Origin: Haladaptatus sp. ZSTT2
GTDB taxonomy: Archaea; Halobacteriota; Halobacteria; Halobacteriales; Halococcaceae
Length of the DNA: 64,000 bases
Assembly: GCF_037081775.1 (NCBI RefSeq)
Contig: NZ_JBAMHQ010000001.1
Coordinates: 1,426,001 to 1,490,000 of the forward strand
Reading direction: 5' to 3'
Part shown: piece by piece, positions 1-64,000 of the stretch
Numbering within the stretch: the stretch's first letter is position 1
How the letters are laid out: every line of letters begins with the position of its first letter
Program-made: the position numbers and the translations under genes
Notes under the pieces: generated by a model
Seen by the model: only the letters and a program-made list of their open reading frames with translations
What the model was told of the DNA's origin: nothing
The model's database searches: none

Positions 1-331
1 AGAATCGTCGATTTTGGTCTCGGAACTTGTACAGGAGCCAGCAGGGGAATACAAGGATTGTATAGCCTACGAGATTGCCGAAGAGATGGGCGTCATCGGG
101 CTGATGTTCGTGGACGAATGAGTTCGTCCAGAACGTGTGGAGAACTGGGTTCGTATGGTCGAGGGCAAGAGATAGCTGGAAGGAGGTTGGGGTGAGAAAG
201 TAGACGGCGGCCAATAAGGCAGGTATTGAGAGCAGAGCCAGTATCTCTACGGTATCTTTGACGCCAATTTGGTTTCGATAAGATGTTGTCACCGACAACA
301 AGTTGGAAAGGCATAGTAATAGTATTGTCAT
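1..331 (-). CDS. Rhomboid-like membrane protein, 5' part only (runs off window start)
   Basis: The reverse strand is open from an ATG at 329-331 to the window edge, giving the first 110 residues of a protein whose C-terminus lies outside. The visible part has a hydrophobic segment (about residues 36-52, ILALLSIPALLAAVYFL), then FVHEH and HLFGN, then a second hydrophobic stretch (GYTILVFPCWLLYKF). A tryptophan/phenylalanine-rich loop followed by HxxxN resembles the start of the rhomboid fold, where these residues line the active site in transmembrane helix 2. The catalytic serine and histidine would be in the missing part, so protease activity cannot be judged. Codon use (TTA, CTA, ATA) is AT-richer than most of the window, as in the following genes. 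Confidence 0.6.
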   Translation of the reverse strand, partial: MTILLLCLSNLLSVTTSYRNQIGVKDTVEILALLSIPALLAAVYFLTPTSFQLSLALDHTNPVLHTFWTNSFVHEHQPDDAHLFGNLVGYTILVFPCWLLYKFRDQNRRF

Positions 332-436
332 CTACACAGTCTATAGACTGAGTTAGCTTGTTGAGTCGCTCTGTGTGAATCAGTATCATTCAAGTATTCC
401 GTTCATTCAACGAAAGTTACAAATCAATTTGCTACC

Positions 437-1510
437 ATGTTTGGGAATATGGCAGTAGAGGTCAGCGCGGGAAATCTCAGAACCCGCATGCAAAATATTG
501 ATCCGTACGAGTTCGAGCACTTCGTTGCTGAACTCTGGAAAGCACAGGGATGGGATACAGAGGTTTCACAGGCATCGAACGATATGGGCGTTGATATCAC
601 CGCCTGGAAATTTGACGGCCTCGTTGACCAGAAAATCGTGATTCAAGCGAAACGGTACGCTGAGGACAACAAGATTGGTCGGCCAGCTATCCAACAGTAT
701 CATTCGTTGAAGCAGCAAGATTCGGAGGTCGATGCGGCTGTGGTCGTCACGACGTCGTCGTACACAAGCTCAGCGAAAGACTGGGCAAATGAACACAATG
801 TCAAACTCATCGACGGAGACGATTTAGTGAATCTGGTTCTCGACCAGCGACGTTACGATCTGCTCGATGAGTATGCTCCAACGCTGAGCGAGATTTCAGG
901 CAGCCTGAACGGACAGGGCTCATCGGAGAAACAGCGCGAAACTCCATTACCGGATTTCCTCGCAACACAGGACCAACAACGAAAGGTTGCGGCAGGTGGG
1001 CTTATCGCTGGCCTCGTTCTCATTGTAAATCCGTGGAATACTGGCATTCCAATCGAGGTTCTTGGGACGCTGTTCGTTCTCGCATCGGGTGCAATCTTCC
1101 TCTATCCAGACCGCGTGTTCGAAGCCATCTTCCCGGAGCGAATCTTGCACCGCGAGTTCCTCAACGGAAGTGCGGTTGTAGAGCAGAGCGGCTCCGTGAG
1201 GTACGTCCCCGGCGATGACCGTGACTCAGTCTCGTTCGATGCATTCGAGGATACCTCCACCAAACGACAGCAGGCGCTCACGTACGCCGAATTGGATCAA
1301 GCGTACGAGGATGGAGTTCCAGTCGTTCCTCAAGGGAGTATCCCCACTGCAGTCGCTTCAGCGGGTGAACAATATATCGCGGCGTATCGCTTCGCCGTAC
1401 ACGATGAAGAGCCAGAGCGGATTGCAGCTGAAATGCAGCGGTCGCAGAAGGATGTGGTTGCTGATATCGCGGAGTTTGCGCATCTCTCGACTGGGAATTC
1501 AGTCCTCTAA
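437..1510 (+). CDS. Membrane-anchored Mrr-type restriction endonuclease-like protein
   Basis: 357 residues. Residues about 20-135 form an Mrr-cat type PD-(D/E)XK nuclease domain: MGVDITAW gives the metal-binding Asp53, and the following strand IVIQAKRY gives Gln70 and Lys72, the Q-x-K variant usual in Mrr proteins. An acidic linker is followed by two predicted membrane helices (about 184-228) and a soluble tail of about 125 residues that I do not recognise. The start is ATG 437; ATG 449 is an alternative. Family members cut foreign or modified DNA, or form part of defence systems; anchoring next to the membrane suggests action on incoming DNA, which is inference. It is convergent with the HNH nuclease gene that ends 46 bases downstream. 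Confidence 0.75.
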   Translation: MFGNMAVEVSAGNLRTRMQNIDPYEFEHFVAELWKAQGWDTEVSQASNDMGVDITAWKFDGLVDQKIVIQAKRYAEDNKIGRPAIQQYHSLKQQDSEVDAAVVVTTSSYTSSAKDWANEHNVKLIDGDDLVNLVLDQRRYDLLDEYAPTLSEISGSLNGQGSSEKQRETPLPDFLATQDQQRKVAAGGLIAGLVLIVNPWNTGIPIEVLGTLFVLASGAIFLYPDRVFEAIFPERILHREFLNGSAVVEQSGSVRYVPGDDRDSVSFDAFEDTSTKRQQALTYAELDQAYEDGVPVVPQGSIPTAVASAGEQYIAAYRFAVHDEEPERIAAEMQRSQKDVVADIAEFAHLSTGNSVL

Positions 1511-1556
1511 GTCGAACTTCAAAAGCCAGTTTTCTGGAGAACCAACTGGATGAGTA

Positions 1557-2978
1557 TCACACGAGCTCATGGATTTCTCGATGCTTCTGTAACGCCTCAA
1601 CACTGGGTGTTGCCCGCGTGTCCGTAGGAAGTCCCACCGTCTCTCCTTCGTACTGTTTGAACTCGTGATACCCCTCGCACCCGGGTTCGTCTCGGACGAG
1701 GACCTCGTAGTCATCCGAGATAGAGAGCCACCCAGAATCGAATGCCCAGTGGTGTAATCGACAAAGCGCAATTCCATTCCGTGGGTCCTCAGAACCACCC
1801 TCGCTCTTTGGGTAGATGTGCGCAGCTTCAACTTCAAACCCTCCCTCCGGGCTTTCTCGCCTGCTCCCGCAGACGGCACAGGTATTATCGTAGGCTTCCG
1901 TAACCAACCGCCGAAATGCGGCGTCACGAGCTTTCCGCTTCTGTATCGTGTATCGGGTCTTGTCTTCGACAATTGTGGCTTCCGAATCAAGCGCATTCGC
2001 CAAGCGAGATTTTTCCGTTTGAATTTCTTCCTCGGTAGGTTCTGGAATCTCGTGAACAGTAGAACCGAACAGTGCTGCTTCAAGCGAACCGAACTGTCGA
2101 ACTAACTCTCCAACCTTTTCCTCAGCGACAGGATCGAGACTGCTATTCACAAATCGGTCATTTTTGTACCCCAACATCGACCGCACTTCTTCAACGGTTG
2201 GAACATCCTCTCTGTAGTCGTTGAGCGTGTAGATGTGACGGCTCTCAGGGCTATTCCAGAGCCAATCGCCCACTTTCTGACTCTCGAACACTCGACCGAC
2301 AGTTCCGGCTCCGATGAACGCTCCATCATGGTAGAAGAGGACAACGTCGTCCTGTTTGAGTCGGTCAATTGCTGCCTGTTTCTTCCCGCTGTCTGTTGCC
2401 GTTGTCCCCCAAACACGCACAGAATCAGTCCCTTCCAACTGCGAGGGGACGTTCGCACGACCAGCGAGTTTGAATGGGTTGACAACGGAGGTCTTGAATC
2501 TGGTAAGCCACTCATCATTGACTGCTACAAAGAACAAGCCAACATCGTTCGCTGGTCCAGGCTCATCGAGATGTGCCATCTGAAAAACGAACACATTCCG
2601 ACCGTCACGTGGCTCGTAGTCATAGTCAAGTACGTCCACTTCTCCTTGGTACTCCCACTTGGCAGCGCCAGTACCCTTATAGAAGAAATAGATTGGTGTC
2701 GACGTCGAGATCGCCTTAATCAATGCGGCATTCCCTGTGGAGCTCTCTTTTTGGTCACCTGAAAGACCTTCTCCGATATATTCGAATTCTCCACTTTGAA
2801 CGCGGTCACTATAGGGGCCATCTTCGTTTGCGAACAGCAAGATGTAGCGATTCTCATGGTCGTCCTTTCGGACGTTTATCCCAGAGATTTGGTAGCCAAA
2901 TCCAGTGTCAAAGAGTGATTCGATCTCTGCTTGATTGAGGTGGTCACCGAGTTCGAGGTTCGCTGGTGGCCGATGCAT
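1557..2978 (-). CDS. PUA/EVE-like plus HNH endonuclease, candidate type IV restriction enzyme
   Basis: 473 residues. The N-terminal 140 residues (FGYQISGI, YILLFANEDGPYSD, YFFYKG) resemble the SRA/YDG-like head found in McrA-type enzymes. The middle part (about 160-270: GTDSVRVWGTT, DDVVLFYHDGAFIGAGTVG) resembles an EVE/PUA-like beta-barrel that reads modified bases. The C-terminus is a complete HNH nuclease with zinc knuckle Cys367/Cys370 and Cys406/His409, catalytic AAH at His387 and Asn401. This order, modified-base reader followed by HNH, is that of modification-dependent restriction enzymes. The domain names for the first two parts rest on motif resemblance only. It is convergent with the Mrr-type gene. 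Confidence 0.75.
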   Translation of the reverse strand: MHRPPANLELGDHLNQAEIESLFDTGFGYQISGINVRKDDHENRYILLFANEDGPYSDRVQSGEFEYIGEGLSGDQKESSTGNAALIKAISTSTPIYFFYKGTGAAKWEYQGEVDVLDYDYEPRDGRNVFVFQMAHLDEPGPANDVGLFFVAVNDEWLTRFKTSVVNPFKLAGRANVPSQLEGTDSVRVWGTTATDSGKKQAAIDRLKQDDVVLFYHDGAFIGAGTVGRVFESQKVGDWLWNSPESRHIYTLNDYREDVPTVEEVRSMLGYKNDRFVNSSLDPVAEEKVGELVRQFGSLEAALFGSTVHEIPEPTEEEIQTEKSRLANALDSEATIVEDKTRYTIQKRKARDAAFRRLVTEAYDNTCAVCGSRRESPEGGFEVEAAHIYPKSEGGSEDPRNGIALCRLHHWAFDSGWLSISDDYEVLVRDEPGCEGYHEFKQYEGETVGLPTDTRATPSVEALQKHREIHELV

Positions 2979-3088
2979 GCAATGAGAGACTCAGTGGATT
3001 GTGATATTACTGTTGTAGAGTCTACAATTCGATGTTGTGGATAGAAAGATACCACTCAAACTACTCACATAGGTCCGTAACACAGACG

Positions 3089-3706
3089 CTACACCCATTC
3101 AAGCCCCGCATTATGCTGAGCCAAGTAATCTGAACTGAACCCCGCCACCAATAGTGGAAGCCTTTCACCTGCGTTATCGAGAATTGTCCGTTTGAGTAGG
3201 TCGCTCTGCGTCTCAAACGTGGGGTTCACGAGCAGCCGATAGTCGGCGTCAATCGTGTAGAGTTCGCGGTCGAACGCGGCATGGTGTGTCTTGCTGAGTG
3301 TGATGACGTTCGAGAGGTCTGCACGATACTCGGGGTAGTCACGCCATGAGAGTGCGTGAGCGACATCGAGCAGTCCGGGATGGTCAACACCTGAAATAGG
3401 GCAGTGCTGATTGTACCGTGCGAGAGTAATCTTCCGAAACCCAGGGTCAACCGCCCTCAGTATTCCATACTCACCTCTCGGTGGAATGATATTCTTCAGC
3501 CCGAATTTCAGGATAGATGTCCTATCGCTCCGGTTGAATAGGGAATTAAGGTATCGGGGTGACTTTGGGGAGATATGGGATGCTCGGCTGTACCCTTGCT
3601 GCTCAAGCTTTTTAGTACAAGCGTAGGGTGTCTCAGTTCCGCCTAGCAGGCTAGACGGTGAGCGAATTGGAGTTCCTAGGAAACTAGGAGAATTCTGCAG
3701 AGTACA
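3089..3706 (-). pseudogene. HNH endonuclease remnant without a start codon
   Basis: The reverse frame ending at TAG 3089-3091 stays open to a TAA at 3707-3709 but contains no ATG, GTG or TTG that could start it. Its C-terminal 110 residues are clearly protein-like and match the haloarchaeal HNH type: FRKITLARYNQHCPISG, then DVAHALSWRDYPEYRADLSN, then LSKTHHAAFDR, then a tail ending GLEWV. The zinc-knuckle cysteine, the AH of the HNH core, the Asn and the HH are all present. The N-terminal half (through SPKSPRYLNSLFNRSDRT) is less convincing. I infer a 5'-truncated gene, decayed within the same DNA-cleavage cluster. The promoter region of the next gene overlaps its upstream end. Confidence 0.65.
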
Positions 3707-3723
3707 TTAGGAGAGAATACACC

Positions 3724-4359
3724 ATGAATAGAGACTACATTACGATCGAAGACGATGTTGAGAGAGTACACTTCCCAATCAAGTTCTATCTTCAGAGAGG
3801 ATGGTCACCCCTTTACATCGATGGGAATTGGGAGGCGGTGGCAGTCACTGATGAAGAAGAATGGCCAAACGTATTGGTCGACGAGGAAACAGAAGAGTTC
3901 CTCCTCACCACGTATGACCCGCCAAGTCGTCCCCGTGTGTTTGAGGTGAACGTCGTACGAGACACTGAGTTGGGGTACATAGTGAATTGGCTAATCCATC
4001 CCGACGAACGAAAACGGTGGCTGCGTGACGATGCGGTGAATCTAACCACCCGAGATGAGTTCAGCATCGCAGATATAGAGATACCGGAAGAAAAGCCATT
4101 TGTCATGGATGTGTTTTCTGAAAACCCGTTCTCGTGGGAACTCGTGATCTGGTTCGTTGATGAACGGTTCTTGGACGAAGTAATCAGCAAGTATACCCCG
4201 TTTTCCACTGGCTCAACGGTGTTACTTGATGGCGCATCCGAGGTACACACTCGGTTTGGCGTTCCGTTGGAATCACCCCGCAAGCGAAAATCGCGTGGAA
4301 ATCCAGAGAAAGCCCGTGAACTACAGGAGATGATGCGGCGGTTTGAGGACAGTCGGTAA
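3724..4359 (+). CDS. Hypothetical acidic protein
   Basis: 211 residues starting at ATG 3724, preceded by AGGAGAGAATACACC, which contains a ribosome-binding-like AGGAG about 12 bases upstream. I recognise no family. There is no signal peptide or membrane segment. The body is rich in aromatic and acidic residues (FVMDVFSENPFSWELVIWF) and the last 30 residues are basic (SPRKRKSRGNPEKARELQEM) and probably helical. It sits just after the nuclease genes and is divergent from the HNH remnant, so it may belong to the same accessory segment, but nothing in the sequence ties it to their function. Confidence 0.65.
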   Translation: MNRDYITIEDDVERVHFPIKFYLQRGWSPLYIDGNWEAVAVTDEEEWPNVLVDEETEEFLLTTYDPPSRPRVFEVNVVRDTELGYIVNWLIHPDERKRWLRDDAVNLTTRDEFSIADIEIPEEKPFVMDVFSENPFSWELVIWFVDERFLDEVISKYTPFSTGSTVLLDGASEVHTRFGVPLESPRKRKSRGNPEKARELQEMMRRFEDSR

Positions 4360-4435
4360 GGAGATGACTTCCAACCAGGCACACATCCCGCTGTACGTCC
4401 GAATACAAGCAGCGGAACAAGCTAGAGGCAATCCT

Positions 4436-4702
4436 TCACTCGATTTTTGCGATATGCTTGAGCGCAACGTTCGCCTCGGTTTTCCCCTTGTACGCAGAGT
4501 TCTCGGGTGTCACCGACAGTAGTTTGATGCGGATTTCGGGGTCGCCTTCCTCTGTCATCGTGAACATTTGGTCGAACTCCGAGTTCCCTGAGAACGGGGC
4601 CAACACTTCGCCGCGGAGTTCGGTCTCCCCCGTCGCGGTTTTCGTCTGGACAATCGCGCCTGGCTTCAGTTTCTCGAACGATGTACCACGCATTGGATAC
4701 AT
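4436..4702 (-). CDS. Small conserved-looking hypothetical protein
   Basis: 88 residues from ATG 4702 (MYPMRGTSFEKLKPG); upstream ATG 4717 would add five residues. A TATA-like ATTTTATG (reverse strand, about 4730-4738) lies about 30 bases before ATG 4702, favouring the shorter, leaderless form. The protein has alternating strands (GAIVQTKTATGETELRGEV, PEIRIKLLSVTP) and looks like a small beta-rich domain with a GKTEANVALKHIAKIE end. Family not recognised. The opposite strand also has an open frame here, but its composition is that of an antisense shadow. Confidence 0.55.
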   Translation of the reverse strand: MYPMRGTSFEKLKPGAIVQTKTATGETELRGEVLAPFSGNSEFDQMFTMTEEGDPEIRIKLLSVTPENSAYKGKTEANVALKHIAKIE

Positions 4703-4717
4703 ACCGTACACGTACAC

Positions 4718-5132
4718 CCACGAACACCATAAAATGACAGCCTCTCAAGAGTAATTCAGAATTATCCCAATAGCCGGTTGTGGGACAGGAGCAAGTCCAC
4801 CACCTTCTGGGAGCGGTGGAAAGGCTAACTCTAGGTGGGGAATACGGTTGCTCTCGGGCCTAATCGAGCATATAGAAGCAGAAGGCGTCGAGGCGCTGGA
4901 CATCGACCTGTCGGACGCAGACCGTGAGTATCTCGAGGTCGAGGTGAACAAGGTCGAACAGCGGAGCAAGCGGGAGTCGTTCAGTTCGTCCCCTCGGACG
5001 GAAGGCTCTCGAAACACGGCGCTTCACACGGCGTCTCGTCGAGAGACGCACCATCACATCCTGCTACTCAAAACCGTTCCTTTGATTCCAGATACATTTG
5101 GACAGAAACCTTATGCGTCGCACTGTGGGAGT
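4718..5132. other. 415-base gap with a possible 3' gene remnant
   Basis: No complete gene. On the plus strand, in frame with the following hydrolase and open from 4848, the stretch EALDIDLSDADREYLEVEV (about 4890-4950) reads like the acidic C-terminal end of a protein. No start or domain accompanies it, and the rest of the frame up to 5132 is low-quality. I take it as a decayed remnant or chance, not as an N-terminal extension of the hydrolase, which has its own promoter and Tat leader. Confidence 0.35.
5108..5116 (+). promoter_or_regulatory. TATA-like box for leaderless CocE-family gene
   Basis: CCTTATGCG, centred about 22 bases before the chosen GTG start at 5133, fits the archaeal TATA position for a leaderless transcript and supports that start. 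Confidence 0.4.
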
Positions 5133-6806
5133 GTGACTGTGACACAGAACCTCACACGACGACGCGCCCTCTCCAGGCTGGCCACGATGGGTCTGGTGGC
5201 GGCTGGCGTGAGCGTCACCGACGCGGGTACGGTCGCCGCAGACGCATCGTACACGCGAACCGACTTCACAACCACGTCCTGGGACGGTACCGACCTCGTC
5301 GGATCGCTCTACGTCCCCGATTCGGACGGTCCCCACCCTGTCGTCCTCGGGACGCACGGGTGGGGCGGCGACCACGGGAGTCCTGCCGTCGCACGACGGG
5401 CTGATGTGTTCGCGAGGAACGGCTACGTCTTCTGTGCGTACGACTCACGCGGATTCGGCGAATCGGGTGGCGAGGTCGGCGTAGACGGCCCGAACGAAGT
5501 CGCCGACGCGCTTACCTTGCTCGACCAGCTCGCAGAAGGTGACGTGGGCGGTGTCTCGGTCGACGTCGAACGCTCCACGAACGGCCCGGTCTGTGCGATG
5601 GACGGGCTCTCATATGCCGGTGGCATCCAGCTCAACACGATGGCTGTCTCGTCTCCCGACGCAGCCGACGCGTTACTCCCTGATTCGGCTACGTTCGACA
5701 CCATCGACTTCACCGAAGGGAGTCCGCTCGACGCCGCAGTCCCGCGTTGGGCGTGGCACGATCTCCGGTTCTCGCTCGCACCGCGTGGTGTCGTGAAAGT
5801 CGGTTGGGACTCGCTGTTACTGGCGACGGGTATTGCCGGCGCTCGGGGGCTCACCTCCGGCGACGGCCAACCGTCGATATACGACCTGGAGTACGGCGTC
5901 ACCGAGGAGGTGCCAGACGCGTTCGTCACATCGACTGCACAGAACGAATTCGACAGTGAGTCAGCGGCGTTCTATGCGTCCCGCTCGCCGGTATCGAAGA
6001 CGGCCCTGCTCGAGACACCGACGCTACTCATCTCGTCGTGGACCGATACGTTGTTCATCACGAACGAGGCGATCTGGAACTACCACGCGATCCGCGACAA
6101 CGGCGTAGAGTCGAAGTTGGTGCTGTTCCGCGGTGGACACACGTTCGAGGAGACCGCCGATGCGGAGATGAACGCACGGCTCGACTCCCGGGCACTCGAG
6201 TTCATCGATGCGCATCTCCGGCGCGACGAGGAGTCTGGCTTCCCGCAGGTGGAGTACTACGAGACACAGCGTGACACGTGGTCGACGACGAACGACATCG
6301 ACCCACGGAACACCAAGGAGTGGACCGTGACGTTCTCGGACGCAAAACTCGACGACGAGACGGTGGTGTACAACAGTATCGCCCCCAGCTCGACGAGTCA
6401 ATTGACGAGCGAGGAGGAAGATCTCCTCGACGGTGTGACGGCTGTCCACTTCGACTATCTCGTCACAGAGGCCCGTGAACTCCTTGGCGCACCCAGCCTC
6501 GAACTCGACCTCGAGCCGCTCGGGACCGATCCGCGGCTGTTCGTGAAGGTGTACCACCGCACAGCTGACGGCGAGACACTTGTCCACGACCAGGTCACTC
6601 CGGTTCACCAGACCGGTGATGAACGGCGAACAGTCGAGGTGGAGATGACGGCTCTCCAGCGCCGCCTCGCCGTCGGTGACACGCTCAGGGTGACGGTTGC
6701 TGCGACCGATGCTGGGTTCTACTCCTCGCGGACGGCCGCCGGGGCACGAATCTACCACGGGAGCGACGCCGATTCGCGAGTGACGTTCCCGGTGCAGCCG
6801 AGCTGA
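5133..6806 (+). CDS. Tat-exported CocE/NonD family hydrolase (X-Pro dipeptidyl-peptidase S15-like)
   Basis: 557 residues from GTG 5133. The start is chosen because it places a Tat leader (LTRRRALSRLATMGLVAAG) at the N-terminus and has a TATA-like box at the right distance; the frame is open further upstream. The mature part is an alpha/beta-hydrolase: Ser160 in GLSYAGG, Asp305 in SWTDTLF and His336 in RGGHTF form the triad, followed by a C-terminal jelly-roll domain (about 385-557) typical of CocE and S15 enzymes. Members hydrolyse esters, amides or X-Pro peptides. Substrate unknown; the enzyme should act outside the membrane. It is monocistronic, with long gaps on both sides. Confidence 0.85.
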   Translation: MTVTQNLTRRRALSRLATMGLVAAGVSVTDAGTVAADASYTRTDFTTTSWDGTDLVGSLYVPDSDGPHPVVLGTHGWGGDHGSPAVARRADVFARNGYVFCAYDSRGFGESGGEVGVDGPNEVADALTLLDQLAEGDVGGVSVDVERSTNGPVCAMDGLSYAGGIQLNTMAVSSPDAADALLPDSATFDTIDFTEGSPLDAAVPRWAWHDLRFSLAPRGVVKVGWDSLLLATGIAGARGLTSGDGQPSIYDLEYGVTEEVPDAFVTSTAQNEFDSESAAFYASRSPVSKTALLETPTLLISSWTDTLFITNEAIWNYHAIRDNGVESKLVLFRGGHTFEETADAEMNARLDSRALEFIDAHLRRDEESGFPQVEYYETQRDTWSTTNDIDPRNTKEWTVTFSDAKLDDETVVYNSIAPSSTSQLTSEEEDLLDGVTAVHFDYLVTEARELLGAPSLELDLEPLGTDPRLFVKVYHRTADGETLVHDQVTPVHQTGDERRTVEVEMTALQRRLAVGDTLRVTVAATDAGFYSSRTAAGARIYHGSDADSRVTFPVQPS

Positions 6807-8451
6807 CCTCGGCCCACGGCGTCTCGTGTGGACCCGCGACATCACTTATCAGATGGAGTGCTCTGTCGCGACCAACAGAGATACTCTGGGTTGGGCTCGA
6901 CCAACTGTTCTAAGACTGGTTCCCTCGTCTCAAAGGAACGAAAAAACTGAATTCTTGAGAGGACGACCATAGAGTCGTCACCCATCCCACAAAGCCGCGT
7001 GTGAGTAAGACGAATGTATCATAATCGCATTCGCCGCTAGAGCCGCTTCGAGAGGCGTTCTAGTCGAGTTTGAATCACGCATTGAGCGTTCAAAATCGGA
7101 GTGTTCCCCGCAAGAGACGGGAGAGCAGAGAATCGAGACGTAACTAGGAACGGAGTGTGAGAAACTGAAGAAACCTTAAATTGAGGTGGTACAGGACACG
7201 AAACGCCTGAGTATGGATATGGTAGTACTCAGACGAAACCAAGATGCACTGCGAAGAGATTCCCAAATCGGAAATCGACGAAATTCACACTTGAAAACCG
7301 CCGCGACACGCCGTCTAAGGAGCATTCAGCCTGATCCGCAACTCACTTTTGGACAGGAAAACCACCAGACGTAAACCGATTATGAAAAATTGAGCTGGAA
7401 ACCTAACGGATGAGTACAGACCTAATCACAGCAAAACCGCCGTGATAGACCCCACATCTACTGATTTCGAGTATAAAAGCCACATCCATTATCACGGTAA
7501 ATCTTACTAGCTCCCTTTACGACAAACCACACTGCCCTCTACCGGGGAAAACGACCGATTTTGAACACGCAATGAAACCCTGAGCAACGACTAGCGAACC
7601 CACAACCCGATTATGACGGGTATCGCTGATTATGAAATCGAATCGTCCATCCGTCCAAAGTACGCCAGAAACGGGGCAGCCAACGCTGTTGAGACAAACC
7701 TACTCCTCAAATTTTCACAATCGGTTTCCCTCTGGTGGTTTCCCAACTTCGAGCGGAATCACCGAACGTGGAGAGTCCGCAAAAACCACCATCCCGTAAA
7801 GACGTGTCACGGGTGTTGAGTCAGTCGCTTTCGGGAGTTTTCAGCCACACAATCGGCGAAAAATCCGGAAGGGAAGAAGCCACAGAGTGAGCCGAGTGTG
7901 GAGGAAAGAGCGTGGAATTGCTGAGGAGGAAGTTAGAAACCTAAATCAGCTATAGATCCGTCGAAACACGAAAATTCGAGTGATTATCCGAGTGTGGAAA
8001 TGAGGTGTGACCACTCAATTGTAGCCGTCAATCGTACGTTTGAAGTTACACAATCGGTTTCAGTCGTGCGGTTTTGGGAAATAGTGTCGAGTGAGGGGGG
8101 AGAGTGTCTGTGACGTGGAGAGTTGTATCATCTCTCAAACCCTGAAATACACCACCTGAACACCTCTATCGTCAAAATTCGAAATATCGAGATCTCCACT
8201 TCTCTCGCAACAATAGGTTCCACAGTCAGACCAAAACGCCAACCACACACCTTCTTGCGGGGTTTCAGGCCGATTGTGGAACTCGCCTCGCTGGTCGAGC
8301 GGTCCGCACTGGCGCGTTGGGCCGTGTTACGGGCTTGAAACCGAGTGTGAGAATCGGTACTCGTTCTCCGACAGAGAACCGGTCTGTGTATCGCTCCCGA
8401 AACGGTCGTTGAGTGGGTTTTCGAGCTCGCCATAGGTCAAGGCAAAGGCAC
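6807..8451. other. 1.6-kb gene-free stretch with short repeated motifs
   Basis: No open frame here looks coding in composition or has a recognisable domain. The base composition is more AT-rich than the flanks. The 9-mer CACAATCGG occurs at 7716-7724, 7848-7856 and 8049-8057, and inverted at 8270-8278. GATTATGA occurs near 7378, 7610 and 7630. Part of a repeat shared with 12,915 lies at 8063. The stretch could be decayed mobile DNA or a regulatory or structural spacer; the sequence does not decide. Confidence 0.5.
8063..8094 (+). repeat. Dispersed repeat copy 1 (partner at 12915)
   Basis: GTCGTGCGGTTTTGGGAAAT begins a stretch that matches 12915-12946: 20 of the first 21 bases are identical, and the shared CGAGTGA follows at the same distance. 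It lies in gene-free DNA. Confidence 0.5.
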
Positions 8452-9207
8452 TCAGCCGGTATAGCCCCAGAACTGCTCGTACATGATTCGCTCGGGAGGG
8501 ACGCCCATCAATTGAAGGATATCCCACAGTCCGCGAACCATCTCAGGAGTGCCACAAAGATAGAAGACAGGCGCCTCTAACTCGTTCGCGACCGCTTCGA
8601 CGAGAGACCTATCGACACGCCCCCTGCGACCCATCCACTCGCTTGCTTCGGGTTCGCGGGTGAGTGTGTGCATCACTTCGAACTGTGGGTTTGACTCGAC
8701 CAGTGTATCCAGTTCGTCTTGGTAGGCGATTTCATCCGCGGTCCGATTGCTGTAGATGAGCCGGATGGGAATGTCGAGTTGTGTGTCGCTCGCGTACTCG
8801 GCCATGCCTTTGAGTGGCGTGATGCCGATGCCACCGGCGATGAGGACGGTGTCTCGCTCCGGGTTCAAAATGAAGTGACCACGAGGACCTTCGACAAGAA
8901 CCTTGTCTCCGGGTTCGAGGTTCACGAACGCTTGCTTGAAATCACTCGCTGAAACACGGACGCCGTATTCGAGGTAGTCTCGGGTTGGCGAACTGGCCAG
9001 CGACATGGGTCGAGAGTCATCGAATCGCCCTGAGCCGTTAGACGTGTTGAGCGAGAGTCTCGTGAACTGAACCGGTTCGTACACGAATTGGGGGTGGCGG
9101 CTAGTGCGGATGTGGTGGCTCGTCGGTGTCAATGGTCGAGATTCGAGGACCTCGGCCACGAACGCAAACCCGTGCGCTGATTGTCGAAGTGAGCTGTCGT
9201 CGTTCAT
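8452..9207 (-). CDS. FAD/NAD(P)H-binding oxidoreductase (ferredoxin reductase-like)
   Basis: 251 residues from ATG 9205-9207; a longer open frame upstream is low-complexity and not coding-like. The N-terminal barrel has the FAD motif RPMSLASSP, and the C-terminal Rossmann-like domain has GGIGITPLKGM for the pyridine nucleotide pyrophosphate and YLCGTPEMVRGL near the end. This is the minimal two-domain reductase of the ferredoxin-NADP reductase superfamily with no attached iron-sulfur domain, so it should pass electrons between NAD(P)H and a separate acceptor such as a ferredoxin. The partner is not evident from neighbours. It is cytoplasmic, with no operon partner. Confidence 0.8.
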   Translation of the reverse strand: MNDDSSLRQSAHGFAFVAEVLESRPLTPTSHHIRTSRHPQFVYEPVQFTRLSLNTSNGSGRFDDSRPMSLASSPTRDYLEYGVRVSASDFKQAFVNLEPGDKVLVEGPRGHFILNPERDTVLIAGGIGITPLKGMAEYASDTQLDIPIRLIYSNRTADEIAYQDELDTLVESNPQFEVMHTLTREPEASEWMGRRGRVDRSLVEAVANELEAPVFYLCGTPEMVRGLWDILQLMGVPPERIMYEQFWGYTG

Positions 9208-9685
9208 TACGCTAGAATAGCGCACCGATGACGAAGGACTTGTCTCGGACAGCGGCGGGAAGTCTCCTGGCCGGCGAATACGAGAGATGAATTGCAGGGG
9301 ACGAGAATGGAGGCCGTAAGCAGTCAGAGTCCGCAAGCACGTTCGGGAATAAAACGCCAAGAGATTCACCGTTGGTACGAGCGAGACGGCCGAATGGCCG
9401 CTTTCGGGATGACGGACAGTGGGACCGTGAGTCGAGGGAGGGGACGGAGATATCGCGCTGTTGCAGACACCCTCCCGCAAACGTACAAGCCACGATACGG
9501 CGTAAGCATCGGTATTAATGTCAGACAATCCGCCAGCCCGAACCCTGTTCGCAAAGCGCTTCGGGCCGGCTACCCGCGTGTTTCCACGTTGCGATTGACA
9601 CAGACCGAACGGCTGTTTCAGTAGGGAAGGTATCGAACCAAGAGGAGTTCAACTAACACAGTCACAGGCTTACTGGAAGCTCGAA
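9208..9685. other. 478-base intergenic region, nothing recognised
   Basis: Lies between the starts of the reductase and the stop of the aminotransferase. Open frames on both strands are out of character for haloarchaeal proteins (arginine/serine-rich, few acidic residues). A short frame at 9518 (MSDNPPARTLFAKRFG) has no support beyond its start. The region presumably holds the reductase promoter. Confidence 0.4.
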
Positions 9686-10852
9686 TTAAGTCTCCGTCTC
9701 AACCATCTGCTCGAAGCGGTCGAGTCCGAGTTCGATGCGTTCGAGGTCGTTCGCGAAACTGAACCGGAGGTACCCTTCTCCGGCGTCGCCGAATGCGCTT
9801 CCAGGCGCAGCGACCACGTCGTACTCGAAGAGCAGTCGCTCTGCGACTTCGAGGCTTGACCCCGGAAGCGCGCTCACGTCGACGAACGCGTAGAAAGCGC
9901 CTTCGGGTGGCGTCATCGAGACGGTGGGAAGTTCGTGAATCCGCTCGACGACCACGTCGCGCCGCCGTTCGAAGGCAGCCTTCATCTCACGAACCGGCCC
10001 ATCAGAACCGGTGAGCGCGGCGAGCGCAGCGTACTGGGCAGGTGTATTCACACACGAGGTAGTACTCTCGTGGATTTTCGTTGCGGCCGCAGTCACGGAT
10101 TCGGAACCGCTCAACCACCCGACACGCCACCCCGTCATCGCGTACGTCTTCGAGCAGGAGTCGATGGTCACAACCCGTTCCGGATACTTCGTGACGGCCG
10201 CAAGACTCGGCTGGGAACGTTCGTAGGTGAGTTCATGATACACCTCGTCGGCGATGACGTAGGAATCGTGGCTGACGGCCGCCTCGACGACACGCTCCAT
10301 CGCCGAGACATCGAATACCCGACCGGTCGGGTTCGACGGCGAAGTCAGGACGACGGCGCCGGTTCGGTCGGTGATGGCGTCGATGACTCGATCAGCGTCG
10401 AACGCGAAGCCGTCGCTGGAAGACAATGGGACCTCGACTGGGACGGCGTTCGCCAACCGCGCCTGTGAGAGGGGGTTCGGCCACGCTGGCGTGGGCACGA
10501 CAACTTCGTCACCAGGGTCGGTGACTGTCAACAACGTCAGGTAGAGCGCCTCCACGCCGCCGGTGGTCACGACCACGCGGTCGGGCTCTGCGTCGATGTC
10601 GCGACCGCGGAGTCGATCGGCGATTGCCTGTCTGAGCGCCCCGATACCGGCGTTGGGCGTGTAGTTCGTCCGACCCTCGCGTGCCGCCGTCACTGCTGCG
10701 TCGACGACGTGCTCCGGCGTGTGAAAATCCGGTTCTCCGACTTCGAGGTGGACTAGATCGTCAGCGTCGTGTTCACCTGCTAAATCGAACAGCCGACGGA
10801 TCTGTTGGGGCTCAATTCGTGCGACTCGATTCGACACGCCACGATCGGTCAT
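9686..10852 (-). CDS. PLP-dependent aminotransferase, class I/II
   Basis: 388 residues, full length for fold-type I class I/II aminotransferases. Lys235 in SCSKTYAMTGWRVGW is the Schiff-base lysine. SPSNPTGRVF holds the substrate-binding NPTG loop, ADEVYHELTY the Asp/Tyr that contact PLP, and YLRFSFAN the conserved C-terminal Arg that binds the substrate carboxylate. It transfers an amino group between an amino acid and a 2-oxo acid in the cytoplasm; aspartate, aromatic or alanine specificity cannot be read from the sequence. Start ATG 10850-10852. No operon partner. Confidence 0.88.
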   Translation of the reverse strand: MTDRGVSNRVARIEPQQIRRLFDLAGEHDADDLVHLEVGEPDFHTPEHVVDAAVTAAREGRTNYTPNAGIGALRQAIADRLRGRDIDAEPDRVVVTTGGVEALYLTLLTVTDPGDEVVVPTPAWPNPLSQARLANAVPVEVPLSSSDGFAFDADRVIDAITDRTGAVVLTSPSNPTGRVFDVSAMERVVEAAVSHDSYVIADEVYHELTYERSQPSLAAVTKYPERVVTIDSCSKTYAMTGWRVGWLSGSESVTAAATKIHESTTSCVNTPAQYAALAALTGSDGPVREMKAAFERRRDVVVERIHELPTVSMTPPEGAFYAFVDVSALPGSSLEVAERLLFEYDVVAAPGSAFGDAGEGYLRFSFANDLERIELGLDRFEQMVETET

Positions 10853-11029
10853 TTGTCATAGTGTGTGAACCAGTGTCTTGTCTATTCGGATATCCAGCAA
10901 CCCGTAACTGAGAAGCCCTGTGTTTTTCCGCTCGCTCGTTGAGGAAGGGGCCTTAGCGCCTCAATTCAGGTAATTGACCGCTCGGTACGCAGGAGAGAAG
11001 TGCAAGTTGCGGTAATTGAAAGTAATCCG

Positions 11030-12280
11030 TTACGTCTTCAGGGGACGCGAATCATCAGAAAGACGTGATAATGCACGCCGGAGAAGCGGAGGCGTCATGA
11101 TCGAAGTGACAATAGCAACGAGAACAATAACAGTATAGAGTGTTGGCGTAAGGACTCCGATGGCTAATCCGACGGCAGCAACGACGATCTCCATTGCTCC
11201 GCGAGCATTGAGCCCAATTGCGATACAGAGTGTTTCCGCCCGAGTAAGATCTGTAACCATCGCTCCAAGCGCGACACCCAGAAATTTCCCGAAAACGGCG
11301 ACGACAAGTGTGAGCGCTGCGAGGAGCAGCGTCTCCGGCACGAATAATTCACGTAGCGTCGCCTGTAACCCTGCTGTCGCAAAGAAGATGGGTGCGAACA
11401 ATCCGAGCGTCGCGATCTGAAAAACTCTCGAAGTCTCTGCGTCCAACCGGTCTTTGACGAGGAGTCCGGCGAGGAATGCGCCAAGAACGGGTTCCATGCC
11501 AACTCTGAGAGCCGCCCAGGACAACGCGAATCCGAAGACGAGGACCATAGAGAATCCCGTCAATACGGGTGAGCGTGCATGAGCGGACACCACGAAGAGC
11601 CTGTTGACGATGCGAGGGCCGAGGACAGCGGCAGCCACGACGAATGCGACGAGGACAACAACTGTTCGAGAAAGTTGGGCGGTGTCGAAATGTCCTACTC
11701 GAGCGATGTCTGAGACGACCGTGAGCGCGATCCAGCCGGCGGCATCGATAATGACTGCGGCAGTCACAGTAAGCTGCCCGACCGTTCGGTCCATCGCATC
11801 AAGGTCGATGAGTACACGTGTCGCGACGGGAACAGCCGAGATGCTGAGCGCTGTTGCAAGAAATAACGCGAGTGAGAAACGGTGCTCTGCAGCAACGAGA
11901 TAGGTTTCGGGCAGAAACCAACCGAGAGCGAATCCCAGAAGAAAGGGGACAAGAGAGGCTCCCGCGGCAAGAGCGATTGTCGGTCGCACGTACCGGCGTA
12001 TCACTGACACGTCGATTTCTGTCCCGGCCAATACGAGAAGGAGGATGAGGCCAATGGAGGCAAGTGCAGACAGGCCTTCTGAAATCGGCACCACAATGGA
12101 GGTTACCGAGGGGAAGAGGAGTCCGAGGACAGAGGGACCCAACACCAACCCCGTGAGGAGTTCCCCCACGACTGGTGCGAACCCGAGCCGGTCGGCTGCG
12201 ATTCCAAGCGCGTGTGCAGTTACGAGCAGGAGAGTGACACCGGAGAGAAAAAGGTAGAGTGTACTCATCTCGCTGGCCAT
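11030..12280 (-). CDS. Kef-type cation/proton antiporter (CPA2)
   Basis: 416 residues with about 12-13 predicted membrane helices. Typical signatures include GELLTGLVLGPSVLG early on, LLLVLAGTEID in helix 3, ALSISAVPVATRVLIDL in the ion-binding helix, and GFALSWAALRVGMEPVLGAFLAGLLV later. The protein ends soon after the last helix, without RCK/TrkA domains. It likely exchanges Na+ or K+ for protons at the cell membrane, important for salt-in halophiles. Start codon ATG 12280; Met5 is an alternative. It is divergent from the cupin gene 205 bases away. Confidence 0.87.
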   Translation of the reverse strand: MASEMSTLYLFLSGVTLLLVTAHALGIAADRLGFAPVVGELLTGLVLGPSVLGLLFPSVTSIVVPISEGLSALASIGLILLLVLAGTEIDVSVIRRYVRPTIALAAGASLVPFLLGFALGWFLPETYLVAAEHRFSLALFLATALSISAVPVATRVLIDLDAMDRTVGQLTVTAAVIIDAAGWIALTVVSDIARVGHFDTAQLSRTVVVLVAFVVAAAVLGPRIVNRLFVVSAHARSPVLTGFSMVLVFGFALSWAALRVGMEPVLGAFLAGLLVKDRLDAETSRVFQIATLGLFAPIFFATAGLQATLRELFVPETLLLAALTLVVAVFGKFLGVALGAMVTDLTRAETLCIAIGLNARGAMEIVVAAVGLAIGVLTPTLYTVIVLVAIVTSIMTPPLLRRALSRLSDDSRPLKT

Positions 12281-12485
12281 AGGACCAATAACTGAGTATG
12301 AGTGAAATCACTTCGCTCCGACCTGCCAGCTGAATCCAGTGGTGTCCAAAACACATACTGGAGCGTCTCCTGTACGATATCGATTCAAGCGTCCTCGTGT
12401 CCGACTCGCCGAGCACATACACGTCCTTTTGAGACAGCATCGAAACTAAGACAAACAGCGTGCAAATTCAGAACAGGTTCAATCT

Positions 12486-12893
12486 ATGGAGATCACTGAC
12501 AGCTGTTCACAGCATTCGAAAGTTGCGCCGGACGACTACTTCACTGGCGACGTTCGGTTTGACCCGCTATTTGACCCACAGGACGAAGCCCGCGCGGCCG
12601 CAGCGAGCGTCACCTTTGAGCCGGGTGCTCGCACTGCGTGGCACACCCATCCGCTGGGACAGCGACTCGTCATCACGAATGGGTGCGGGCTCGTCCAGCG
12701 CGAAGGCGGCGAAATCAGGCAAGTCCGTGCAGGCGACGTCGTCTGGTTCCCGCCAGGTGAAAAGCACTGGCATGGCGCGAAACCGGAAAACGCAATGACA
12801 CACATCGCCATCCACGAGGAACTTGATGGGGAGGTCGTCACCTGGCTAGAACACGTCACCGACGAGGAGTACGACCCAGCGTCAGATAGCTAA
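12486..12893 (+). CDS. Cupin-domain protein
   Basis: 135 residues, a single small cupin barrel. Motif 1 is seen as ARTAWHTHPLGQRLVI (His53/His55, with Gln in the usual second position) and motif 2 as GEKHWHGA, so metal binding is likely. Homologous short cupins are found next to carboxymuconolactone decarboxylases or act like bacterial cupin hydroxynitrile lyases; the function here is unassigned. No signal peptide. It is followed by a repeat and a stem-loop. Confidence 0.75.
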   Translation: MEITDSCSQHSKVAPDDYFTGDVRFDPLFDPQDEARAAAASVTFEPGARTAWHTHPLGQRLVITNGCGLVQREGGEIRQVRAGDVVWFPPGEKHWHGAKPENAMTHIAIHEELDGEVVTWLEHVTDEEYDPASDS

Positions 12894-12914
12894 TACAACT
12901 ACCACAGCTAGACT

Positions 12915-12946
12915 GTCGTGCGGTTTTGGAAAATACGTACGAGTGA
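12915..12946 (+). repeat. Dispersed repeat copy 2 (partner at 8063)
   Basis: GTCGTGCGGTTTTGGAAAAT begins a stretch matching 8063-8094 (one mismatch in the first 21 bases, shared CGAGTGA 9 to 11 bases on). It lies 22 bases after the cupin stop codon. Confidence 0.5.
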
Positions 12947-12948
12947 AA

Positions 12949-12981
12949 GCCGACATTGTGTGGCTCAGCACACCTGTCGGC
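12949..12981 (+). terminator. Strong stem-loop after cupin gene
   Basis: GCCGACA (12949-12955) pairs perfectly with TGTCGGC (12975-12981), and inner GTGTG (12958-12962) with CACAC (12969-12973) around a six-base loop. It could be a transcript-end structure or the end of a small repeat element; no long T-run follows. Confidence 0.4.
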
Positions 12982-13122
12982 TCATATTTTGTCCAGAGAA
13001 ATATCCTTCCAGACGCCCGTTATCGACAATATTCGAGTTTCACACAGGTTCACTCACCCTCGGATTCAGCCTTCCACACGCACCACCAAACGTCGCTCAT
13101 GACGCTTCGAAGTCGAGGCGAA

Positions 13123-14049
13123 TCACTGTGTTTTCGCGAAGAGGTCGCCCTGTAGGTACTTCAAGCCAGTATCACAAGCAACGGTGACGACGACGTCGTC
13201 TGGGTCGCGCTCGCGTGCGATTTCCACCGTCGCGGCGAGGTTCAACCCCGTGGACAGCCCCGCGAAGAGTCCGTCCGTCTTGGCGACTCGCTGTATCATC
13301 GCACGGGCCGCTGCCTCGGATGGCGCACGAACGTCGTCGTAGGGCTCCGTTTCGAAGATGGGTGGATGGACGCCAACGGCGATTCCCTCGATGTGGTGTG
13401 GTCCAGAGTGGCCCGCACTCAGAAGTGGGGATTCAGCCGGTTCGACGGCAGTTATTCGAGCACCCGCTGGTTTGAGCACCTGTGCGTTCCCGGTCAAGCA
13501 GCCACCCGTCCCGTAGGACATCACGAAATCGGTCACGTCGGGACAATCTTCGAGAATTTCCGTGCCCATCTTGGTGTAGCCCTCGAGGAGATACGGGTTC
13601 TCGAACTGATGGGTGTGGTACGCGCCGGTTTCTGTTTTCACGTCTTCAACGTATTCCATCATGTCGTCTACGATACCTGGATAAACGCTTCCGTCGGGCG
13701 TTTCGTGGACGATGACTGCTGCGCCGAACGCTCGCATCGTCCGGATCTTTTCCTGGGCGAAGCAGTCTGCGGTCACCATCGTCGTCGGATGGTCCATGAC
13801 GGCGCAGACGAAGGCGAGACTGGAGCCCGTTGACCCGCCAGTATACTCGACAACACGCTGACCGGGTTCGAGCAGACCGTCACGACGTGCGCCCCGAATC
13901 ATCGCCAGCGCGAACCGGTCTTTCATGCTGCCCGTTGGATTCCCCCCTTCCCACTTCACGAAAATGCGTGCGCCACCTTCGGGACGGAGTCCAGGGAGTT
14001 CGATGAGCGGCGTGTTTCCAACGGCTTCGATGACGGAGTGGGCGTGCAT
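13123..14049 (-). CDS. Cysteine synthase / cystathionine beta-synthase family PLP enzyme
   Basis: 308 residues from ATG 14047-14049 (MHAHSVIEAVGNTPLIEL); upstream in-frame codons look non-coding. The NTPLIEL start, KWEGGNPTGSMKDR with the PLP lysine, EYTGGSTGSSLAF for substrate carboxylate binding, MSYGTGGCLTGN for the PLP phosphate, and ACDTGLKYLQGDLF at the end are classic for O-acetylserine sulfhydrylase-type enzymes. The pathway is L-cysteine or related amino acid synthesis. Position GSMKDR rather than the usual GSvKDR and EYTGGSTGSS rather than EaTSGNTG place it in the looser cysteine-synthase-like subgroup, so the exact acceptor is uncertain. Confidence 0.85.
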   Translation of the reverse strand: MHAHSVIEAVGNTPLIELPGLRPEGGARIFVKWEGGNPTGSMKDRFALAMIRGARRDGLLEPGQRVVEYTGGSTGSSLAFVCAVMDHPTTMVTADCFAQEKIRTMRAFGAAVIVHETPDGSVYPGIVDDMMEYVEDVKTETGAYHTHQFENPYLLEGYTKMGTEILEDCPDVTDFVMSYGTGGCLTGNAQVLKPAGARITAVEPAESPLLSAGHSGPHHIEGIAVGVHPPIFETEPYDDVRAPSEAAARAMIQRVAKTDGLFAGLSTGLNLAATVEIARERDPDDVVVTVACDTGLKYLQGDLFAKTQ

Positions 14050-14374
14050 GCTAGGTACTCGACGCGTGCGCTGAAAAAGACAGGTCTCGGTTCCATCGCA
14101 TACGAGACACGCCTCGCGTTCGCGGTCATGACGACGTGTGTAGCACGCCAAAACTGAAGAAAGCACCCGAGTCTATCACCTTCATCGCGGTAACTGCGAC
14201 GCTGGGAGGGCGTCTATGCGGTCAGCCTACTGCGTGCACCGGTCCCGCTCTGCGAAGTGCAACAACGCCACCGTCTGCAGCATCCACTTGCTCACAGGTG
14301 CTGGGCAGGTTTCAGTGACCGTGTTGCATACAGGGTGCGTCGTCAGCAACGGGACCGAACCCTTCGAGAGTCGT
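14050..14374. other. 325-base intergenic region, nothing recognised
   Basis: Separates the cysteine synthase-like gene start from the stop of the next minus-strand gene. An open frame covers part of it on the plus strand, but it is an antisense shadow of the membrane protein. No RNA gene or clear repeat seen. Confidence 0.4.
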
Positions 14375-15241
14375 TCACCGACGTTCCATTCCGAGATACA
14401 ACACCAGTGTGGCACCCAGATACAGTACCATCCCGCCGACGACACCCCAGGTCAGTATGTTCGACGTGTCGAAGTTATCCCAGGCTCTGAGGACACCAAT
14501 CAGGACCAGCGTGAATCCCAGCACCTGGCTCTGGAGCAAGATTCGGGCAGCGCTCCAGCGCGCATCGAAGACGACAGCGACGTTCACGACACCGAAGAGC
14601 GCGAACCACCCTGCCAAGATTCGAGCCGTAAACGGGGAGACGGCCCACGGCCAGACATCGATCATCAGTTCGGGGACGAAGAACAGGGCGACGGCACTGG
14701 CTGTGACGACGAGTCCGAGGCCACCACCGAGAACGCGGACGGCTTGAGGAAGCGTGGGCTCACCGGCCGTCAGTTCGCCAGTATCGGTCCGTCGGTTGTG
14801 CGCCCAAACAGCGGGAATGAGTATCGGTGTTACTGCGTAGAGAACTACCCAGAGGACGAATGTGAAGTGATTGTGATTGAAATTTCCCCAGTGGAGCACA
14901 GTGGCGATTGCCATGAGCCACGTGAAGACAGCGATACCGAGGAAGACTGGAGCGACAGCGTGCCACGTATCGACGGTCGAAACGCGATAGAAAAAGTACA
15001 CGCCTGCTCCGTAGCCAGCACCCATGATGATGGGCGTCATCTCGGGCCGGATCGTCCACGCGAAAAACTCGGCGGTTCGAGCTGGGAGTCCAAATAAGAC
15101 CAGAAACGCCGCAGCCAGAAACGGGATGATAACGCGTGCAATCCAGCGAGTACTGGGGAACACGCGATCGTCTTGGACCGCGCCATCCCTTCCGCTTCGA
15201 AGTGCCAATCTCCAATCGCTCATCATCTGACCCCTATCCAT
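14375..15241 (-). CDS. Multi-pass membrane protein of unknown function
   Basis: 288 residues with about eight predicted helices (IIPFLAAAFLVLFGLP, IIMGAGYGAGVYFFYRV, FLGIAVFTWLMAIATVLHW, FVLWVVLYAVTPILIPAVW and four more). Start is 15241, with Met6 and Met7 as alternatives. A polar loop HWGNFNHNHFTF between helices is notable. No transporter or enzyme motif recognised. It stands alone, in the same direction as its neighbours but with large gaps, so no functional link can be drawn. Confidence 0.75.
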   Translation of the reverse strand: MDRGQMMSDWRLALRSGRDGAVQDDRVFPSTRWIARVIIPFLAAAFLVLFGLPARTAEFFAWTIRPEMTPIIMGAGYGAGVYFFYRVSTVDTWHAVAPVFLGIAVFTWLMAIATVLHWGNFNHNHFTFVLWVVLYAVTPILIPAVWAHNRRTDTGELTAGEPTLPQAVRVLGGGLGLVVTASAVALFFVPELMIDVWPWAVSPFTARILAGWFALFGVVNVAVVFDARWSAARILLQSQVLGFTLVLIGVLRAWDNFDTSNILTWGVVGGMVLYLGATLVLYLGMERR

Positions 15242-15433
15242 TCGACGAGTGATTGCTTACGTGTTCACCTCCTAACGATGGATCGAGATCCGGTATTCAG
15301 CAGAGAGGTTATTTTGCCATCTCAGGGTTTCACGCCGGGTGTAGAAAACTGAGGGACAGGTCCTCCCCCTGACGTGCGTCGAGTGCGACGGAGACTGTGT
15401 CTACTTTTCGGAGGGGCACGACCATCCTCAAAA

Positions 15434-16357
15434 TCAGAGAGTTGCGGTGCGCTCGATGGCGCAAACTTCGAACCGTTCGTCGAGTGTCACCTGAAGTGCT
15501 TCGTTGGCGAGGGGAATCGTTACTCTGACGCGGAGGGGAGCTTCGGTAAGGATGGAGGTCCGCTGGTTGCTGATGACCCAATCGAGTTCCCAAAACGGGA
15601 CCGTAGAAAGGTCAATATCGTGTTCGTGGTAGAACGCGACGACAGCCGGGTGGGTGAGGAGGTGTTTTCCCGGCGTGCCGTAATTCCAGACGTTACACTG
15701 CGCACATTGATATCTCATGCCGAAATCGAACCCCGGGAAGTCAGTCGGCGCCAGTTCTTGATTATAGACCTCCATCTCCTCGAACGTTCGAATGAGAGTT
15801 TTCAGCACTGTCCCTCCACACGTCGAACACATCCCCTTTACCGACAGTTCGAAACTGTGTCGGTTTCGGTGATTAAATGCGCTGACCACCTCGTGGTCGG
15901 TTCGAGTGACGACCGCTCCGGGAGGGAACATACCCATGGCATGCACCAACTCGCAAGACGAGCACGAGACGTACACCATCTCGTCGGTGTACTCCGCGTA
16001 GAGCGCCCCCGCACATGCGACGCACGTCCCTCCCGTCTCAAACGGGGCAATTTTCGGATTGGCGGTGAAGGTTCCTTCGAGGATGGTTAAGATGACATGA
16101 CAACCCGCGATTCGAATCGCGTAACCGTCGTCGGTCTTGCGGATGAATGGGCCCTCAAGTTTCTTGAGATGATAGTTGAACTGTGAACCATCACGCATGC
16201 CGATGCGCTTGCGAAGCTCAGAGAAGGTCATTGGCGGCTCGGCCTGCTGTTCGTAAAGCACCTGGAGTATCTCGAGGCGTGTCTCGTTGCCGATGATACT
16301 GAACGCCTCTGCGGGGGTAAGACGGTCGCCCTCAGTGGCGCGTGCTGGATGAGCCAT
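15434..16357 (-). CDS. Winged-helix regulator with zinc-ribbon-like domains
   Basis: 307 residues. Residues about 15-75 form an ArsR-like winged helix (AEAFSIIGNETRLEILQVL, FNYHLKKLEG), as in many haloarchaeal regulators. The rest has two cysteine pairs sets, CVACAGALY...VSCSSCEL and MCSTCGGTV...YQCAQCN, spaced like two zinc ribbons. It probably binds DNA, with the zinc parts acting as sensor or dimer contacts. Targets unknown; it is divergent from nothing close and is not in an operon. Confidence 0.8.
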   Translation of the reverse strand: MAHPARATEGDRLTPAEAFSIIGNETRLEILQVLYEQQAEPPMTFSELRKRIGMRDGSQFNYHLKKLEGPFIRKTDDGYAIRIAGCHVILTILEGTFTANPKIAPFETGGTCVACAGALYAEYTDEMVYVSCSSCELVHAMGMFPPGAVVTRTDHEVVSAFNHRNRHSFELSVKGMCSTCGGTVLKTLIRTFEEMEVYNQELAPTDFPGFDFGMRYQCAQCNVWNYGTPGKHLLTHPAVVAFYHEHDIDLSTVPFWELDWVISNQRTSILTEAPLRVRVTIPLANEALQVTLDERFEVCAIERTATL

Positions 16358-16724
16358 AGCGATACTACGCTGCTGGCGACGATAGTGCTACCGAGCGTTG
16401 TGAACTCCACCAGCAGAGACGAGCACTTGAGCACTGTGACGGGGTGGCGAAAAAGTAGAGATGGAAGTCACCGGCATCGGAACTATCGTCGTGTTGAACG
16501 TGTGGCGCCTCTATTCGACGGTGTTCTGAGAGTCACGGAGCCAGCACGACTACGACGTTGACGCTCGTTGTAGCGAGTAACTAGCGGGTGGAGAGCCTGA
16601 ATTTGCAGATGACCGAAGTAAGTAAAAAGCGGCGCAGACAGCGTGCCAGCACGCAGTCGCAACGAGACGCTGACGCAGGGGGAGTCCTCTTTGCAGCCGG
16701 AAACCGACGCAACCGGTTGAGCGC
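16358..16724. other. 367-base intergenic region, nothing recognised
   Basis: Lies between two minus-strand regulator genes. A 49-codon plus-strand frame from ATG 16592 region (MTEVSKKRRRQR) has no support and runs antisense into the PadR gene. No repeat or RNA gene found. Confidence 0.35.
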
Positions 16725-17024
16725 TCAGAGCATCGGTGAAGTGACTTCTGCGTGGTAGCTCTCACGCCAGTTTGCGTATTCGACCAGCGCTTTTTTCCCG
16801 GCGTCGGTAATCGTGTAGTAGTTCGTGCGGCGATCGATTGCACCCTTTTCTACGAGCTGCATCTCGACCAACGTATCGAGGTTGGGGTAGAGCCTGCCGT
16901 GGTTGATGTCGCCGAGGTGGGTTTCGAGTTCTGTTTTGATGTCTTGGCCCGAGGGCTTCGTGTGCCCTGCGATGACGGTCAGGAGGTCGCGTTGAAAGCC
17001 CGTGAGATTGTGCATTTGCACCAT
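16725..17024 (-). CDS. PadR-family transcriptional regulator
   Basis: 99 residues, the usual length of a minimal PadR protein. Signatures: LTGFQRDLLTVIAG, then SGQDIKTELE for helix 2-3, INHGRLYPNLDTLVEMQLVEKG for the recognition helix and wing start, and NYYTITDAGKKAL for the wing. PadR proteins bind palindromes as dimers and usually repress nearby genes. A palindrome at 17096-17113 in the divergent spacer toward the NTF2-fold gene is a candidate operator. Start ATG 17024; Met4 is possible. Confidence 0.88.
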   Translation of the reverse strand: MVQMHNLTGFQRDLLTVIAGHTKPSGQDIKTELETHLGDINHGRLYPNLDTLVEMQLVEKGAIDRRTNYYTITDAGKKALVEYANWRESYHAEVTSPML

Positions 17025-17095
17025 GGTACACTACCGTTGGTTATGACGATGCTTTGTTAGGAGGGGGTTTCGAGAGCCGTGGGTGTGTTCCAATT

Positions 17096-17113
17096 CGTTC
17101 CATTCGTGGAACG
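17096..17113. promoter_or_regulatory. Perfect inverted repeat, candidate PadR operator
   Basis: CGTTCCA-TTCG-TGGAACG, a perfect 7-base inverted repeat with a 4-base centre, sits 72 bases upstream of the PadR start in the divergent spacer. Related half-sites (TGTTCCAA at 17087, TGTGGAAC near 17150) lie on both sides. Assignment to PadR is inference. Confidence 0.4.
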
Positions 17114-17291
17114 GTTAGTCAAATTACAAGATGGTTTAAGTGGATATCCATGTGGAACAATCACCGCCAGCGCTGGAATTAACGCAGAAAAAACGGAGGA
17201 CGATACTGCCAAGACATTCTTTTGGCCGATGGAAAACCATACAGATAAGAAGTATGACAGTTAAGCCCTCAGCACGCATCTAGGAGTACTG

Positions 17292-17741
17292 GTGCCACAC
17301 ATGGCAATCAAACAAGCAGACACAGGGGTTCGGGCGGCGTCGGACAAATTCTACAAGGCGTTAGGACAAATGGCAGCCGGTAACGCAGACTCGATGGCAG
17401 AGGTCTGGTCACATCGAGATGATGTTACGACCATGCATCCGATTGGCGGCCGTGAAGTCGGCTGGGAAGCCGTCAAAGAGCCGTGGAACGCAGTCGCGGG
17501 CCTTGCTGAGAAGGGGACGGTTACGCGCAAAGACCAGTTCATCCGCGTCATGGGTGACGTGGCCTACGAACTCACGACCGAGCAGGCGTCGATGACGCTC
17601 GGCGGCCAGTCGCTCGACGCAGAATACCGGGCGACCAACATCTACTCCCTCGAAGACGGCGAGTGGAAAATCGTCCACCACCACGCAGACTTAGACCCGA
17701 AGTTTGTCGAACTTCTCGAAGGGCTTGAGCGTGGTATGTAA
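17292..17741 (+). CDS. NTF2-fold (SnoaL/DUF4440-like) protein
   Basis: 149 residues from GTG 17292, chosen because GGAG (17283-17286) lies five bases upstream; ATG 17301 gives a form three residues shorter. The fold is that of small NTF2-like proteins: an N-terminal helix (DKFYKALGQMAAGNADSMAE), VWSHRDDVTTMHPIGG, GWEAVKEPW, and a final strand EWKIVHHHADLDPKF. These proteins bind small ligands or act as isomerase-like enzymes; many are uncharacterised stress or metabolism proteins. Divergent from the PadR gene and likely its target. Confidence 0.78.
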   Translation: MPHMAIKQADTGVRAASDKFYKALGQMAAGNADSMAEVWSHRDDVTTMHPIGGREVGWEAVKEPWNAVAGLAEKGTVTRKDQFIRVMGDVAYELTTEQASMTLGGQSLDAEYRATNIYSLEDGEWKIVHHHADLDPKFVELLEGLERGM

Positions 17742-17846
17742 GTCAGCCGAGTGAATGAAGCGCGTCCGCGGTCTTTTTCGATAGCAGTGAGCCTGAAGGG
17801 ACAAACTAACCGTTTGAAAAATGAGCGGCCCGCGAGGCGTGACCGG

Positions 17847-19136
17847 TTACTTGCCGTTGTTGCGCGAAGGCGTCACTTTGAACGTGTAGATGCCGGTCGT
17901 CATGTCGCTTGCAACCACGAGGTCACGCGCTTCGTTGTAGTTTGCACCCCACGCGTTCGGGGCCGAGCCGAGCCACGCTGCACCGTTTGCGTCGGCTGCC
18001 TCGTCGTCGGTTTCGTAGATATCGACCGGAACCGGGTCGGTCGGGTCGCTCATGTCGTAGACGACCACGCCTTCGTGGTAGCCGCCGTCAACGAGGAGCG
18101 TCGTGTCGTCTTTCGAGATAACGTCGTGGTTGTGGGTCGTCCAGTCGTAGGTTTCGCGGTCGTCGTCGCCTTGATATTCGGCGTTCGGTGAGTAGGTGAA
18201 CCCGATGTGTTTCGGATTCGCCCGCGAGCCGTCGCCCCACCCGATGTCGAAGATGTGCTTGCCACCGGGCCAGCCGTGGCCGATTTCGTCGCCGACGACG
18301 GCGAGTCCGCGTTCGGGGTCGTAGTTCGCGTAGTGACAGCTCTCGAAGCCAGGTTTGCCCTGTTCGAGGCGTTCTTCGCTGTAATCTGGCAAGCCTTCGT
18401 AATCGAAGCGACCGACTTCGGTGGGTTCTGTCGGCGTGCTCACATCGACGATGACGTAACCATCGAGGCCACCGCCGATATACGCACAGTGCATGAACTC
18501 CGTGCCCGGGTCGATGACCAAATCGTGGAGGGCACCAGCCGGGCCTCCTTCACCGAGTTTCGTTGGGTTCCACGGGTCGCTCACGTCGAAGATATCGAAC
18601 CCCGTGTTCTCTTCGTCGTCGTGTCCGCCGTGGGCGTTGGTCGTGTAAACGATGTCCGCGTTCGGATGACAGAAGATATTGTGCGTATCTTCTGCATCCA
18701 ACCGACCGATTACCGCAGGGTTCTCGGGAGTGGCGTCTCCGTAGCCGTAGTCAATGATTTCGACGCCACCAACGCCTTCGTCGTCGTTAGGCTCTTGACT
18801 GCGATAGTAGAGCCCGTCTCGCGTGTCGAATTTGACGTCCGCATTTCGCGTGTGCTCGGAAGATGGAACGCGATGAACCTCGGTTGGCTGTGTCGGATTC
18901 GTAATATCGACAAGGAAGCTACCACCTTCGCCAAGAAAGCTCCCGAGGACGGCGAAGTGGCCGTCGCCTCGGACGTCTACTTCGGCGTAGCTTCCGGGTG
19001 GGTCAGAGAGCAACGAGTGGCCTAACTTCTTGATGTTGCCTTTTGGCTTCGCTGCGCTGGCGCTCCCGATGCCGAATCCGAGTACACCGCTCGCACCGAG
19101 GAGCTTGAGAACCGTTCGCCGTGATGCACCATTCAT
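17847..19136 (-). CDS. Tat-exported LVIVD-repeat beta-propeller protein
   Basis: 429 residues with a Tat leader (ASRRTVLKLLGASGVLGFG) and alanine cleavage region at SASAAKP. The mature part repeats the LVIVD-type blade phrase, for example DITNPTQPTEVHRV, DVSDPWNPTKLGEG, DVSTPTEPTEVGRF and DMSDPTDPVPVDIYE, as expected for a six- or seven-bladed propeller. Such proteins lie on the cell surface; their role is mostly unknown, perhaps protein binding or as choice-of-anchor scaffolds. Highly acidic. Probably followed in the same direction by nothing; the Tat lipoprotein gene upstream (19265-19651) ends 128 bases before it and could be cotranscribed. Confidence 0.85.
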   Translation of the reverse strand: MNGASRRTVLKLLGASGVLGFGIGSASAAKPKGNIKKLGHSLLSDPPGSYAEVDVRGDGHFAVLGSFLGEGGSFLVDITNPTQPTEVHRVPSSEHTRNADVKFDTRDGLYYRSQEPNDDEGVGGVEIIDYGYGDATPENPAVIGRLDAEDTHNIFCHPNADIVYTTNAHGGHDDEENTGFDIFDVSDPWNPTKLGEGGPAGALHDLVIDPGTEFMHCAYIGGGLDGYVIVDVSTPTEPTEVGRFDYEGLPDYSEERLEQGKPGFESCHYANYDPERGLAVVGDEIGHGWPGGKHIFDIGWGDGSRANPKHIGFTYSPNAEYQGDDDRETYDWTTHNHDVISKDDTTLLVDGGYHEGVVVYDMSDPTDPVPVDIYETDDEAADANGAAWLGSAPNAWGANYNEARDLVVASDMTTGIYTFKVTPSRNNGK

Positions 19137-19264
19137 GTTATATCTCTAATCAATAGGCCTTGGATAAAAATGAGTTTGGGCGAAATGAGCGGTGTCGAGT
19201 GCTGGCGTGGCGTCGCCCCGGAACCGAAACGAATCGACCCGCGTCACGGAATGAGATTGGCGTT

Positions 19265-19651
19265 CTAGCGCCCTGCGTCGGAGAGTTCCATCCCGTGTGG
19301 GCGAATGTCCAGATAGAGGCTCGGGGCACCGTTTTCGGAGACGGTCCACGAGTAGGTCTCGTCGAACGTGTCTTCGACAATCACGTGTATCTCGTAGGAA
19401 CCAGCGGTATCCATCGGATTTAGAATCTGTTGTGACTCACCAGTGGCGAGCCTGATCGTCTCCTCGTAGGCGAGCGACTCGTCCGTACGGTGGTGCACTT
19501 CGACGGTGACCACGATCTCTCGGTCGAAGCCGTTTTGCACGGTCACAGTTGCAGGTTCGTCATCGAGGAAGCCAGTACAGCCAGCGAATGTTGCAGCGAA
19601 CGCGGTCCCTGAGAACGCGAGGAACGTCCGTCGAGTGAGAGTTGGCGTCAC
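19265..19651 (-). CDS. Tat-exported lipoprotein of unknown function
   Basis: 128 residues. The N-terminus is a Tat lipoprotein leader: LTRRTFLAFSGTAFAATFAGC, with the lipobox cysteine at about residue 25. The mature domain is beta-rich (ATVTVQNGFDREIVVTVEV, ESLAYEETIRLATGESQQI, SYEIHVIVEDTFDETYSW) and resembles the small immunoglobulin-like domains of haloarchaeal lipoproteins. Located outside the membrane, anchored by lipid. It lies just upstream of the LVIVD protein gene, in the same direction. Confidence 0.75.
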   Translation of the reverse strand: MTPTLTRRTFLAFSGTAFAATFAGCTGFLDDEPATVTVQNGFDREIVVTVEVHHRTDESLAYEETIRLATGESQQILNPMDTAGSYEIHVIVEDTFDETYSWTVSENGAPSLYLDIRPHGMELSDAGR

Positions 19652-19831
19652 ATCGACCGTGACGCCTCAGAACAAGATATAGATTATCTAACACCTAACG
19701 CCCATTTCACGATACGTGTGAACATAGCGCGTGAAGGTGACAGGGTACAGAACCTGGGTGAGCCATCCAAATGGCGGATATCCCACCGATTTCTCGTTAG
19801 GAAGAGGAATAAATCGATTCAGTCGACGTGG

Positions 19832-21010
19832 CTATACGGGAGAAACCAGTTCAGCAGGTGGTTCGTGGCGGGTCTCCGCCGCCCGCTGAAGCTCGATGAT
19901 GAACGTTGCCCCGTGTGGCTCTGTATCTTCGATTTCGATGGAGCCGTTGTAGACGGTCATCATCGAGTCAGCGAAAAAGAGGCCAAAGCCACTGCCTGTC
20001 GATTTGACGTGGCCAGTTTCGCCTCTGCGGAAGATGGCTTGCTTTCGCTCGTCTGGAACCCCCGTGCCGGTGTCAACGATGCGGGTCGTGACCGTGTCGT
20101 CGTCAGCCTCCACGCTGACGGTGACGTGCAGGCCGTCGGGGTCGTTGTGTTCGACGGCGTTCGTGAGCAGGTTGCCAATCACTTCGCTCAACAGTTCGTC
20201 TGCCCTGACGAACACCTCGTCTTCGACGTGAACCTCGAAGGTCGTGGCCGGATACGTCGATTTGAGTCGGTCGACTTCTGTGTGAATCGTCTCTGAGATC
20301 TCGATTTTGGTAAGTTGGGGTTCGCTGTCCGAGGTTAGCGCGTTGAGAATCGACCGGACGCGCTGGACGATTGTCACGACATCGTCGCTCCACTTGAGAA
20401 TCGTTTCCGCCTGTTTGCGGTGGTCACCGTCGTCCAGTTCCTCATAGAGGATTTCTGCCCGCCCGCCGACGACGGTCATGCCGTTTAACACATCGTGGCG
20501 AAGGATGCTGTTGAAGAACTCGAGTTGGTCGTTTTGATACTCAAGTTGCTCTGCGCGAATGACGGCCCGCTCTGCGAGGCGTTCACGTTCGATGGCGCGT
20601 GCCTCGATGACGCCGATGAGGAGACCGCCCCCAGCGCCGAGACACGCCATAAATCGGCCCCATTGGATGTACCCACTGACCTCGTCAAGTGGCGGGGTGA
20701 CGAACATGACGATGATATTAATCCCGAGGATAACAACCAAGCCCGAAAAACACCACAGCGCGATTCGCCAGTAGCGTTGTGGGTCTAACCAACTCCGTTT
20801 GAGCCAGTAGCCACCGAAAAACAGGCCCAGAATTATTGGCATCGTAATCGCCGTATTCGTGAGCAGTTGATAGACCGGCTCCGTTTCCCCCATCGCGTTT
20901 ACAATCATCCACTCGGCAGGAAACGAGAGAAGAAGCCCTCCACTAAGTCCCATAATGAGATACGGGACTTTCGTAACGTGTGGAAGTTCCGAGAGAGGAG
21001 TGCGAGACAT
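19832..21010 (-). CDS. Membrane-bound sensor histidine kinase
   Basis: 392 residues. Four predicted membrane helices (about 15-35, 50-70, 82-104, 119-137) are followed by a short coiled coil, a HisKA segment with the phospho-acceptor His172 in ILRHDVLNGM, and an HATPase domain: N box NLLTNAVEHND, G1 DTGTGVPD, G2 GSGFGL. No PAS or other extracellular sensor domain, so the helices themselves may sense the membrane or a small ligand. No response regulator gene lies beside it, which is common in haloarchaea. Start ATG 21010. Confidence 0.88.
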   Translation of the reverse strand: MSRTPLSELPHVTKVPYLIMGLSGGLLLSFPAEWMIVNAMGETEPVYQLLTNTAITMPIILGLFFGGYWLKRSWLDPQRYWRIALWCFSGLVVILGINIIVMFVTPPLDEVSGYIQWGRFMACLGAGGGLLIGVIEARAIERERLAERAVIRAEQLEYQNDQLEFFNSILRHDVLNGMTVVGGRAEILYEELDDGDHRKQAETILKWSDDVVTIVQRVRSILNALTSDSEPQLTKIEISETIHTEVDRLKSTYPATTFEVHVEDEVFVRADELLSEVIGNLLTNAVEHNDPDGLHVTVSVEADDDTVTTRIVDTGTGVPDERKQAIFRRGETGHVKSTGSGFGLFFADSMMTVYNGSIEIEDTEPHGATFIIELQRAAETRHEPPAELVSPV

Positions 21011-21158
21011 CGTATCTCATAGTTACCGGTCTGACACATGTACTTTTCCACTAATATGAAATTCAAAATAACTTGAATGAACGGCCTCTAAACGAGCACG
21101 GCAGTCGCCAAGCGCGACGGCGACAGCACACGGGAGCGCCGGGCAGTTGCCAGAGAGG

Positions 21159-21166
21159 TTTTAAGC
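21159..21166 (+). promoter_or_regulatory. TATA-like box for J-domain/ferredoxin gene
   Basis: TTTTAAGC centred 26 bases before GTG 21188, the distance expected for a leaderless transcript. Confidence 0.45.
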
Positions 21167-21187
21167 GACGAATTGCTTACTTCGAGT

Positions 21188-21835
21188 GTGGCGTCCCCGT
21201 TCGATATTCTCGGGATTGAGTCGGATGCAGACGAGGCGGAGATTGTCGAAGCATACAGAGCGCGAGTCAAAGAAGTCCACCCAGACCGTGGTGGCTCTGT
21301 CCGCGAGTTCAAAGCCGTCCAGACAGCGTACGCACAGATTGAGGCGGGCTACGACCCCGCAGCCGAACCAGACAACGAGCAGGCTCCAGAGCCAGCAGAA
21401 GACGAGCGCGAAGAGACGAAAGTCGAGTTTCTCAACTACGAGGTGTTCGACGACTTCGGCTGGGAGATTACCGACGCGGAACTGTTCTCGAAAGCCGCGA
21501 GTGAAACGCTCATGCCAGCGGATTACGGCGAGCTGCTCGCTCACCCGCGCGATTCGCTCTTAGAGAGCGCAGAAGAAGTCGGCTTCTCGTGGCCGTTTGC
21601 GTGTCGGGGCGGTGCCTGTGCGAACTGTGCGGTCGCGGTCATCGAAGGCGACATGGAGATGCCGCCAAACCACGTCCTCTCGCCGTCGATGATGGAAAAC
21701 GGCATTCGCCTCTCGTGTGTGGGGCGGCCGTGTACTGACGAACTTAAAGTCGTGTTCAACGTCAAACACCTGCCCGGGCTCGACGAACTCAAACTGCCCT
21801 CACAACGCTTCGAAACAGCAAAAGCAGAGGAATGA
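21188..21835 (+). CDS. J-domain / 2Fe-2S ferredoxin fusion protein
   Basis: 215 residues from GTG 21188 (VASPFDILGIE), supported by a TATA-like box; a TTG at 21173 would add five residues. Residues about 1-50 form a J-domain (FDILGIESDADEAEIVEAYR, then HPDRGG with the HPD tripeptide), normally the part of DnaJ that drives Hsp70 ATP hydrolysis. After an acidic linker, residues about 80-215 form a plant-type 2Fe-2S ferredoxin: CRGGACANC plus a later Cys in RLSCVGR. The J-part may recruit DnaK for cluster insertion, or act as a docking module; this is inference. Convergent with the halocyanin gene. Confidence 0.82.
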   Translation: MASPFDILGIESDADEAEIVEAYRARVKEVHPDRGGSVREFKAVQTAYAQIEAGYDPAAEPDNEQAPEPAEDEREETKVEFLNYEVFDDFGWEITDAELFSKAASETLMPADYGELLAHPRDSLLESAEEVGFSWPFACRGGACANCAVAVIEGDMEMPPNHVLSPSMMENGIRLSCVGRPCTDELKVVFNVKHLPGLDELKLPSQRFETAKAEE

Positions 21836-21842
21836 CGCGCGC

Positions 21843-22847
21843 TTAGGCGTCGGTTCGGGTGGTGTCTTTTACGTGCTGGCGCAGGCCGTAGAGGAACGGC
21901 GCGCCGAGGACGGTTGCGACTCCGCCCGTGACGACTTTCCCAAGCGGCGAGAGCACGGGGTCTGGCCCGTTTCCGACGAGGACGACCCCCCGCATACCCT
22001 GTTCGCCGTAGGCCGTACACTCGTAGGTGCTGAGGCCGTGGCCGCCGAACTCAACGGCGAAGCGATTGCCCGTGCCCGTGAGGAGGTCGCTGTGATACCC
22101 GAGGTCGGGGTCGGCCACGTCGTATGCTTTGTCGCCCACCCACTCCCAGACGACAGTGGTTCCAGGATCGACGTGGATGGCTGCGGGTTCAAAGGCGAAC
22201 GCGCCGCCATTTCCGTCCGCACCAACTTCGACGGTCACCTGCTCTTTGCCGCGCATATCGACCACTTCGTCGTAGTTGTCCGTCCCCGAGAGCCACCCGT
22301 CGAAGGTCTCTTTCGGGGCGGCGTCGCCTCCCGCCTCGCCCGCGGCCGCGCCGAGTGCGGCGTCTGCGTCGCCAACGACGAGCGCGCCTTTCATCCCCAT
22401 CATCTCGTGGGGCGCACAGGCGTAGCGAGTCACGCCCGCGGCGTCGGGGACGAACTCGAACGTCTCGCCCGCGGTCGAGTAGAACTCAGATTCGAACGAG
22501 CCGTCTTTGGCGACTACGTTGTGCATTCCACCCTCGCCGGTCCACGTCCAGCGAACGGTGGTTCCGGGGTCTATGCGGACGGCCGCCGGTTCGAAGCCGA
22601 ACGACCCGCCGTTTCCGGCCGAACCGACCTCGATGTCGACCGTTCCCTGCCCGCGCAAATCGACGAGTTCGGTCACGTTGTCGGTGTTCGCAAACCACGC
22701 TTCGAGGCTCGAATCAGCCTGCGCGGCGACCGGCTGGCTGAGCAGATTCACGCCGAGCGCGCTCCCGGCCGCGACGCCCGCGGTTGCGGCGAGAAAGCGG
22801 CGTCGGGCGACGGGCAGTTGCGTGTTGTCGGACGCCATCTTCCTCAC
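21843..22847 (-). CDS. Two-domain halocyanin, second copper site altered
   Basis: 334 residues with a Tat leader (VARRRFLAATAGVAAGSAL) and a C-terminal membrane helix (TGGVATVLGAPFLYG), so it is anchored outside. Domain 1 (about 50-160) is a normal type 1 copper halocyanin with ligands His109 (GGMHNVV), Cys144, His147 and Met152 (CAPHEMMGM). Domain 2 (about 182-292) keeps Cys277 and Met285 but has Tyr242 (KAYDV) and Tyr280 (CTAYGEQGM) at the two histidine positions. Its GTG start (22845-22847) overlaps the oxidase stop TGA; ATG 22838 is an alternative. The pair suggests electron transfer between domain 1 and the oxidase. Confidence 0.85.
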   Translation of the reverse strand: MRKMASDNTQLPVARRRFLAATAGVAAGSALGVNLLSQPVAAQADSSLEAWFANTDNVTELVDLRGQGTVDIEVGSAGNGGSFGFEPAAVRIDPGTTVRWTWTGEGGMHNVVAKDGSFESEFYSTAGETFEFVPDAAGVTRYACAPHEMMGMKGALVVGDADAALGAAAGEAGGDAAPKETFDGWLSGTDNYDEVVDMRGKEQVTVEVGADGNGGAFAFEPAAIHVDPGTTVVWEWVGDKAYDVADPDLGYHSDLLTGTGNRFAVEFGGHGLSTYECTAYGEQGMRGVVLVGNGPDPVLSPLGKVVTGGVATVLGAPFLYGLRQHVKDTTRTDA

Positions 22848-23992
22848 CCCTCGTACCCCGCGTACTCCATCAGGCTGCGGAAGATGTCCGTGTCCATCGC
22901 GTCTGTGTAGACGATGCCCGTGAGCATGCCGCCGGGGTAGCTGTCACCGTTGCGGATGTGGTCGACTTTGTGGCAGTGGACGAGGTAGATGCCGGGGTCT
23001 GCGTCGGCCTCGAACTCGATGGTGTAGCGCTCTGCGGGAGCGACGTTCACCACGTCTTGGAGGAACTGAAGCGCCTCTGGCATCGGGCTGCCGTCCTTCT
23101 CGACGATTTTGAATCGGTGGTTGTGGATGTGCAGCGGGTGGCTCATGAAGCCCGCGTTCACCCAGTGGATGCGCACGGTGTCACCGGGTTCGACGATGAG
23201 CGGCGACCCCGTCTCAGGGTGGAGCGTCGCGGGCGCGGACTTGCCGTTGATGGTGAAGGCATCCGCGTGGCGCGAAGAGAGCGAGTACTGGACGTTCTCG
23301 CCGCCGTGCTGGCGCGAGAGGCGGGTGTCCCACTCCTTGACCGTCATGAAGTACTCCTTGTCGGCCTCCTCGTACCCCTTCGGGTCAACGCGGAGGATAC
23401 CGTACATCCCCATCTCCATGTGCATCGGCGTCTGGTAGTGGCAGTGATAGAGGTGGGTTCCCGGAACGTTCGCCGGGATGGTGTAGGTGTGCGATTCGCC
23501 GGGCATGACCGTCACGCCCGTAGTCGTCGGGACGCCGTCGTTCTCCCACGATTTGCGCACGCCGTGGAAGTGGAGCGTGTGGGGAACCTGCATCTCCGAG
23601 TTGTCGAGCGTAATTTTCAGCTCTGCACCCTCGGTGCACCGAAGAATCGGGCCGGGGACGCTCGGGACGCCGTCGTCTGCCTGAAACGCCCACGTGACAG
23701 GGAGCGTGATGGGGCCGTTCATCGTCTCGCCGGGGTGGATGTGGTGGCGCGCCATCACGGACTTGATGGTGACCTCGTGGCCGCGCTCATCTAAGTTCAC
23801 GACTTCGGGCTTTCCCGTCTCCGGCAGGTCGGGGTACGCGCTATTTTGTGAACTCGTGAGCGGAACCGTCCGCGCGGTGGGCTGTGAAACCGCCGTACAG
23901 CCCGCTGTCGCAAACAGTCCGGCGCTGCCGGTCGCGGCGAGGAATTTTCGACGGGAGATGCCAGTTCCAGGTGCTCCAATTCTGTCACTCAT
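22844..23992 (-). CDS. Tat lipoprotein two-domain multicopper oxidase
   Basis: 382 residues. The Tat leader SRRKFLAATGSAGLFATAGC ends in a lipobox at Cys32. Domain 1 has PHTLHFHG (His138, His141, His143) and HLYHCHYQTPMHMEM, giving His183, Cys184, His185 and the axial Met194. Domain 2 has SHPLHIHNH (His285, His288, His290) and VHCHKVDH (His339, Cys340, His341, His345). Cysteines in both domains indicate type 1 sites in both, as in type A two-domain oxidases, unlike NirK nitrite reductase, where only domain 1 has one. Likely oxidises phenols, copper or iron, or nitrite reduction cannot be fully excluded. Overlaps the halocyanin gene, likely one transcript. Confidence 0.82.
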   Translation of the reverse strand: MSDRIGAPGTGISRRKFLAATGSAGLFATAGCTAVSQPTARTVPLTSSQNSAYPDLPETGKPEVVNLDERGHEVTIKSVMARHHIHPGETMNGPITLPVTWAFQADDGVPSVPGPILRCTEGAELKITLDNSEMQVPHTLHFHGVRKSWENDGVPTTTGVTVMPGESHTYTIPANVPGTHLYHCHYQTPMHMEMGMYGILRVDPKGYEEADKEYFMTVKEWDTRLSRQHGGENVQYSLSSRHADAFTINGKSAPATLHPETGSPLIVEPGDTVRIHWVNAGFMSHPLHIHNHRFKIVEKDGSPMPEALQFLQDVVNVAPAERYTIEFEADADPGIYLVHCHKVDHIRNGDSYPGGMLTGIVYTDAMDTDIFRSLMEYAGYEG

Positions 23993-24146
23993 ACAGGTTA
24001 TTCTACGAAGAAGAGGGTCTTAATCGGGGAAACTGAATCTCAGTGCCTGAGAATTGGAAAAAGCGTGACAGTCTCTTGCACGGTCGGGCGTGAGTGCAGG
24101 CTGTGCCCTCACTGTGAAGAGGGTGGTCGGATAGGATTGTATCAAT

Positions 24147-24157
24147 TAATCATAAAT
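24147..24157 (+). promoter_or_regulatory. TATA-like box for first acs gene
   Basis: AATCATAAATT lies about 22-27 bases before GTG 24174, supporting a promoter here. It leaves open whether GTG 24174 (leaderless) or ATG 24201 is the real start. Confidence 0.4.
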
Positions 24158-24173
24158 TAGCAGTACAGTTTTT

Positions 24174-26138
24174 GTGACCCTCCACACTGATGTAAGGCAC
24201 ATGGACAACGGCAGGAGTCGGTCGGAGAAAGCCTTGTCACCGCCCAGCGAGTGGGTCGCTCCACCGAGCGCGTTCGTCGCACAGGCGAACGTCACAGACG
24301 AGGGCATCTACGAAGAGTTCGAGGAGAACTGGCCCGAGTGCTGGGAGCACGCCGCGACACTCCTCGACTGGAACCGTCCCTACGAGCGCGTCCTCGACGA
24401 CAGCGACGGGTTTCGCTGGTTTCCCGGCGGAAAACTGAACGCCTCGTACAACTGCGTAGACCGCCACATCGAAGCCGGTCGGAAGAATCAAGCGGCGCTC
24501 ACCTGGGAGGGCGAACTCGGGGAGACACGAACCTACACCTATCAAGCGCTTTCGCGCGAGGTGAACGCCTTTGCGGCGGCGCTACGAGAGTTGGGTGTCG
24601 AAGAGGACGACGTTGTCACCCTCTACATGCCGATGATTCCCGAGTTACCGATTGCGATGCTCGCGTGTGCCAGAATCGGCGCGCCCCATTCGGTCGTCTT
24701 CGCCGGCTTCTCCGCGGACGCCCTCGCCACGAGGATGGAAGAATCCGGCTCGGAACTCATCGTCACCTGTGACGGCTACTACCGCCGAGGCAACGCCATC
24801 ACGATGAAAAACACCACGGACAACGCCTGCCTCGCCGTCCCACAGACAGTCGAACAGGTCGTGGTCACTCGCCTCGGCAACGACGATACCCTCGACCGCC
24901 ACCACGACTACTCCGCGCTCGTCGACGCCCACGAAGGCGAGCGCGTCGAACCCGTCGCCCGCGACGCAGACGACCTCCTCTTTTACATCTACACCTCGGG
25001 GACGACCGGCGAGCCAAAAGAGGTGCGCCACACCACCGGCGGCTACCTCTCTCACGTCGCGTGGACCGCGCGCTCGGTGCTCGACATCAAACCCGAAGAC
25101 ACCCACTTTTGCTCTGCGGACATCGGCTGGATTACCGGCCACTCCTACATCGTCTACGGCCCGCTCGCCCTAGGCGCGACGACCGTCCTCTACGAGGGCA
25201 CGCCGAATCAAGCGGAGAAAGACCGGCTCTGGGAGATTATCGAGCGCAACGCGGTGGACATCTTCTACACCGCATCGACCTCCATCCGGACGTTCGTAAA
25301 GTGGGGTGCTGAGTACCCAGAAAGCCACGACCTCTCCTCGCTGCGCCTGCTCGGCACCGTTGGTGAGCGCATCGACGCCAACGCGTGGCACTGGTATCAC
25401 GAACACGTCGGTGGTGGTGCGTGCCCCATCGTTGATACGTGGTGGCAGACCGAAACCGGCGGGATGATGGTCACCACGCTGCCGGGTGTAGACCGGATGA
25501 AACCCGGTGCAGTGGGCCGACCACTGCCGGGTATCGACGCCGACATCGTTTCCGAACGCGGCGAGACGGTCGCACCCGGCGAACCCGGACGCCTGCTCAT
25601 CACGAAGCCATGGCCGGCGATGCCACAGGGGTTTTGCGATGACGAGTGGGCAGTCACCGACCACGACGCCTACGAGGCGGGCGCGTGGCACTACATCACC
25701 GGCGACCGCGCCGTCGAGACCGACTACATCCAGTTGCTCGGCCGCGAAGACGACGTGGTGAACGTCTCGGGGCATCGAATCGGGACGAAAGAAATCGAGT
25801 CGGCCATCGTCGATGTCGAGGGTGTCGCGGAGGCCGCCGCCGTTGCCGGGCGACGCGACGTACAAGGGCGAACCATCCACGTCTACGTCACGCCAGAGCG
25901 GAACGTCGTCGGCGACGAACAGTTAGAGCAGGCGGTGCGGGATGCCGTTGCGGACGCAATCGGTGAGATTGCCATCCCAGAACGGATTACGTTTGCGCCC
26001 GCACTTCCGAAAACGCGCTCGGGGAAAATCATGCGTCGGCACTTAGAAGCCATCGCCAACGGCGAGCAACTCGGTGACACGAGCGCGCTTCGCAACCCCG
26101 AAGTCGTCGGTGAACTCGAATCCATCGTCGACGAGTGA
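24174..26138 (+). CDS. acsA: Acetyl-CoA synthetase paralogue with altered active-site motifs
   Basis: 654 residues from GTG 24174; ATG 24201 is an alternative. It has the full Acs layout: N-terminal FVAQANVTDEGIYEEFEENW, adenylation motif YTSGTTGEPKEVRHTTGGY, DTWWQTETGG, and C-terminal PKTRSGKIMRR with the catalytic Lys618. Differences from the paralogue at 28234 fall in conserved places: GEPKEV for GQPKGV in the phosphate loop, TASTSIRT for TAPTAIRA, and GERID for GEPIN. Substrate range or activity may be changed; canonical acetate:CoA ligase (AMP-forming) activity is not assured. It is the first gene of an acetate cluster with the regulator and a symporter. Confidence 0.85.
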   Translation: MTLHTDVRHMDNGRSRSEKALSPPSEWVAPPSAFVAQANVTDEGIYEEFEENWPECWEHAATLLDWNRPYERVLDDSDGFRWFPGGKLNASYNCVDRHIEAGRKNQAALTWEGELGETRTYTYQALSREVNAFAAALRELGVEEDDVVTLYMPMIPELPIAMLACARIGAPHSVVFAGFSADALATRMEESGSELIVTCDGYYRRGNAITMKNTTDNACLAVPQTVEQVVVTRLGNDDTLDRHHDYSALVDAHEGERVEPVARDADDLLFYIYTSGTTGEPKEVRHTTGGYLSHVAWTARSVLDIKPEDTHFCSADIGWITGHSYIVYGPLALGATTVLYEGTPNQAEKDRLWEIIERNAVDIFYTASTSIRTFVKWGAEYPESHDLSSLRLLGTVGERIDANAWHWYHEHVGGGACPIVDTWWQTETGGMMVTTLPGVDRMKPGAVGRPLPGIDADIVSERGETVAPGEPGRLLITKPWPAMPQGFCDDEWAVTDHDAYEAGAWHYITGDRAVETDYIQLLGREDDVVNVSGHRIGTKEIESAIVDVEGVAEAAAVAGRRDVQGRTIHVYVTPERNVVGDEQLEQAVRDAVADAIGEIAIPERITFAPALPKTRSGKIMRRHLEAIANGEQLGDTSALRNPEVVGELESIVDE

Positions 26139-26283
26139 GCGTTTCGGAGAAATAGAGAAACGTGAAGGAATTTTCCGAGAGAGTTCGGGAGAAGCTACGC
26201 GAATAGTCGCAATACCCGACTGTGCTCCAACAGAAGCAGGGAAAGAATTAACTGCAGCTCTTTTGAAAAAGACGAATGATAGC
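26139..26283. other. Spacer between first acs gene and bat-like regulator
   Basis: The regulator frame is open back to 26074 but lacks a good start before ATG 26284. The 145-base spacer contains AATTAACTGC near 26247, a plausible promoter region for the regulator. Confidence 0.3.
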
Positions 26284-28020
26284 ATGTCCCGCACAGCGCG
26301 TTCGACGGTGCTCACGCCCGAGGCGTTCGAGCGGCTGAAGCGAGCGACCGAAACCTACCGCGAAGACCTCGTCGTCACGCTGATGGGGGACGCCGGACTC
26401 AGGCCGAGCGAGGTGGTCTGCGTTCGCCCGAGAGACCTGTCCACGCGCGAGCGCGGCGGCGGGTCACACGCCCTTTTGACCGTCGGAACCGACCAAGAGA
26501 GCCGGGTGATGTACCTTCGGCCGGCCGTGGCTCACGACCTCCGGAAGTTCATCTCGGTGAACGACATCGGCCGAGACGAGCCGGTGTTCGACGTGAGCGC
26601 ACGACGCATCCAGATGCTCGTCTCGGACGTGGCCACTCGGACGGACGACGCGCGCTTGCAGTCGGTTTCCTCGCGTGATTTACGCCAGTACTTCGCCCAT
26701 CGCTTGCTAAAAAGAGAGCGCATCCACCCCCAAATCGTGCGGGCGGTCGGCGGGTGGAAGAGCCTCGAAAGCTTAGATCACTACTTCGAACCACCGAGCG
26801 AGGCGGCGATTATCGACGCCTTCACCGCGGAATCGAGGGACCAGCCCGACCGCCCACCCGCCACACCGCAGGCCGGGGGCGATACAGAGTTGGTCGACTG
26901 CATGGCGACGCTTGGCGCGTCTCTGACGGAGGCGACGACGCGCACGGAGGTCGAACGAGCCACCTGTGAAGCGCTCGCGGGCGTCTACCACACGGCGTGG
27001 GTGTGTGACGAACAGGGCGTTCCACGAACCTACGCGAACCACCGCGACGAAGGCGACGTCGACTTACGCGAGGTGGTAGACGAGGCGGGCGGGTTCGACA
27101 GCTTCGAACAGGAGGCAGAAACCGTCGTCCTGCGAAACGTCATGACCCACGTCAGCGGGCGGTTGACCGGGTGTGCACTCGTCGTCGCGCCACTCAAATC
27201 GAGCGACCGCGTCCACGGCCTGCTCTGTGTGGCCCACCAGACGGTCGAATCCGGAGACCGCGAGTTCGTCGCAGACGTCGGCAGACGAGTTGGTGAAGCC
27301 ATCACGTCGCTCGAACGCAAACGGCTGTTGCTCGCGGATACGGGCGTCGAGTTGACGTTTCGCAGTACCGATACCGAGGACTTTCTGGTGGCGACCTCCC
27401 ACGACCTCGGCTGTCGGTTCGAGCTCGAAGGCGCAGTGCCCGTCGAAGCAGACGCCCTGCTGTATTTCGTCACCGTCCGCAACGCGGACGTGCGCGCGGT
27501 GCTCGACCGTATTTCGAGTGCGTCGGGGGTCACCGAAGGCCGGTTGATTGGCGACCACAGCACGGGCGCGGTGCTCGAACTCGTCGTGCGCGACCAGACG
27601 TTCATCTCTGCGCTCGTAGACCGAGGCGGCACGGCTCAGAAACTCACCGTCGAAGACGGCGTTGCGGAGATTGCGGGCGTGTTCTCTCGGCGCGTCGATA
27701 TTCGCTCGGTGGTCGAAACCCTCACACAGGAGTTCCCCGAGTCAGAACTGGTCGCAAAACGCGAGATAGAACAGCCGACCCAGACCACGGCGGGCGTTCG
27801 ACAGGTGATGGAAGACAGCCTCACCGAGAAACAGCGCTCGGTGCTCCGGGCGGCGTACTTCGCTGGCTACTTCGAGTGGCCGCGTGGTTCGACCGCAGAA
27901 GAACTCGCGGCGTCGATGGGCGTCTCCTCACCGACATTGCATAACCACCTGCGGAAAGCCCAACAGAAGGTGCTCACCGCGGTCATCGAGGACACAGACA
28001 GCACCGTCCGCGACGCCTGA
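26284..28020 (+). CDS. Bat-type transcriptional regulator with integrase-like N-domain
   Basis: 578 residues. Residues about 1-180 resemble the catalytic domain of tyrosine recombinases: GLRPSEV (first Arg), SSRDLRQYFAHRLL (second box, histidine replaced), GGWKSLESLDHYF (Trp and Tyr). Residues about 205-370 form a GAF-like sensor (ATCEALAGVYHTAWVCDE). Residues about 370-510 form the bacterio-opsin activator middle domain, and the end is an HTH_10 DNA-binding domain (SLTEKQRSVLRAAYFAGYFEWPRG, MGVSSPTLHNHLRKAQQ). This is the architecture of haloarchaeal Bat-like activators. Between two acs genes it is likely their activator, perhaps sensing an acetate-linked or redox signal; that role is inference. 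Confidence 0.83.
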   Translation: MSRTARSTVLTPEAFERLKRATETYREDLVVTLMGDAGLRPSEVVCVRPRDLSTRERGGGSHALLTVGTDQESRVMYLRPAVAHDLRKFISVNDIGRDEPVFDVSARRIQMLVSDVATRTDDARLQSVSSRDLRQYFAHRLLKRERIHPQIVRAVGGWKSLESLDHYFEPPSEAAIIDAFTAESRDQPDRPPATPQAGGDTELVDCMATLGASLTEATTRTEVERATCEALAGVYHTAWVCDEQGVPRTYANHRDEGDVDLREVVDEAGGFDSFEQEAETVVLRNVMTHVSGRLTGCALVVAPLKSSDRVHGLLCVAHQTVESGDREFVADVGRRVGEAITSLERKRLLLADTGVELTFRSTDTEDFLVATSHDLGCRFELEGAVPVEADALLYFVTVRNADVRAVLDRISSASGVTEGRLIGDHSTGAVLELVVRDQTFISALVDRGGTAQKLTVEDGVAEIAGVFSRRVDIRSVVETLTQEFPESELVAKREIEQPTQTTAGVRQVMEDSLTEKQRSVLRAAYFAGYFEWPRGSTAEELAASMGVSSPTLHNHLRKAQQKVLTAVIEDTDSTVRDA

Positions 28021-28233
28021 ACACATACGCAAACCAGACTTTCTTTCGCAGACAGGAAACGGACACTAACTACTTAGAGACGCGACGGCGGGCACGACAG
28101 CGCGTCCGTGGCTGTGACGCGCCAGAACGCCAAAAACGACCGCGAAAGCGCCGCTTGCGGTTGTGTGTGAACAATTGGGATAGTTAGTTACACCACTTAT
28201 TAGGGAACATAATGGTTGTTAACTCGGCTCACC

Positions 28234-30222
<1,989 letters not shown>

Positions 30223-30281
30223 CTCACCAGTCGCGCTTTTTTCACACAATCGGCTCACACGACCACTGCACACTACGACCT

Positions 30282-30740
30282 ATGGAAGAAAAACACACAC
30301 ATGATACGGCGGATGCACCGCGGGTCGAACCCGACGGCGGCACGCTCACGCAGGCTGCAAAGAAACACCGGAACACAGACTACCTAGACGAGGAGGTGAA
30401 CCTCCTCAAACCGAGCACGCCCTTCATGCGAGACCACCTCAGAGTGGTCTGGGCCAGTTTCGCCATCTGGGCGCTCATCGTCTTCGGCCCGGTGACGGCG
30501 ACGGCACTCGCCCCTGAAGCGATGACGGTGACGATGCCGGTCATCGGCTTCCCGCTGCACTACTTCCTCATCGCCTTCGGTGCACCGACGGGCGCGCTCA
30601 TCCTCGCGGCCATCTACGCCCGCCAACGCGATAAACTCGACCAAAAATACGGAATCGAGCACGGCACCACCGGGACCAAGCAGACAAAAAGCAGCAAACA
30701 GCGCGATGTAGAGGCCACTGACGGCGGTGTCGAGAAATGA
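30282..30740 (+). CDS. Small subunit of sodium/solute symporter (DUF4212)
   Basis: 152 residues. The core HLRVVWASFAIWALIVFG and FPLHYFLIAFGAPTGALILAAIYARQRDKLDQKYG is typical of the two-helix DUF4212 protein that is encoded upstream of VC_2705-type symporters and forms a complex with them. An acidic N-terminal tail and a charged C-tail flank it. Its stop overlaps the start of the large subunit (ATGA), as expected of obligate partners. Confidence 0.88.
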   Translation: MEEKHTHDTADAPRVEPDGGTLTQAAKKHRNTDYLDEEVNLLKPSTPFMRDHLRVVWASFAIWALIVFGPVTATALAPEAMTVTMPVIGFPLHYFLIAFGAPTGALILAAIYARQRDKLDQKYGIEHGTTGTKQTKSSKQRDVEATDGGVEK

Positions 30741-32416
30741 TACTGCCACTGCAAGCAGAGGCCCTCGACATCTCGTTCAAGCTCATCCCGGCCATCATCG
30801 TCTTCCTGATGATGGCGTCGTTCCTCGTCATCGGCTACATCTTCAAAGTGGCAGACACTGAGGGGATGTGGGTCGCTGGACGTGGCATCGGCAACATCGA
30901 GAACGGCATGGCAATCGGCGCGAACTGGATGTCGGCTGCGTCCTATCTCGGCCTCGCCGGACTCGTGGCGTTGGCTGGCTTCTACGGGCTCGCGTTCATC
31001 GTCGGCTGGACGACCGGCTACTTCGTCCTGCTCATCTTCCTCGCCGCGCAGATGCGTCGGTTCGGGAAATACACGGCACCCGACTTCGTCGCAGACCGAT
31101 TCAACTCACCGACCGCGCGTGCGCTTGCGGCGTTTACGACGCTCCTCATCGCGTACGTCTACTCGGTCGGACAGGCCCGCGGGATGGGACTCGTCGGCCA
31201 GTACGTTTTCGGCCTTGACATCATTCCGATGATTATCGTGATGATGACCATCACGGTTGGCTATCTCGCGCTCTCGGGGATGCTCGGCGCGACGAAGAAC
31301 ATGGCCGTCCAGTACGTCATCCTCATCGTCGCGTTCCTCGCGGGCGTGTACGTCGTTGGCTTCACGCAGGGCTACTCGACGATTCTCCCGCAAATCGAGT
31401 ACGGCCTGCTCATCAACGAACTGGGTCGCCAGTTCTCAGCGCCGTTCCAGAACGCCTCGTACTACATCTGGGTTGCGACGGCGTTCTCGCTCATCTTCGG
31501 GACTTGTGGCCTCCCGCACGTCCTCGTGCGCTTCTACACGGTCAAAAGCGAGCGGACCGCCCGCTGGTCGACCGTCTGGGGGCTGTTTTTCATCCTCCTG
31601 CTGTACTGGGCCGCGCCAGCGATGGCGGCGTTCGGCGTCGACCTCTTCGCAAAAGTCAACAACATCTCGCCTGATGCCGTCTTCAGTGGTGCACAGGCGA
31701 TGTCCGGCGCGGAAGGCGACGTCATCGTCGTCCTCGCCGCGCAGTTCGCCAACCTGCCGCGCTGGTTCGTCGGCCTCGTGGCTGCCGGTGCGATGGCCGC
31801 GGCGATTGCGACCACGGCAGGCCTGTTCATCACGGCGTCGTCGGCGGTTGCACACGACATCTATTCCGAACTCATCAACCAGGACGCAACCCAGCGCCAG
31901 CAGGTGCTCATCGGTCGGGCGACCATCATCGGGATTGGCGCACTCGTGACCGTGACCGCGTTCAACCCACCGGCGCTCATCGGTGAACTCGTCGCCTACG
32001 CGTTCTCGCTCGCCGGAACCGTGCTGTTCCCGATGTTCTTCCTCGGTCTCTGGTGGGAGAACACCAACCGAGAGGGCGCACTCGCCGGGATGACCGTCGG
32101 GCTGCTCCTCTGGATAACGTCGGTTATCAACAGCGTGCTCCCGGCCTACGTTCCGTTCCTTGCAGATATCGCCGGTGGGTCCGGAAACGCGCTCATCCCG
32201 ATTTACGCCCAGTACGTGCCCCCGATTGGGGCCGCACTGGTCGGCACGCCGCTCGTCTTCCTCGTCACCATCGCCGTCTCACTGGTGACGCCGGAACCAT
32301 CGCTTGAGACGAAACGGATGGTTCGCCAGTGTCACAGCCCAGAACCGATGGGCCAGCAACAGAGCGCAGAAGACATCGTCTCAAGCAGCGGCGGTAAAAC
32401 GCCCGCTGACGACTAA
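30737..32416 (+). CDS. Sodium/solute symporter, acetate/short-chain acid type
   Basis: 559 residues with about 13 membrane helices of the SSS (LeuT-fold) family, closest in outline to the ActP/VC_2705 group: IGANWMSAASYLGLAGLVAL, GTCGLPHVLVRFYTVKSERTAR, and GLFITASSAVAHDIYSEL are recognisable landmarks. ATG 30737 overlaps the DUF4212 stop. Given the acs genes and the Bat-type regulator upstream, the most likely cargo is acetate or another short organic acid, driven by Na+. Downstream follows a UspA gene two bases away, probably one transcript. Confidence 0.88.
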   Translation: MILPLQAEALDISFKLIPAIIVFLMMASFLVIGYIFKVADTEGMWVAGRGIGNIENGMAIGANWMSAASYLGLAGLVALAGFYGLAFIVGWTTGYFVLLIFLAAQMRRFGKYTAPDFVADRFNSPTARALAAFTTLLIAYVYSVGQARGMGLVGQYVFGLDIIPMIIVMMTITVGYLALSGMLGATKNMAVQYVILIVAFLAGVYVVGFTQGYSTILPQIEYGLLINELGRQFSAPFQNASYYIWVATAFSLIFGTCGLPHVLVRFYTVKSERTARWSTVWGLFFILLLYWAAPAMAAFGVDLFAKVNNISPDAVFSGAQAMSGAEGDVIVVLAAQFANLPRWFVGLVAAGAMAAAIATTAGLFITASSAVAHDIYSELINQDATQRQQVLIGRATIIGIGALVTVTAFNPPALIGELVAYAFSLAGTVLFPMFFLGLWWENTNREGALAGMTVGLLLWITSVINSVLPAYVPFLADIAGGSGNALIPIYAQYVPPIGAALVGTPLVFLVTIAVSLVTPEPSLETKRMVRQCHSPEPMGQQQSAEDIVSSSGGKTPADD

Positions 32417-32418
32417 CC

Positions 32419-32880
32419 ATGTACGAGAACATCCTCATTCCGACTGACGGAAGCGACACGGCGAACGTCGCGGTTGCCCACGCCGTCGACCTCGCTGCAA
32501 CCTACGGTGCCCGACTGCACGCCCTGTACGTCGTCGACATCGACGCGGTGAACTTCGGGCTCGGCACCGAACAGGTAGACCGCATCACACAGGGCAACTT
32601 CGGTGAGATGACCGAACTGCAAGAGAAGGCAGACAAGGCGACGGGAGCCGTCGCCGCAGCGGCCGCTGACCACGACGTAGAGGTTCACGAGGAGGTACGC
32701 GTCGGCGCGCCACACGACGTCATCGCGGAGTATGCCGATTCGAAGGACATCGACCTCGTCGTGATGGGCAGCCACGGCCGGTCGGGCGTCAAGCGGGCGC
32801 TCCTCGGGAGCGTCACCGAGCGCGTCCTCCGAACGACCCACCGCCCAGTGCTCGTCATTGACGAACGAGGTGACGACTGA
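32419..32880 (+). CDS. Universal stress protein (UspA) family
   Basis: 153 residues, one Usp domain. N-terminal strand YENILIPTDGSDTANVAVAHAVDLA, the middle EEVRVGAPHDVIAEYADS, and ATP-binding GSHGRSGVKRALLGSVTERVLRTTHRPVLVI (shown in parts here: GSHGRSG and GSVTE) match the ATP-binding subfamily. In haloarchaea Usp proteins often sit beside transporters and may regulate them; its place directly after the symporter suggests this. Confidence 0.88.
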   Translation: MYENILIPTDGSDTANVAVAHAVDLAATYGARLHALYVVDIDAVNFGLGTEQVDRITQGNFGEMTELQEKADKATGAVAAAAADHDVEVHEEVRVGAPHDVIAEYADSKDIDLVVMGSHGRSGVKRALLGSVTERVLRTTHRPVLVIDERGDD

Positions 32881-33119
32881 TGGGCGAGGAGGTTTCGGCG
32901 AGCGGTGGGCTGGTTGCGACCGTCCGAAATCATGTCCACGAGCACCGTGACGGGATGGTCGTCGACCTCGCGTTCGCGCTCTGTTGGGTCACGGTCGTGA
33001 CCATCCTGTTCGACGTGTTGCAGGGGCCAGAGTGGGCCTACCAACTGTGCCTGCTCTCCGGCGTGATTGCCTACTTCGGCTTTTTCGCCTCGCTCTCGGT
33101 CGCAAAACAAGGCCAGTAA
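32880..33119 (+). CDS. Small membrane protein in symporter operon
   Basis: 79 residues; ATG 32880 overlaps the UspA stop (TGATG). Two membrane helices (about 28-46 and 55-73: LAFALCWVTVVTILFDVL and LCLLSGVIAYFGFFASLSV). Function unknown. By position it may be an accessory part of the symporter system. Confidence 0.7.
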   Translation: MGEEVSASGGLVATVRNHVHEHRDGMVVDLAFALCWVTVVTILFDVLQGPEWAYQLCLLSGVIAYFGFFASLSVAKQGQ

Positions 33120-33223
33120 CCACCACACGCGCTCTTTTTCGGCCGCATTCTCCACTGGAACCGAAGGGGTTCACTGGCAGGTTCGCCCGACCGCTTAACC
33201 CGCTCGCCAGACCAGATGTGGGT

Positions 33224-33934
33224 ATGCAAGTCGCACTGTTGACCGTCGGCGACGAACTCCTCGCCGGCGATATCGACAACACGAACGCCTCGTGGCTGGC
33301 CCGGCAGTTGGGCGAGCGAGGCGTCTCAGTCGTGCGGGTTCTCGTGGTTCCCGACGACGAGGAAGTCATCGCAAACCAGATTCGAGCGTACAGCGACGCC
33401 TTCGACGCCGTCATCGTGACCGGCGGCCTCGGCGGGACGCCAGACGACGTGACGATGGCGAGCCTCGCCCGTGCGTTCGACCGCGACCTCGAAGTGAACG
33501 ACGAGGCGCTTGAAGCGGTCGAAGCGCGTCTCGCCGCAATAGCCGACAAATATCCGGATTTGGACATCGACGCGACCGCAGAGGCGTCGATTCCGGCTGG
33601 TTCGCGGGTGCTAATTAACGACGCTGGACTCTCACCCGGGTGCGTGTTGAAAAATGTCTACGCCGTTCCCGGCATCCCCTCGGAGATGCAGGCCATGTTC
33701 GAACAGGTCGCAACCGAGTTCTCGGGTGACATGCAGACGCGGACGCTCTACACGCCGACGCCGGAAGGGCAGTTGCTCTCGGTGCTCAGGACGGTCAGAG
33801 ACGAGTTTGGCGTCGCCGTCGGGTGTTATCCGAATCGCGAGGAGGGGCGAAACCGACTGAAGTTGCGGGGAACAGATGAGAAAGCGCTCGACGCCGCGGC
33901 GGCGTGGTTACACGAGGAAATCGAGACGGTCTGA
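33224..33934 (+). CDS. Molybdopterin-binding domain protein (CinA N-terminal-like)
   Basis: 236 residues from ATG 33224 (MQVALLTVGDELLAGDIDNT); GTG 33218 is an alternative. The LTVGDELLAGDI start and the VIVTGGLGGTPDDVTMASLARAF motif are those of the MoCF/MogA-like domain found at the front of CinA. The rest (NDAGLSPGCVLKNVYAVPGIPSEM) also follows the CinA N-terminal half; the C-terminal amidase-like half of bacterial CinA is absent, as usual in archaea. It may bind molybdopterin or act on an ADP-ribose- or nicotinamide-linked substrate; function not certain. Convergent with the S2P gene, which ends one base after its stop. Confidence 0.85.
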   Translation: MQVALLTVGDELLAGDIDNTNASWLARQLGERGVSVVRVLVVPDDEEVIANQIRAYSDAFDAVIVTGGLGGTPDDVTMASLARAFDRDLEVNDEALEAVEARLAAIADKYPDLDIDATAEASIPAGSRVLINDAGLSPGCVLKNVYAVPGIPSEMQAMFEQVATEFSGDMQTRTLYTPTPEGQLLSVLRTVRDEFGVAVGCYPNREEGRNRLKLRGTDEKALDAAAAWLHEEIETV

Positions 33935-35134
33935 TTACTGGGATGGGTCGTCGAACATCTGTGACGGCGGCTCGACGGCGGTTTTGCCGGGTCGCACCTG
34001 CGTTGGTCCGCTCGACTGGATGATGTCGAAGGCGGTCATGAGGTCGGTCCGCGAGATGAGGCCGTGGAACGTGCCCATTTCGTCCACGACGAGCAGGCGG
34101 CCGATGCCGTGTTGTTGCATCTGCTGGAGCGCGTCAAGGGCGTTGCTCTCAGGCGGAATCGTGTGGAGTTCGTCGCTCATCACATCGGACACCGTGTAGG
34201 CGTCGCGTTCGACTTCCTTCACTTCGCGGGCGTCAGAGAGCGTGACCATGCCGACGAGGTCGGTGTTTCGCATGACGGGGTAGCCCGTGTGGCGTTCTTC
34301 GAACATCCGGCGGAGCAGTTCGGTCACGGAGTTGTCGGGACTCACCGAATCGACCTGGTCTTTTGGCGTCATGATGTCGCTGACGCGGACGCCCTCGAAG
34401 GCGGCTTTCATCGTCATCTGCTGGCTCTCTGAGGAGGCGCCGATGTAGATGAAAAACGCGATGGCGACCATGAAGATGCCACCGCCACCGAACAAGCCGA
34501 TCAGGGCGAGGAAGATGGCGAACGCCTTGCCCACCTCGGCGGCGATGCGGGTGGCTTGGGCGTACGGCCGATTGCGCGCGAGCAGAGCACGGAGGACGCG
34601 CCCGCCGTCCATCGGAAAGCCCGGCAAGAGGTTGAACGCCGCGAGCGCGAAGTTGGTGAGTGCGAGATAGCCAATGACGAATTTGACCGGGTCGCTGAAG
34701 CCGGGAACCGCGACGAGGATGAGGTAGAATATGATGCCCTGTGCGATGCTGACGATGGGGCCAGCGATGGCGATGAGGAGTTCCTGTTTCCAGTTTTCGG
34801 GCATCTCGGTGAGTTGGGCAACCCCGCCGAGCAACCAGAGTTTGATGGAGGCGATGGGGAAGCCAAATCGCATGGAGACCAGCGAGTGGCCGAGTTCGTG
34901 GAGGACGACGCCGATGAACAGGCCAACTGCGCTGACCGCGCCGAGAATCCACGGCATCTGGGTCCCATCGAGGTTTGCGGGGTCGATGGCCGTCCCCCAG
35001 AGACTGTTCAGCGTCCCTGCCCACAGTCCGACCTGCGTCCCGATGAGCCACGCGAACACGGGAAGTACCAGCAGGAATGTCAGGTCGAGTTTGATCGGGA
35101 TGCCAAACAGCCGCCCGATCTGGAAGCTTCGCAT
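33935..35134 (-). CDS. Site-2 protease (M50) with two CBS domains
   Basis: 399 residues from ATG 35132-35134 (MRSFQIGRLFGIPI). HELGH at residues 79-83 gives two zinc ligands and the catalytic Glu; PGFPMDGG with Asp176 gives the third ligand. Six or so helices surround them. Residues about 250-375 carry two CBS domains (VSDIMTPKDQVDSV, VSDVMSDELHTIPP), which bind adenine nucleotides and probably control activity. This arrangement is the archaeal S2P type. It cuts membrane-embedded substrates, such as anti-sigma-like or regulatory proteins; no partner is nearby. Confidence 0.92.
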   Translation of the reverse strand: MRSFQIGRLFGIPIKLDLTFLLVLPVFAWLIGTQVGLWAGTLNSLWGTAIDPANLDGTQMPWILGAVSAVGLFIGVVLHELGHSLVSMRFGFPIASIKLWLLGGVAQLTEMPENWKQELLIAIAGPIVSIAQGIIFYLILVAVPGFSDPVKFVIGYLALTNFALAAFNLLPGFPMDGGRVLRALLARNRPYAQATRIAAEVGKAFAIFLALIGLFGGGGIFMVAIAFFIYIGASSESQQMTMKAAFEGVRVSDIMTPKDQVDSVSPDNSVTELLRRMFEERHTGYPVMRNTDLVGMVTLSDAREVKEVERDAYTVSDVMSDELHTIPPESNALDALQQMQQHGIGRLLVVDEMGTFHGLISRTDLMTAFDIIQSSGPTQVRPGKTAVEPPSQMFDDPSQ

Positions 35135-35215
35135 GACTGGGGGTAAGCGCGCAAGCCCCTTAAGAGCGCGTGCGGTGTGACCAATTCTTATCCCGACAGC
35201 GGGGCTAAATGGGGT

Positions 35216-35590
35216 ATGACAGACCAGCCAACCCCACTCGTTCGCCGCGCCGAAGATATCACCTACGAACCTGTCGGGGCGGCGGAGGGAATGGCAAAAG
35301 GCGTCCTCATCAGCGACCAAGAGGGCGCACCACATTTCGCCATTCGCCGGTTCACCCTTGACCCCGGCGCGAGCGTTCCGAAGCACACGAACGAGGTCGA
35401 ACACGAACAGTACGTCTTAGAGGGCGAGTACGTCGTCGGGATTGGTGACGAGGAGTACACCGTCACTGCGGGCGATTCGCTGTTGATTCCGGCTGGAACG
35501 GTCCACTGGTATCGAAACGAGAGCGACGAGCCGGGTGCGTTCCTCTGTGCGGTGCCAAACGGCGACGACACCATCTCCCTCACCGAGTAG
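35216..35590 (+). CDS. Cupin-domain protein
   Basis: 124 residues from ATG 35216, with CTAAAT (35204-35209) just upstream. The conserved motifs are PKHTNEVEHEQYVLEGEYVV (His 60 and later His/Glu) and GTVHWYRN. It follows the small one-domain cupin pattern that binds a metal in a beta barrel. The family includes many unassigned proteins, dioxygenases and sugar isomerases, so function is not given. Divergent from the S2P gene. Confidence 0.82.
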   Translation: MTDQPTPLVRRAEDITYEPVGAAEGMAKGVLISDQEGAPHFAIRRFTLDPGASVPKHTNEVEHEQYVLEGEYVVGIGDEEYTVTAGDSLLIPAGTVHWYRNESDEPGAFLCAVPNGDDTISLTE

Positions 35591-35628
35591 CGAGTGACTG
35601 AAGTACCCGGGCCTGCGTACATTCGACC

Positions 35629-37683
35629 GTGTCACAGCAGCTCGCCCGGGTCGACACGCTGTTCCTCCACGAGATTGGCGACTACTATCTCGTCTCCGTC
35701 ATGCGCGACGGCGAGCGGGTGTTTCGCGCCCGACTCGAACTCAAGGAGACGAACGCAGGTCCTCGACCCGCCCGCTTTCGGGTGATTCGCGGCTCCAACG
35801 AAGAGCCACGCAGCCCCGACCAGTTCGTCGAAATCGCCCGGCGAGCCAGCCGCATTCGCATCTCAGAGCAGACCTCATCGCACGCCGAAGCAGAACTCCT
35901 CGAGATGCTTGACGGCTACCAACTCGAAGCAAAACGCGTGCGTACCTGCCGCATTTGCGCCGGAGAGGGGCGCTATTCGCCGCTCACGAGCGAGACGGCC
36001 ATCGAAACCGACCGCGAGCACATCTGTCCCGACTGTGCAAAACGCGAGCTAGAGCGCGAACTCTCCTTCCAAGGCGAATTGACCGCGACCGCCGTCGAAC
36101 GCCTCGAAGACCTCCTCCTGTCGGTACAGAACTTAGAGCGGATTACGAACCTCCTGAAGGGGAACTTAGACCCCGACCTGACGAAGTTCGACGAGATTTC
36201 GGCCACCGTCGAGGACGTAGACCCCGTGACGACAAAGTCACTTAAGATGCATCCGGGCATCAAGAACCTGCTCACCGACCGCTTCGATACCCTCCTGCCA
36301 GTCCAGAGTCTGTCGGTGAGAAACGGTCTCCTCGACGGCAACGACCAGCTCGTCGTGAGTGCAACCGCAACCGGGAAAACGCTCATCGGGGAGATGGCGG
36401 GCCTCAACAACCACCTCAACAACAAGGGGAAGATGCTGTTTCTCGTCCCCCTCGTCGCGCTCGCAAACCAGAAACACGAGGACTTCAAGAAGCGCTACGG
36501 CCACCTCGGCAAGGTCACGATTCGCGTCGGTGCGAGTCGGGTACAGGACAACGGCAATCGCTTCGACCCGAACGCGGACGTGATTGTGGGCACCTACGAA
36601 GGCATCGACCACGCACTGCGGACGGGCAAGGACTTGGGCGACATTGGAACGGTCGTCATCGACGAAGTCCACATGTTAGAAGACGAGGGCCGGGGCCACC
36701 GCCTCGACGGCCTCATCTCGCGGCTCAAGTACTACTGCGACGAGCGCGCCAAACGCAAGAAATCGTACTCAGGCGCACAGTGGATTTACCTGTCTGCGAC
36801 CGTCGGCAACCCGAAGTGGCTCGCCAAACAGCTTCGGGCGACGCTCATCGAGTTCGAAGAGCGTCCGGTTCCCATCGAGCGCCACGTCACGTTCGCCTCA
36901 GGCGCTGAAAAGCCGCGCATCGAGAACAAACTCGTGCGCCGCGCGTTCGACACGAAATCCTCGAAGGGCTATCGCGGGCAGACGATTATCTTCACCAACT
37001 CGCGGCGACGCTGTCACGAGATTACGCGGAAACTGGATTACAACGCCGCACCGTACCACGCGGGCCTAGACTACAAGCGTCGCAAGAAAGTCGAGAAAAT
37101 GTTCGCAGAACAGGAACTGGCCGCCGTGGTCACGACCGCGGCGCTCGCGGCGGGGGTTGACTTCCCTGCCTCGCAGGTCATCTTCGACTCGCTCGCCATG
37201 GGAATCGAGTGGCTTTCCGTCCAAGAGTTCCACCAGATGCTCGGACGCGCCGGGCGGCCCGATTACCACGACAAGGGCGTCGTCTACCTCCTCGTCGAAC
37301 CTGACGGCTCCTACCACGGCAGCATGGAGCGCTCTGAAGACGAAGTCGCGTTCACGCTGCTGAAAGACGAGATGGAACCCGTCGAAACCCCCTACGACGA
37401 GGACGCCGCCGTCGAAGAAACGCTGGCGAACCTCGTCGTCGCCGGAAAAGGGGCAAAGCGGCTGAACGACCGCATGCTCGGCGACATTCCGACGAAACAC
37501 GCGATTGGAAAGCTGTTGCAGTACAACTTCATCGACGGGTTCGAACCGACACCCCTCGGGCGTGCGGTGGCGCGTCACTTCCTCTCACCGGGCGAGGCGT
37601 TCACCATGTTAGACGGCATTCGGAAGGGGCTCAGTCCGTACGAAATCGTGGCGAACATCGAGTTGCGCGACCCGGAATCCTGA
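35629..37683 (+). CDS. DEAD/H-box helicase with zinc knuckle
   Basis: 684 residues from GTG 35629 (VSQQLARVDTLFLHEIGDYY), which follows the cupin stop closely. Residues about 100-140 carry Cys107/Cys110 and Cys133/Cys136, a zinc knuckle. The helicase core has SATATGKT (Walker A, Lys250), DEVH (345-348), LSATVGN (motif III), TAALAAGVDFP and QMLGRAGRP (motif VI). The pattern is superfamily 2, related to Hel308/Ski2. The N-terminal 200 residues are not part of Hel308 and are characteristic of a haloarchaeal helicase group. It probably acts on DNA or RNA repair or processing; substrate uncertain. Confidence 0.86.
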   Translation: MSQQLARVDTLFLHEIGDYYLVSVMRDGERVFRARLELKETNAGPRPARFRVIRGSNEEPRSPDQFVEIARRASRIRISEQTSSHAEAELLEMLDGYQLEAKRVRTCRICAGEGRYSPLTSETAIETDREHICPDCAKRELERELSFQGELTATAVERLEDLLLSVQNLERITNLLKGNLDPDLTKFDEISATVEDVDPVTTKSLKMHPGIKNLLTDRFDTLLPVQSLSVRNGLLDGNDQLVVSATATGKTLIGEMAGLNNHLNNKGKMLFLVPLVALANQKHEDFKKRYGHLGKVTIRVGASRVQDNGNRFDPNADVIVGTYEGIDHALRTGKDLGDIGTVVIDEVHMLEDEGRGHRLDGLISRLKYYCDERAKRKKSYSGAQWIYLSATVGNPKWLAKQLRATLIEFEERPVPIERHVTFASGAEKPRIENKLVRRAFDTKSSKGYRGQTIIFTNSRRRCHEITRKLDYNAAPYHAGLDYKRRKKVEKMFAEQELAAVVTTAALAAGVDFPASQVIFDSLAMGIEWLSVQEFHQMLGRAGRPDYHDKGVVYLLVEPDGSYHGSMERSEDEVAFTLLKDEMEPVETPYDEDAAVEETLANLVVAGKGAKRLNDRMLGDIPTKHAIGKLLQYNFIDGFEPTPLGRAVARHFLSPGEAFTMLDGIRKGLSPYEIVANIELRDPES

Positions 37684-37723
37684 CGACCGCACTCTTTTTC
37701 CCAGTTGCACCTGACATAGGTGT

Positions 37724-39535
37724 GTGGTACTTTCAGCGTTGACACCGGGAGCCATGGTGGTTTTTACCATCATCCTCATCGCACTCGTTCTGTTTGCGAC
37801 CGAGCCGGTTCCCGTCGACATCACCGCAATCGGCATCATGGTCGCGCTGATGGTACTTGGGCCGCTGACCGGCATCACGCCCGAAGACGGGATTTCCGGC
37901 TTTGCGAGTCCGGCAACCGTCACCGTGCTCGCGATGTTCGTCCTGAGTTACGGCATCCAGCGAACTGGCGTCATCCAGATGCTCGGGGCGTGGGTGGCGA
38001 AGTTCACCCGTGAGAGCGAAGGGCGACAACTGTTTGCGACCGTCGGCATCGTCGGCCCAATCTCGGGGTTCATCAACAACACCGCGGCGGTGGCGATTCT
38101 CCTGCCGATGGTGACGGATTTGGCCCACAAAGGGCGCACCTCGCCCTCAAAGCTCCTGATTCCGCTCTCGTATGCCTCGATGTTCGGTGGGATGTTAACC
38201 CTGATTGGAACCTCGACAAGCATCCTCGCTTCCGACCTGTCGGCGCGACTGCTCGACCGCCCGTTTACGATGTTCGAGTTCACGCAACTCGGCGCGATTG
38301 TGACCGTCGTTGGCGTGCTCTACTTGCTCACCATCGGGCGATTCTTGCTCCCAGAGCGCATCAAACCGGAAGAAGACCTCACCGAAGAGTACGAGATGGC
38401 CGAGTACCTGACCGAAGTGGTCGTCCGAGAGGACTCACCCATCATCGGCCAGACAGTGCAAGAAGCGCTCAAAGAGACCGATTTCGACGTTGACTTGATT
38501 CAGTTGATTCGCAACGACGCCGTCTTCTTAGAACCGCTCGGCCCGAAGATGATTCAGGCGGGCGATATTTTCGCGGTGCGTACCGACCGACGGACGCTCG
38601 TCCAACTGATTGACGCAGAAGGGTTAGACCTCCTTCCCGAGGTAAAAGTCACCGACGAGGAGCTGGAGCAAATCGGTGAGGGGCGCAACCTCATCGAAGT
38701 CGTCATCGCACCCTCGTCTGCGCTCGTCGGCCAGTCGCTCTCGACGGCGAACTTCCGCCAGCGGTATGACGCGACCGTGCTCGCACTGCGCCGGGGTGGC
38801 GAGCTCATCCGCCAGCGGATGGACAACTCGCCGCTTCGTGTGGGTGACACGCTGCTCGTCCAAGCGACGGGCGACAGCATCAACCGCCTCAGCCGGAATC
38901 GCAACTTCATTATCGCCCAAGAAGTCGAGCGTCCTGACTACCGGGAGTCGAAGATTCCGATTGCCGTCGGCATCGTGACCGGCGTCGTCGCTCTCGCCGC
39001 CCTCGGCGTGGTTCCCATCGTCGTCGCGGCGCTCGGCGGGGCGGTGGCGATGGTCGCAACCGGCTGTCTCCGCCCGCCTGAGGTGTACGAAGCGGTGCAG
39101 TGGGACGTCATCTTCCTGCTCGCGGGCGTGATTCCGCTCGGCATTGCGATGGAGCGCACCGGTGCGGCTGAGTTGCTCGCCAACCTCATCGTGATGTCAG
39201 CAGACGTGTTGCCCGCGATTGGCGTGCTCGGGGTGTTCTACATCGGGACGGCGTTGCTCACGAACATCATCAGCAACAACGCGAGCGTGGTGCTCATGAT
39301 TCCGGTGGCGATTCAGGCGGCGGGCGACATCGGCGCGAACGCCTTCTCGTTCGTCCTCGCGGTGACGTTCGCCGCCTCGACGGCGTTCATGACGCCCGTT
39401 GGCTACCAGACCAACCTGTTCGTCTACGGCCCGGGCGGCTACAAGTTCATGGACTACGTGAAAGTCGGGACGCCGCTCCAACTCGTGTTCGCCGTCGTGA
39501 CGACGGTGGGCATCTACATGATCTGGGGCGTGTAA
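37724..39535 (+). CDS. SLC13-type permease with two TrkA-C (RCK-C) domains
   Basis: 603 residues from GTG 37724, preceded by a TGCACCTGACATAGGT region. Two halves of 5-6 membrane helices (first: VVFTIILIALVLFATEPVPVDI and GFINNTAAVAILLPMVTDL; second: ISNNASVVLMIPVAIQAAGD and STAFMTPVGYQTNLFVYGPG) flank a cytoplasmic insert (about 220-375) with two TrkA-C domains (VVREDSPIIGQTVQEALK, VVIAPSSALVGQSLSTANF). The NNTAAVA and NNASVV repeats are the SLC13/DASS ion-binding loops. It exports or imports di- or tricarboxylates, sulfate or similar anions; the RCK domains suggest gating by a nucleotide. Confidence 0.88.
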   Translation: MVLSALTPGAMVVFTIILIALVLFATEPVPVDITAIGIMVALMVLGPLTGITPEDGISGFASPATVTVLAMFVLSYGIQRTGVIQMLGAWVAKFTRESEGRQLFATVGIVGPISGFINNTAAVAILLPMVTDLAHKGRTSPSKLLIPLSYASMFGGMLTLIGTSTSILASDLSARLLDRPFTMFEFTQLGAIVTVVGVLYLLTIGRFLLPERIKPEEDLTEEYEMAEYLTEVVVREDSPIIGQTVQEALKETDFDVDLIQLIRNDAVFLEPLGPKMIQAGDIFAVRTDRRTLVQLIDAEGLDLLPEVKVTDEELEQIGEGRNLIEVVIAPSSALVGQSLSTANFRQRYDATVLALRRGGELIRQRMDNSPLRVGDTLLVQATGDSINRLSRNRNFIIAQEVERPDYRESKIPIAVGIVTGVVALAALGVVPIVVAALGGAVAMVATGCLRPPEVYEAVQWDVIFLLAGVIPLGIAMERTGAAELLANLIVMSADVLPAIGVLGVFYIGTALLTNIISNNASVVLMIPVAIQAAGDIGANAFSFVLAVTFAASTAFMTPVGYQTNLFVYGPGGYKFMDYVKVGTPLQLVFAVVTTVGIYMIWGV

Positions 39536-39601
39536 GTCGGTAGCAAACCGGCAGACGCGGAACGAAACCCTTTACAACTGCTGCCGATAAGCCAGTATTG
39601 C

Positions 39602-39674
39602 GGGACCATGGGGTAGCTTGGTATCCTTCAGCGTTTGGGACGCTGTGACCCTGGTTCAAATCCGGGTGGTCCCA
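39602..39674 (+). tRNA. tRNA-Pro (anticodon TGG)
   Basis: 73 bases. Acceptor GGGACCA (39602-39608) pairs with TGGTCCC (39667-39673), with discriminator A at 39674. The D-arm lies in GGGTAGCTTGGTA; the anticodon arm is CAGCG-TTTGGGA-CGCTG with TGG; the T-arm is CCTGG-TTCAAAT-CCGGG. The CCA end is not encoded. No intron. The downstream DNA carries two further copies of its 3' T-arm. Confidence 0.95.
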
Positions 39675-39884
39675 TAATTCTCTCGCGAGCAAATTGGCGA
39701 GCGAGAGCTTTCTGATGAGCCGCGGATTTGAAGCAGAGAGCGAGTGATAGCGAGCGACCGTGGTTCAAATCCGGGTGGTCTCACTGAACTTCTGTCGCGA
39801 ACAAACTCGTGAGCGGCTGCTGTTGTGATGAACAGCCGATTTGAACGAAGGAGCGTCAGCGACTGGTGTTCAAATCCGGGTGGG
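39675..39884 (+). repeat. Degenerate tandem repeat carrying copies of tRNA-Pro 3' end
   Basis: The 20-mer TGGTTCAAATCCGGGTGGTC of the tRNA (39652-39671) is found again exactly at 39761-39780, and a 16-base part (GTTCAAATCCGGGTGG) at 39868-39883. The DNA between copies also aligns: two units of about 107 bases share GCGA(G/A)CAAA, GAGCG, GATGA, GATTTGAA, GAGCG and AGCGA in the same order. Copies of a tRNA 3' end downstream of the gene are typical scars of site-specific integration. An open frame on the minus strand (PPGFEPRSL-like) is a translated-tRNA artefact. Confidence 0.7.
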
Positions 39885-39918
39885 AACACGCGTGAGAGCG
39901 ACGATTTGAGCAATCCAC

Positions 39919-40347
39919 TCAGAAACCCGGTTCGATGCGCTCTACGAGTCCGTCGAAATCGGTATCGAAACTCAACACGGCGTCAATGCCGCGTGACTCA
40001 CACTGTGCGAGTATCGTCGCGTCGGTGAAACTCAGGTCGTGGTCGTCGTAGCGTCGGAAGGTTTCGAGCGACGCTTGAACGTCGTCCGGTTCGACGTGAA
40101 GCATGTCGAAGACGGATGGAAACGGGTCTTCGCCGAGGATACGACGGGCGACGGTGTCTGCAGCGTCAAACGACCCGGTCCGAACACGCGTGAGTGTCAC
40201 GGTTTCGTCGAGCACGTAGTCATTCGTATACGGTTGTCCGTAGGCTCCGTCGAGCAGTTCGTCAAACGCTGAGACTGCGCTGTCGTGGCGGTCTGCGTCC
40301 GTATCGTGGTGTGCGAAGAACACGCCGGTATCGACAAAGACGCTCAT
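39919..40347 (-). CDS. vapC: PIN-domain toxin VapC
   Basis: 142 residues, a single PIN domain. VFVDTGVFF carries Asp6, DYVLDETVTL Glu48, LSFTDATIL Asp109, and the last acidic set is in SFDTDFDG (Asp128, Asp130). Four acidic residues in this order bind Mg2+ for RNA cleavage. Its ATG (40345-40347) overlaps the stop of the antitoxin gene by ATGA, the classic VapBC arrangement. It inhibits translation when the antitoxin is degraded. It lies next to the tRNA-Pro repeats, in a possible integrated islet. Confidence 0.9.
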   Translation of the reverse strand: MSVFVDTGVFFAHHDTDADRHDSAVSAFDELLDGAYGQPYTNDYVLDETVTLTRVRTGSFDAADTVARRILGEDPFPSVFDMLHVEPDDVQASLETFRRYDDHDLSFTDATILAQCESRGIDAVLSFDTDFDGLVERIEPGF

Positions 40348-40619
40348 CCGTAGAGCACGTCGTCGATGTCGTCTTCGGTCGTTGTGACCCCAGAGGAGAC
40401 CATTCCCGCGTGGAACTGCTCGCGTTCGGAGTCGGTAAGGGGAACGCGTTGCTCGCGGAATGAGTCGATGAGGTCTGCTTTGGACTCGATGGCGCGTTCG
40501 ACAAGCCGTGCCAGAATCTCCTGTTGGGTGACTCGGTTCCCAGTTTTCAGCCGAATCTCAGCCTGAAGCCGTTCAAGCTGGGATTTGGTGTCGTCGTCCA
40601 TCTTTACCGAGGTTGCCAT
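40344..40619 (-). CDS. vapB: VapB-type antitoxin
   Basis: 91 residues from ATG 40617-40619 (MATSVKMDDDTKSQLERLQ); an in-frame upstream extension is not coding-like. The N-terminus looks like a ribbon-helix-helix DNA-binding domain (VKMDDDTKSQLERLQAEI and TQQEILARLVERAI), and the C-terminal tail (about 65-91) is acidic and should wrap the toxin. It should repress its own operon with the toxin. The spacer GTAGTAGTAGAACATTCTAC upstream (40620-40639) contains an inverted GTAGAA/TTCTAC pair, a good candidate operator. Confidence 0.82.
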   Translation of the reverse strand: MATSVKMDDDTKSQLERLQAEIRLKTGNRVTQQEILARLVERAIESKADLIDSFREQRVPLTDSEREQFHAGMVSSGVTTTEDDIDDVLYG

Positions 40620-40641
40620 AGTAGTAGTAGAACATTCTACT
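40620..40641. promoter_or_regulatory. Inverted repeat upstream of vapBC, candidate operator
   Basis: GTAGAA-CA-TTCTAC (about 40626-40639) is a perfect 6-base inverted repeat just before the antitoxin start, the usual place for VapB autoregulation. Confidence 0.4.
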
Positions 40642-40783
40642 GGGTAAATGTTGCTACCACCATTGTGAGTGAGAGAGAATGGGATAGAGACGTCTGCGGT
40701 AGAGAGCACCGTGTTTGTGTCCGGGTTCACGTCTGGGAACGTCTGAGCAGAGAGACTACTACGTGGGAGACCAATCATAGAGC

Positions 40784-40990
40784 ATGACAGACCCAGACCT
40801 GCTCATTCGACTCGATGTGCTCATCTCGCTGGTCGCTACTCTCGTGGTGTTGTTCACCGTCACGATGCTGTTCGTGGTGAACTTCTACGTCTGGGTGCTG
40901 ACGGTACTGTTCGTCGGCGGCTTCGGATACTATACGTACACCGGATACAGGGGCGGAATCGAAGAAGGGAAACAGTCCAGTCAGCTCTGA
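40784..40990 (+). CDS. Small membrane protein
   Basis: 68 residues from ATG 40784. Two hydrophobic segments (LISLVATLVVLFTVTMLFVV, VLTVLFVGGFGYYTY) with a short hydrophilic end. Function unknown. Its stop overlaps the end of the convergent acetyltransferase gene by ten bases. Confidence 0.65.
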   Translation: MTDPDLLIRLDVLISLVATLVVLFTVTMLFVVNFYVWVLTVLFVGGFGYYTYTGYRGGIEEGKQSSQL

Positions 40991-41520
40991 GCCGCCCGCC
41001 ACTCGTCTTCGAGAATTCCATACAGCAACAAGTCCACGTACTCGTGGTCGATGAACCCGCCGTCGCGGAGGTGGCCTTCTTTGGTGAAGCCGAGTTTTTC
41101 AAGCACGCGCTGTGACCCGGTGTTAAAGTCGTAAACGTAGGCGATGAGTTTGTGCAGACGACGGTGGCCAAAGCCGTAGTCGCAGACGAGCGAGACGGCT
41201 TCGGTGGCGTAACCGTTGCCCCAGTGGTCGGGAGCAATCCAGTAGCCGAGGGTGCCAGAGCCGTGGACGGTGTCGAAGTCGCTCAGGCTGATGAAACCAA
41301 CGGACTCGCCGTCGGCACAAATCAGGAGGCGCACGTCGTCGCCGTCGCTCCACGATTCGTACCACTGTTCTTCCTGTAACTCGTTTACGGGTGCGGCTTT
41401 GGCGAGCGAATGCCAGACTGCCGGGTCGTTTGCGTGTTGCTGGATGAAATAGAGGTCGGCGCGCGACACGGTGTGCAACGAGACGGTGTCACCGGAGAGA
41501 AAGACGGGGCCGGGCATCAA
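40981..41520 (-). CDS. GNAT-family N-acetyltransferase (RimJ/RimL-like)
   Basis: 179 residues. The acetyl-CoA-binding motif A is APDHWGNGYATEAVSLV, preceded by GTLGYWI and followed by HRRLHKLIAYVYDFN and SQRVLEKLGFTKEG, the usual RimL-like set. It acetylates a protein N-terminus, a polyamine or a small molecule; the acceptor is unknown. Start ATG 41518-41520; MMPG. It is divergent from the MCM gene. Confidence 0.88.
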   Translation of the reverse strand: MMPGPVFLSGDTVSLHTVSRADLYFIQQHANDPAVWHSLAKAAPVNELQEEQWYESWSDGDDVRLLICADGESVGFISLSDFDTVHGSGTLGYWIAPDHWGNGYATEAVSLVCDYGFGHRRLHKLIAYVYDFNTGSQRVLEKLGFTKEGHLRDGGFIDHEYVDLLLYGILEDEWRAAQS

Positions 41521-41637
41521 CGAATCACTGCATGTGGCGAGGTCGGCTTCGTATATAGTGATTCGCCCGAGTGAGATTCACTTTCAGTCCGCCCTTTGCC
41601 AAACTACTTAGCCGATGGTGGGGTACATTTCAGTTGA

Positions 41638-43734
41638 ATGGCGCACGCGGAAAACGCAGAGCTCATAGACCGATTCGAAGAGTTCTACCGGAACTACTAC
41701 CGCGACGCAATCGGGGAACTCGCACAGAAGTACCCCAACGAGCAGCGGTCGCTGTATCTGGATTATCAAGACCTCTACCGCTTCGACCCCGACCTCGCAG
41801 ACGACTATCAGTCACAGCCGGGCCAGCTCCAGCAGTACGCAGAGGAGGCGCTTCGGATGTACGACTTGCCGGTGGACGTGGGTCTCGGCCGGGCGCACAT
41901 CCGCATCCGCAATCTGCCGGAGGCGACGGACATCCGGAAGATTCGCGCCCGGCATCGTGGCCGGCTCATCGCGGTGCAGGGCATCGTCCGCAAGGCAACC
42001 GACGTGCGGCCAAAGATTCAGGAGGCCGCCTTCGAGTGTCTGCGCTGTGGGACGTTGTCGTTCATCCAGCAGGCGGGTGGCGATTTCCAAGAGCCCCACG
42101 AGTGTCAGGGCTGTGAGCGACAAGGGCCGTTTTCGATCAACTTCGACCAGTCTGAGTTCATCGACGCCCAGAAACTCCGGGTACAGGAAAGCCCCGAGGG
42201 ACTGCGCGGCGGTGAGACGCCCCAGAGCATCGACATCCACATCGAAGACGACATCACGGGGAAGGTTACGGCGGGCGACCACGTCCGCGTGACCGGGATT
42301 TTGCACTTAGAACAGCAGGGGAACAATCAAGAGAAGTCCCCGATGTTCGACGTGTACATGGAGGGCAGTTCCATCGTCATCGAAGACGAGCAGTTCGAAG
42401 ACATGGACATCACCGAGGAGGACAAGAAAGCCATCATCGAACTCTCACAAGATGCGGAGATTTACGAGAAGATGGTCGGTTCGATTGCCCCCTCGATTTT
42501 CGGCTACGACCAGGAGAAGTTAGCGATGATTCTCCAGTTGTTCTCGGGCGTGACCAAGCACCTGCCAGACGGGTCTCGCATCCGCGGTGACCTGCACATG
42601 CTCCTCATTGGTGACCCCGGGACGGGGAAGTCCGCGATGCTCCAGTACATCCGAAACATCGCGCCGCGGTCGGTGTACACCTCCGGGAAGGGGTCGTCCT
42701 CTGCGGGTCTCACGGCCGCGGCGGTGCGCGACGACTTCGGTGACGGCCAGCAGTGGACGCTCGAAGCCGGAGCGCTCGTCCTCGCAGACAAGGGGATTGC
42801 GGCGGTGGACGAACTCGACAAGATGCGCCCGGAAGACCGCTCTGCGATGCACGAAGCGCTCGAACAACAGAGCATTTCAGTCTCAAAAGCGGGCATCAAC
42901 GCGACGCTCAAGTCGCGGTGTTCGCTGCTCGGCGCGGCGAACCCCAAGTACGGTCGGTTCGACCCGTACGAGCCGATTGGCGAGCAAATCGACCTCGAAC
43001 CGGCGCTCATCTCGCGGTTCGACCTCATCTTCACGGTGACGGACAAACCGGATGCAGAGAAGGACACCGAACTCGCAGAGCACATCATCAGAACCAACTA
43101 CGCCGGCGAACTCCACACCCACCGCACGCACACGAACTCCTCTAACTTCACCGAACAGCAGGTGAACGACGTGACCGAGGAGGTCGCGCCGGTCATCGAC
43201 GCCGAGTTGCTCCGCAAATACATCGCGTTCGCAAAGCGCACCTGCTACCCGACGATGAGCGACGAGGCGAAGGAGGCCATCCGCGACTTCTACGTCGACC
43301 TGCGCTCGAAAGGCGCAGACGAAGACGCGCCGGTGCCCGTGACCGCCCGGAAACTCGAAGGGCTAGTGCGGCTCGCAGAGGCGAGTGCGCGGTTGCGTCT
43401 CTCTGATACGGTGCACGAAGAGGACGCAGAGCGCGTCATCGAACTCGTCCGGTCGTGTCTACAGGACATTGGGGTTGACCCAGAAACCGGCCAGTTCGAC
43501 GCGGACGTAGTCGAGACGGGGCGCTCTAAGACCCAGCGCGACCGCGTGAAGAACATCAAGAACCTCATCGCGGAAATCGAAAACGAGTACGAAGACGGCG
43601 CGCCAATCGACGTGGTGTTAGACCGCGCAGAGGAGATTGGCATGGACCACTCGAAGGCCGAACACGAAATCGAGAAGCTCAAACAGAAAGGCGAGGTGTA
43701 CGAACCGCGCACCGACCACCTCCGGACGACATAG
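41638..43734 (+). CDS. mcm: Replicative DNA helicase MCM
   Basis: 698 residues. The N-terminal half has an OB-fold with a zinc knuckle Cys134/Cys137 and Cys156/Cys159 and beta-hairpin region for hexamer assembly. The AAA+ part has GDPGTGKS (Walker A, Lys331), DELDKM (Walker B, Asp391-Glu392) and the arginine finger at SRFD (Arg460). The C-terminal winged helix (about 630-698) closes it. It unwinds DNA at the replication fork as a hexamer. It shows no intein, unlike some haloarchaeal MCMs. A TTA-type box ACTACTTA about 29 bases upstream of ATG 41638 suggests a leaderless transcript. Confidence 0.97.
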   Translation: MAHAENAELIDRFEEFYRNYYRDAIGELAQKYPNEQRSLYLDYQDLYRFDPDLADDYQSQPGQLQQYAEEALRMYDLPVDVGLGRAHIRIRNLPEATDIRKIRARHRGRLIAVQGIVRKATDVRPKIQEAAFECLRCGTLSFIQQAGGDFQEPHECQGCERQGPFSINFDQSEFIDAQKLRVQESPEGLRGGETPQSIDIHIEDDITGKVTAGDHVRVTGILHLEQQGNNQEKSPMFDVYMEGSSIVIEDEQFEDMDITEEDKKAIIELSQDAEIYEKMVGSIAPSIFGYDQEKLAMILQLFSGVTKHLPDGSRIRGDLHMLLIGDPGTGKSAMLQYIRNIAPRSVYTSGKGSSSAGLTAAAVRDDFGDGQQWTLEAGALVLADKGIAAVDELDKMRPEDRSAMHEALEQQSISVSKAGINATLKSRCSLLGAANPKYGRFDPYEPIGEQIDLEPALISRFDLIFTVTDKPDAEKDTELAEHIIRTNYAGELHTHRTHTNSSNFTEQQVNDVTEEVAPVIDAELLRKYIAFAKRTCYPTMSDEAKEAIRDFYVDLRSKGADEDAPVPVTARKLEGLVRLAEASARLRLSDTVHEEDAERVIELVRSCLQDIGVDPETGQFDADVVETGRSKTQRDRVKNIKNLIAEIENEYEDGAPIDVVLDRAEEIGMDHSKAEHEIEKLKQKGEVYEPRTDHLRTT

Positions 43735-43808
43735 ACCGGATTTCTGCCCTGCGAACCATCGAGAACGCGCTCGCCGCCTTCGAACAGGGTGAGACGGATT
43801 TAGCCAGC

Positions 43809-44012
43809 ATGGAACAGCGCGTCCGTGGCGTGTTGCGCACGTATGCGACCGAGTTTACAGAGAATGCGCGGGCCGCCTACCGAGCATCTGGAGATACGTC
43901 CGTGGATGGATTGGTCGTGGTCGCGGCGTCGAGAGCACAGGCGCGCGAGCGCATCTTGGAGTTGAGTGAACAACCATCCACCTTCACCGTAGAGCGCGTC
44001 GACTCGCCGTAA
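43809..44012 (+). CDS. Small haloarchaeal protein downstream of mcm (coding extends upstream without ATG)
   Basis: 67 residues from ATG 43809 (MEQRVRGVLRTYATEF). The same frame is convincingly coding back to ATA GAC CGG at 43731, giving a further 26 residues (IDRISALRTIENALAAFEQG and on); no ATG, GTG or TTG occurs in that stretch. The ATA at 43731-43733 overlaps the mcm stop TAG, where an ATG start would be expected for a coupled gene. I infer that the protein is really about 93 residues with an ATA start, or that the annotated ATG has a base change. Family members accompany mcm; function unknown. Confidence 0.6.
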   Translation: MEQRVRGVLRTYATEFTENARAAYRASGDTSVDGLVVVAASRAQARERILELSEQPSTFTVERVDSP

Positions 44013-44085
44013 TGTCGAATTTTGAGACGTTCTGAAAAGGCGCAACGATTTTAGTCTTGCCAGTACATGTTACTGAGGAACGAGT

Positions 44086-44706
44086 TTGAGCCAACAGGAA
44101 TCACAGGAGCAATCACTCCACAGTACGCTAGCAGATACCGCCAATATACTCCTGTGTACGCCACCGATGAGTCCAGCGGCGGACGATTCGTGCATGGAGT
44201 TGCTGACGCCACCGACGGAGACGGACGTGAACGTCCTGTGGGTTGCCTACTCTCGAACACCTGACAACTGCCTCACGCACTGGCACCAACACGGTAACAC
44301 GCAACCAGCAGACATTTCGATTATTAACGTTGGTGATAGCGTGCGGTCGGCCAGCGCGGCCACTGGTGGCGGCGGCCCAGGCCCAATCCAGACGGTGGCG
44401 AGCGCGGGCGACCTGACTGGACTCGGGATTGCAATCAGCAACGTGCTCTCTCAGTGGGCAGAAACCGACGCCCAAACCGTCGTCTGTTTCGATTCGCTCA
44501 CGGCGTTGCTCCAGTACGTCGAGCCCGAGAAGGCCTACGAGTTTTTACACGTGCTCACGGGACAGCTGTTCGCCGCAGACGCCATTGCCCACTTCCACAT
44601 CAGCCCGGACGCTCACGACGACCAAACCGTTGCGATGCTTCGCTCGCTGTTCGACGCCGAAGTTTCGATTACAGAAGACGACGATCGCATCGTACTCACT
44701 CGCTGA
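44086..44706 (+). CDS. KaiC/RecA-fold-like protein lacking a P-loop (haloarchaeal)
   Basis: 206 residues from TTG 44086, favoured by GAGGAAC about 10 bases upstream; ATG 44167 region would drop the first 27. The body follows the outline of the small RecA-fold haloarchaeal proteins often found beside regulators: NVLWVAYSRTPDNCL, DISIINVGDSVRS, GLGIAISNVLSQW, TVVCFDSLTALLQY and FLHVLTGQLFAADAIAHFHI. A Walker A motif is missing; FDSLT marks a Walker B-like strand. Function is unknown, possibly a sensor or protein-binding part. Confidence 0.6.
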   Translation: MSQQESQEQSLHSTLADTANILLCTPPMSPAADDSCMELLTPPTETDVNVLWVAYSRTPDNCLTHWHQHGNTQPADISIINVGDSVRSASAATGGGGPGPIQTVASAGDLTGLGIAISNVLSQWAETDAQTVVCFDSLTALLQYVEPEKAYEFLHVLTGQLFAADAIAHFHISPDAHDDQTVAMLRSLFDAEVSITEDDDRIVLTR

Positions 44707-44749
44707 CTAGTCGATAATTTTAACAATCAATATTTCTGAACCGAGTAGT

Positions 44750-44941
44750 GTGCTCCTCGTCGTCACCTACTCTACTGCGGCCCGCCAGACGCTCCGAAAC
44801 ATCTGTCGTGCGCACGATGCCGTCGTGATTCGTCGGTTCGGGCGAGCCGCGCTGTTCGAGCGTGAGACGGGTCGTTCCCGCACCACCGACGACACCACAG
44901 AGGGCGAGCGACTGCGTCTTCTTATCCATATTTTGAACTAC
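44750..44941 (+). pseudogene. 5' fragment of a conserved haloarchaeal protein
   Basis: The frame starts at GTG 44750 with MLLVVTYSTAARQTLRNICR and RRFGRAALFE, a sequence I associate with the start of a small haloarchaeal protein usually encoded near mcm. After about residue 45 it is unlike any protein, reads antisense through the HIT gene, and the stop is only at 45451. The authentic C-terminal part is therefore lost. I treat it as a truncated gene; whether the 45-residue end is translated is unknown. Confidence 0.45.
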
Positions 44942-44971
44942 TCAACTAATCGTACAAAAAGATACGGAGCG

Positions 44972-45400
44972 TTACTCGGAAGCGGCGCGAATCCCGTCTG
45001 CGATGGCGTCAAACTCCTCGTCTGTCAGTTCCGGCATGGTTCTGATGATGGAGTGGACGGCCCCGCCGCCGTCGCCCTCGAAGCGCGGGACGATGTGAGC
45101 GTGGACGTGTTGTACCTCTTGACCTGCGGCCGTGCCGTTGTTGACGCCGATGTTCGACCCGTCCGCGGAGACGGCTTCTTCGACCGCGGGCGTGAGGTGA
45201 TACAGCGCCTCGAAGACGGCTTCACCGAGGGCGTCGGGCAGGTCTGCCACGGTCCGGTGGTGGGCTTTCGGGATGACGAGCGTGTGGCCTTTCGTGAGTG
45301 GATTCACGTCGAGAAACGCCAACACGTTGTCGTCTTCGTACACCGTTCTACTCGGAATCTCTCCAGCGATAATCTTACAGAAAATACAATCGTCGGCCAT
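44972..45400 (-). CDS. HIT-family nucleotide hydrolase
   Basis: 142 residues from ATG 45398-45400 (MADDCIFCKIIAGEIPSRTV). The histidine triad HVHAH follows QEVQ at about residues 99-104; the N-terminal CIFC with its two cysteines is typical of the Hint branch with zinc. It hydrolyses AMP-amino acid or dinucleotide phosphoramidates or phosphates. Upstream in-frame residues are not coding-like. A plus-strand open frame over it is a shadow. Confidence 0.92.
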   Translation of the reverse strand: MADDCIFCKIIAGEIPSRTVYEDDNVLAFLDVNPLTKGHTLVIPKAHHRTVADLPDALGEAVFEALYHLTPAVEEAVSADGSNIGVNNGTAAGQEVQHVHAHIVPRFEGDGGGAVHSIIRTMPELTDEEFDAIADGIRAASE

Positions 45401-45551
45401 GCGTTGTGTGTCGCGCGCGGATTTGAAGAAGGTTTCCCGTCTGAGAAATAATCGCGAAACGCGTCGTTTTATCGAAGAAGTTAGTGAATTTGTAAATTCG
45501 AGAGAGTGGATTCCAGAATTTAAAATCCATGGAGGGTAGCGGCATATAACT

Positions 45552-45565
45552 GACCGAAATATATA
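45552..45565 (+). promoter_or_regulatory. TATA-like box for the importer operon
   Basis: ACCGAAATATATAAC lies about 38 bases before ATG 45600, and AGGAG (45590-45594) five bases before the start provides a ribosome-binding site. It should start the operon with the ligase. Confidence 0.5.
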
Positions 45566-45599
45566 ACACCGCACATTACAACATTGTTCAGGAGTAATA

Positions 45600-46877
45600 A
45601 TGATGAATGGTCACATGAAACAGAGTACCAAATCACAAGACCAGCCTGCTAGCACGCAGTCTCGACGACGATTCATGCAGGCTGCGGGTGCTGCAGGCCT
45701 CCTCTCGGTCGCTGGCTGCCTCGGCGGTGGCGGTGGTAGTGGTGGCGAAGGCACGCTTTCGATTCCCGGCCTCTACGACCAGAGTGGGCCGACCTCAGAC
45801 GTCGGTCGCCCGACCGCACTCGGCTCACGAGATGCGTTCAAATGGATTAACGAAGAGGGCATCATCGACCAAGAGATCAACCACAACGGGGTCGACTACG
45901 CCTACGACGTCGCGCAGGCAAATCAGCAGTACGACGAGTTTACCTCAGACGGGACGCCCCCAATCATCATTGGTTGGGGTACCGCAGACACCGAAGCGCT
46001 CGCGCCGAAAGTCGCCCGCGATAAGATTGTGTACATTTCGGCGTCCTACTCCGCGAAACTGCTCACGGAGGAAGCGCCGTACAACTTCTTCGGCAACTTA
46101 GACTACACGAGTCAGGCGCGTGCCCACCTGAAGTGGATTGCGGACAACGACCCCGACGGCAAAGTCGCGTTCATCTTCTCTAACACCTCGTTCGGGAAGG
46201 CACCCGTCGAAGGCGGGAAGGCATACGCAGAAGAGTTGGGCTTGGAGGTCGGCGACGACATCGACCTGCCGCTCACGGCGAACTCTGCGACGACGCAGCT
46301 TCGTAAGGCGAAGGACGACCAGATCGACTACCTCATCCACCAGAACACGGCCGCACCGATGCAGGTGTTGCTCAAAGACCGCCAGGACGTCTACCCAGAG
46401 GTCAACGTCATGGGGCTGACCTACACCGTAGACGAACTCCGCGTCCAAGAGTCACCGGAGACGTTCGAAGGCGTGCGCTACGCGAGTGGGTTCAAGACGT
46501 TCGCCGAGGTCATGGAAGGCAGCGGACAGGGTAAAGACGCCATCGAAGCCTCCTTCGAGCGCGAAGGCCGCGACATGGAAGACCCGGGCGTAGCGAACCT
46601 CAACTACGTCCGCGGCGTCATCCACGCGATGGTCGCCCTCAAAGGCATTCAGGAAGCCACCAACCTGGACTTAGACCCCTCGATGGGTGAGAACATCCGC
46701 TCTGCGATGTTCGAGATCAGCGACTGGGACGTGTTCGGCCTCGCAGAGCCGTTCACCTACGAAGAGGGCGACCGCCGCCCGACCATGACCGGTCGCATCT
46801 ACCAAGTCGAAGACGGCGAGATGAAGTTCGACTCGAAGGCCGAACTGCCCCGCCGCGACGACTGGATTGGCCTCTGA
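45600..46877 (+). CDS. ABC-importer substrate-binding lipoprotein (LivJ/K-like)
   Basis: 425 residues from ATG 45600, with AGGAG five bases upstream. Tat lipoprotein leader (SRRRFMQAAGAAGLLSVAGC) with a lipobox, then a glycine linker and a two-lobe periplasmic binding protein of type I fold: LSIPGLYDQSGPTSDVGRP, PPIIIGWGTADTEALAPK, DKIVYISASYS, and GLTYTVDEL are typical. Members bind branched-chain amino acids, amides or aromatic acids; the neighbours favour an organic acid. It is the first gene of an operon of six or more genes. Confidence 0.9.
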   Translation: MMNGHMKQSTKSQDQPASTQSRRRFMQAAGAAGLLSVAGCLGGGGGSGGEGTLSIPGLYDQSGPTSDVGRPTALGSRDAFKWINEEGIIDQEINHNGVDYAYDVAQANQQYDEFTSDGTPPIIIGWGTADTEALAPKVARDKIVYISASYSAKLLTEEAPYNFFGNLDYTSQARAHLKWIADNDPDGKVAFIFSNTSFGKAPVEGGKAYAEELGLEVGDDIDLPLTANSATTQLRKAKDDQIDYLIHQNTAAPMQVLLKDRQDVYPEVNVMGLTYTVDELRVQESPETFEGVRYASGFKTFAEVMEGSGQGKDAIEASFEREGRDMEDPGVANLNYVRGVIHAMVALKGIQEATNLDLDPSMGENIRSAMFEISDWDVFGLAEPFTYEEGDRRPTMTGRIYQVEDGEMKFDSKAELPRRDDWIGL

Positions 46878-46879
46878 CG

Positions 46880-47725
46880 ATGACGGCAAGCGAGGCAGAG
46901 ACGACAGACCGGGCCACAGAAACGGGGCCACCGCCAGTCGTCGAACTCGACAACGCAGAAATCGTCTACGACCGCCACTTCCTCGCCGTCCAAGGCGTCT
47001 CGATGGAAGCGAACGAAGGCGACATCATCGCACTCCTTGGCCCGAACGGCGCGGGCAAGAGTACCATCTTAAAGATGATTTCCGGCATCGGCCGCTCCGA
47101 GCGTGGCGAGGTGTCTCGCGGAGGCATCTACTTCGACGGCGAGGACGTGACCAACTTCGGGACGAACGAGATGGTCTCCCGCGGCGTGACCCACATCCTC
47201 GAAGGACGACGGTCGTTTCGCGACCTGACGGTCGAAGAGAACCTCCGTTGTGGCCTCTACCGACAGGGCCGCCGGTTGCGTTTCAGCGAGGACGACTACG
47301 AACTCGCGTTCTCGTATTTCCCGCAGTTACAGGAGATAATGAACCTGAAAGCGGGGTACGCAAGCGGTGGCGAACAGCAGATGCTCGTGATTGCACGCGC
47401 GTTGCTCCACCGGCCGCGACTCCTCTTGCTCGATGAGCCATCGCTCGGCCTCGCGCCGAAACTGGTGCGCGACATCTTCGAGACGCTCAAAGAAATCAAC
47501 GAAAAGGAGAACATCACGATGGTCATCGCAGACCAGAACGCCAAACGCACCCTCGATATCGCAGACTATGGCTATGTTATGGAAAACGGGCAAATCGAGC
47601 TTCACGACCCAGCAGACAGCCTCAAGAACCGCGAGGAAATCAAGGAGTTCTACCTCGGCACGAGTCGTGAGGAAGGGCGGTATACGGACATCCGCCACTA
47701 CAAGATTCGCAAGCGGTGGACCTGA
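46880..47725 (+). CDS. ABC-importer ATPase, LivF type
   Basis: 281 residues from ATG 46880, two bases after the binding-protein stop. GPNGAGKST (Walker A), ASGGEQQML (signature, normally LSGGQ), LLLLDEPSLGLAP (Walker B) and MVIADQNAKRTL (switch His replaced by Gln/Asn region) are in order. The C-terminal 40 residues (KEFYLGTSREEGRYTD) extend beyond most LivF proteins. It powers uptake through the two permeases LivH and LivM encoded downstream. Confidence 0.88.
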   Translation: MTASEAETTDRATETGPPPVVELDNAEIVYDRHFLAVQGVSMEANEGDIIALLGPNGAGKSTILKMISGIGRSERGEVSRGGIYFDGEDVTNFGTNEMVSRGVTHILEGRRSFRDLTVEENLRCGLYRQGRRLRFSEDDYELAFSYFPQLQEIMNLKAGYASGGEQQMLVIARALLHRPRLLLLDEPSLGLAPKLVRDIFETLKEINEKENITMVIADQNAKRTLDIADYGYVMENGQIELHDPADSLKNREEIKEFYLGTSREEGRYTDIRHYKIRKRWT

Positions 47726-47738
47726 TGGGAGGTGACTC

Positions 47739-48554
47739 GTGAGCAACTCAACGTTCGACGTGCGAGGCGGCCCACCAGTTCCCCCGGAGGAAGCCGCCCT
47801 CGGCTGTAAGGGCATCACCAAAACCTTCGGCGCGGTCACGGCCGTAGACGACGTCACCATCTCCATCCAGAAAGGCGAGTGGGTGTCGATTGTCGGCCCG
47901 AACGGCGCGGGCAAGACAAGCCTGCTCAACGTCATCAACGGGTTTTACGAGCCAGACCCCGGCGGACAGGTGTTCCTCGATGGGCAGGACGTGACGGACA
48001 TGAAGTCCTACCAGCGGGCGCGCCACGGCCTCGGGCGGACGTTCCAAGGCCTCGAACTGTTCGAGAGCGAAGACGTCATCGAGAACGTCATCACGGTCAA
48101 GTCAATCAGCCGTCGCCCCAACCTACTTGAGGCGATGTTGTTCTACTGGCGCGGCCGGGACATCGAGGAGAAAAATATGCGCGAGGTCGAGGAGATTATC
48201 GACTATCTCGAACTCTGGGAGTATCGCCACAGCCCGATTTCGAGCCTCCCGCTTGGCATTCGTCGGCGGGTAGATTTGGCCCGGGCGCTCGCGCTCGACC
48301 CGGACGTGATCCTCTTAGACGAGGCCATGAGCGGCCTCACCTTCGAGGAGAAGTACGACATGGTGCGCTTTCTGACCGACCTCTACGAAGAGCGCGGCCT
48401 GACCGTCGTGATGATCGAACACGACCTCGAAGTCGTCACTGACGTTTCAGACCGGATGATCGTGCTCCAAGAGGGTGCGGTCATCGCCCGTGGGCCGCCA
48501 GAGGCGGTCACCGCAGACTCGCTCGTCGCAGAAGTGTACACGGGGGTTGAGTGA
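47739..48554 (+). CDS. ABC-importer ATPase, LivG type
   Basis: 271 residues from GTG 47739, preceded by GGAGGTG (47730s). GPNGAGKTS (Walker A), the LivG-type NVINGFYEPDPGG, GRTFQGLELFE, and DVILLDEAMSGL (Walker B) are seen. The signature reads SSLPLGIRRRVDLARAL rather than LSGGQ; the LPLG-RRVDLARA and EEKYDMVRF lines resemble the ATPase paired with AMP-binding ligases in organic-acid importers. Its TGA overlaps the ligase ATG (TGATG). Confidence 0.87.
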   Translation: MSNSTFDVRGGPPVPPEEAALGCKGITKTFGAVTAVDDVTISIQKGEWVSIVGPNGAGKTSLLNVINGFYEPDPGGQVFLDGQDVTDMKSYQRARHGLGRTFQGLELFESEDVIENVITVKSISRRPNLLEAMLFYWRGRDIEEKNMREVEEIIDYLELWEYRHSPISSLPLGIRRRVDLARALALDPDVILLDEAMSGLTFEEKYDMVRFLTDLYEERGLTVVMIEHDLEVVTDVSDRMIVLQEGAVIARGPPEAVTADSLVAEVYTGVE

Positions 48555-50584
48555 TGGCCCAAGACGAACTCTCGACCGGCGTGAGCGTAGACCGCGTGGC
48601 GAGCGCGCCCGAAGGCGACATCGACATCGTCTCAGACCGCTCGCTGCCCGAAATTCTGTTAGACCACGTCGCAAAACACGGCGACGATATCGCGCTTCGC
48701 TGGAAGCAGTTCGGCATCTGGCAAGAGTTCAACTGGACGGCCTACTACGACCGCGTCCGGTGGTTTGCCCTCGGCTTAGAGGAGTACGGCTTCGGTGAAG
48801 GCGACGTGCTGTTCACGATTGGCTACAACCGCCCCCACCAGCTGTGGGCGTGGCTTGGCGCACAGTCGCTCGGCGGGATGGCCGCGCCGAACTATCAGGA
48901 CATGCTCCCCGAGGAAATCGGGAAGCAACTTGACCTGCTTCGCCCGCGCATCGTGTTCGCAGAAGACCAGGAGATGGTCGATAAGGTGCTCTCGGTCGCA
49001 GACGACGCACCCGGCTTAGAGACCATCATCTACCGCGACGAACGCGGGATGTTCCGCTACGAGCAGGACGACCCGAACATCGTCAGCTACGCGGAGGTAG
49101 AAGCCCGCGGACGCGAGCGCTTAGAAAACGGCGAGGTCGATAGCGATTACGTCGCAGAGCGCATCCGCGCTATCGACCCAAACACGCCCGCAATGCTCTC
49201 GCCGACGAGTGGGACGACGGGCACGCCAAAGCGGGTGCAACTGTCGCACTTCAACTTCGTGAATCTCGCGAACGCGGCCATCGAAATCGACCCACTCCCC
49301 AAAGAGTCGGACTACTTCTCGTACCTGCCGATGGCGTGGGTTGGCGAACAGATGATTCTCATCGCCGCCGCGTTCGTCGGCGGGTGGACGGCCAACTTCC
49401 CCGAACAGAAGGAGACCGAACGCGAAGACCTCCGCGAGATTGGCCCGGAAATCATCTTCTCGTCGCCGCGCACCTACGAGGCGTGGGTCGCAGACATCAA
49501 GGCGAAAATCGAGAACACCACGCGACTGAAGCGCTGGACCTACGAGAAGGCGATGGCCATTGGCCAGGAATATACAGAATACATCACCGGCGAGAAGGCA
49601 GGCGAGACACCGCCTGCGACGCTGCGGGCGAAAAACTGGCTCGCCTACTGGCTGGCCTACCGCCCGATTCTCGACAAAATCGGGCTGAAACGCGCGAAAA
49701 ACGTCTACACCGGTGGCGGTCCGCTCGGTGAAGAGCACTTCGAATACTACCACGCCCTCGGCGTACGCCTCAAACAGATTTGGGGCCAGTCGGAGGTGTG
49801 TGGATTCGTGACGATGCACCGCGACGGCGACATTCAGGCCGACACCGTTGGCCAAGTGTTCCCGAACGTCGAAGTCGGACTCACCCCCGGTGGCGAACTC
49901 GTCGTTCGCGGCCCTGTGGTTACCTCGGGGTACTACAACCAGCCAGAGAAGACGGCCTCGGCCATCGAAGACGGCTGGCTCCACACCGACGATTTCGGCG
50001 ACATCACCGAAGACGGCCACGTCAAGGTGTTCGACCGGATGGACGACGTGCTCGAACTCGCAGACGGGACGGCAATCGCTCCCATCAGCGTCGAGACGAA
50101 GCTCAAGTTCAACCCGTACATCAAAGAGGCGATGGTCGTCGGTGACGGCCGCGACTACCTCGCGGCGGTGCTCAACATCCGCTTTGACAACGTCGCAGAG
50201 TGGGCAGACCAGCGTGACATCCAGTACGCTGGCTACCGCGACCTCACCCAGAAACCCGAGGTACTGGACCTCATCACGGGCGTGGTCGAGGAGACCAACG
50301 CCCGCTTGGAAGGCAACGAGATTCGAAAGTTCATCGTCCTGTTCAAGGAGTTCGACCCCGACGACGGCGAACTCACCCGGACGGGGAAGATTCGCCGCCA
50401 GGTCGTTGGCGAACGCTACGCCTCGCTCGTGGAGGACATCTACAGCGACAAAGAAGACTGTGAAATCGACATCACCATCACGTATCAGGACGGCCGCGAG
50501 ACGCGCGAACACGGCGAAATGGCGATTATCGACCTCGACACAGTTGACGAGGAAGAGGTTGCAGCAGACGGAGGGACGGAATAA
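48554..50584 (+). CDS. AMP-forming acyl-CoA ligase embedded in importer operon
   Basis: 676 residues from ATG 48554, overlapping the LivG stop; GTG 48551 is an alternative. The adenylation motif is SPTSGTTGTPKRVQLSH, followed by YLPMAWVGEQM, YTGGGPLGEE, WGQSEVCGF and GWLHTDDFGDI (Asp that binds AMP ribose) and a C-terminal lysine region LTRTGKIRRQ. It is of the long-chain or aromatic ligase type, larger than PaaK. Its substrate should be what the importer brings in. Its position between ATPases and permeases suggests import coupled to CoA activation. Confidence 0.88.
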   Translation: MAQDELSTGVSVDRVASAPEGDIDIVSDRSLPEILLDHVAKHGDDIALRWKQFGIWQEFNWTAYYDRVRWFALGLEEYGFGEGDVLFTIGYNRPHQLWAWLGAQSLGGMAAPNYQDMLPEEIGKQLDLLRPRIVFAEDQEMVDKVLSVADDAPGLETIIYRDERGMFRYEQDDPNIVSYAEVEARGRERLENGEVDSDYVAERIRAIDPNTPAMLSPTSGTTGTPKRVQLSHFNFVNLANAAIEIDPLPKESDYFSYLPMAWVGEQMILIAAAFVGGWTANFPEQKETEREDLREIGPEIIFSSPRTYEAWVADIKAKIENTTRLKRWTYEKAMAIGQEYTEYITGEKAGETPPATLRAKNWLAYWLAYRPILDKIGLKRAKNVYTGGGPLGEEHFEYYHALGVRLKQIWGQSEVCGFVTMHRDGDIQADTVGQVFPNVEVGLTPGGELVVRGPVVTSGYYNQPEKTASAIEDGWLHTDDFGDITEDGHVKVFDRMDDVLELADGTAIAPISVETKLKFNPYIKEAMVVGDGRDYLAAVLNIRFDNVAEWADQRDIQYAGYRDLTQKPEVLDLITGVVEETNARLEGNEIRKFIVLFKEFDPDDGELTRTGKIRRQVVGERYASLVEDIYSDKEDCEIDITITYQDGRETREHGEMAIIDLDTVDEEEVAADGGTE

Positions 50585-51519
50585 TGGTTGACGTTCCTGC
50601 CCTGTTCGCGACGCTCGTCGCGGGCGTCGGCATCGGCGCAATCTACGCGCTCGTCGCGATGGGCTTTTCGCTCATCTACAAAGTGACGGGCGTGCTCAAC
50701 TTCGCCCAAGGCCAACTCGCGCTCGTCGGGGCGTACTTCGTCGCGATTTTCGCCGCTCCGAGCATCATCTGGTTCGTCCCCGCAGGGGTACTCCCGACGC
50801 TCGGTGGCGTCGTCGCGCTCGTCGCGACCATCCTCGTCGGCGTGCTGCTTGGCGTGCTGTTAGAGCGGGCCATCTTCCGATTCTTCATCGGAGAACCCGT
50901 GCTGTCGGTGATTATCGTCACCCTCGCGTTGGGTGGCATCTTCAGCGGCTTCATCCAGTTCCTCGTCGGCCCGAACTTCCGCGCCTACCCGGAGGCGATA
51001 TTACCAAACTGGAGCGTGCCGCTCCCGTTCGGGACGGAGATTGGCGGGCCGTTCGCCATCGGCGTCGTGCTCTCGCTGGTCGTTGTCATCGCGCTCATGG
51101 TGTTCTTCCGGTACACCGTCACGGGGTCGATTCTCCGGGCGGCGTCCTCAGACCAGCAAGCGGCGATGGCGCTCGGCGTCTCCATCGAGCGGACGATTAT
51201 CATCGCGTGGACGCTCTCGATTACGATTACCGCAATCGGAGGCATCCTGCTCGCCATGGCGAACGGCGGGGCTGGCTTCGCCATCGAAACCACGGGCATC
51301 ATCATCCTCGTGGCGGTGGTGTTTGGCGGGCTTGACAGCGTTCCGGGGGCGTTCCTCGGGGCGATTGTCGTTGGCCTGCTGCGGGAACTCGGGCGCTTTT
51401 ACGTCGAGGATTTCGTCGGCGCAGGGTTCGCAGAAATCCTGCCGCTCATCTTCCTGCTGTTCATCATCGTCGTGAAACCGTACGGCCTGTTCGGCACCGA
51501 ACGCATCGAGAGAATCTAA
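50584..51519 (+). CDS. livH: ABC-importer permease LivH type
   Basis: 311 residues, about eight membrane helices; ATG 50584 overlaps the ligase stop (TAATG). IYALVAMGFSLIYKVTGVLNFAQG is the LivH hallmark, followed by AMALGVSIERTI and GGLDSVPGAFLGAIVVG in the coupling region for the ATPases. It forms the membrane channel with LivM. Confidence 0.9.
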   Translation: MVDVPALFATLVAGVGIGAIYALVAMGFSLIYKVTGVLNFAQGQLALVGAYFVAIFAAPSIIWFVPAGVLPTLGGVVALVATILVGVLLGVLLERAIFRFFIGEPVLSVIIVTLALGGIFSGFIQFLVGPNFRAYPEAILPNWSVPLPFGTEIGGPFAIGVVLSLVVVIALMVFFRYTVTGSILRAASSDQQAAMALGVSIERTIIIAWTLSITITAIGGILLAMANGGAGFAIETTGIIILVAVVFGGLDSVPGAFLGAIVVGLLRELGRFYVEDFVGAGFAEILPLIFLLFIIVVKPYGLFGTERIERI

Positions 51520-51522
51520 CCC

Positions 51523-51588
51523 ATGTACGAACTCAACACACATCGGTCGCTCGTTTCCACCGCGGAGGTGTCGAATGCCCTGCGGTGA
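51523..51588 (+). other. Small open frame in livH-livM spacer
   Basis: MYELNTHRSLVSTAEVSNALR, 21 residues, begins four bases after livH and overlaps the livM start by 14 bases. It could be a leader peptide, or chance. Only its position speaks for it. Confidence 0.25.
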
Positions 51589-52606
51589 GTACTTCACGGA
51601 CTACGGGTCGCGGATGGGACTGTTTCGCTGGCGCACCCAGCGAATCGCCCTCGTGTTCGGCCTGCCGATTCCGTTCCTCCTCCCGTTCGTGATAGGTGGG
51701 GGGACGCTCAATCTGTTCGCCCAGATTTACATCTTTGCGATTGCCGTCCTCGGCTTGAACGTCATTCTCGGCTACGCCGGGGAAATCGTGCTCGCACAGG
51801 GGGCGTTCATGGCAATCGGGGCGTACAGCACCTCGCGGATGCTCGGGACGGGCGCTGGCTTACTGCCCGCCATGATCGTCGGTGGCATCATCGCCGCGGG
51901 CGTGTCGGTGGCCTTTGGCCTCCCCGCAGTTCGCGTCAAAGGCTTCTACATCGCCATCTCGACGCTCGCCCTGCAGTTCATCGCCGAGTGGTTCTTCCTG
52001 AACGACAAGGCGGCGTTCATCCACGGGGGCGTCCAGCAGACTGTTCCCGTAGACGTGGGCCTCCTCGGGAGTTTCATTCGGATTAGCTCGCGGACGGACA
52101 TCTACTTCCTCGCGCTCATCTCGATGCTGGTGTTCGCGTTGCTGTCACTCAACTTCAGTCGAACGGGTATCGGGCGGTCGTTCCGTGCGGTCCACGAAAA
52201 CGACCTCGCTGCGGCCGTCCTCGGCATCAACGTGTTCCGCAACAAGCTGCTCGCGTTCGCCATCGGCGGGTTCATGATTGGCTTTTCGGGCGGCCTCTAC
52301 GCCGTCTTGATTGGCTTCTTAGACCCGAGTTTCTTCACCATCGAACTGACGCTCCAACACTACGTCATGCTCCTGTTCGGGGGGCTTGGCCGCGTCTGGG
52401 GCGCGCTGCTCGGCGTGGCGATGGTGGCGATTCTCCTCGACAACCTCCAGGAGTTCTTCAACACCTACGCACCCGACGCGACGTCGCTGATTCCGGTCAT
52501 CTTCGGAGCCATCATCATCGTCGTGCTCGCCGTCGAGCCAAAGGGGGTGTTGGCTGCGCTCGGCCAACTCAAAGAATACCTGCGCAAGTGGCCATACGCC
52601 TATTAG
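51575..52606 (+). CDS. livM: ABC-importer permease LivM type
   Basis: 343 residues from ATG 51575, with GGAGGTG 8 bases upstream. About nine helices, with NVILGYAGEIVLAQGAFMAIGAYS and GIGRSFRAVHENDLAAAVLGIN (EAA-like loop) and LFGGLGRVWGALLG. It completes the importer. The first 14 residues (MPCGEYFTDYGSRM) are polar; the alternative start Met14 would fit shorter family members. Confidence 0.88.
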   Translation: MPCGEYFTDYGSRMGLFRWRTQRIALVFGLPIPFLLPFVIGGGTLNLFAQIYIFAIAVLGLNVILGYAGEIVLAQGAFMAIGAYSTSRMLGTGAGLLPAMIVGGIIAAGVSVAFGLPAVRVKGFYIAISTLALQFIAEWFFLNDKAAFIHGGVQQTVPVDVGLLGSFIRISSRTDIYFLALISMLVFALLSLNFSRTGIGRSFRAVHENDLAAAVLGINVFRNKLLAFAIGGFMIGFSGGLYAVLIGFLDPSFFTIELTLQHYVMLLFGGLGRVWGALLGVAMVAILLDNLQEFFNTYAPDATSLIPVIFGAIIIVVLAVEPKGVLAALGQLKEYLRKWPYAY

Positions 52607-52628
52607 CGGATGGCCACAATCTGAGCGC

Positions 52629-53027
52629 ATGAATCGGACGCAAACCGCCCGCTCTCTTCTCGATAGTTTGCCGTTTCACGAAGCCCACGGCATCGAAATC
52701 GTCGAGGTGACCGAAGACACCGCGACGACGCGCATCCCCTTTTCTGACGACCTCGTTGGCAACCCGGACGTGCCCGCCATCCACGGCGGCGTCCTCGCCG
52801 CGCTCGTCGACCTGACCGGCGCGGCGCTGTTCGTCGGAAACCTCGGGCGCTACACCCCGACCATCGACATGCGCATCGACTATCTCACTCACGCCGGAGC
52901 GGAGACGCTCGTCGGCACCGCCACCCGCGTCCGCGAAGGCGAGTCGATTGGCGTCGCGGACATCGAGATTCGCGCCGGAGACACGGTGTGTGCCGCCGGG
53001 ATGGGCACGTACAAGCTCTCGACATGA
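52629..53027 (+). CDS. PaaI-type hotdog thioesterase
   Basis: 132 residues, single hotdog fold. FHEAHGIEIVEVTEDT, AIHGGVLAALVDLTGAALFVG (helix with the active-site HGG) and TIDMRIDYLTHA are PaaI family marks. It hydrolyses aryl- or acyl-CoA, perhaps to free CoA from dead-end intermediates of the pathway encoded around it. Starts ATG 52629, shortly after LivM; its stop overlaps the amidohydrolase start (ATGA). Confidence 0.85.
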   Translation: MNRTQTARSLLDSLPFHEAHGIEIVEVTEDTATTRIPFSDDLVGNPDVPAIHGGVLAALVDLTGAALFVGNLGRYTPTIDMRIDYLTHAGAETLVGTATRVREGESIGVADIEIRAGDTVCAAGMGTYKLST

Positions 53028-53857
53028 CGTTCGCCCCCGCAACCGACGCCCACGTCCACCTGATGCCAGACAGCCTGATGACCGCCATCCGCGGGGCGCT
53101 GTACGACGCCGCCGAGTGGGAAATCGACCACCCGACCGACCGCGAGACGATGGAGGCAGAACTCACCGCAGAAGGCGTCGCAAAATACATCGCGCTTCCT
53201 TACGCCCACAAACCTGAGATTGCGGCCGAGTTAAACGACTGGGTGCTCGCCCAGTGTGCGAACTCTGAAATGGCTGTGCCGTTCGCCACCGTCCACGGCG
53301 ACGACGAGGTTGGCGAAGTCGTCAAAAGAGCGTTCGAGAAGGGCGCACGCGGCCTCAAGTTCCAGTGTCCGGTGCAGGGTTGTGGCCCCGCAGACCCCCG
53401 GCTCGACCCGGCGTTTGAACTGGCTGCCGAATACGACCGGCCCATCATGTTCCACGCCGGCACCGCACCGATGTTCCGCGACAACCCCGCCGTTGGCTTC
53501 GACCAGTTCGTCCAGTTCGTCGAGACCTACCCCGAGGTACGCGCGTGCTGTGCGCACATGGGCACCTACGACCACGAGGCGTTCATCGAGTGCGCCCGCG
53601 AGAACGAACAGGTGTTCTTGGACACGACCGTCGCCATGTCCGCCTCCGCACCCGAGTACATGGACTTCGACCCGGCGGTGATTGACGACGACGTGTTCGA
53701 AGACCTTGCTGGCTCGATCATGTACGGCTCTGACTACCCGAACATTCCGTATTCCTACGAAGACGAGCGGACGCACCTGCTCTCGCGTGACCTTTCAGCA
53801 GAAGCGTTCGAGCAGTTGTTCCGCGGGGCGGCAGAACGGTTTTTGGGGGAAAATTAA
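53024..53857 (+). CDS. Amidohydrolase family 2 (ACMSD-like) protein
   Basis: 277 residues from ATG 53024. TDAHVHLMPD near the start gives the HxH metal site; MFHAGTAPM the next histidine, CAHMGTYDHEAF another, and GSDYPNIPY the last aspartate. These residues define metal-dependent TIM-barrel hydrolases or decarboxylases of the ACMSD type. It may hydrolyse or decarboxylate a ring-cleavage product. Overlaps the thioesterase gene by four bases and is probably in the same transcript. Confidence 0.85.
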   Translation: MTFAPATDAHVHLMPDSLMTAIRGALYDAAEWEIDHPTDRETMEAELTAEGVAKYIALPYAHKPEIAAELNDWVLAQCANSEMAVPFATVHGDDEVGEVVKRAFEKGARGLKFQCPVQGCGPADPRLDPAFELAAEYDRPIMFHAGTAPMFRDNPAVGFDQFVQFVETYPEVRACCAHMGTYDHEAFIECARENEQVFLDTTVAMSASAPEYMDFDPAVIDDDVFEDLAGSIMYGSDYPNIPYSYEDERTHLLSRDLSAEAFEQLFRGAAERFLGEN

Positions 53858-54669
53858 TCTCGCGTCCGGGGCTGGGTGCCGGTGAACTCGCGCGGTTTCA
53901 GTTCTTCGCGTTTGAGGAAGGCGTTTGCGCGTTCGGTGAACTCGTCTGAGGCCCAGACGTTCGCGGTCATATCGCGGGCCATCTCCTCTGCGAGCAGGCC
54001 GAAGTTCGTCCACGGTTTGAGGATGGTTTTGATGGTGCGGTAGGCTTGCGGGCTTTTTGTATCCACAATCGTTTGGAGCAGTTCCACGGCGTGCGCTTCT
54101 GCGTCGCCGTCTTCGACCACGCGGTTGATGAGGCCGATTCGCTCTGCTTCCGGCGCGGAGAGGAGCGACCCGGTGAGAAGCATCTCGCGGGCGCGTTTCT
54201 CGCCAACGATGAGCGGCAAGAGTTGGACGCCGCCGCCTGCAGCAGTCGAGCCGACGCCAACTTCCGGCTGGCCAAAGCGCGCAGAGCGCCCGGCGACGAT
54301 GAGGTCACAGCCCATCACGAGTTCGTTGCCGCCCGCGACGCAGGTGCCTTCGATGGCGGCGACGGCGGGCTTGCCCGTGTCTCTGAGCATGTCGATGGCC
54401 TCGAAGTAGGTGGTGAGCCAGCGCGCGCCCTCTTCGAAGGTGAGGCCGTTCAGTTCGCCCAAGTCAGCCCCGGCACAGAAGGTATCGCTTGAGGAGGTGA
54501 GGAGAATCCCTTGGACGGACGAATCCTGATCTGCGCGGTCGAACGCGTCGTACAGTTCGAGGACCATCCGCTCGTCTAGGACATTGTGGCGCTCCGGGTT
54601 GTCGAGACGGATGACGGCGAGGCGGTCATCGTCGGCGTGCAGCTCGTACACGATTCGCTCGTAAGACAT
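53854..54669 (-). CDS. Enoyl-CoA hydratase/isomerase family protein
   Basis: 271 residues from ATG 54667-54669 (MSYERIVYELHADDD). The crotonase fold is marked by FCAGADLGEL (oxyanion hole), EGTCVAGGNELVMGCDLIV (second oxyanion-hole Gly and catalytic Glu of the GGNE motif) and FGQPEVGVG (second Glu). The C-terminus (SPQAYRTIKTILKPW) is the helical trimer part. Hydrates 2-enoyl-CoA, or cleaves a ring ketone as BadI does. Convergent with the amidohydrolase gene, overlapping its end by four bases; divergent from the SDR gene. Confidence 0.88.
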   Translation of the reverse strand: MSYERIVYELHADDDRLAVIRLDNPERHNVLDERMVLELYDAFDRADQDSSVQGILLTSSSDTFCAGADLGELNGLTFEEGARWLTTYFEAIDMLRDTGKPAVAAIEGTCVAGGNELVMGCDLIVAGRSARFGQPEVGVGSTAAGGGVQLLPLIVGEKRAREMLLTGSLLSAPEAERIGLINRVVEDGDAEAHAVELLQTIVDTKSPQAYRTIKTILKPWTNFGLLAEEMARDMTANVWASDEFTERANAFLKREELKPREFTGTQPRTRD

Positions 54670-54724
54670 GGGAAATGCAAACACACCCCAATAGTATAAC
54701 TCCTCTGCGGGAGTCGATTTCAGC

Positions 54725-55495
54725 ATGCGCGGACTCACTGGAAAAACGGCGTTTGTGACGGGGAGCGGCGGTGGTATCGGACGGGCGATTGCAACGCGAC
54801 TGGCCGAGGAAGGGGTGACGGTGGCGGTCAACGACATTGACGAAGAGCGGGCCACAGAAACGGTCGAACAAATCACCGACGCGGGCGGAGAGGCGTTCGC
54901 CGCCGTCGCGGACGTGACCGACCTCGACGACGTGCGCGCGGCCATGCAAGCGACTGTCGAGCAGACGGGCAGTCTCGACGTACTCGTGAACAACGCTGGC
55001 TGGGACCGCATCGAGTGGTTCATGACTCAAGACCCGGCCGTCTGGGACCGCATCATCGACATCAACCTGAAGGGGCAAATCTACTGCTCGCGGGCGGCGG
55101 CCGAACTCATGACCGACCGCGACGACGGCGGGCGAATCATCAACATCGCCTCCGACGCGGGGCGGGTCGGAAGCTCCGGTGAGGCCGTCTACGCCGGGGC
55201 GAAAGGCGGCGTGATTGCGTTCACGAAAACGCTCGCCCGCGAACTTGCGCGCAACCAGATCACGTGCAACGTCGTCGCGCCCGGCCCCGCAGACACGCCG
55301 CTCACGCGCACCATGCGCGAGGAGTCCGACCTCGCAGAGAAGATTCTCGGAAGCATGGCAAAGCAGATTCCGCTCGGCCGGATGACCGAGCCGGAAGACG
55401 TGGCGGCGGCGGTCGCCTTCTTCGCCGCAGACGACGCGAGTTTCGTCACCGGACAGGTGCTCTCGGTATCGGGCGGCCTGACGATGGCTGGATAA
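54725..55495 (+). CDS. SDR dehydrogenase, BadH-like (hydroxyacyl-CoA type)
   Basis: 256 residues. TGSGGGIGRAIA is the NAD(P) motif, VNNAGWDRIEWF follows, the catalytic set is Asn (in DINLKG), Ser (IASDAGRVGSS), Tyr-x-x-x-Lys (YAGAKGG), and GPADTPL is the flexible loop. The start MRGLTGKTAFVTG and length resemble 2-hydroxycyclohexanecarboxyl-CoA dehydrogenase (BadH) and 3-hydroxyacyl-CoA dehydrogenases. With the hydratase next door it fits a ring- or beta-oxidation route. Confidence 0.87.
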   Translation: MRGLTGKTAFVTGSGGGIGRAIATRLAEEGVTVAVNDIDEERATETVEQITDAGGEAFAAVADVTDLDDVRAAMQATVEQTGSLDVLVNNAGWDRIEWFMTQDPAVWDRIIDINLKGQIYCSRAAAELMTDRDDGGRIINIASDAGRVGSSGEAVYAGAKGGVIAFTKTLARELARNQITCNVVAPGPADTPLTRTMREESDLAEKILGSMAKQIPLGRMTEPEDVAAAVAFFAADDASFVTGQVLSVSGGLTMAG

Positions 55496-56662
55496 CTAGT
55501 AGCGTTCGTCGACCACCGACGGGCCGTCTTCGAGTTCCTCGACACACTCGACTTCGTTTGGCTTGATGAGCAGGCGGTCTGCGAGTGCGGCGCGGAGTTC
55601 CTCCGTGTCCGCCTCGCCCTCACAGACGATGGCAAGGTGGTCGGTCGATTCGGGACGCGAGACGGTGAGCCGGTAGGTCCCGGTGAGGCCGTCGAAACCG
55701 GCGAGGACGAGGCCGATGGCTTCGGGGTAGAGCTTCACGCCTTTGACCTTCAGGCGGCCGTCTGTACGCCCGATGACGCCGTTCGGGAGGACGACTTTCC
55801 CGTCGCGCACGTCAAGGTCAGCGAGGTCGCCGGTGCGATACCGGACGAGCGGTGCGCCCTCCTTTTTCACGTGCGTGACGACGAGTTCGCCGCGGTTGCC
55901 CGGTTCGAGCACCTCGCCCGTGTCCGGGTCGATGAGTTCGACCAGCGCGTAGTCTGAAGCGACGTACAGCCCGTCTTCTGCGGCGGTTTCTGCGGCGACG
56001 GGGAGAATCTGGCGCGACCCGAAGTAGTCACACGCCGTCTCACAGCCGAGGGCGTCTTTGACCTGCTCGCGCATGCCCGGAATCGACGTGAACGGCTCGC
56101 CTGCGCCGATAAAGTGGTCGACCTGCCCGCCTGCCGCGCCGATTTTGAGCGCGTAGCTCGGATTGCCGATGAGCGCGTCTACCCCGTATTCGTCGATGAC
56201 GCTCGCGGCCTGTTCTGAGTCGCCCGGGCCAAGGGGGATGACCTCTGCGCCGAGTTGTTCTAAGCCGCGATGGATGAGCAGCCCCGTCCCGAACAGGTGG
56301 TAGCCAAAGGTGTTGAGGACGCGGTCGCCCCGCGAGATACCCGCCTGCTCGAAGAGGGTGGCGTTGACCGCCGCCATGTGGTTCAGGTCTTCGGGCGTGT
56401 CGAAAACGGGTTTGAGGTCGTCGCCCATCGGCGTAAAGCAAATCATCGAGTCGCCGGGGTAACACGAGCCTTCGGGTGGATGTGCCTCGAAATCGGCTTC
56501 GAGGTCCTCGCCCGAGGTAAAGGGAAGATTTCGGAACTCCTCCCACGAGGACACGGCTTCCGGGTCGATGCCCGCCTCCGCGTAGGTATCTGCGTAGAAC
56601 TCGTACGCCGCCACGCGAGAGAGTTGTGCACGAACCGCCGCAAGCGTCTCGTCGTCGTACAT
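55496..56662 (-). CDS. Phenylacetate-CoA ligase (PaaK)-family enzyme
   Basis: 388 residues from ATG 56660-56662 (MYDDETLAAVRAQLSRVA); ATG 56689 gives nine more. The early RLPFTSGEDL-like line (LPFTSGEDLEADF), the ligase core YHLFGTGLLIHRGLEQLGAEV, CDYFGSRQILPV, and the C-terminal YRTGDLADLDVRDG and GRTDGRLKVKGVKLYP are PaaK features. It activates an aryl or similar acid to CoA. Convergent with the SDR gene, stop-to-stop without gap; cotranscribed with the thioesterase gene upstream. Confidence 0.85.
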   Translation of the reverse strand: MYDDETLAAVRAQLSRVAAYEFYADTYAEAGIDPEAVSSWEEFRNLPFTSGEDLEADFEAHPPEGSCYPGDSMICFTPMGDDLKPVFDTPEDLNHMAAVNATLFEQAGISRGDRVLNTFGYHLFGTGLLIHRGLEQLGAEVIPLGPGDSEQAASVIDEYGVDALIGNPSYALKIGAAGGQVDHFIGAGEPFTSIPGMREQVKDALGCETACDYFGSRQILPVAAETAAEDGLYVASDYALVELIDPDTGEVLEPGNRGELVVTHVKKEGAPLVRYRTGDLADLDVRDGKVVLPNGVIGRTDGRLKVKGVKLYPEAIGLVLAGFDGLTGTYRLTVSRPESTDHLAIVCEGEADTEELRAALADRLLIKPNEVECVEELEDGPSVVDERY

Positions 56663-56693
56663 GGTGAGAGATGCGGTGGCATCCCGCATAAAG

Positions 56694-57143
56694 TCAGAGG
56701 GAGGCGCGAAATCGCTCGCGGTCGACGACGCGAAAGACGAGGTCCACTGCTCCGAGCACGCGCCCCCCACTCGAAACCGTCGCGTCGAGAAAGAGCTTCG
56801 GCCCGTCTACCTCCGTGAGCCGGGTTTCGACGGTGACAGTCGCGCCGACGGGCGCGGCGCTTCGATGATTGAGACCGACGTACTCGCCAACGGTTCCAGT
56901 TCCCTTCGGAAGCAAGCCGTGGAGCGATTCGCGGCCGGTGAACTCGGCAAACGAGACGACAAAGGGCGACCCGAGCACGCGGACGGCTTCCTCGGGCGTG
57001 GCGTCTGCGGCGGCGGGTTTCCCGGCGGGGTCTGTCTGCTCGCCGAAGACGGTGGTCGTGTGGTGGGGTTCGACCGTGAACTCGCGGGTGTGGGTGATGT
57101 CCTGTTCGCGGAGGCGAGCCAGCGCGTCGTAATCGACGGACAT
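56694..57143 (-). CDS. FlK-like hotdog thioesterase
   Basis: 149 residues from ATG 57141-57143 (MSVDYDALARL). The C-terminal part TGTVGEYVGLNHRSAAPVGATVTVETRLTEVDG (seen in pieces: GLNHRSAAPVG, VTVETRLTEVD) resembles fluoroacetyl-CoA thioesterases. A N-terminal part of about 50 residues is unusual. It is probably an acyl-CoA thioesterase working with the PaaK-type ligase gene that follows in the same direction. Confidence 0.72.
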   Translation of the reverse strand: MSVDYDALARLREQDITHTREFTVEPHHTTTVFGEQTDPAGKPAAADATPEEAVRVLGSPFVVSFAEFTGRESLHGLLPKGTGTVGEYVGLNHRSAAPVGATVTVETRLTEVDGPKLFLDATVSSGGRVLGAVDLVFRVVDRERFRASL

Positions 57144-57185
57144 TGTGCGGAGAGACGCCCGCGGGTGAGAAAAATGCGCGGGCAC

Positions 57186-57806
57186 TTAGCGCGCGGCGAG
57201 TTGCTCGCGGATGGCCTTGAGATACGCCTCGTAGGTGTAGCCGAGCCGCGAGAGCCAGACCTCTTGGTAGGACGGATGGAGGAGTGGAAGTACCGTAACG
57301 CCGAGACCCGGGCAGTCGATGGGCGCGAGCACCGCATCGAGAAACCCGTCGAGGCGGCGCGATTCCATGGCGAGGACGGTTTTTGTCGCGTGTTTTCCAG
57401 TCGTGAGTACGGCGGTCGGCTGAATCTGTGACAGTTCGGTTTCGAGGTGTGTCCGGCAGTTTTCGAGTTCCGTGTTGGTGGGTGCGCGATTCGACTCACC
57501 GTCTTTCGGGTAGCACTTCACCGCGTTTGTGTAGTAACACGACTCGGCGTAGCCGAGGTCTGCGACGAGGCGGCGCACCTTCTGGCCCGAGTGTTTCGAG
57601 GTGTAAGCCATCCCCGTCCAGTTGCCGCCTTTCCACGGTGGTGTGTCAGGGTCGCCCGCAGCGGGCGCTTCTCCCACAACAACGAGGTCGGCGTCGAGCG
57701 GCCCGTTGCCCCACGAGATGCACTCGCGCGCTTCGACGAGCGCGGGACAGCGCAGACACGTCGCTGCGAGTTCGTTGCGCGTTGCCGGGTCTGGAAACGC
57801 CACCAT
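57186..57806 (-). CDS. Uracil-DNA glycosylase, family 4-type
   Basis: 206 residues. Motif 1 is GEAPAAGDPDTPPWKGG (family 4: GEAPG.DE...G.PF.G), the C-terminal loop is LLHPSYQEVW, and four cysteines (Cys17, Cys20, Cys98, Cys117) fit a 4Fe-4S cluster. It removes uracil from deaminated DNA. The Ala at the second motif position instead of Gly is a minor deviation. Start ATG 57804-57806. Confidence 0.88.
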   Translation of the reverse strand: MVAFPDPATRNELAATCLRCPALVEARECISWGNGPLDADLVVVGEAPAAGDPDTPPWKGGNWTGMAYTSKHSGQKVRRLVADLGYAESCYYTNAVKCYPKDGESNRAPTNTELENCRTHLETELSQIQPTAVLTTGKHATKTVLAMESRRLDGFLDAVLAPIDCPGLGVTVLPLLHPSYQEVWLSRLGYTYEAYLKAIREQLAAR

Positions 57807-57838
57807 GCGTGGTGCTACGGTCAGATGGACGTTAACTC

Positions 57839-58258
57839 CTACAGGTAGCGTTCACAGTCGTCGATGAAGCCCCGGAGGATGCGCGCCGCGTCCGGGTCAA
57901 AGCCCGCGGCAACCCCACAGGATTCACCCTGTGGGAGGTGGACAACGACGGCGTCTTCGAACACGCGGACGGTCGCTTTGAGCGCGTCGTACGGCGACGA
58001 GAACGCCGTCGTCCGTGGGACGTCGCCGCGAAGCTGGGACACAATGTCCAGCACAGCGGTCTCGCCCGTTTCGGCGGTCGAATGCAGATACAGCGTCTCA
58101 TGGCCGTCCTCGTAGGCGGCGACCCACGACAGCGAACTGCCCGCTCGCTGGCGTAAAAATTCAACCAGTTCGAGTGGCTCCACGCTCACGTGGTGTGCGT
58201 AATTCAATTCAGAAGCGATGCGCTCGCTACGTCCCCCAGTCCCCATCTCTGTGTTCAT
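57839..58258 (-). CDS. Haloarchaeal hypothetical protein
   Basis: 139 residues. Has the look of small acidic haloarchaeal domains: VEPLELVEFLRQRAGSSL, WVAAYEDGHETLYLHSTA, YDALKATVRVFEDAVVVHL and ARILRGFIDDCERYL. No catalytic or DNA-binding motif recognised. Family not recognised with certainty. It follows the glycosylase gene upstream by 33 bases in the same direction and could be cotranscribed. Confidence 0.6.
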   Translation of the reverse strand: MNTEMGTGGRSERIASELNYAHHVSVEPLELVEFLRQRAGSSLSWVAAYEDGHETLYLHSTAETGETAVLDIVSQLRGDVPRTTAFSSPYDALKATVRVFEDAVVVHLPQGESCGVAAGFDPDAARILRGFIDDCERYL

Positions 58259-58333
58259 TTCCCCAGTACTATGACGACTGGAAAGACTATCAAAGTAGCT
58301 GGAACGTATGAACTTTCTGACAGTCTGTGTAGC

Positions 58334-58561
58334 TCACTCGGTCAGCGGCAGGATGATGCCGAAAAACAGTGGCACGAGGAGTGCGCCGAGCACGCCAATC
58401 ACTTCGAGGTCGAAAAACAGCGTTTCTTCCCACGCGGGCAGCGAGGCGTACAGCGCGTGGCCGATGAGTTCGCCGCCCGCACCGAGCGCAAAGAGGCCGA
58501 GGCTTGCCAAAAATCCGAATTTCGTCACAGTGGAATAGTCAATCTTCCCGTAGCGTCCCAT
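58334..58561 (-). CDS. Small membrane protein
   Basis: 75 residues from ATG 58559-58561. Two hydrophobic stretches (VTKFGFLASLGLFALGAGG, VIGVLGALLVPLFFGIILPL) with a short acidic loop between. Unknown function, widespread style in haloarchaea. Confidence 0.6.
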   Translation of the reverse strand: MGRYGKIDYSTVTKFGFLASLGLFALGAGGELIGHALYASLPAWEETLFFDLEVIGVLGALLVPLFFGIILPLTE

Positions 58562-58657
58562 ATCCGCTACTCGGCAGTCTCAGGCTAAAATGTTCTGCGA
58601 TTGAGTGTGACATACCAGCACGCAAAGTAGATAATACCCCGCCCAATTTGTGTGGAT

Positions 58658-58909
58658 ATGAAAGAACTCATCGTCGATATGGCCGCAGAGCTGTTTGCGG
58701 TGATGCTCTATGCTGTGAGCGCAGGAGCAATCACCACGCTCAGTCTCGCCGCAGAGTTCACGGGCATCGAAAACATCACGGCGGGCAACCTCACGATGGG
58801 GCTGTGGTTCGCGTATATGGGCCTCGTGCTTGGCTACCTCGGCGTCGCCTTAGTCGGCCGCGAAAAGCTGCTTCCGGCGCTGTTCGCGCTCGGAACGAGC
58901 GATACCTGA
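58658..58909 (+). CDS. Small membrane protein
   Basis: 83 residues from ATG 58658 (MKELIVDMAAELFAV); GTG 58652 is possible. Two helices (LFAVMLYAVSAGAITTLSLAA, MGLWFAYMGLVLGYLGVALVG) around a short loop. Function unknown. Divergent from the previous small membrane protein. Confidence 0.6.
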   Translation: MKELIVDMAAELFAVMLYAVSAGAITTLSLAAEFTGIENITAGNLTMGLWFAYMGLVLGYLGVALVGREKLLPALFALGTSDT

Positions 58910-58997
58910 GCCTGTTGTGAGTCGATTTTGCAGACACCTGCCCGAGTGATACCCCTGCGCCGGACAGCCACAGGCCGAACAGTCTAACCGATTCTCC

Positions 58998-59004
58998 TTT
59001 AATG
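58998..59004 (+). promoter_or_regulatory. TATA-like box for ileS
   Basis: TTTAATG, centred about 25 bases before ATG 59026, supports a leaderless ileS transcript and the start at 59026. Confidence 0.5.
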
Positions 59005-59025
59005 CCTGAGAGGGTTCACCAGTGT

Positions 59026-62000
59026 ATGAGCAGGTTTGCTGACGTCGACGACCAGTACGACCCCGACGCCGTAGAGGAACGGGTGTTCTCCTACTGGGAC
59101 GACGTTTCCGCCTACGAGCAGACGAAACAGCACCGAGAGGAGGCTGAGACGTTCTTCTTCGTCGATGGCCCACCCTACACCTCCGGGGCGGCCCATATGG
59201 GGACGACGTGGAACAAGACGCTGAAAGACGCCACCATTCGCTACAAGCGGATGTGCGGCTACAACGTCACCGACCGCCCCGGCTACGACATGCACGGGCT
59301 CCCCATCGAGACGAAAGTCGAGGAGAAACTCGGCTTCGAGAACAAGAAAGACATCGAGGCGTTCGGCATCGAGAACTTCATCGACGAGTGCAAGCAGTTC
59401 GCCGACGATAATCTGGAAGGCCTCCAGAACGATTTCAAGTCCTTCGGCGTCTGGATGGACTGGGACAACCCGTACCGCACCGTCTCCCCCGAGTACATGG
59501 AAGCCGCGTGGTGGGGCTTCAAGCAGGCCGCAGAGCGCGGGCTGGTCGAACTCGGCAAACGCTCCATCAACCAGTGTCCACGCTGTGAGACCGCCATCGC
59601 GGACGCAGAGGTGGAGTACGACGAAATCGAATCGCCCTCCATCTACGTCAAGTTCCCCCTCCGCGACCGCGAAGGCTCCCTCGTCATCTGGACGACCACC
59701 CCGTGGACCATCCCGGCGAACACGTTCGTCGCGGTTGGCGAAGACATGACCTATCAGGCGGTGAAAGCGACCAAGGACGGTGAAAGCGAGGTGCTCTACC
59801 TCGCAGAGCCGTGCGTCGAAGGCGCGCTCAAAGAGGGGCGCTACGACGACTTTGAAGTCGTAGACGAAGTCACGGGCGCGGAGATGGTCGGCTGGGAGTA
59901 CGACCACCCGCTCGCAGAGGAAGTGCCAGACCACGCCGCCTTCGAGGGCGCGGGGCAGGTGTACACCGCAGACTACGTCGAAGCAGACCGCACGGGGCTC
60001 GTCCACTCCGCACCCGGCCACGGGCAAGAGGACTTCGAGCGCGGCAAAGAACTAGGCCTCGACATCTTCTGTCCCGTTGGCGGTGACGGGACGTTCACCG
60101 AACTCGGCGGCAAGTACGAAGGCGAGTTCGTCCGCGACGCGAACGACGACGTCATCGCCGACTTGGAAGCCAAAAACTTGCTTCTTGCTTCAGGCACGCA
60201 CCGCCACCGCTACGGCCATTGTTGGCGCTGTGACACGGACATCGTCTTCCTCGCCACCGACCAGTGGTTCATCACCGTCAGCGACATCAAAGACGAACTC
60301 TTAGCCAACATCGAAGACTCGGAGTGGCACCCCGACTGGGCGCGCGACAACCGCTTCCGTGACTGGGTCGAAAACGCCCGCGACTGGAACGTTTCGCGCC
60401 AGCGCTACTGGGGCATCCCCATCCCAATCTGGATGTGTGACGACGCTTCCTGTGGCCACCTGAACGTCGTCGGCACGCGCGAAGAACTCGCAGAACGCGT
60501 CCACCAGGACGTAGACCCGAGCGAAGTTGACCTCCACCGCCCGGCGGTTGACCCACTCACCATGTCGTGTGCGGAATGTGGCTCTGACGCCCACCGCGTT
60601 CCCGACGTGTTCGACGTGTGGCTCGACTCCTCGGTCGCCTCGTGGGGCACGCTCGACTATCCCGGCGAGACCGAGCAGTTCGAAGAGCTCTGGCCTGCAG
60701 ACCTCATCATCGAGGCCCACGACCAGACGCGCGGCTGGTTCTGGTCGCAACTCGGCATGGGCACCGCCGCACTCGGCGAGATTCCGTACAAAGAAGTGCT
60801 CATGCACGGCTTCGCAAACGACAAGGACGGCCGCAAGATGTCGAAATCCGTCGGCAACGTCGTCGAACCCCACGAGGCCATCGACCGCCACGGCTCTGAC
60901 GCCATGCGCCTGTTCCTCCTCTCGGTGAACCCGCAGGGCGAGGACATGCGCTTTTCGTGGGATGAGATGGCGACCATGCAGCGCCACCTCAACATCCTCT
61001 GGAACGTCTTCCGCTTCCCGCTGCCGTACATGCGGATGGACGGGTTCGACCCCGAAGCCCAGACCGTCTCCGAACTCACCCTCGAACAGGAAGACCGCTG
61101 GCTGCTGTCGCGCCTGCAGACGGTCAAGCAGGCTATGTCCGAGTCGATGGAGGACTTCCGCTACGACCGCGCGGTCGGGACGCTCATCGATTTCGTCGTC
61201 GAAGACGTCTCCCGGTTCTACATCCAGGTCGTCCGCGAGCGCATGTGGGAAGAAGCCGAATCAGACTCGAAGACGGCGGCGTACACGACGTTCTACCACG
61301 TCCTCTCAGAAGTCGTCTCGCTGCTCTCGCCGTTCGCGCCGTTCATCACCGAAGAAATCTACCAGAATCTCACTGGCGACGAAGGCTACGACACCGTCCA
61401 CATGTGCGACTGGCCGGAGTACGACCCAGCCCTCCACAACGAGACGTTGGAGTGGGAGATGAAGGTCGTCCGCGCCGTCGAGGAAGCCGGGTCGAACGCC
61501 CGCCAGCAAGCAGAGCGCAAACTCCGCTGGCCAGTCACGCGCATCGTCGTCGACGCCGGTGACGATTCGGTAGCGGAGGCCGTTCGCTCGCAGGCGACGC
61601 TCGTCGCAGACCGCCTCAACGCCCGCACCATCGAGGTCATCGACCCCGAAGAGTCGTGGGGCGAACTCCACTACAGCGCCGAAGCCGACATGAGCCTCCT
61701 CGGACCCGCCTTCGGCGGCGACGCCGGGAAGGTCATGAACGCGCTCAACGAGGCGCGCATCGAGGTGTCGTCGCTGTCGGTGCTCGAAGACGCCGTGAGC
61801 GAGCAACTCGGCGAGGACATCGAACTCGAAGACGACATGGTCACCTTCGTCACGAAGACGCCAGAAGGCACGAGCGCCGCGCCCTTCTCGCTCGAAGGCG
61901 GCGCACAGGGTACGGTGTACGTGGACACCACGCTCACCGAGGACATCGAGAGTGAGGGCTACGCCCGTGAGGTCATCCGCCGCGTCCAAGAGATGCGCAA

Positions 62001-62208
62001 AGACCTCGACTTAGACTTAGATGCCGCCATCCGCCTCGACTACGACATCGCAGACGAGCGCGTCGCAGACCTCGTCTCGGCGCACAAAGACCTCATCGCA
62101 AACGAGGTTCGCGCCACCGACGTGGGCGCAGTCGAAGACGGCCACCGCAAAGAATGGGACGTCGAAGGCGTCACGATGACGCTCGCAATCGAAAAGGCAG
62201 ACGCCTAA
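59026..62208 (+). CDS. ileS: Isoleucine-tRNA ligase
   Basis: 1060 residues from ATG 59026 (MSRFADVDDQYDPDAVEERV). HMGT at His57 in PPYTSGAAHMGT is the HIGH motif; KMSKS (604-608) follows after the editing CP1 domain (DRTGLVHSAPGHGQEDF, SPRS-like lines). The anticodon-binding and C-terminal parts are complete. It charges tRNA-Ile with isoleucine. Two cysteine-rich lines (RYGHCWRCDTDIV, CAECGSDAHRVPDV) bind zinc. The protein is long, as archaeal enzymes are, and the gene is strongly acidic in product. Followed by T-rich DNA. Confidence 0.97.
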   Translation: MSRFADVDDQYDPDAVEERVFSYWDDVSAYEQTKQHREEAETFFFVDGPPYTSGAAHMGTTWNKTLKDATIRYKRMCGYNVTDRPGYDMHGLPIETKVEEKLGFENKKDIEAFGIENFIDECKQFADDNLEGLQNDFKSFGVWMDWDNPYRTVSPEYMEAAWWGFKQAAERGLVELGKRSINQCPRCETAIADAEVEYDEIESPSIYVKFPLRDREGSLVIWTTTPWTIPANTFVAVGEDMTYQAVKATKDGESEVLYLAEPCVEGALKEGRYDDFEVVDEVTGAEMVGWEYDHPLAEEVPDHAAFEGAGQVYTADYVEADRTGLVHSAPGHGQEDFERGKELGLDIFCPVGGDGTFTELGGKYEGEFVRDANDDVIADLEAKNLLLASGTHRHRYGHCWRCDTDIVFLATDQWFITVSDIKDELLANIEDSEWHPDWARDNRFRDWVENARDWNVSRQRYWGIPIPIWMCDDASCGHLNVVGTREELAERVHQDVDPSEVDLHRPAVDPLTMSCAECGSDAHRVPDVFDVWLDSSVASWGTLDYPGETEQFEELWPADLIIEAHDQTRGWFWSQLGMGTAALGEIPYKEVLMHGFANDKDGRKMSKSVGNVVEPHEAIDRHGSDAMRLFLLSVNPQGEDMRFSWDEMATMQRHLNILWNVFRFPLPYMRMDGFDPEAQTVSELTLEQEDRWLLSRLQTVKQAMSESMEDFRYDRAVGTLIDFVVEDVSRFYIQVVRERMWEEAESDSKTAAYTTFYHVLSEVVSLLSPFAPFITEEIYQNLTGDEGYDTVHMCDWPEYDPALHNETLEWEMKVVRAVEEAGSNARQQAERKLRWPVTRIVVDAGDDSVAEAVRSQATLVADRLNARTIEVIDPEESWGELHYSAEADMSLLGPAFGGDAGKVMNALNEARIEVSSLSVLEDAVSEQLGEDIELEDDMVTFVTKTPEGTSAAPFSLEGGAQGTVYVDTTLTEDIESEGYAREVIRRVQEMRKDLDLDLDAAIRLDYDIADERVADLVSAHKDLIANEVRATDVGAVEDGHRKEWDVEGVTMTLAIEKADA

Positions 62209-62221
62209 AACATAAATATAA

Positions 62222-62257
62222 ATTCTTTTTAATAGTCTATTATTTGATTTTTTCTGA
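62222..62257 (+). terminator. T-rich transcription end of ileS
   Basis: ATTCTTTTTAATAG and TTTGATTTTTTCTG give two T-runs 14 and 40 bases after the stop, the usual archaeal transcript end. Confidence 0.5.
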
Positions 62258-62545
62258 GACCGTGCTGAATAGAGGGCGCAAGTCGGTCACGAGCGAGTGG
62301 TCGAAATCGAGGGGTTGCGTCGACCGATAAAGAGCGAGAATACGACAGGGACCTCTTTGCGTTCCAACCCGGTCAATCGGTGAGTTGTCGGCTCTCTGTA
62401 TTGCACAACGCCCGAACGACTGTTTCGGAACCGCCAGCAATCCCTCCTGAGCGAATAGTAGAAAACTACACTTTTACGTAGAATATTGTTCGCGACATAT
62501 CTTCTTCTCGTAGGAGAGTGAACAGTAGCTCAGGAAGGGGACTGT
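62258..62545. other. Remnant-like intergenic sequence with an inverted-repeat end
   Basis: CGTGCTGAATAGAG at 62261-62274 recurs inverted at 63873-63886. A reverse frame here (RSTQPLDFDHSLVTDLRPLFS) reads like the tail of a protein but has no start. The last 60 bases before 62546 should be the promoter of the following gene (GTAGAAAACTACACTTTTACG). Otherwise nothing recognised. Confidence 0.35.
62261..62274 (+). repeat. Left copy of 14-bp inverted repeat
   Basis: CGTGCTGAATAGAG, matching 63873-63886 in inverse orientation, 1.6 kb away. Confidence 0.45.
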
Positions 62546-63643
62546 ATGGCAAACAAACTAAAGTTAGGATTGGTGGGAGCAGATGCCGCTGGCAGAGGCT
62601 GGGGACCAGCTGCGCATATCCCAGCATTGCGTGAAATAGAACGGATCGAGTTGGCGGCACTCTGCACAAGTCGTCCCGAATCGGCTGCCGCTGCCGCAGA
62701 CGCATTTGGTATAGATCGTGCATATCATAATATCAATGAACTGGTATCGCAACCAGACATCGACATCATTGCGGCTGTTGTAAACATCCCAAGCCATTAC
62801 GAAATTGTGATGCCAGCACTAAACGCTGGAAAGCACGTTTACTGTGAGTGGCCGCTCGGTGCAAGTCTCACAGAAACAGAGGAGATGGCGGCACTCGCAC
62901 ACGCTAAAGGTGTTGTCACAGCAATTGGGCTTCAAGGGCGTCACGATCCTTCCCTTACTCACATCAAGGAGTTATGTGACGAAGGTTGGTTAGGCGACAT
63001 CCATTCCGTTCAGCTGACATTCCTTGGAACGAGTATCCCTGACCGCTCCTCTCGGATGGAATACGAGCGTGAGATCCATCGAGGAGCCCATTTACTGACA
63101 ATCATTGGTGGACACACGCTTGATTACATTACGTATTGTTTCGGGTCACTAGCTGAGGTTTCAGCCAGAGTAGCAACACGAGTGAAGAAGTTGCGGATGG
63201 CTGATACTGGTGAGATGGTCGATGCAGAAGCAGCCGATAACGTTCTTATTAACGGCGTACTCACCAATGGCGCACTCCTCTCGTACCAGTTATCAGCTGT
63301 TCCATTCCATGGAGACGGGTGGCGGATGGCTGTGTATGGGAGTAAGGGAACAATCATCGCAACGGCCCAGGGGCTACCCCAGATCACGCCGATCAAACTT
63401 GTTGGTGCGCAAGGCGACGAACCGCTTGTTGAACTGCCAGTTCCTGAACGACTGCGAGTAGTGCCAGCATCGGTACCGTTTGGTCCACCACAGAACGTGG
63501 GACAGGCGTATGTACGCATGGCTGAGGCGATTCAAGAAGGGAAACCGTTTGCTCCCAGCTTTGAGGATGCGTTGGAGGCACACAAACTTCTTGACGCAAT
63601 CCAGCAATCTTCGGACGAGGGTCGCGTTATCAGGGTAGTCTAG
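62546..63643 (+). CDS. Gfo/Idh/MocA oxidoreductase (Gal80-like), probably acquired
   Basis: 365 residues from ATG 62546, with GGAAGGGGAC a few bases upstream. The N-terminal Rossmann part has LGLVGADAAGRGWGPAAHIP and VVNIPSHYEIVMPALNAGKHVYCEWPLG; EWP instead of the usual EKP marks the Gal80-like branch. The C-terminal part has GGHTLDYITYCFG. It oxidises a sugar or polyol with NAD(P) or acts as a sensor. GC content and codon use (many NNT, NNA) differ from ileS beside it, so transfer is likely. It is bracketed by an inverted repeat. Confidence 0.85.
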   Translation: MANKLKLGLVGADAAGRGWGPAAHIPALREIERIELAALCTSRPESAAAAADAFGIDRAYHNINELVSQPDIDIIAAVVNIPSHYEIVMPALNAGKHVYCEWPLGASLTETEEMAALAHAKGVVTAIGLQGRHDPSLTHIKELCDEGWLGDIHSVQLTFLGTSIPDRSSRMEYEREIHRGAHLLTIIGGHTLDYITYCFGSLAEVSARVATRVKKLRMADTGEMVDAEAADNVLINGVLTNGALLSYQLSAVPFHGDGWRMAVYGSKGTIIATAQGLPQITPIKLVGAQGDEPLVELPVPERLRVVPASVPFGPPQNVGQAYVRMAEAIQEGKPFAPSFEDALEAHKLLDAIQQSSDEGRVIRVV

Positions 63644-63649
63644 TGCAGT

Positions 63650-63865
63650 ACGGTCACTGATGATGACGGCTGTAAAAAAGAGGGTGTTGACGACGATGAA
63701 GGCGAGCAGACCGTTCGTCAGAAAACGTCGTTTCCTGACGTGGTAGACGGAGAAGAAGACGGCGACAGAAGGAGTTTCTCCTGTGGGATTGACGAGGTCC
63801 GAGAAGAGGAAGAACGCCTGAATCAGTCCTCATAGCGTGAAACCAACCAGCAACTGGTACTTCAT
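63650..63865 (-). pseudogene. Broken two-helix membrane protein gene
   Basis: From ATG 63863-63865 the frame reads MKYQLLVGFTL, then TGA where the line suggests Trp, then GLIQAFFLFSDLVNPTGETP and on to LAFIVVNTLFFTAVIISDRT, a convincing membrane protein. No stop is met at its end; the frame runs on antisense into the oxidoreductase gene, so the 3' end also seems replaced. I infer a small membrane protein inactivated by a nonsense change and a boundary of the incoming segment. Confidence 0.55.
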
Positions 63866-63872
63866 AGATTCT

Positions 63873-63886
63873 CTCTATTCAGCACG
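63873..63886 (-). repeat. Right copy of 14-bp inverted repeat
   Basis: CTCTATTCAGCACG is the exact reverse complement of 62261-62274 and lies on the other side of the oxidoreductase gene. A mobile-element or rearrangement boundary is possible. Confidence 0.45.
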
Positions 63887-63928
63887 CCAAGACTGTCAAA
63901 CGCATAGGAGTTCAACAGCGCCGAAACG

Positions 63929-64000
63929 TCAGTTTTCGAGCGCCTCGGCAATCGCCGGGGCCACCGTCACGCTGCTCACGGCGCGCTCGATTGTGTCCGT
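63929..64000 (-). CDS. C-terminal end of a protein (runs off window end)
   Basis: The reverse frame to stop TGA (63929-63931) reads TDTIERAVSSVTVAPAIAEA then LEN. It is acidic, helix-like and in normal GC-rich codon use, so it is likely the end of a real gene that begins beyond the window. Too short for a family name. Confidence 0.45.
   Translation of the reverse strand, partial: TDTIERAVSSVTVAPAIAEALEN

Follow-up and report, generated by a model that had tools for sequence, protein, structure and literature searches.

The second domain of a two-domain halocyanin encoded in the window, a 64,000-nucleotide stretch of Haladaptatus sp. ZSTT2 DNA, carries tyrosine at both places where a blue-copper site has its copper histidines. 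This Tyr-Cys-Tyr-Met state recurs in 37 genomes, spread over 10 genera and five families, with Haloprofundus and Halomarina plasmid records among the named carriers, and it occurs together with a two-domain multicopper oxidase encoded directly upstream. The reading that we favour, at a little above even, is that domain 1 alone acts as a blue-copper carrier, with domain 2 conserved as a cupredoxin scaffold that lacks type-1 copper and serves docking or spacing towards the oxidase.

Translation of the minus strand gave a single unbroken frame of 334 residues from 22847 to 21843, with the stop codon at 21843-21845. The start may be the GTG at 22847 or, equally possibly, the ATG three codons downstream at 22838, which is the one used in a close relative (L044). 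Residue numbers follow the GTG start unless stated otherwise; the ATG start lowers each by 3 (Y239, C274, Y277, M282). As read from its sequence, the protein is probably TAT-exported and C-terminally anchored, and carries two halocyanin (cupredoxin) domains (Table 1). Residues R12 and R13 of the TAT signal (ATG numbering) are invariant across the clade of Tyr-bearing proteins, here called Y-type. The TIGR03102 model (curated cut-off 93.8 bits) matched the whole protein in two stretches with 207.5 bits, and domain 2 alone scored 98.8 bits, also above the cut-off. The initial annotation had assigned His109, Cys144, His147 and Met152 to domain 1 and Tyr242, Cys277, Tyr280 and Met285 to the aligned places of domain 2, and translation confirmed these residues, with both tyrosines encoded by TAC in the raw sequence. 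Domain 1 thus has the His, Cys, His and Met of a type-1 (blue) copper site. Domain 2 lacks the two histidines that such a site combines with Cys; Tyr242 and Tyr280 replace them, while Cys277 and Met285 are kept. The loop spacing C-x2-(H/Y)-x4-M is common to both domains. Convergent with the halocyanin gene, a frame at 21173-21835 fuses a DnaJ domain to a 2Fe-2S ferredoxin domain, an arrangement that also lies near the halocyanin in L044 and L045. Elsewhere in the window, 26074-28020 encodes a bacterio-opsin-activator-like regulator whose N-terminal part resembles, by eye, a tyrosine-recombinase catalytic domain; it sits between acetyl-CoA-synthetase-like genes at 24174-26138 and 28216-30222.

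Table 1. Positions in the window of the halocyanin gene, its parts and the oxidase gene upstream.
Feature	Position	Strand	Basis or remark
Two-domain halocyanin gene	21843..22847	-	Open frame; TIGR03102 twice; Pfam Copper-bind
N-terminal TAT-type signal (ARRRFLAATAG..., residues 1-45)	22713..22847	-	Read from sequence
Domain 1, full type-1 copper set H109, C144, H147, M152	22374..22703	-	All four invariant in clade
Domain 2, Y242, C277, Y280, M285 at ligand places	21951..22313	-	Predicted plastocyanin fold
Tyr242 codon TAC, place of first copper His	22122..22124	-	Raw sequence; Tyr in 37/37 aligned clade members
Cys277 codon	22017..22019	-	Invariant in clade
Tyr280 codon TAC, place of second copper His	22008..22010	-	Raw sequence; Tyr 36/37, His 1/37
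Met285 codon	21993..21995	-	Invariant in clade
C-terminal hydrophobic helix, likely membrane anchor	21858..21902	-	Sequence; model helix 313-327 (ATG numbering), low confidence
Two-domain multicopper oxidase, TAT-like signal, lipobox-like GC	22844..23992	-	Upstream of halocyanin, same strand

Relatives were taken from 392 sampled genomes of the order and from further genus and family searches, and were read and aligned. The resulting clade alignment has 37 rows, later finds among them, and shows no variation at Tyr242, Cys277, Met285 or the four domain-1 ligands. Tyr280 has one exception, a His in the second copy of Halomarina rubra; this organism has two oxidase/halocyanin units (L048 and L052), one halocyanin being Tyr-Cys-Tyr-Met and the other Tyr-Cys-His-Met. 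An out-of-sample check agreed with the alignment, as all members found after the motif table, in a motif-blind manner, were Tyr-Cys-Tyr-Met (12/12). The comparison of domain 2 across haloarchaea that the initial annotation had proposed therefore bears out the conservation of its tyrosines, and the occurrence of the same state in 37 independent genomes rules out a sequencing error or frame artefact. Within the phylum sample no subfamily member was found outside the order at a strict threshold. The clade alignment contains no newly conserved His in domain 2 that could act as an alternative ligand. Leu249 and Val288, where most relatives have Gly and Ala, respectively, are also largely specific to the clade, and neither is a metal ligand. 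Phe occurs at neither Tyr242 nor Tyr280 in the 37 aligned members, although Phe/Tyr swaps occur at several other aromatic columns; this is a hint at most, because Tyr142, Tyr192 and Tyr275 are likewise never swapped. Neither the domain family nor the fold nor the class of the partner enzyme is new. What is new is the conserved Tyr-Cys-Tyr-Met ligand set: the open-access literature searched yielded no Tyr-substituted halocyanins and no natural Tyr2Cys cupredoxin sites.

A maximum-likelihood tree of 74 sequences groups the Y-type proteins in one clade (support 96/95), made up of 24 Tyr-Cys-Tyr-Met proteins and one Tyr-Cys-His-Met protein, and the closest sequences outside this clade (L060, L061, L063, and L076) have His at both places. 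A single clade with His-bearing sister sequences implies one double His-to-Tyr change, followed by one reversal at position 280. The initial annotation had held that homologues with His at either place would speak against its claim. Such homologues exist (most paralogues, the sister group and the one nested copy with His280), but the conserved Tyr state stands, and they represent the ancestral state and the one reversal. The argument drawn from finding the same residue twice has lost some of its force, because His (CAY) becomes Tyr (TAY) by one C-to-T transition; the long retention of both tyrosines is the stronger evidence. A separate L-C-Y-M lineage (support 98/93) gained Tyr at position 280 independently. 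Its members L072, L073, L074, L075, and L077 are oxidase-linked, and L097 in the same lineage reads Leu-Ser-Tyr-Thr. In NirK-linked or related double halocyanins (L040, L041, L038, L100, L064, and L068) the domain-2 ligands were lost as H-S-D-M, H-S-A-M or H-C-G-M. Cys is gone from the H-S-D-M proteins and also from Y-A-N-M proteins. Since these lineages, with L-C-Y-M, lost their ligands in different ways, copper in domain 2 looks dispensable in double halocyanins.

Within the clade, domain 2 varies no more than domain 1. Mean entropy is 0.90 bits in domain 2 vs. 0.97 bits in domain 1, invariant columns make up 32% vs. 22%, and dN/dS in ten close pairs ranges over 0.08-0.29 vs. 0.06-0.37. Purifying selection thus acts on domain 2 as strongly as on domain 1, with no sign of decay, and the domain-2 dN/dS rules out a pseudogene. 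The claim that the double Tyr is not random decay is upheld by the single origin, the retention over five families and these dN/dS values. Conservation of the four ligand places does not by itself prove a functional site, because about one third of the domain-2 columns are invariant anyway.

Structure modelling, the second check that had been proposed, predicted domain 2 as a clean plastocyanin fold. In an AlphaFold2 model of the full protein both domains had pLDDT mostly above 90, with a relative placement that is unreliable (pTM 0.46). Domain 2 modelled alone reached pLDDT 94 and pTM 0.88. This predicted model is a Greek-key beta sandwich that matches solved cupredoxins: Synechococcus plastocyanin 1bxu (Z 14.3, 1.4 Å over 89 residues) and two enzyme-tethered cupredoxin domains, one from Nitrosopumilus MCO 9cck (Z 13.2) and one from Thermus NirK 6hbe (Z 12.1). 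The structure models carry no metal. In cupredoxins the Cys ligand is buried, the place of the second His (here Tyr280) lies on the exposed ligand edge, and Tyr reaches approximately 3 Å further from the backbone than His.

The upstream two-domain multicopper oxidase, absent from the initial annotation, is a fixed neighbour. Its stop codon overlaps the halocyanin GTG start in the window, and in all of the first-found clade relatives (25/25) the halocyanin follows directly on the same strand, starting -4 to +5 nt from the oxidase stop; the later-found members also follow the oxidase (12/12). The closest solved relatives of the enzyme are 2zwn (E 1e-40) and 3g5w (E 5e-39). Copper motifs are conserved in both of its domains (PHTLHFHG, HCH...H..GM, HPLHIHNH and HCHxxxH); a type A two-domain multicopper oxidase would have a type-1 Cys in each domain together with the trinuclear-site histidines. 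In domain 2 of the oxidase a Cys stands between the copper histidines (HCH), whereas 2zwn and 3g5w have HDH there. This suggests type-1 sites in both oxidase domains, and the enzyme is possibly type A as defined in PMC13151041. Relatives of the window oxidase with 64-83% identity are widespread on haloarchaeal plasmids. In Haloprofundus halobius (L053 / L128, approximately 7711-8010 of L128) the oxidase is reduced to its last 100 residues and a trinuclear-site His has become Tyr (MYCH); the adjoining Y-type halocyanin is intact.

Oxidase linkage extends to other double halocyanins, namely 14 of His-type and all L-C-Y-M proteins (5/5), and a further 21 are linked to NirK. None of these 21 has Tyr at either ligand place. 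NirK was rejected by position as the partner of the window gene: its neighbour is the paralogue L002, while the window gene, like every Y-type relative, lies next to the two-domain oxidase. That paralogue, from the same genome, shares the two-domain architecture and 43% identity with the window halocyanin, but both of its copper sets are intact (H-C-H-M twice). In Haloferax mediterranei, operons that pair an oxidase with a halocyanin go up under denitrifying conditions (PMC11218638); the likeness to the window unit is one of operon type and implies no orthology.

Comparison with known systems places the protein as follows. Both domains belong to the same family as the halocyanin of Natronomonas pharaonis (TIGR03102), and the window protein resembles it in the full blue-copper set of domain 1 and in being, as predicted, exported and membrane-anchored. 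It differs in having two domains per chain, the second with Tyr for both copper histidines, and apparently in its anchor, a C-terminal helix as opposed to the lipid anchor whose prediction is announced in the title of Mattar et al. 1994 (via PMC8305020). Nitrosopumilus MCO 9cck and Thermus scotoductus NirK 6hbe have a C-terminal cupredoxin that resembles domain 2 in fold and is joined to a multicopper enzyme. In these two the cupredoxin belongs to the enzyme's own chain, whereas the window halocyanin is a separate, two-domain, anchored protein. The tethered cupredoxin of the Thermus enzyme carries copper, the two type-1 coppers of the enzyme lie approximately 14 Å apart, and in Hyphomicrobium NirK cupredoxin domains interact head-to-head (PMC7201279). 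Domain 2 also invites comparison with copper-free proteins that keep the cupredoxin fold and lack the copper ligand set. Ephrins are one such group. Early nodulin-like phytocyanins are another (PMC10048054). Domain 2 differs from both in that it keeps Cys and Met and exchanges only the two histidines. It shares the loss of a full ligand set with them, and we know of no relationship between them and domain 2.

In the mechanism that we favour as the simplest, the halocyanin would be the membrane-anchored redox partner of the oxidase encoded directly upstream, and domain 1 would carry electrons by way of an ordinary blue-copper (type 1) site. Domain 2 would be a cupredoxin that no longer holds type-1 copper and has retained Cys277, Met285 and the loop geometry. 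Lying between domain 1 and the anchor as a scaffold free of copper, it could set how far apart domain 1 and the oxidase are, and how they dock, when electrons pass between them. Several observations argue for this. The domain-1 ligands never vary, whereas domain 2 lacks both histidines in all members but one, in which one is missing. The two domains are equally conserved, the predicted fold of domain 2 is intact, the oxidase unit is fixed, no new His has appeared, and domain-2 copper looks dispensable in other double halocyanins. Enzymes of a related kind, with a cupredoxin tethered at the C-terminus, are known, the Thermus scotoductus NirK being one. The initial annotation had offered another metal, a Tyr-Cys radical, or a docking or dimer domain as explanations. 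Docking or spacing is the best of the three; the role is putative, and it can now be tied to the oxidase. A pure scaffold, however, needs neither Cys nor two tyrosines at these places, yet Cys277 and Tyr242 never vary in 37 aligned members and Phe takes the place of neither Tyr. The H-S-D-M and Y-A-N-M proteins, by comparison, did lose the Cys.

Because a scaffold explains the strict retention of Cys277 and both tyrosines poorly, a remodelled site for redox chemistry or metal binding, formed by Tyr242, Cys277, Tyr280 and Met285, keeps a real, if minor, share of our belief. Such a site might bind Cu or Fe through Cys and phenolate, or form a Tyr/Cys radical relay between domain 1 and the oxidase. 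It would fit the near-complete retention of all four residues across five families, the lack of Phe at either Tyr, the exactly kept C-x2-Y-x4-M spacing, and the independent gain of Tyr280 in an oxidase-linked lineage (L-C-Y-M) that retains Cys and Met. Two tyrosines are no simple substitute for two histidines around the same metal, however, because of the longer reach of Tyr, and the clade offers no extra conserved ligand His. One member has His280 with the rest of the set kept, and the high share of invariant columns in domain 2 makes four kept places weak proof. The stronger version, a natural Tyr2-Cys-Met site that constitutes a new cupredoxin centre, with a metal held by Cys and phenolate or a Tyr/Cys relay feeding the adjacent oxidase, we regard as rather unlikely.

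It is improbable that domain 2 is a relic that lost its copper by chance, in which C-to-T transitions gave both tyrosines and the rest was kept for the stability of domain 1 and for anchoring. The ease of the change (one transition each, with Tyr280 arising twice and reverting once) and the loss of domain-2 ligands in several other lineages would agree with a relic, but dN/dS is equal in the two domains, the Tyr state has persisted across 37 genomes and is perfectly linked to one oxidase, and in some other ligand-losing lineages Cys has become Ser or Ala. Least probable by our estimate is that the Tyr and Cys residues turn domain 2 into a face for homodimer formation or oxidase docking, for instance by an inter-subunit disulfide or Tyr stacking. 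The exposed place of Tyr280 and the head-to-head contacts in Hyphomicrobium NirK would suit such a face; the buried Cys would not.

Blue-copper domains are model cases of metal tuning by a protein. The Y-type halocyanins provide a natural, long-conserved double His-to-Tyr exchange in which Cys and Met are kept, accompanied by an intact sister domain on the same polypeptide and by a fixed partner enzyme. This system makes it testable whether a cupredoxin site has been converted beyond type-1 copper or a dead site has been retained for docking. Together, the two-domain multicopper oxidase and the double halocyanin also define a haloarchaeal electron-transfer unit of two genes, in which electrons would be exchanged between the two proteins.
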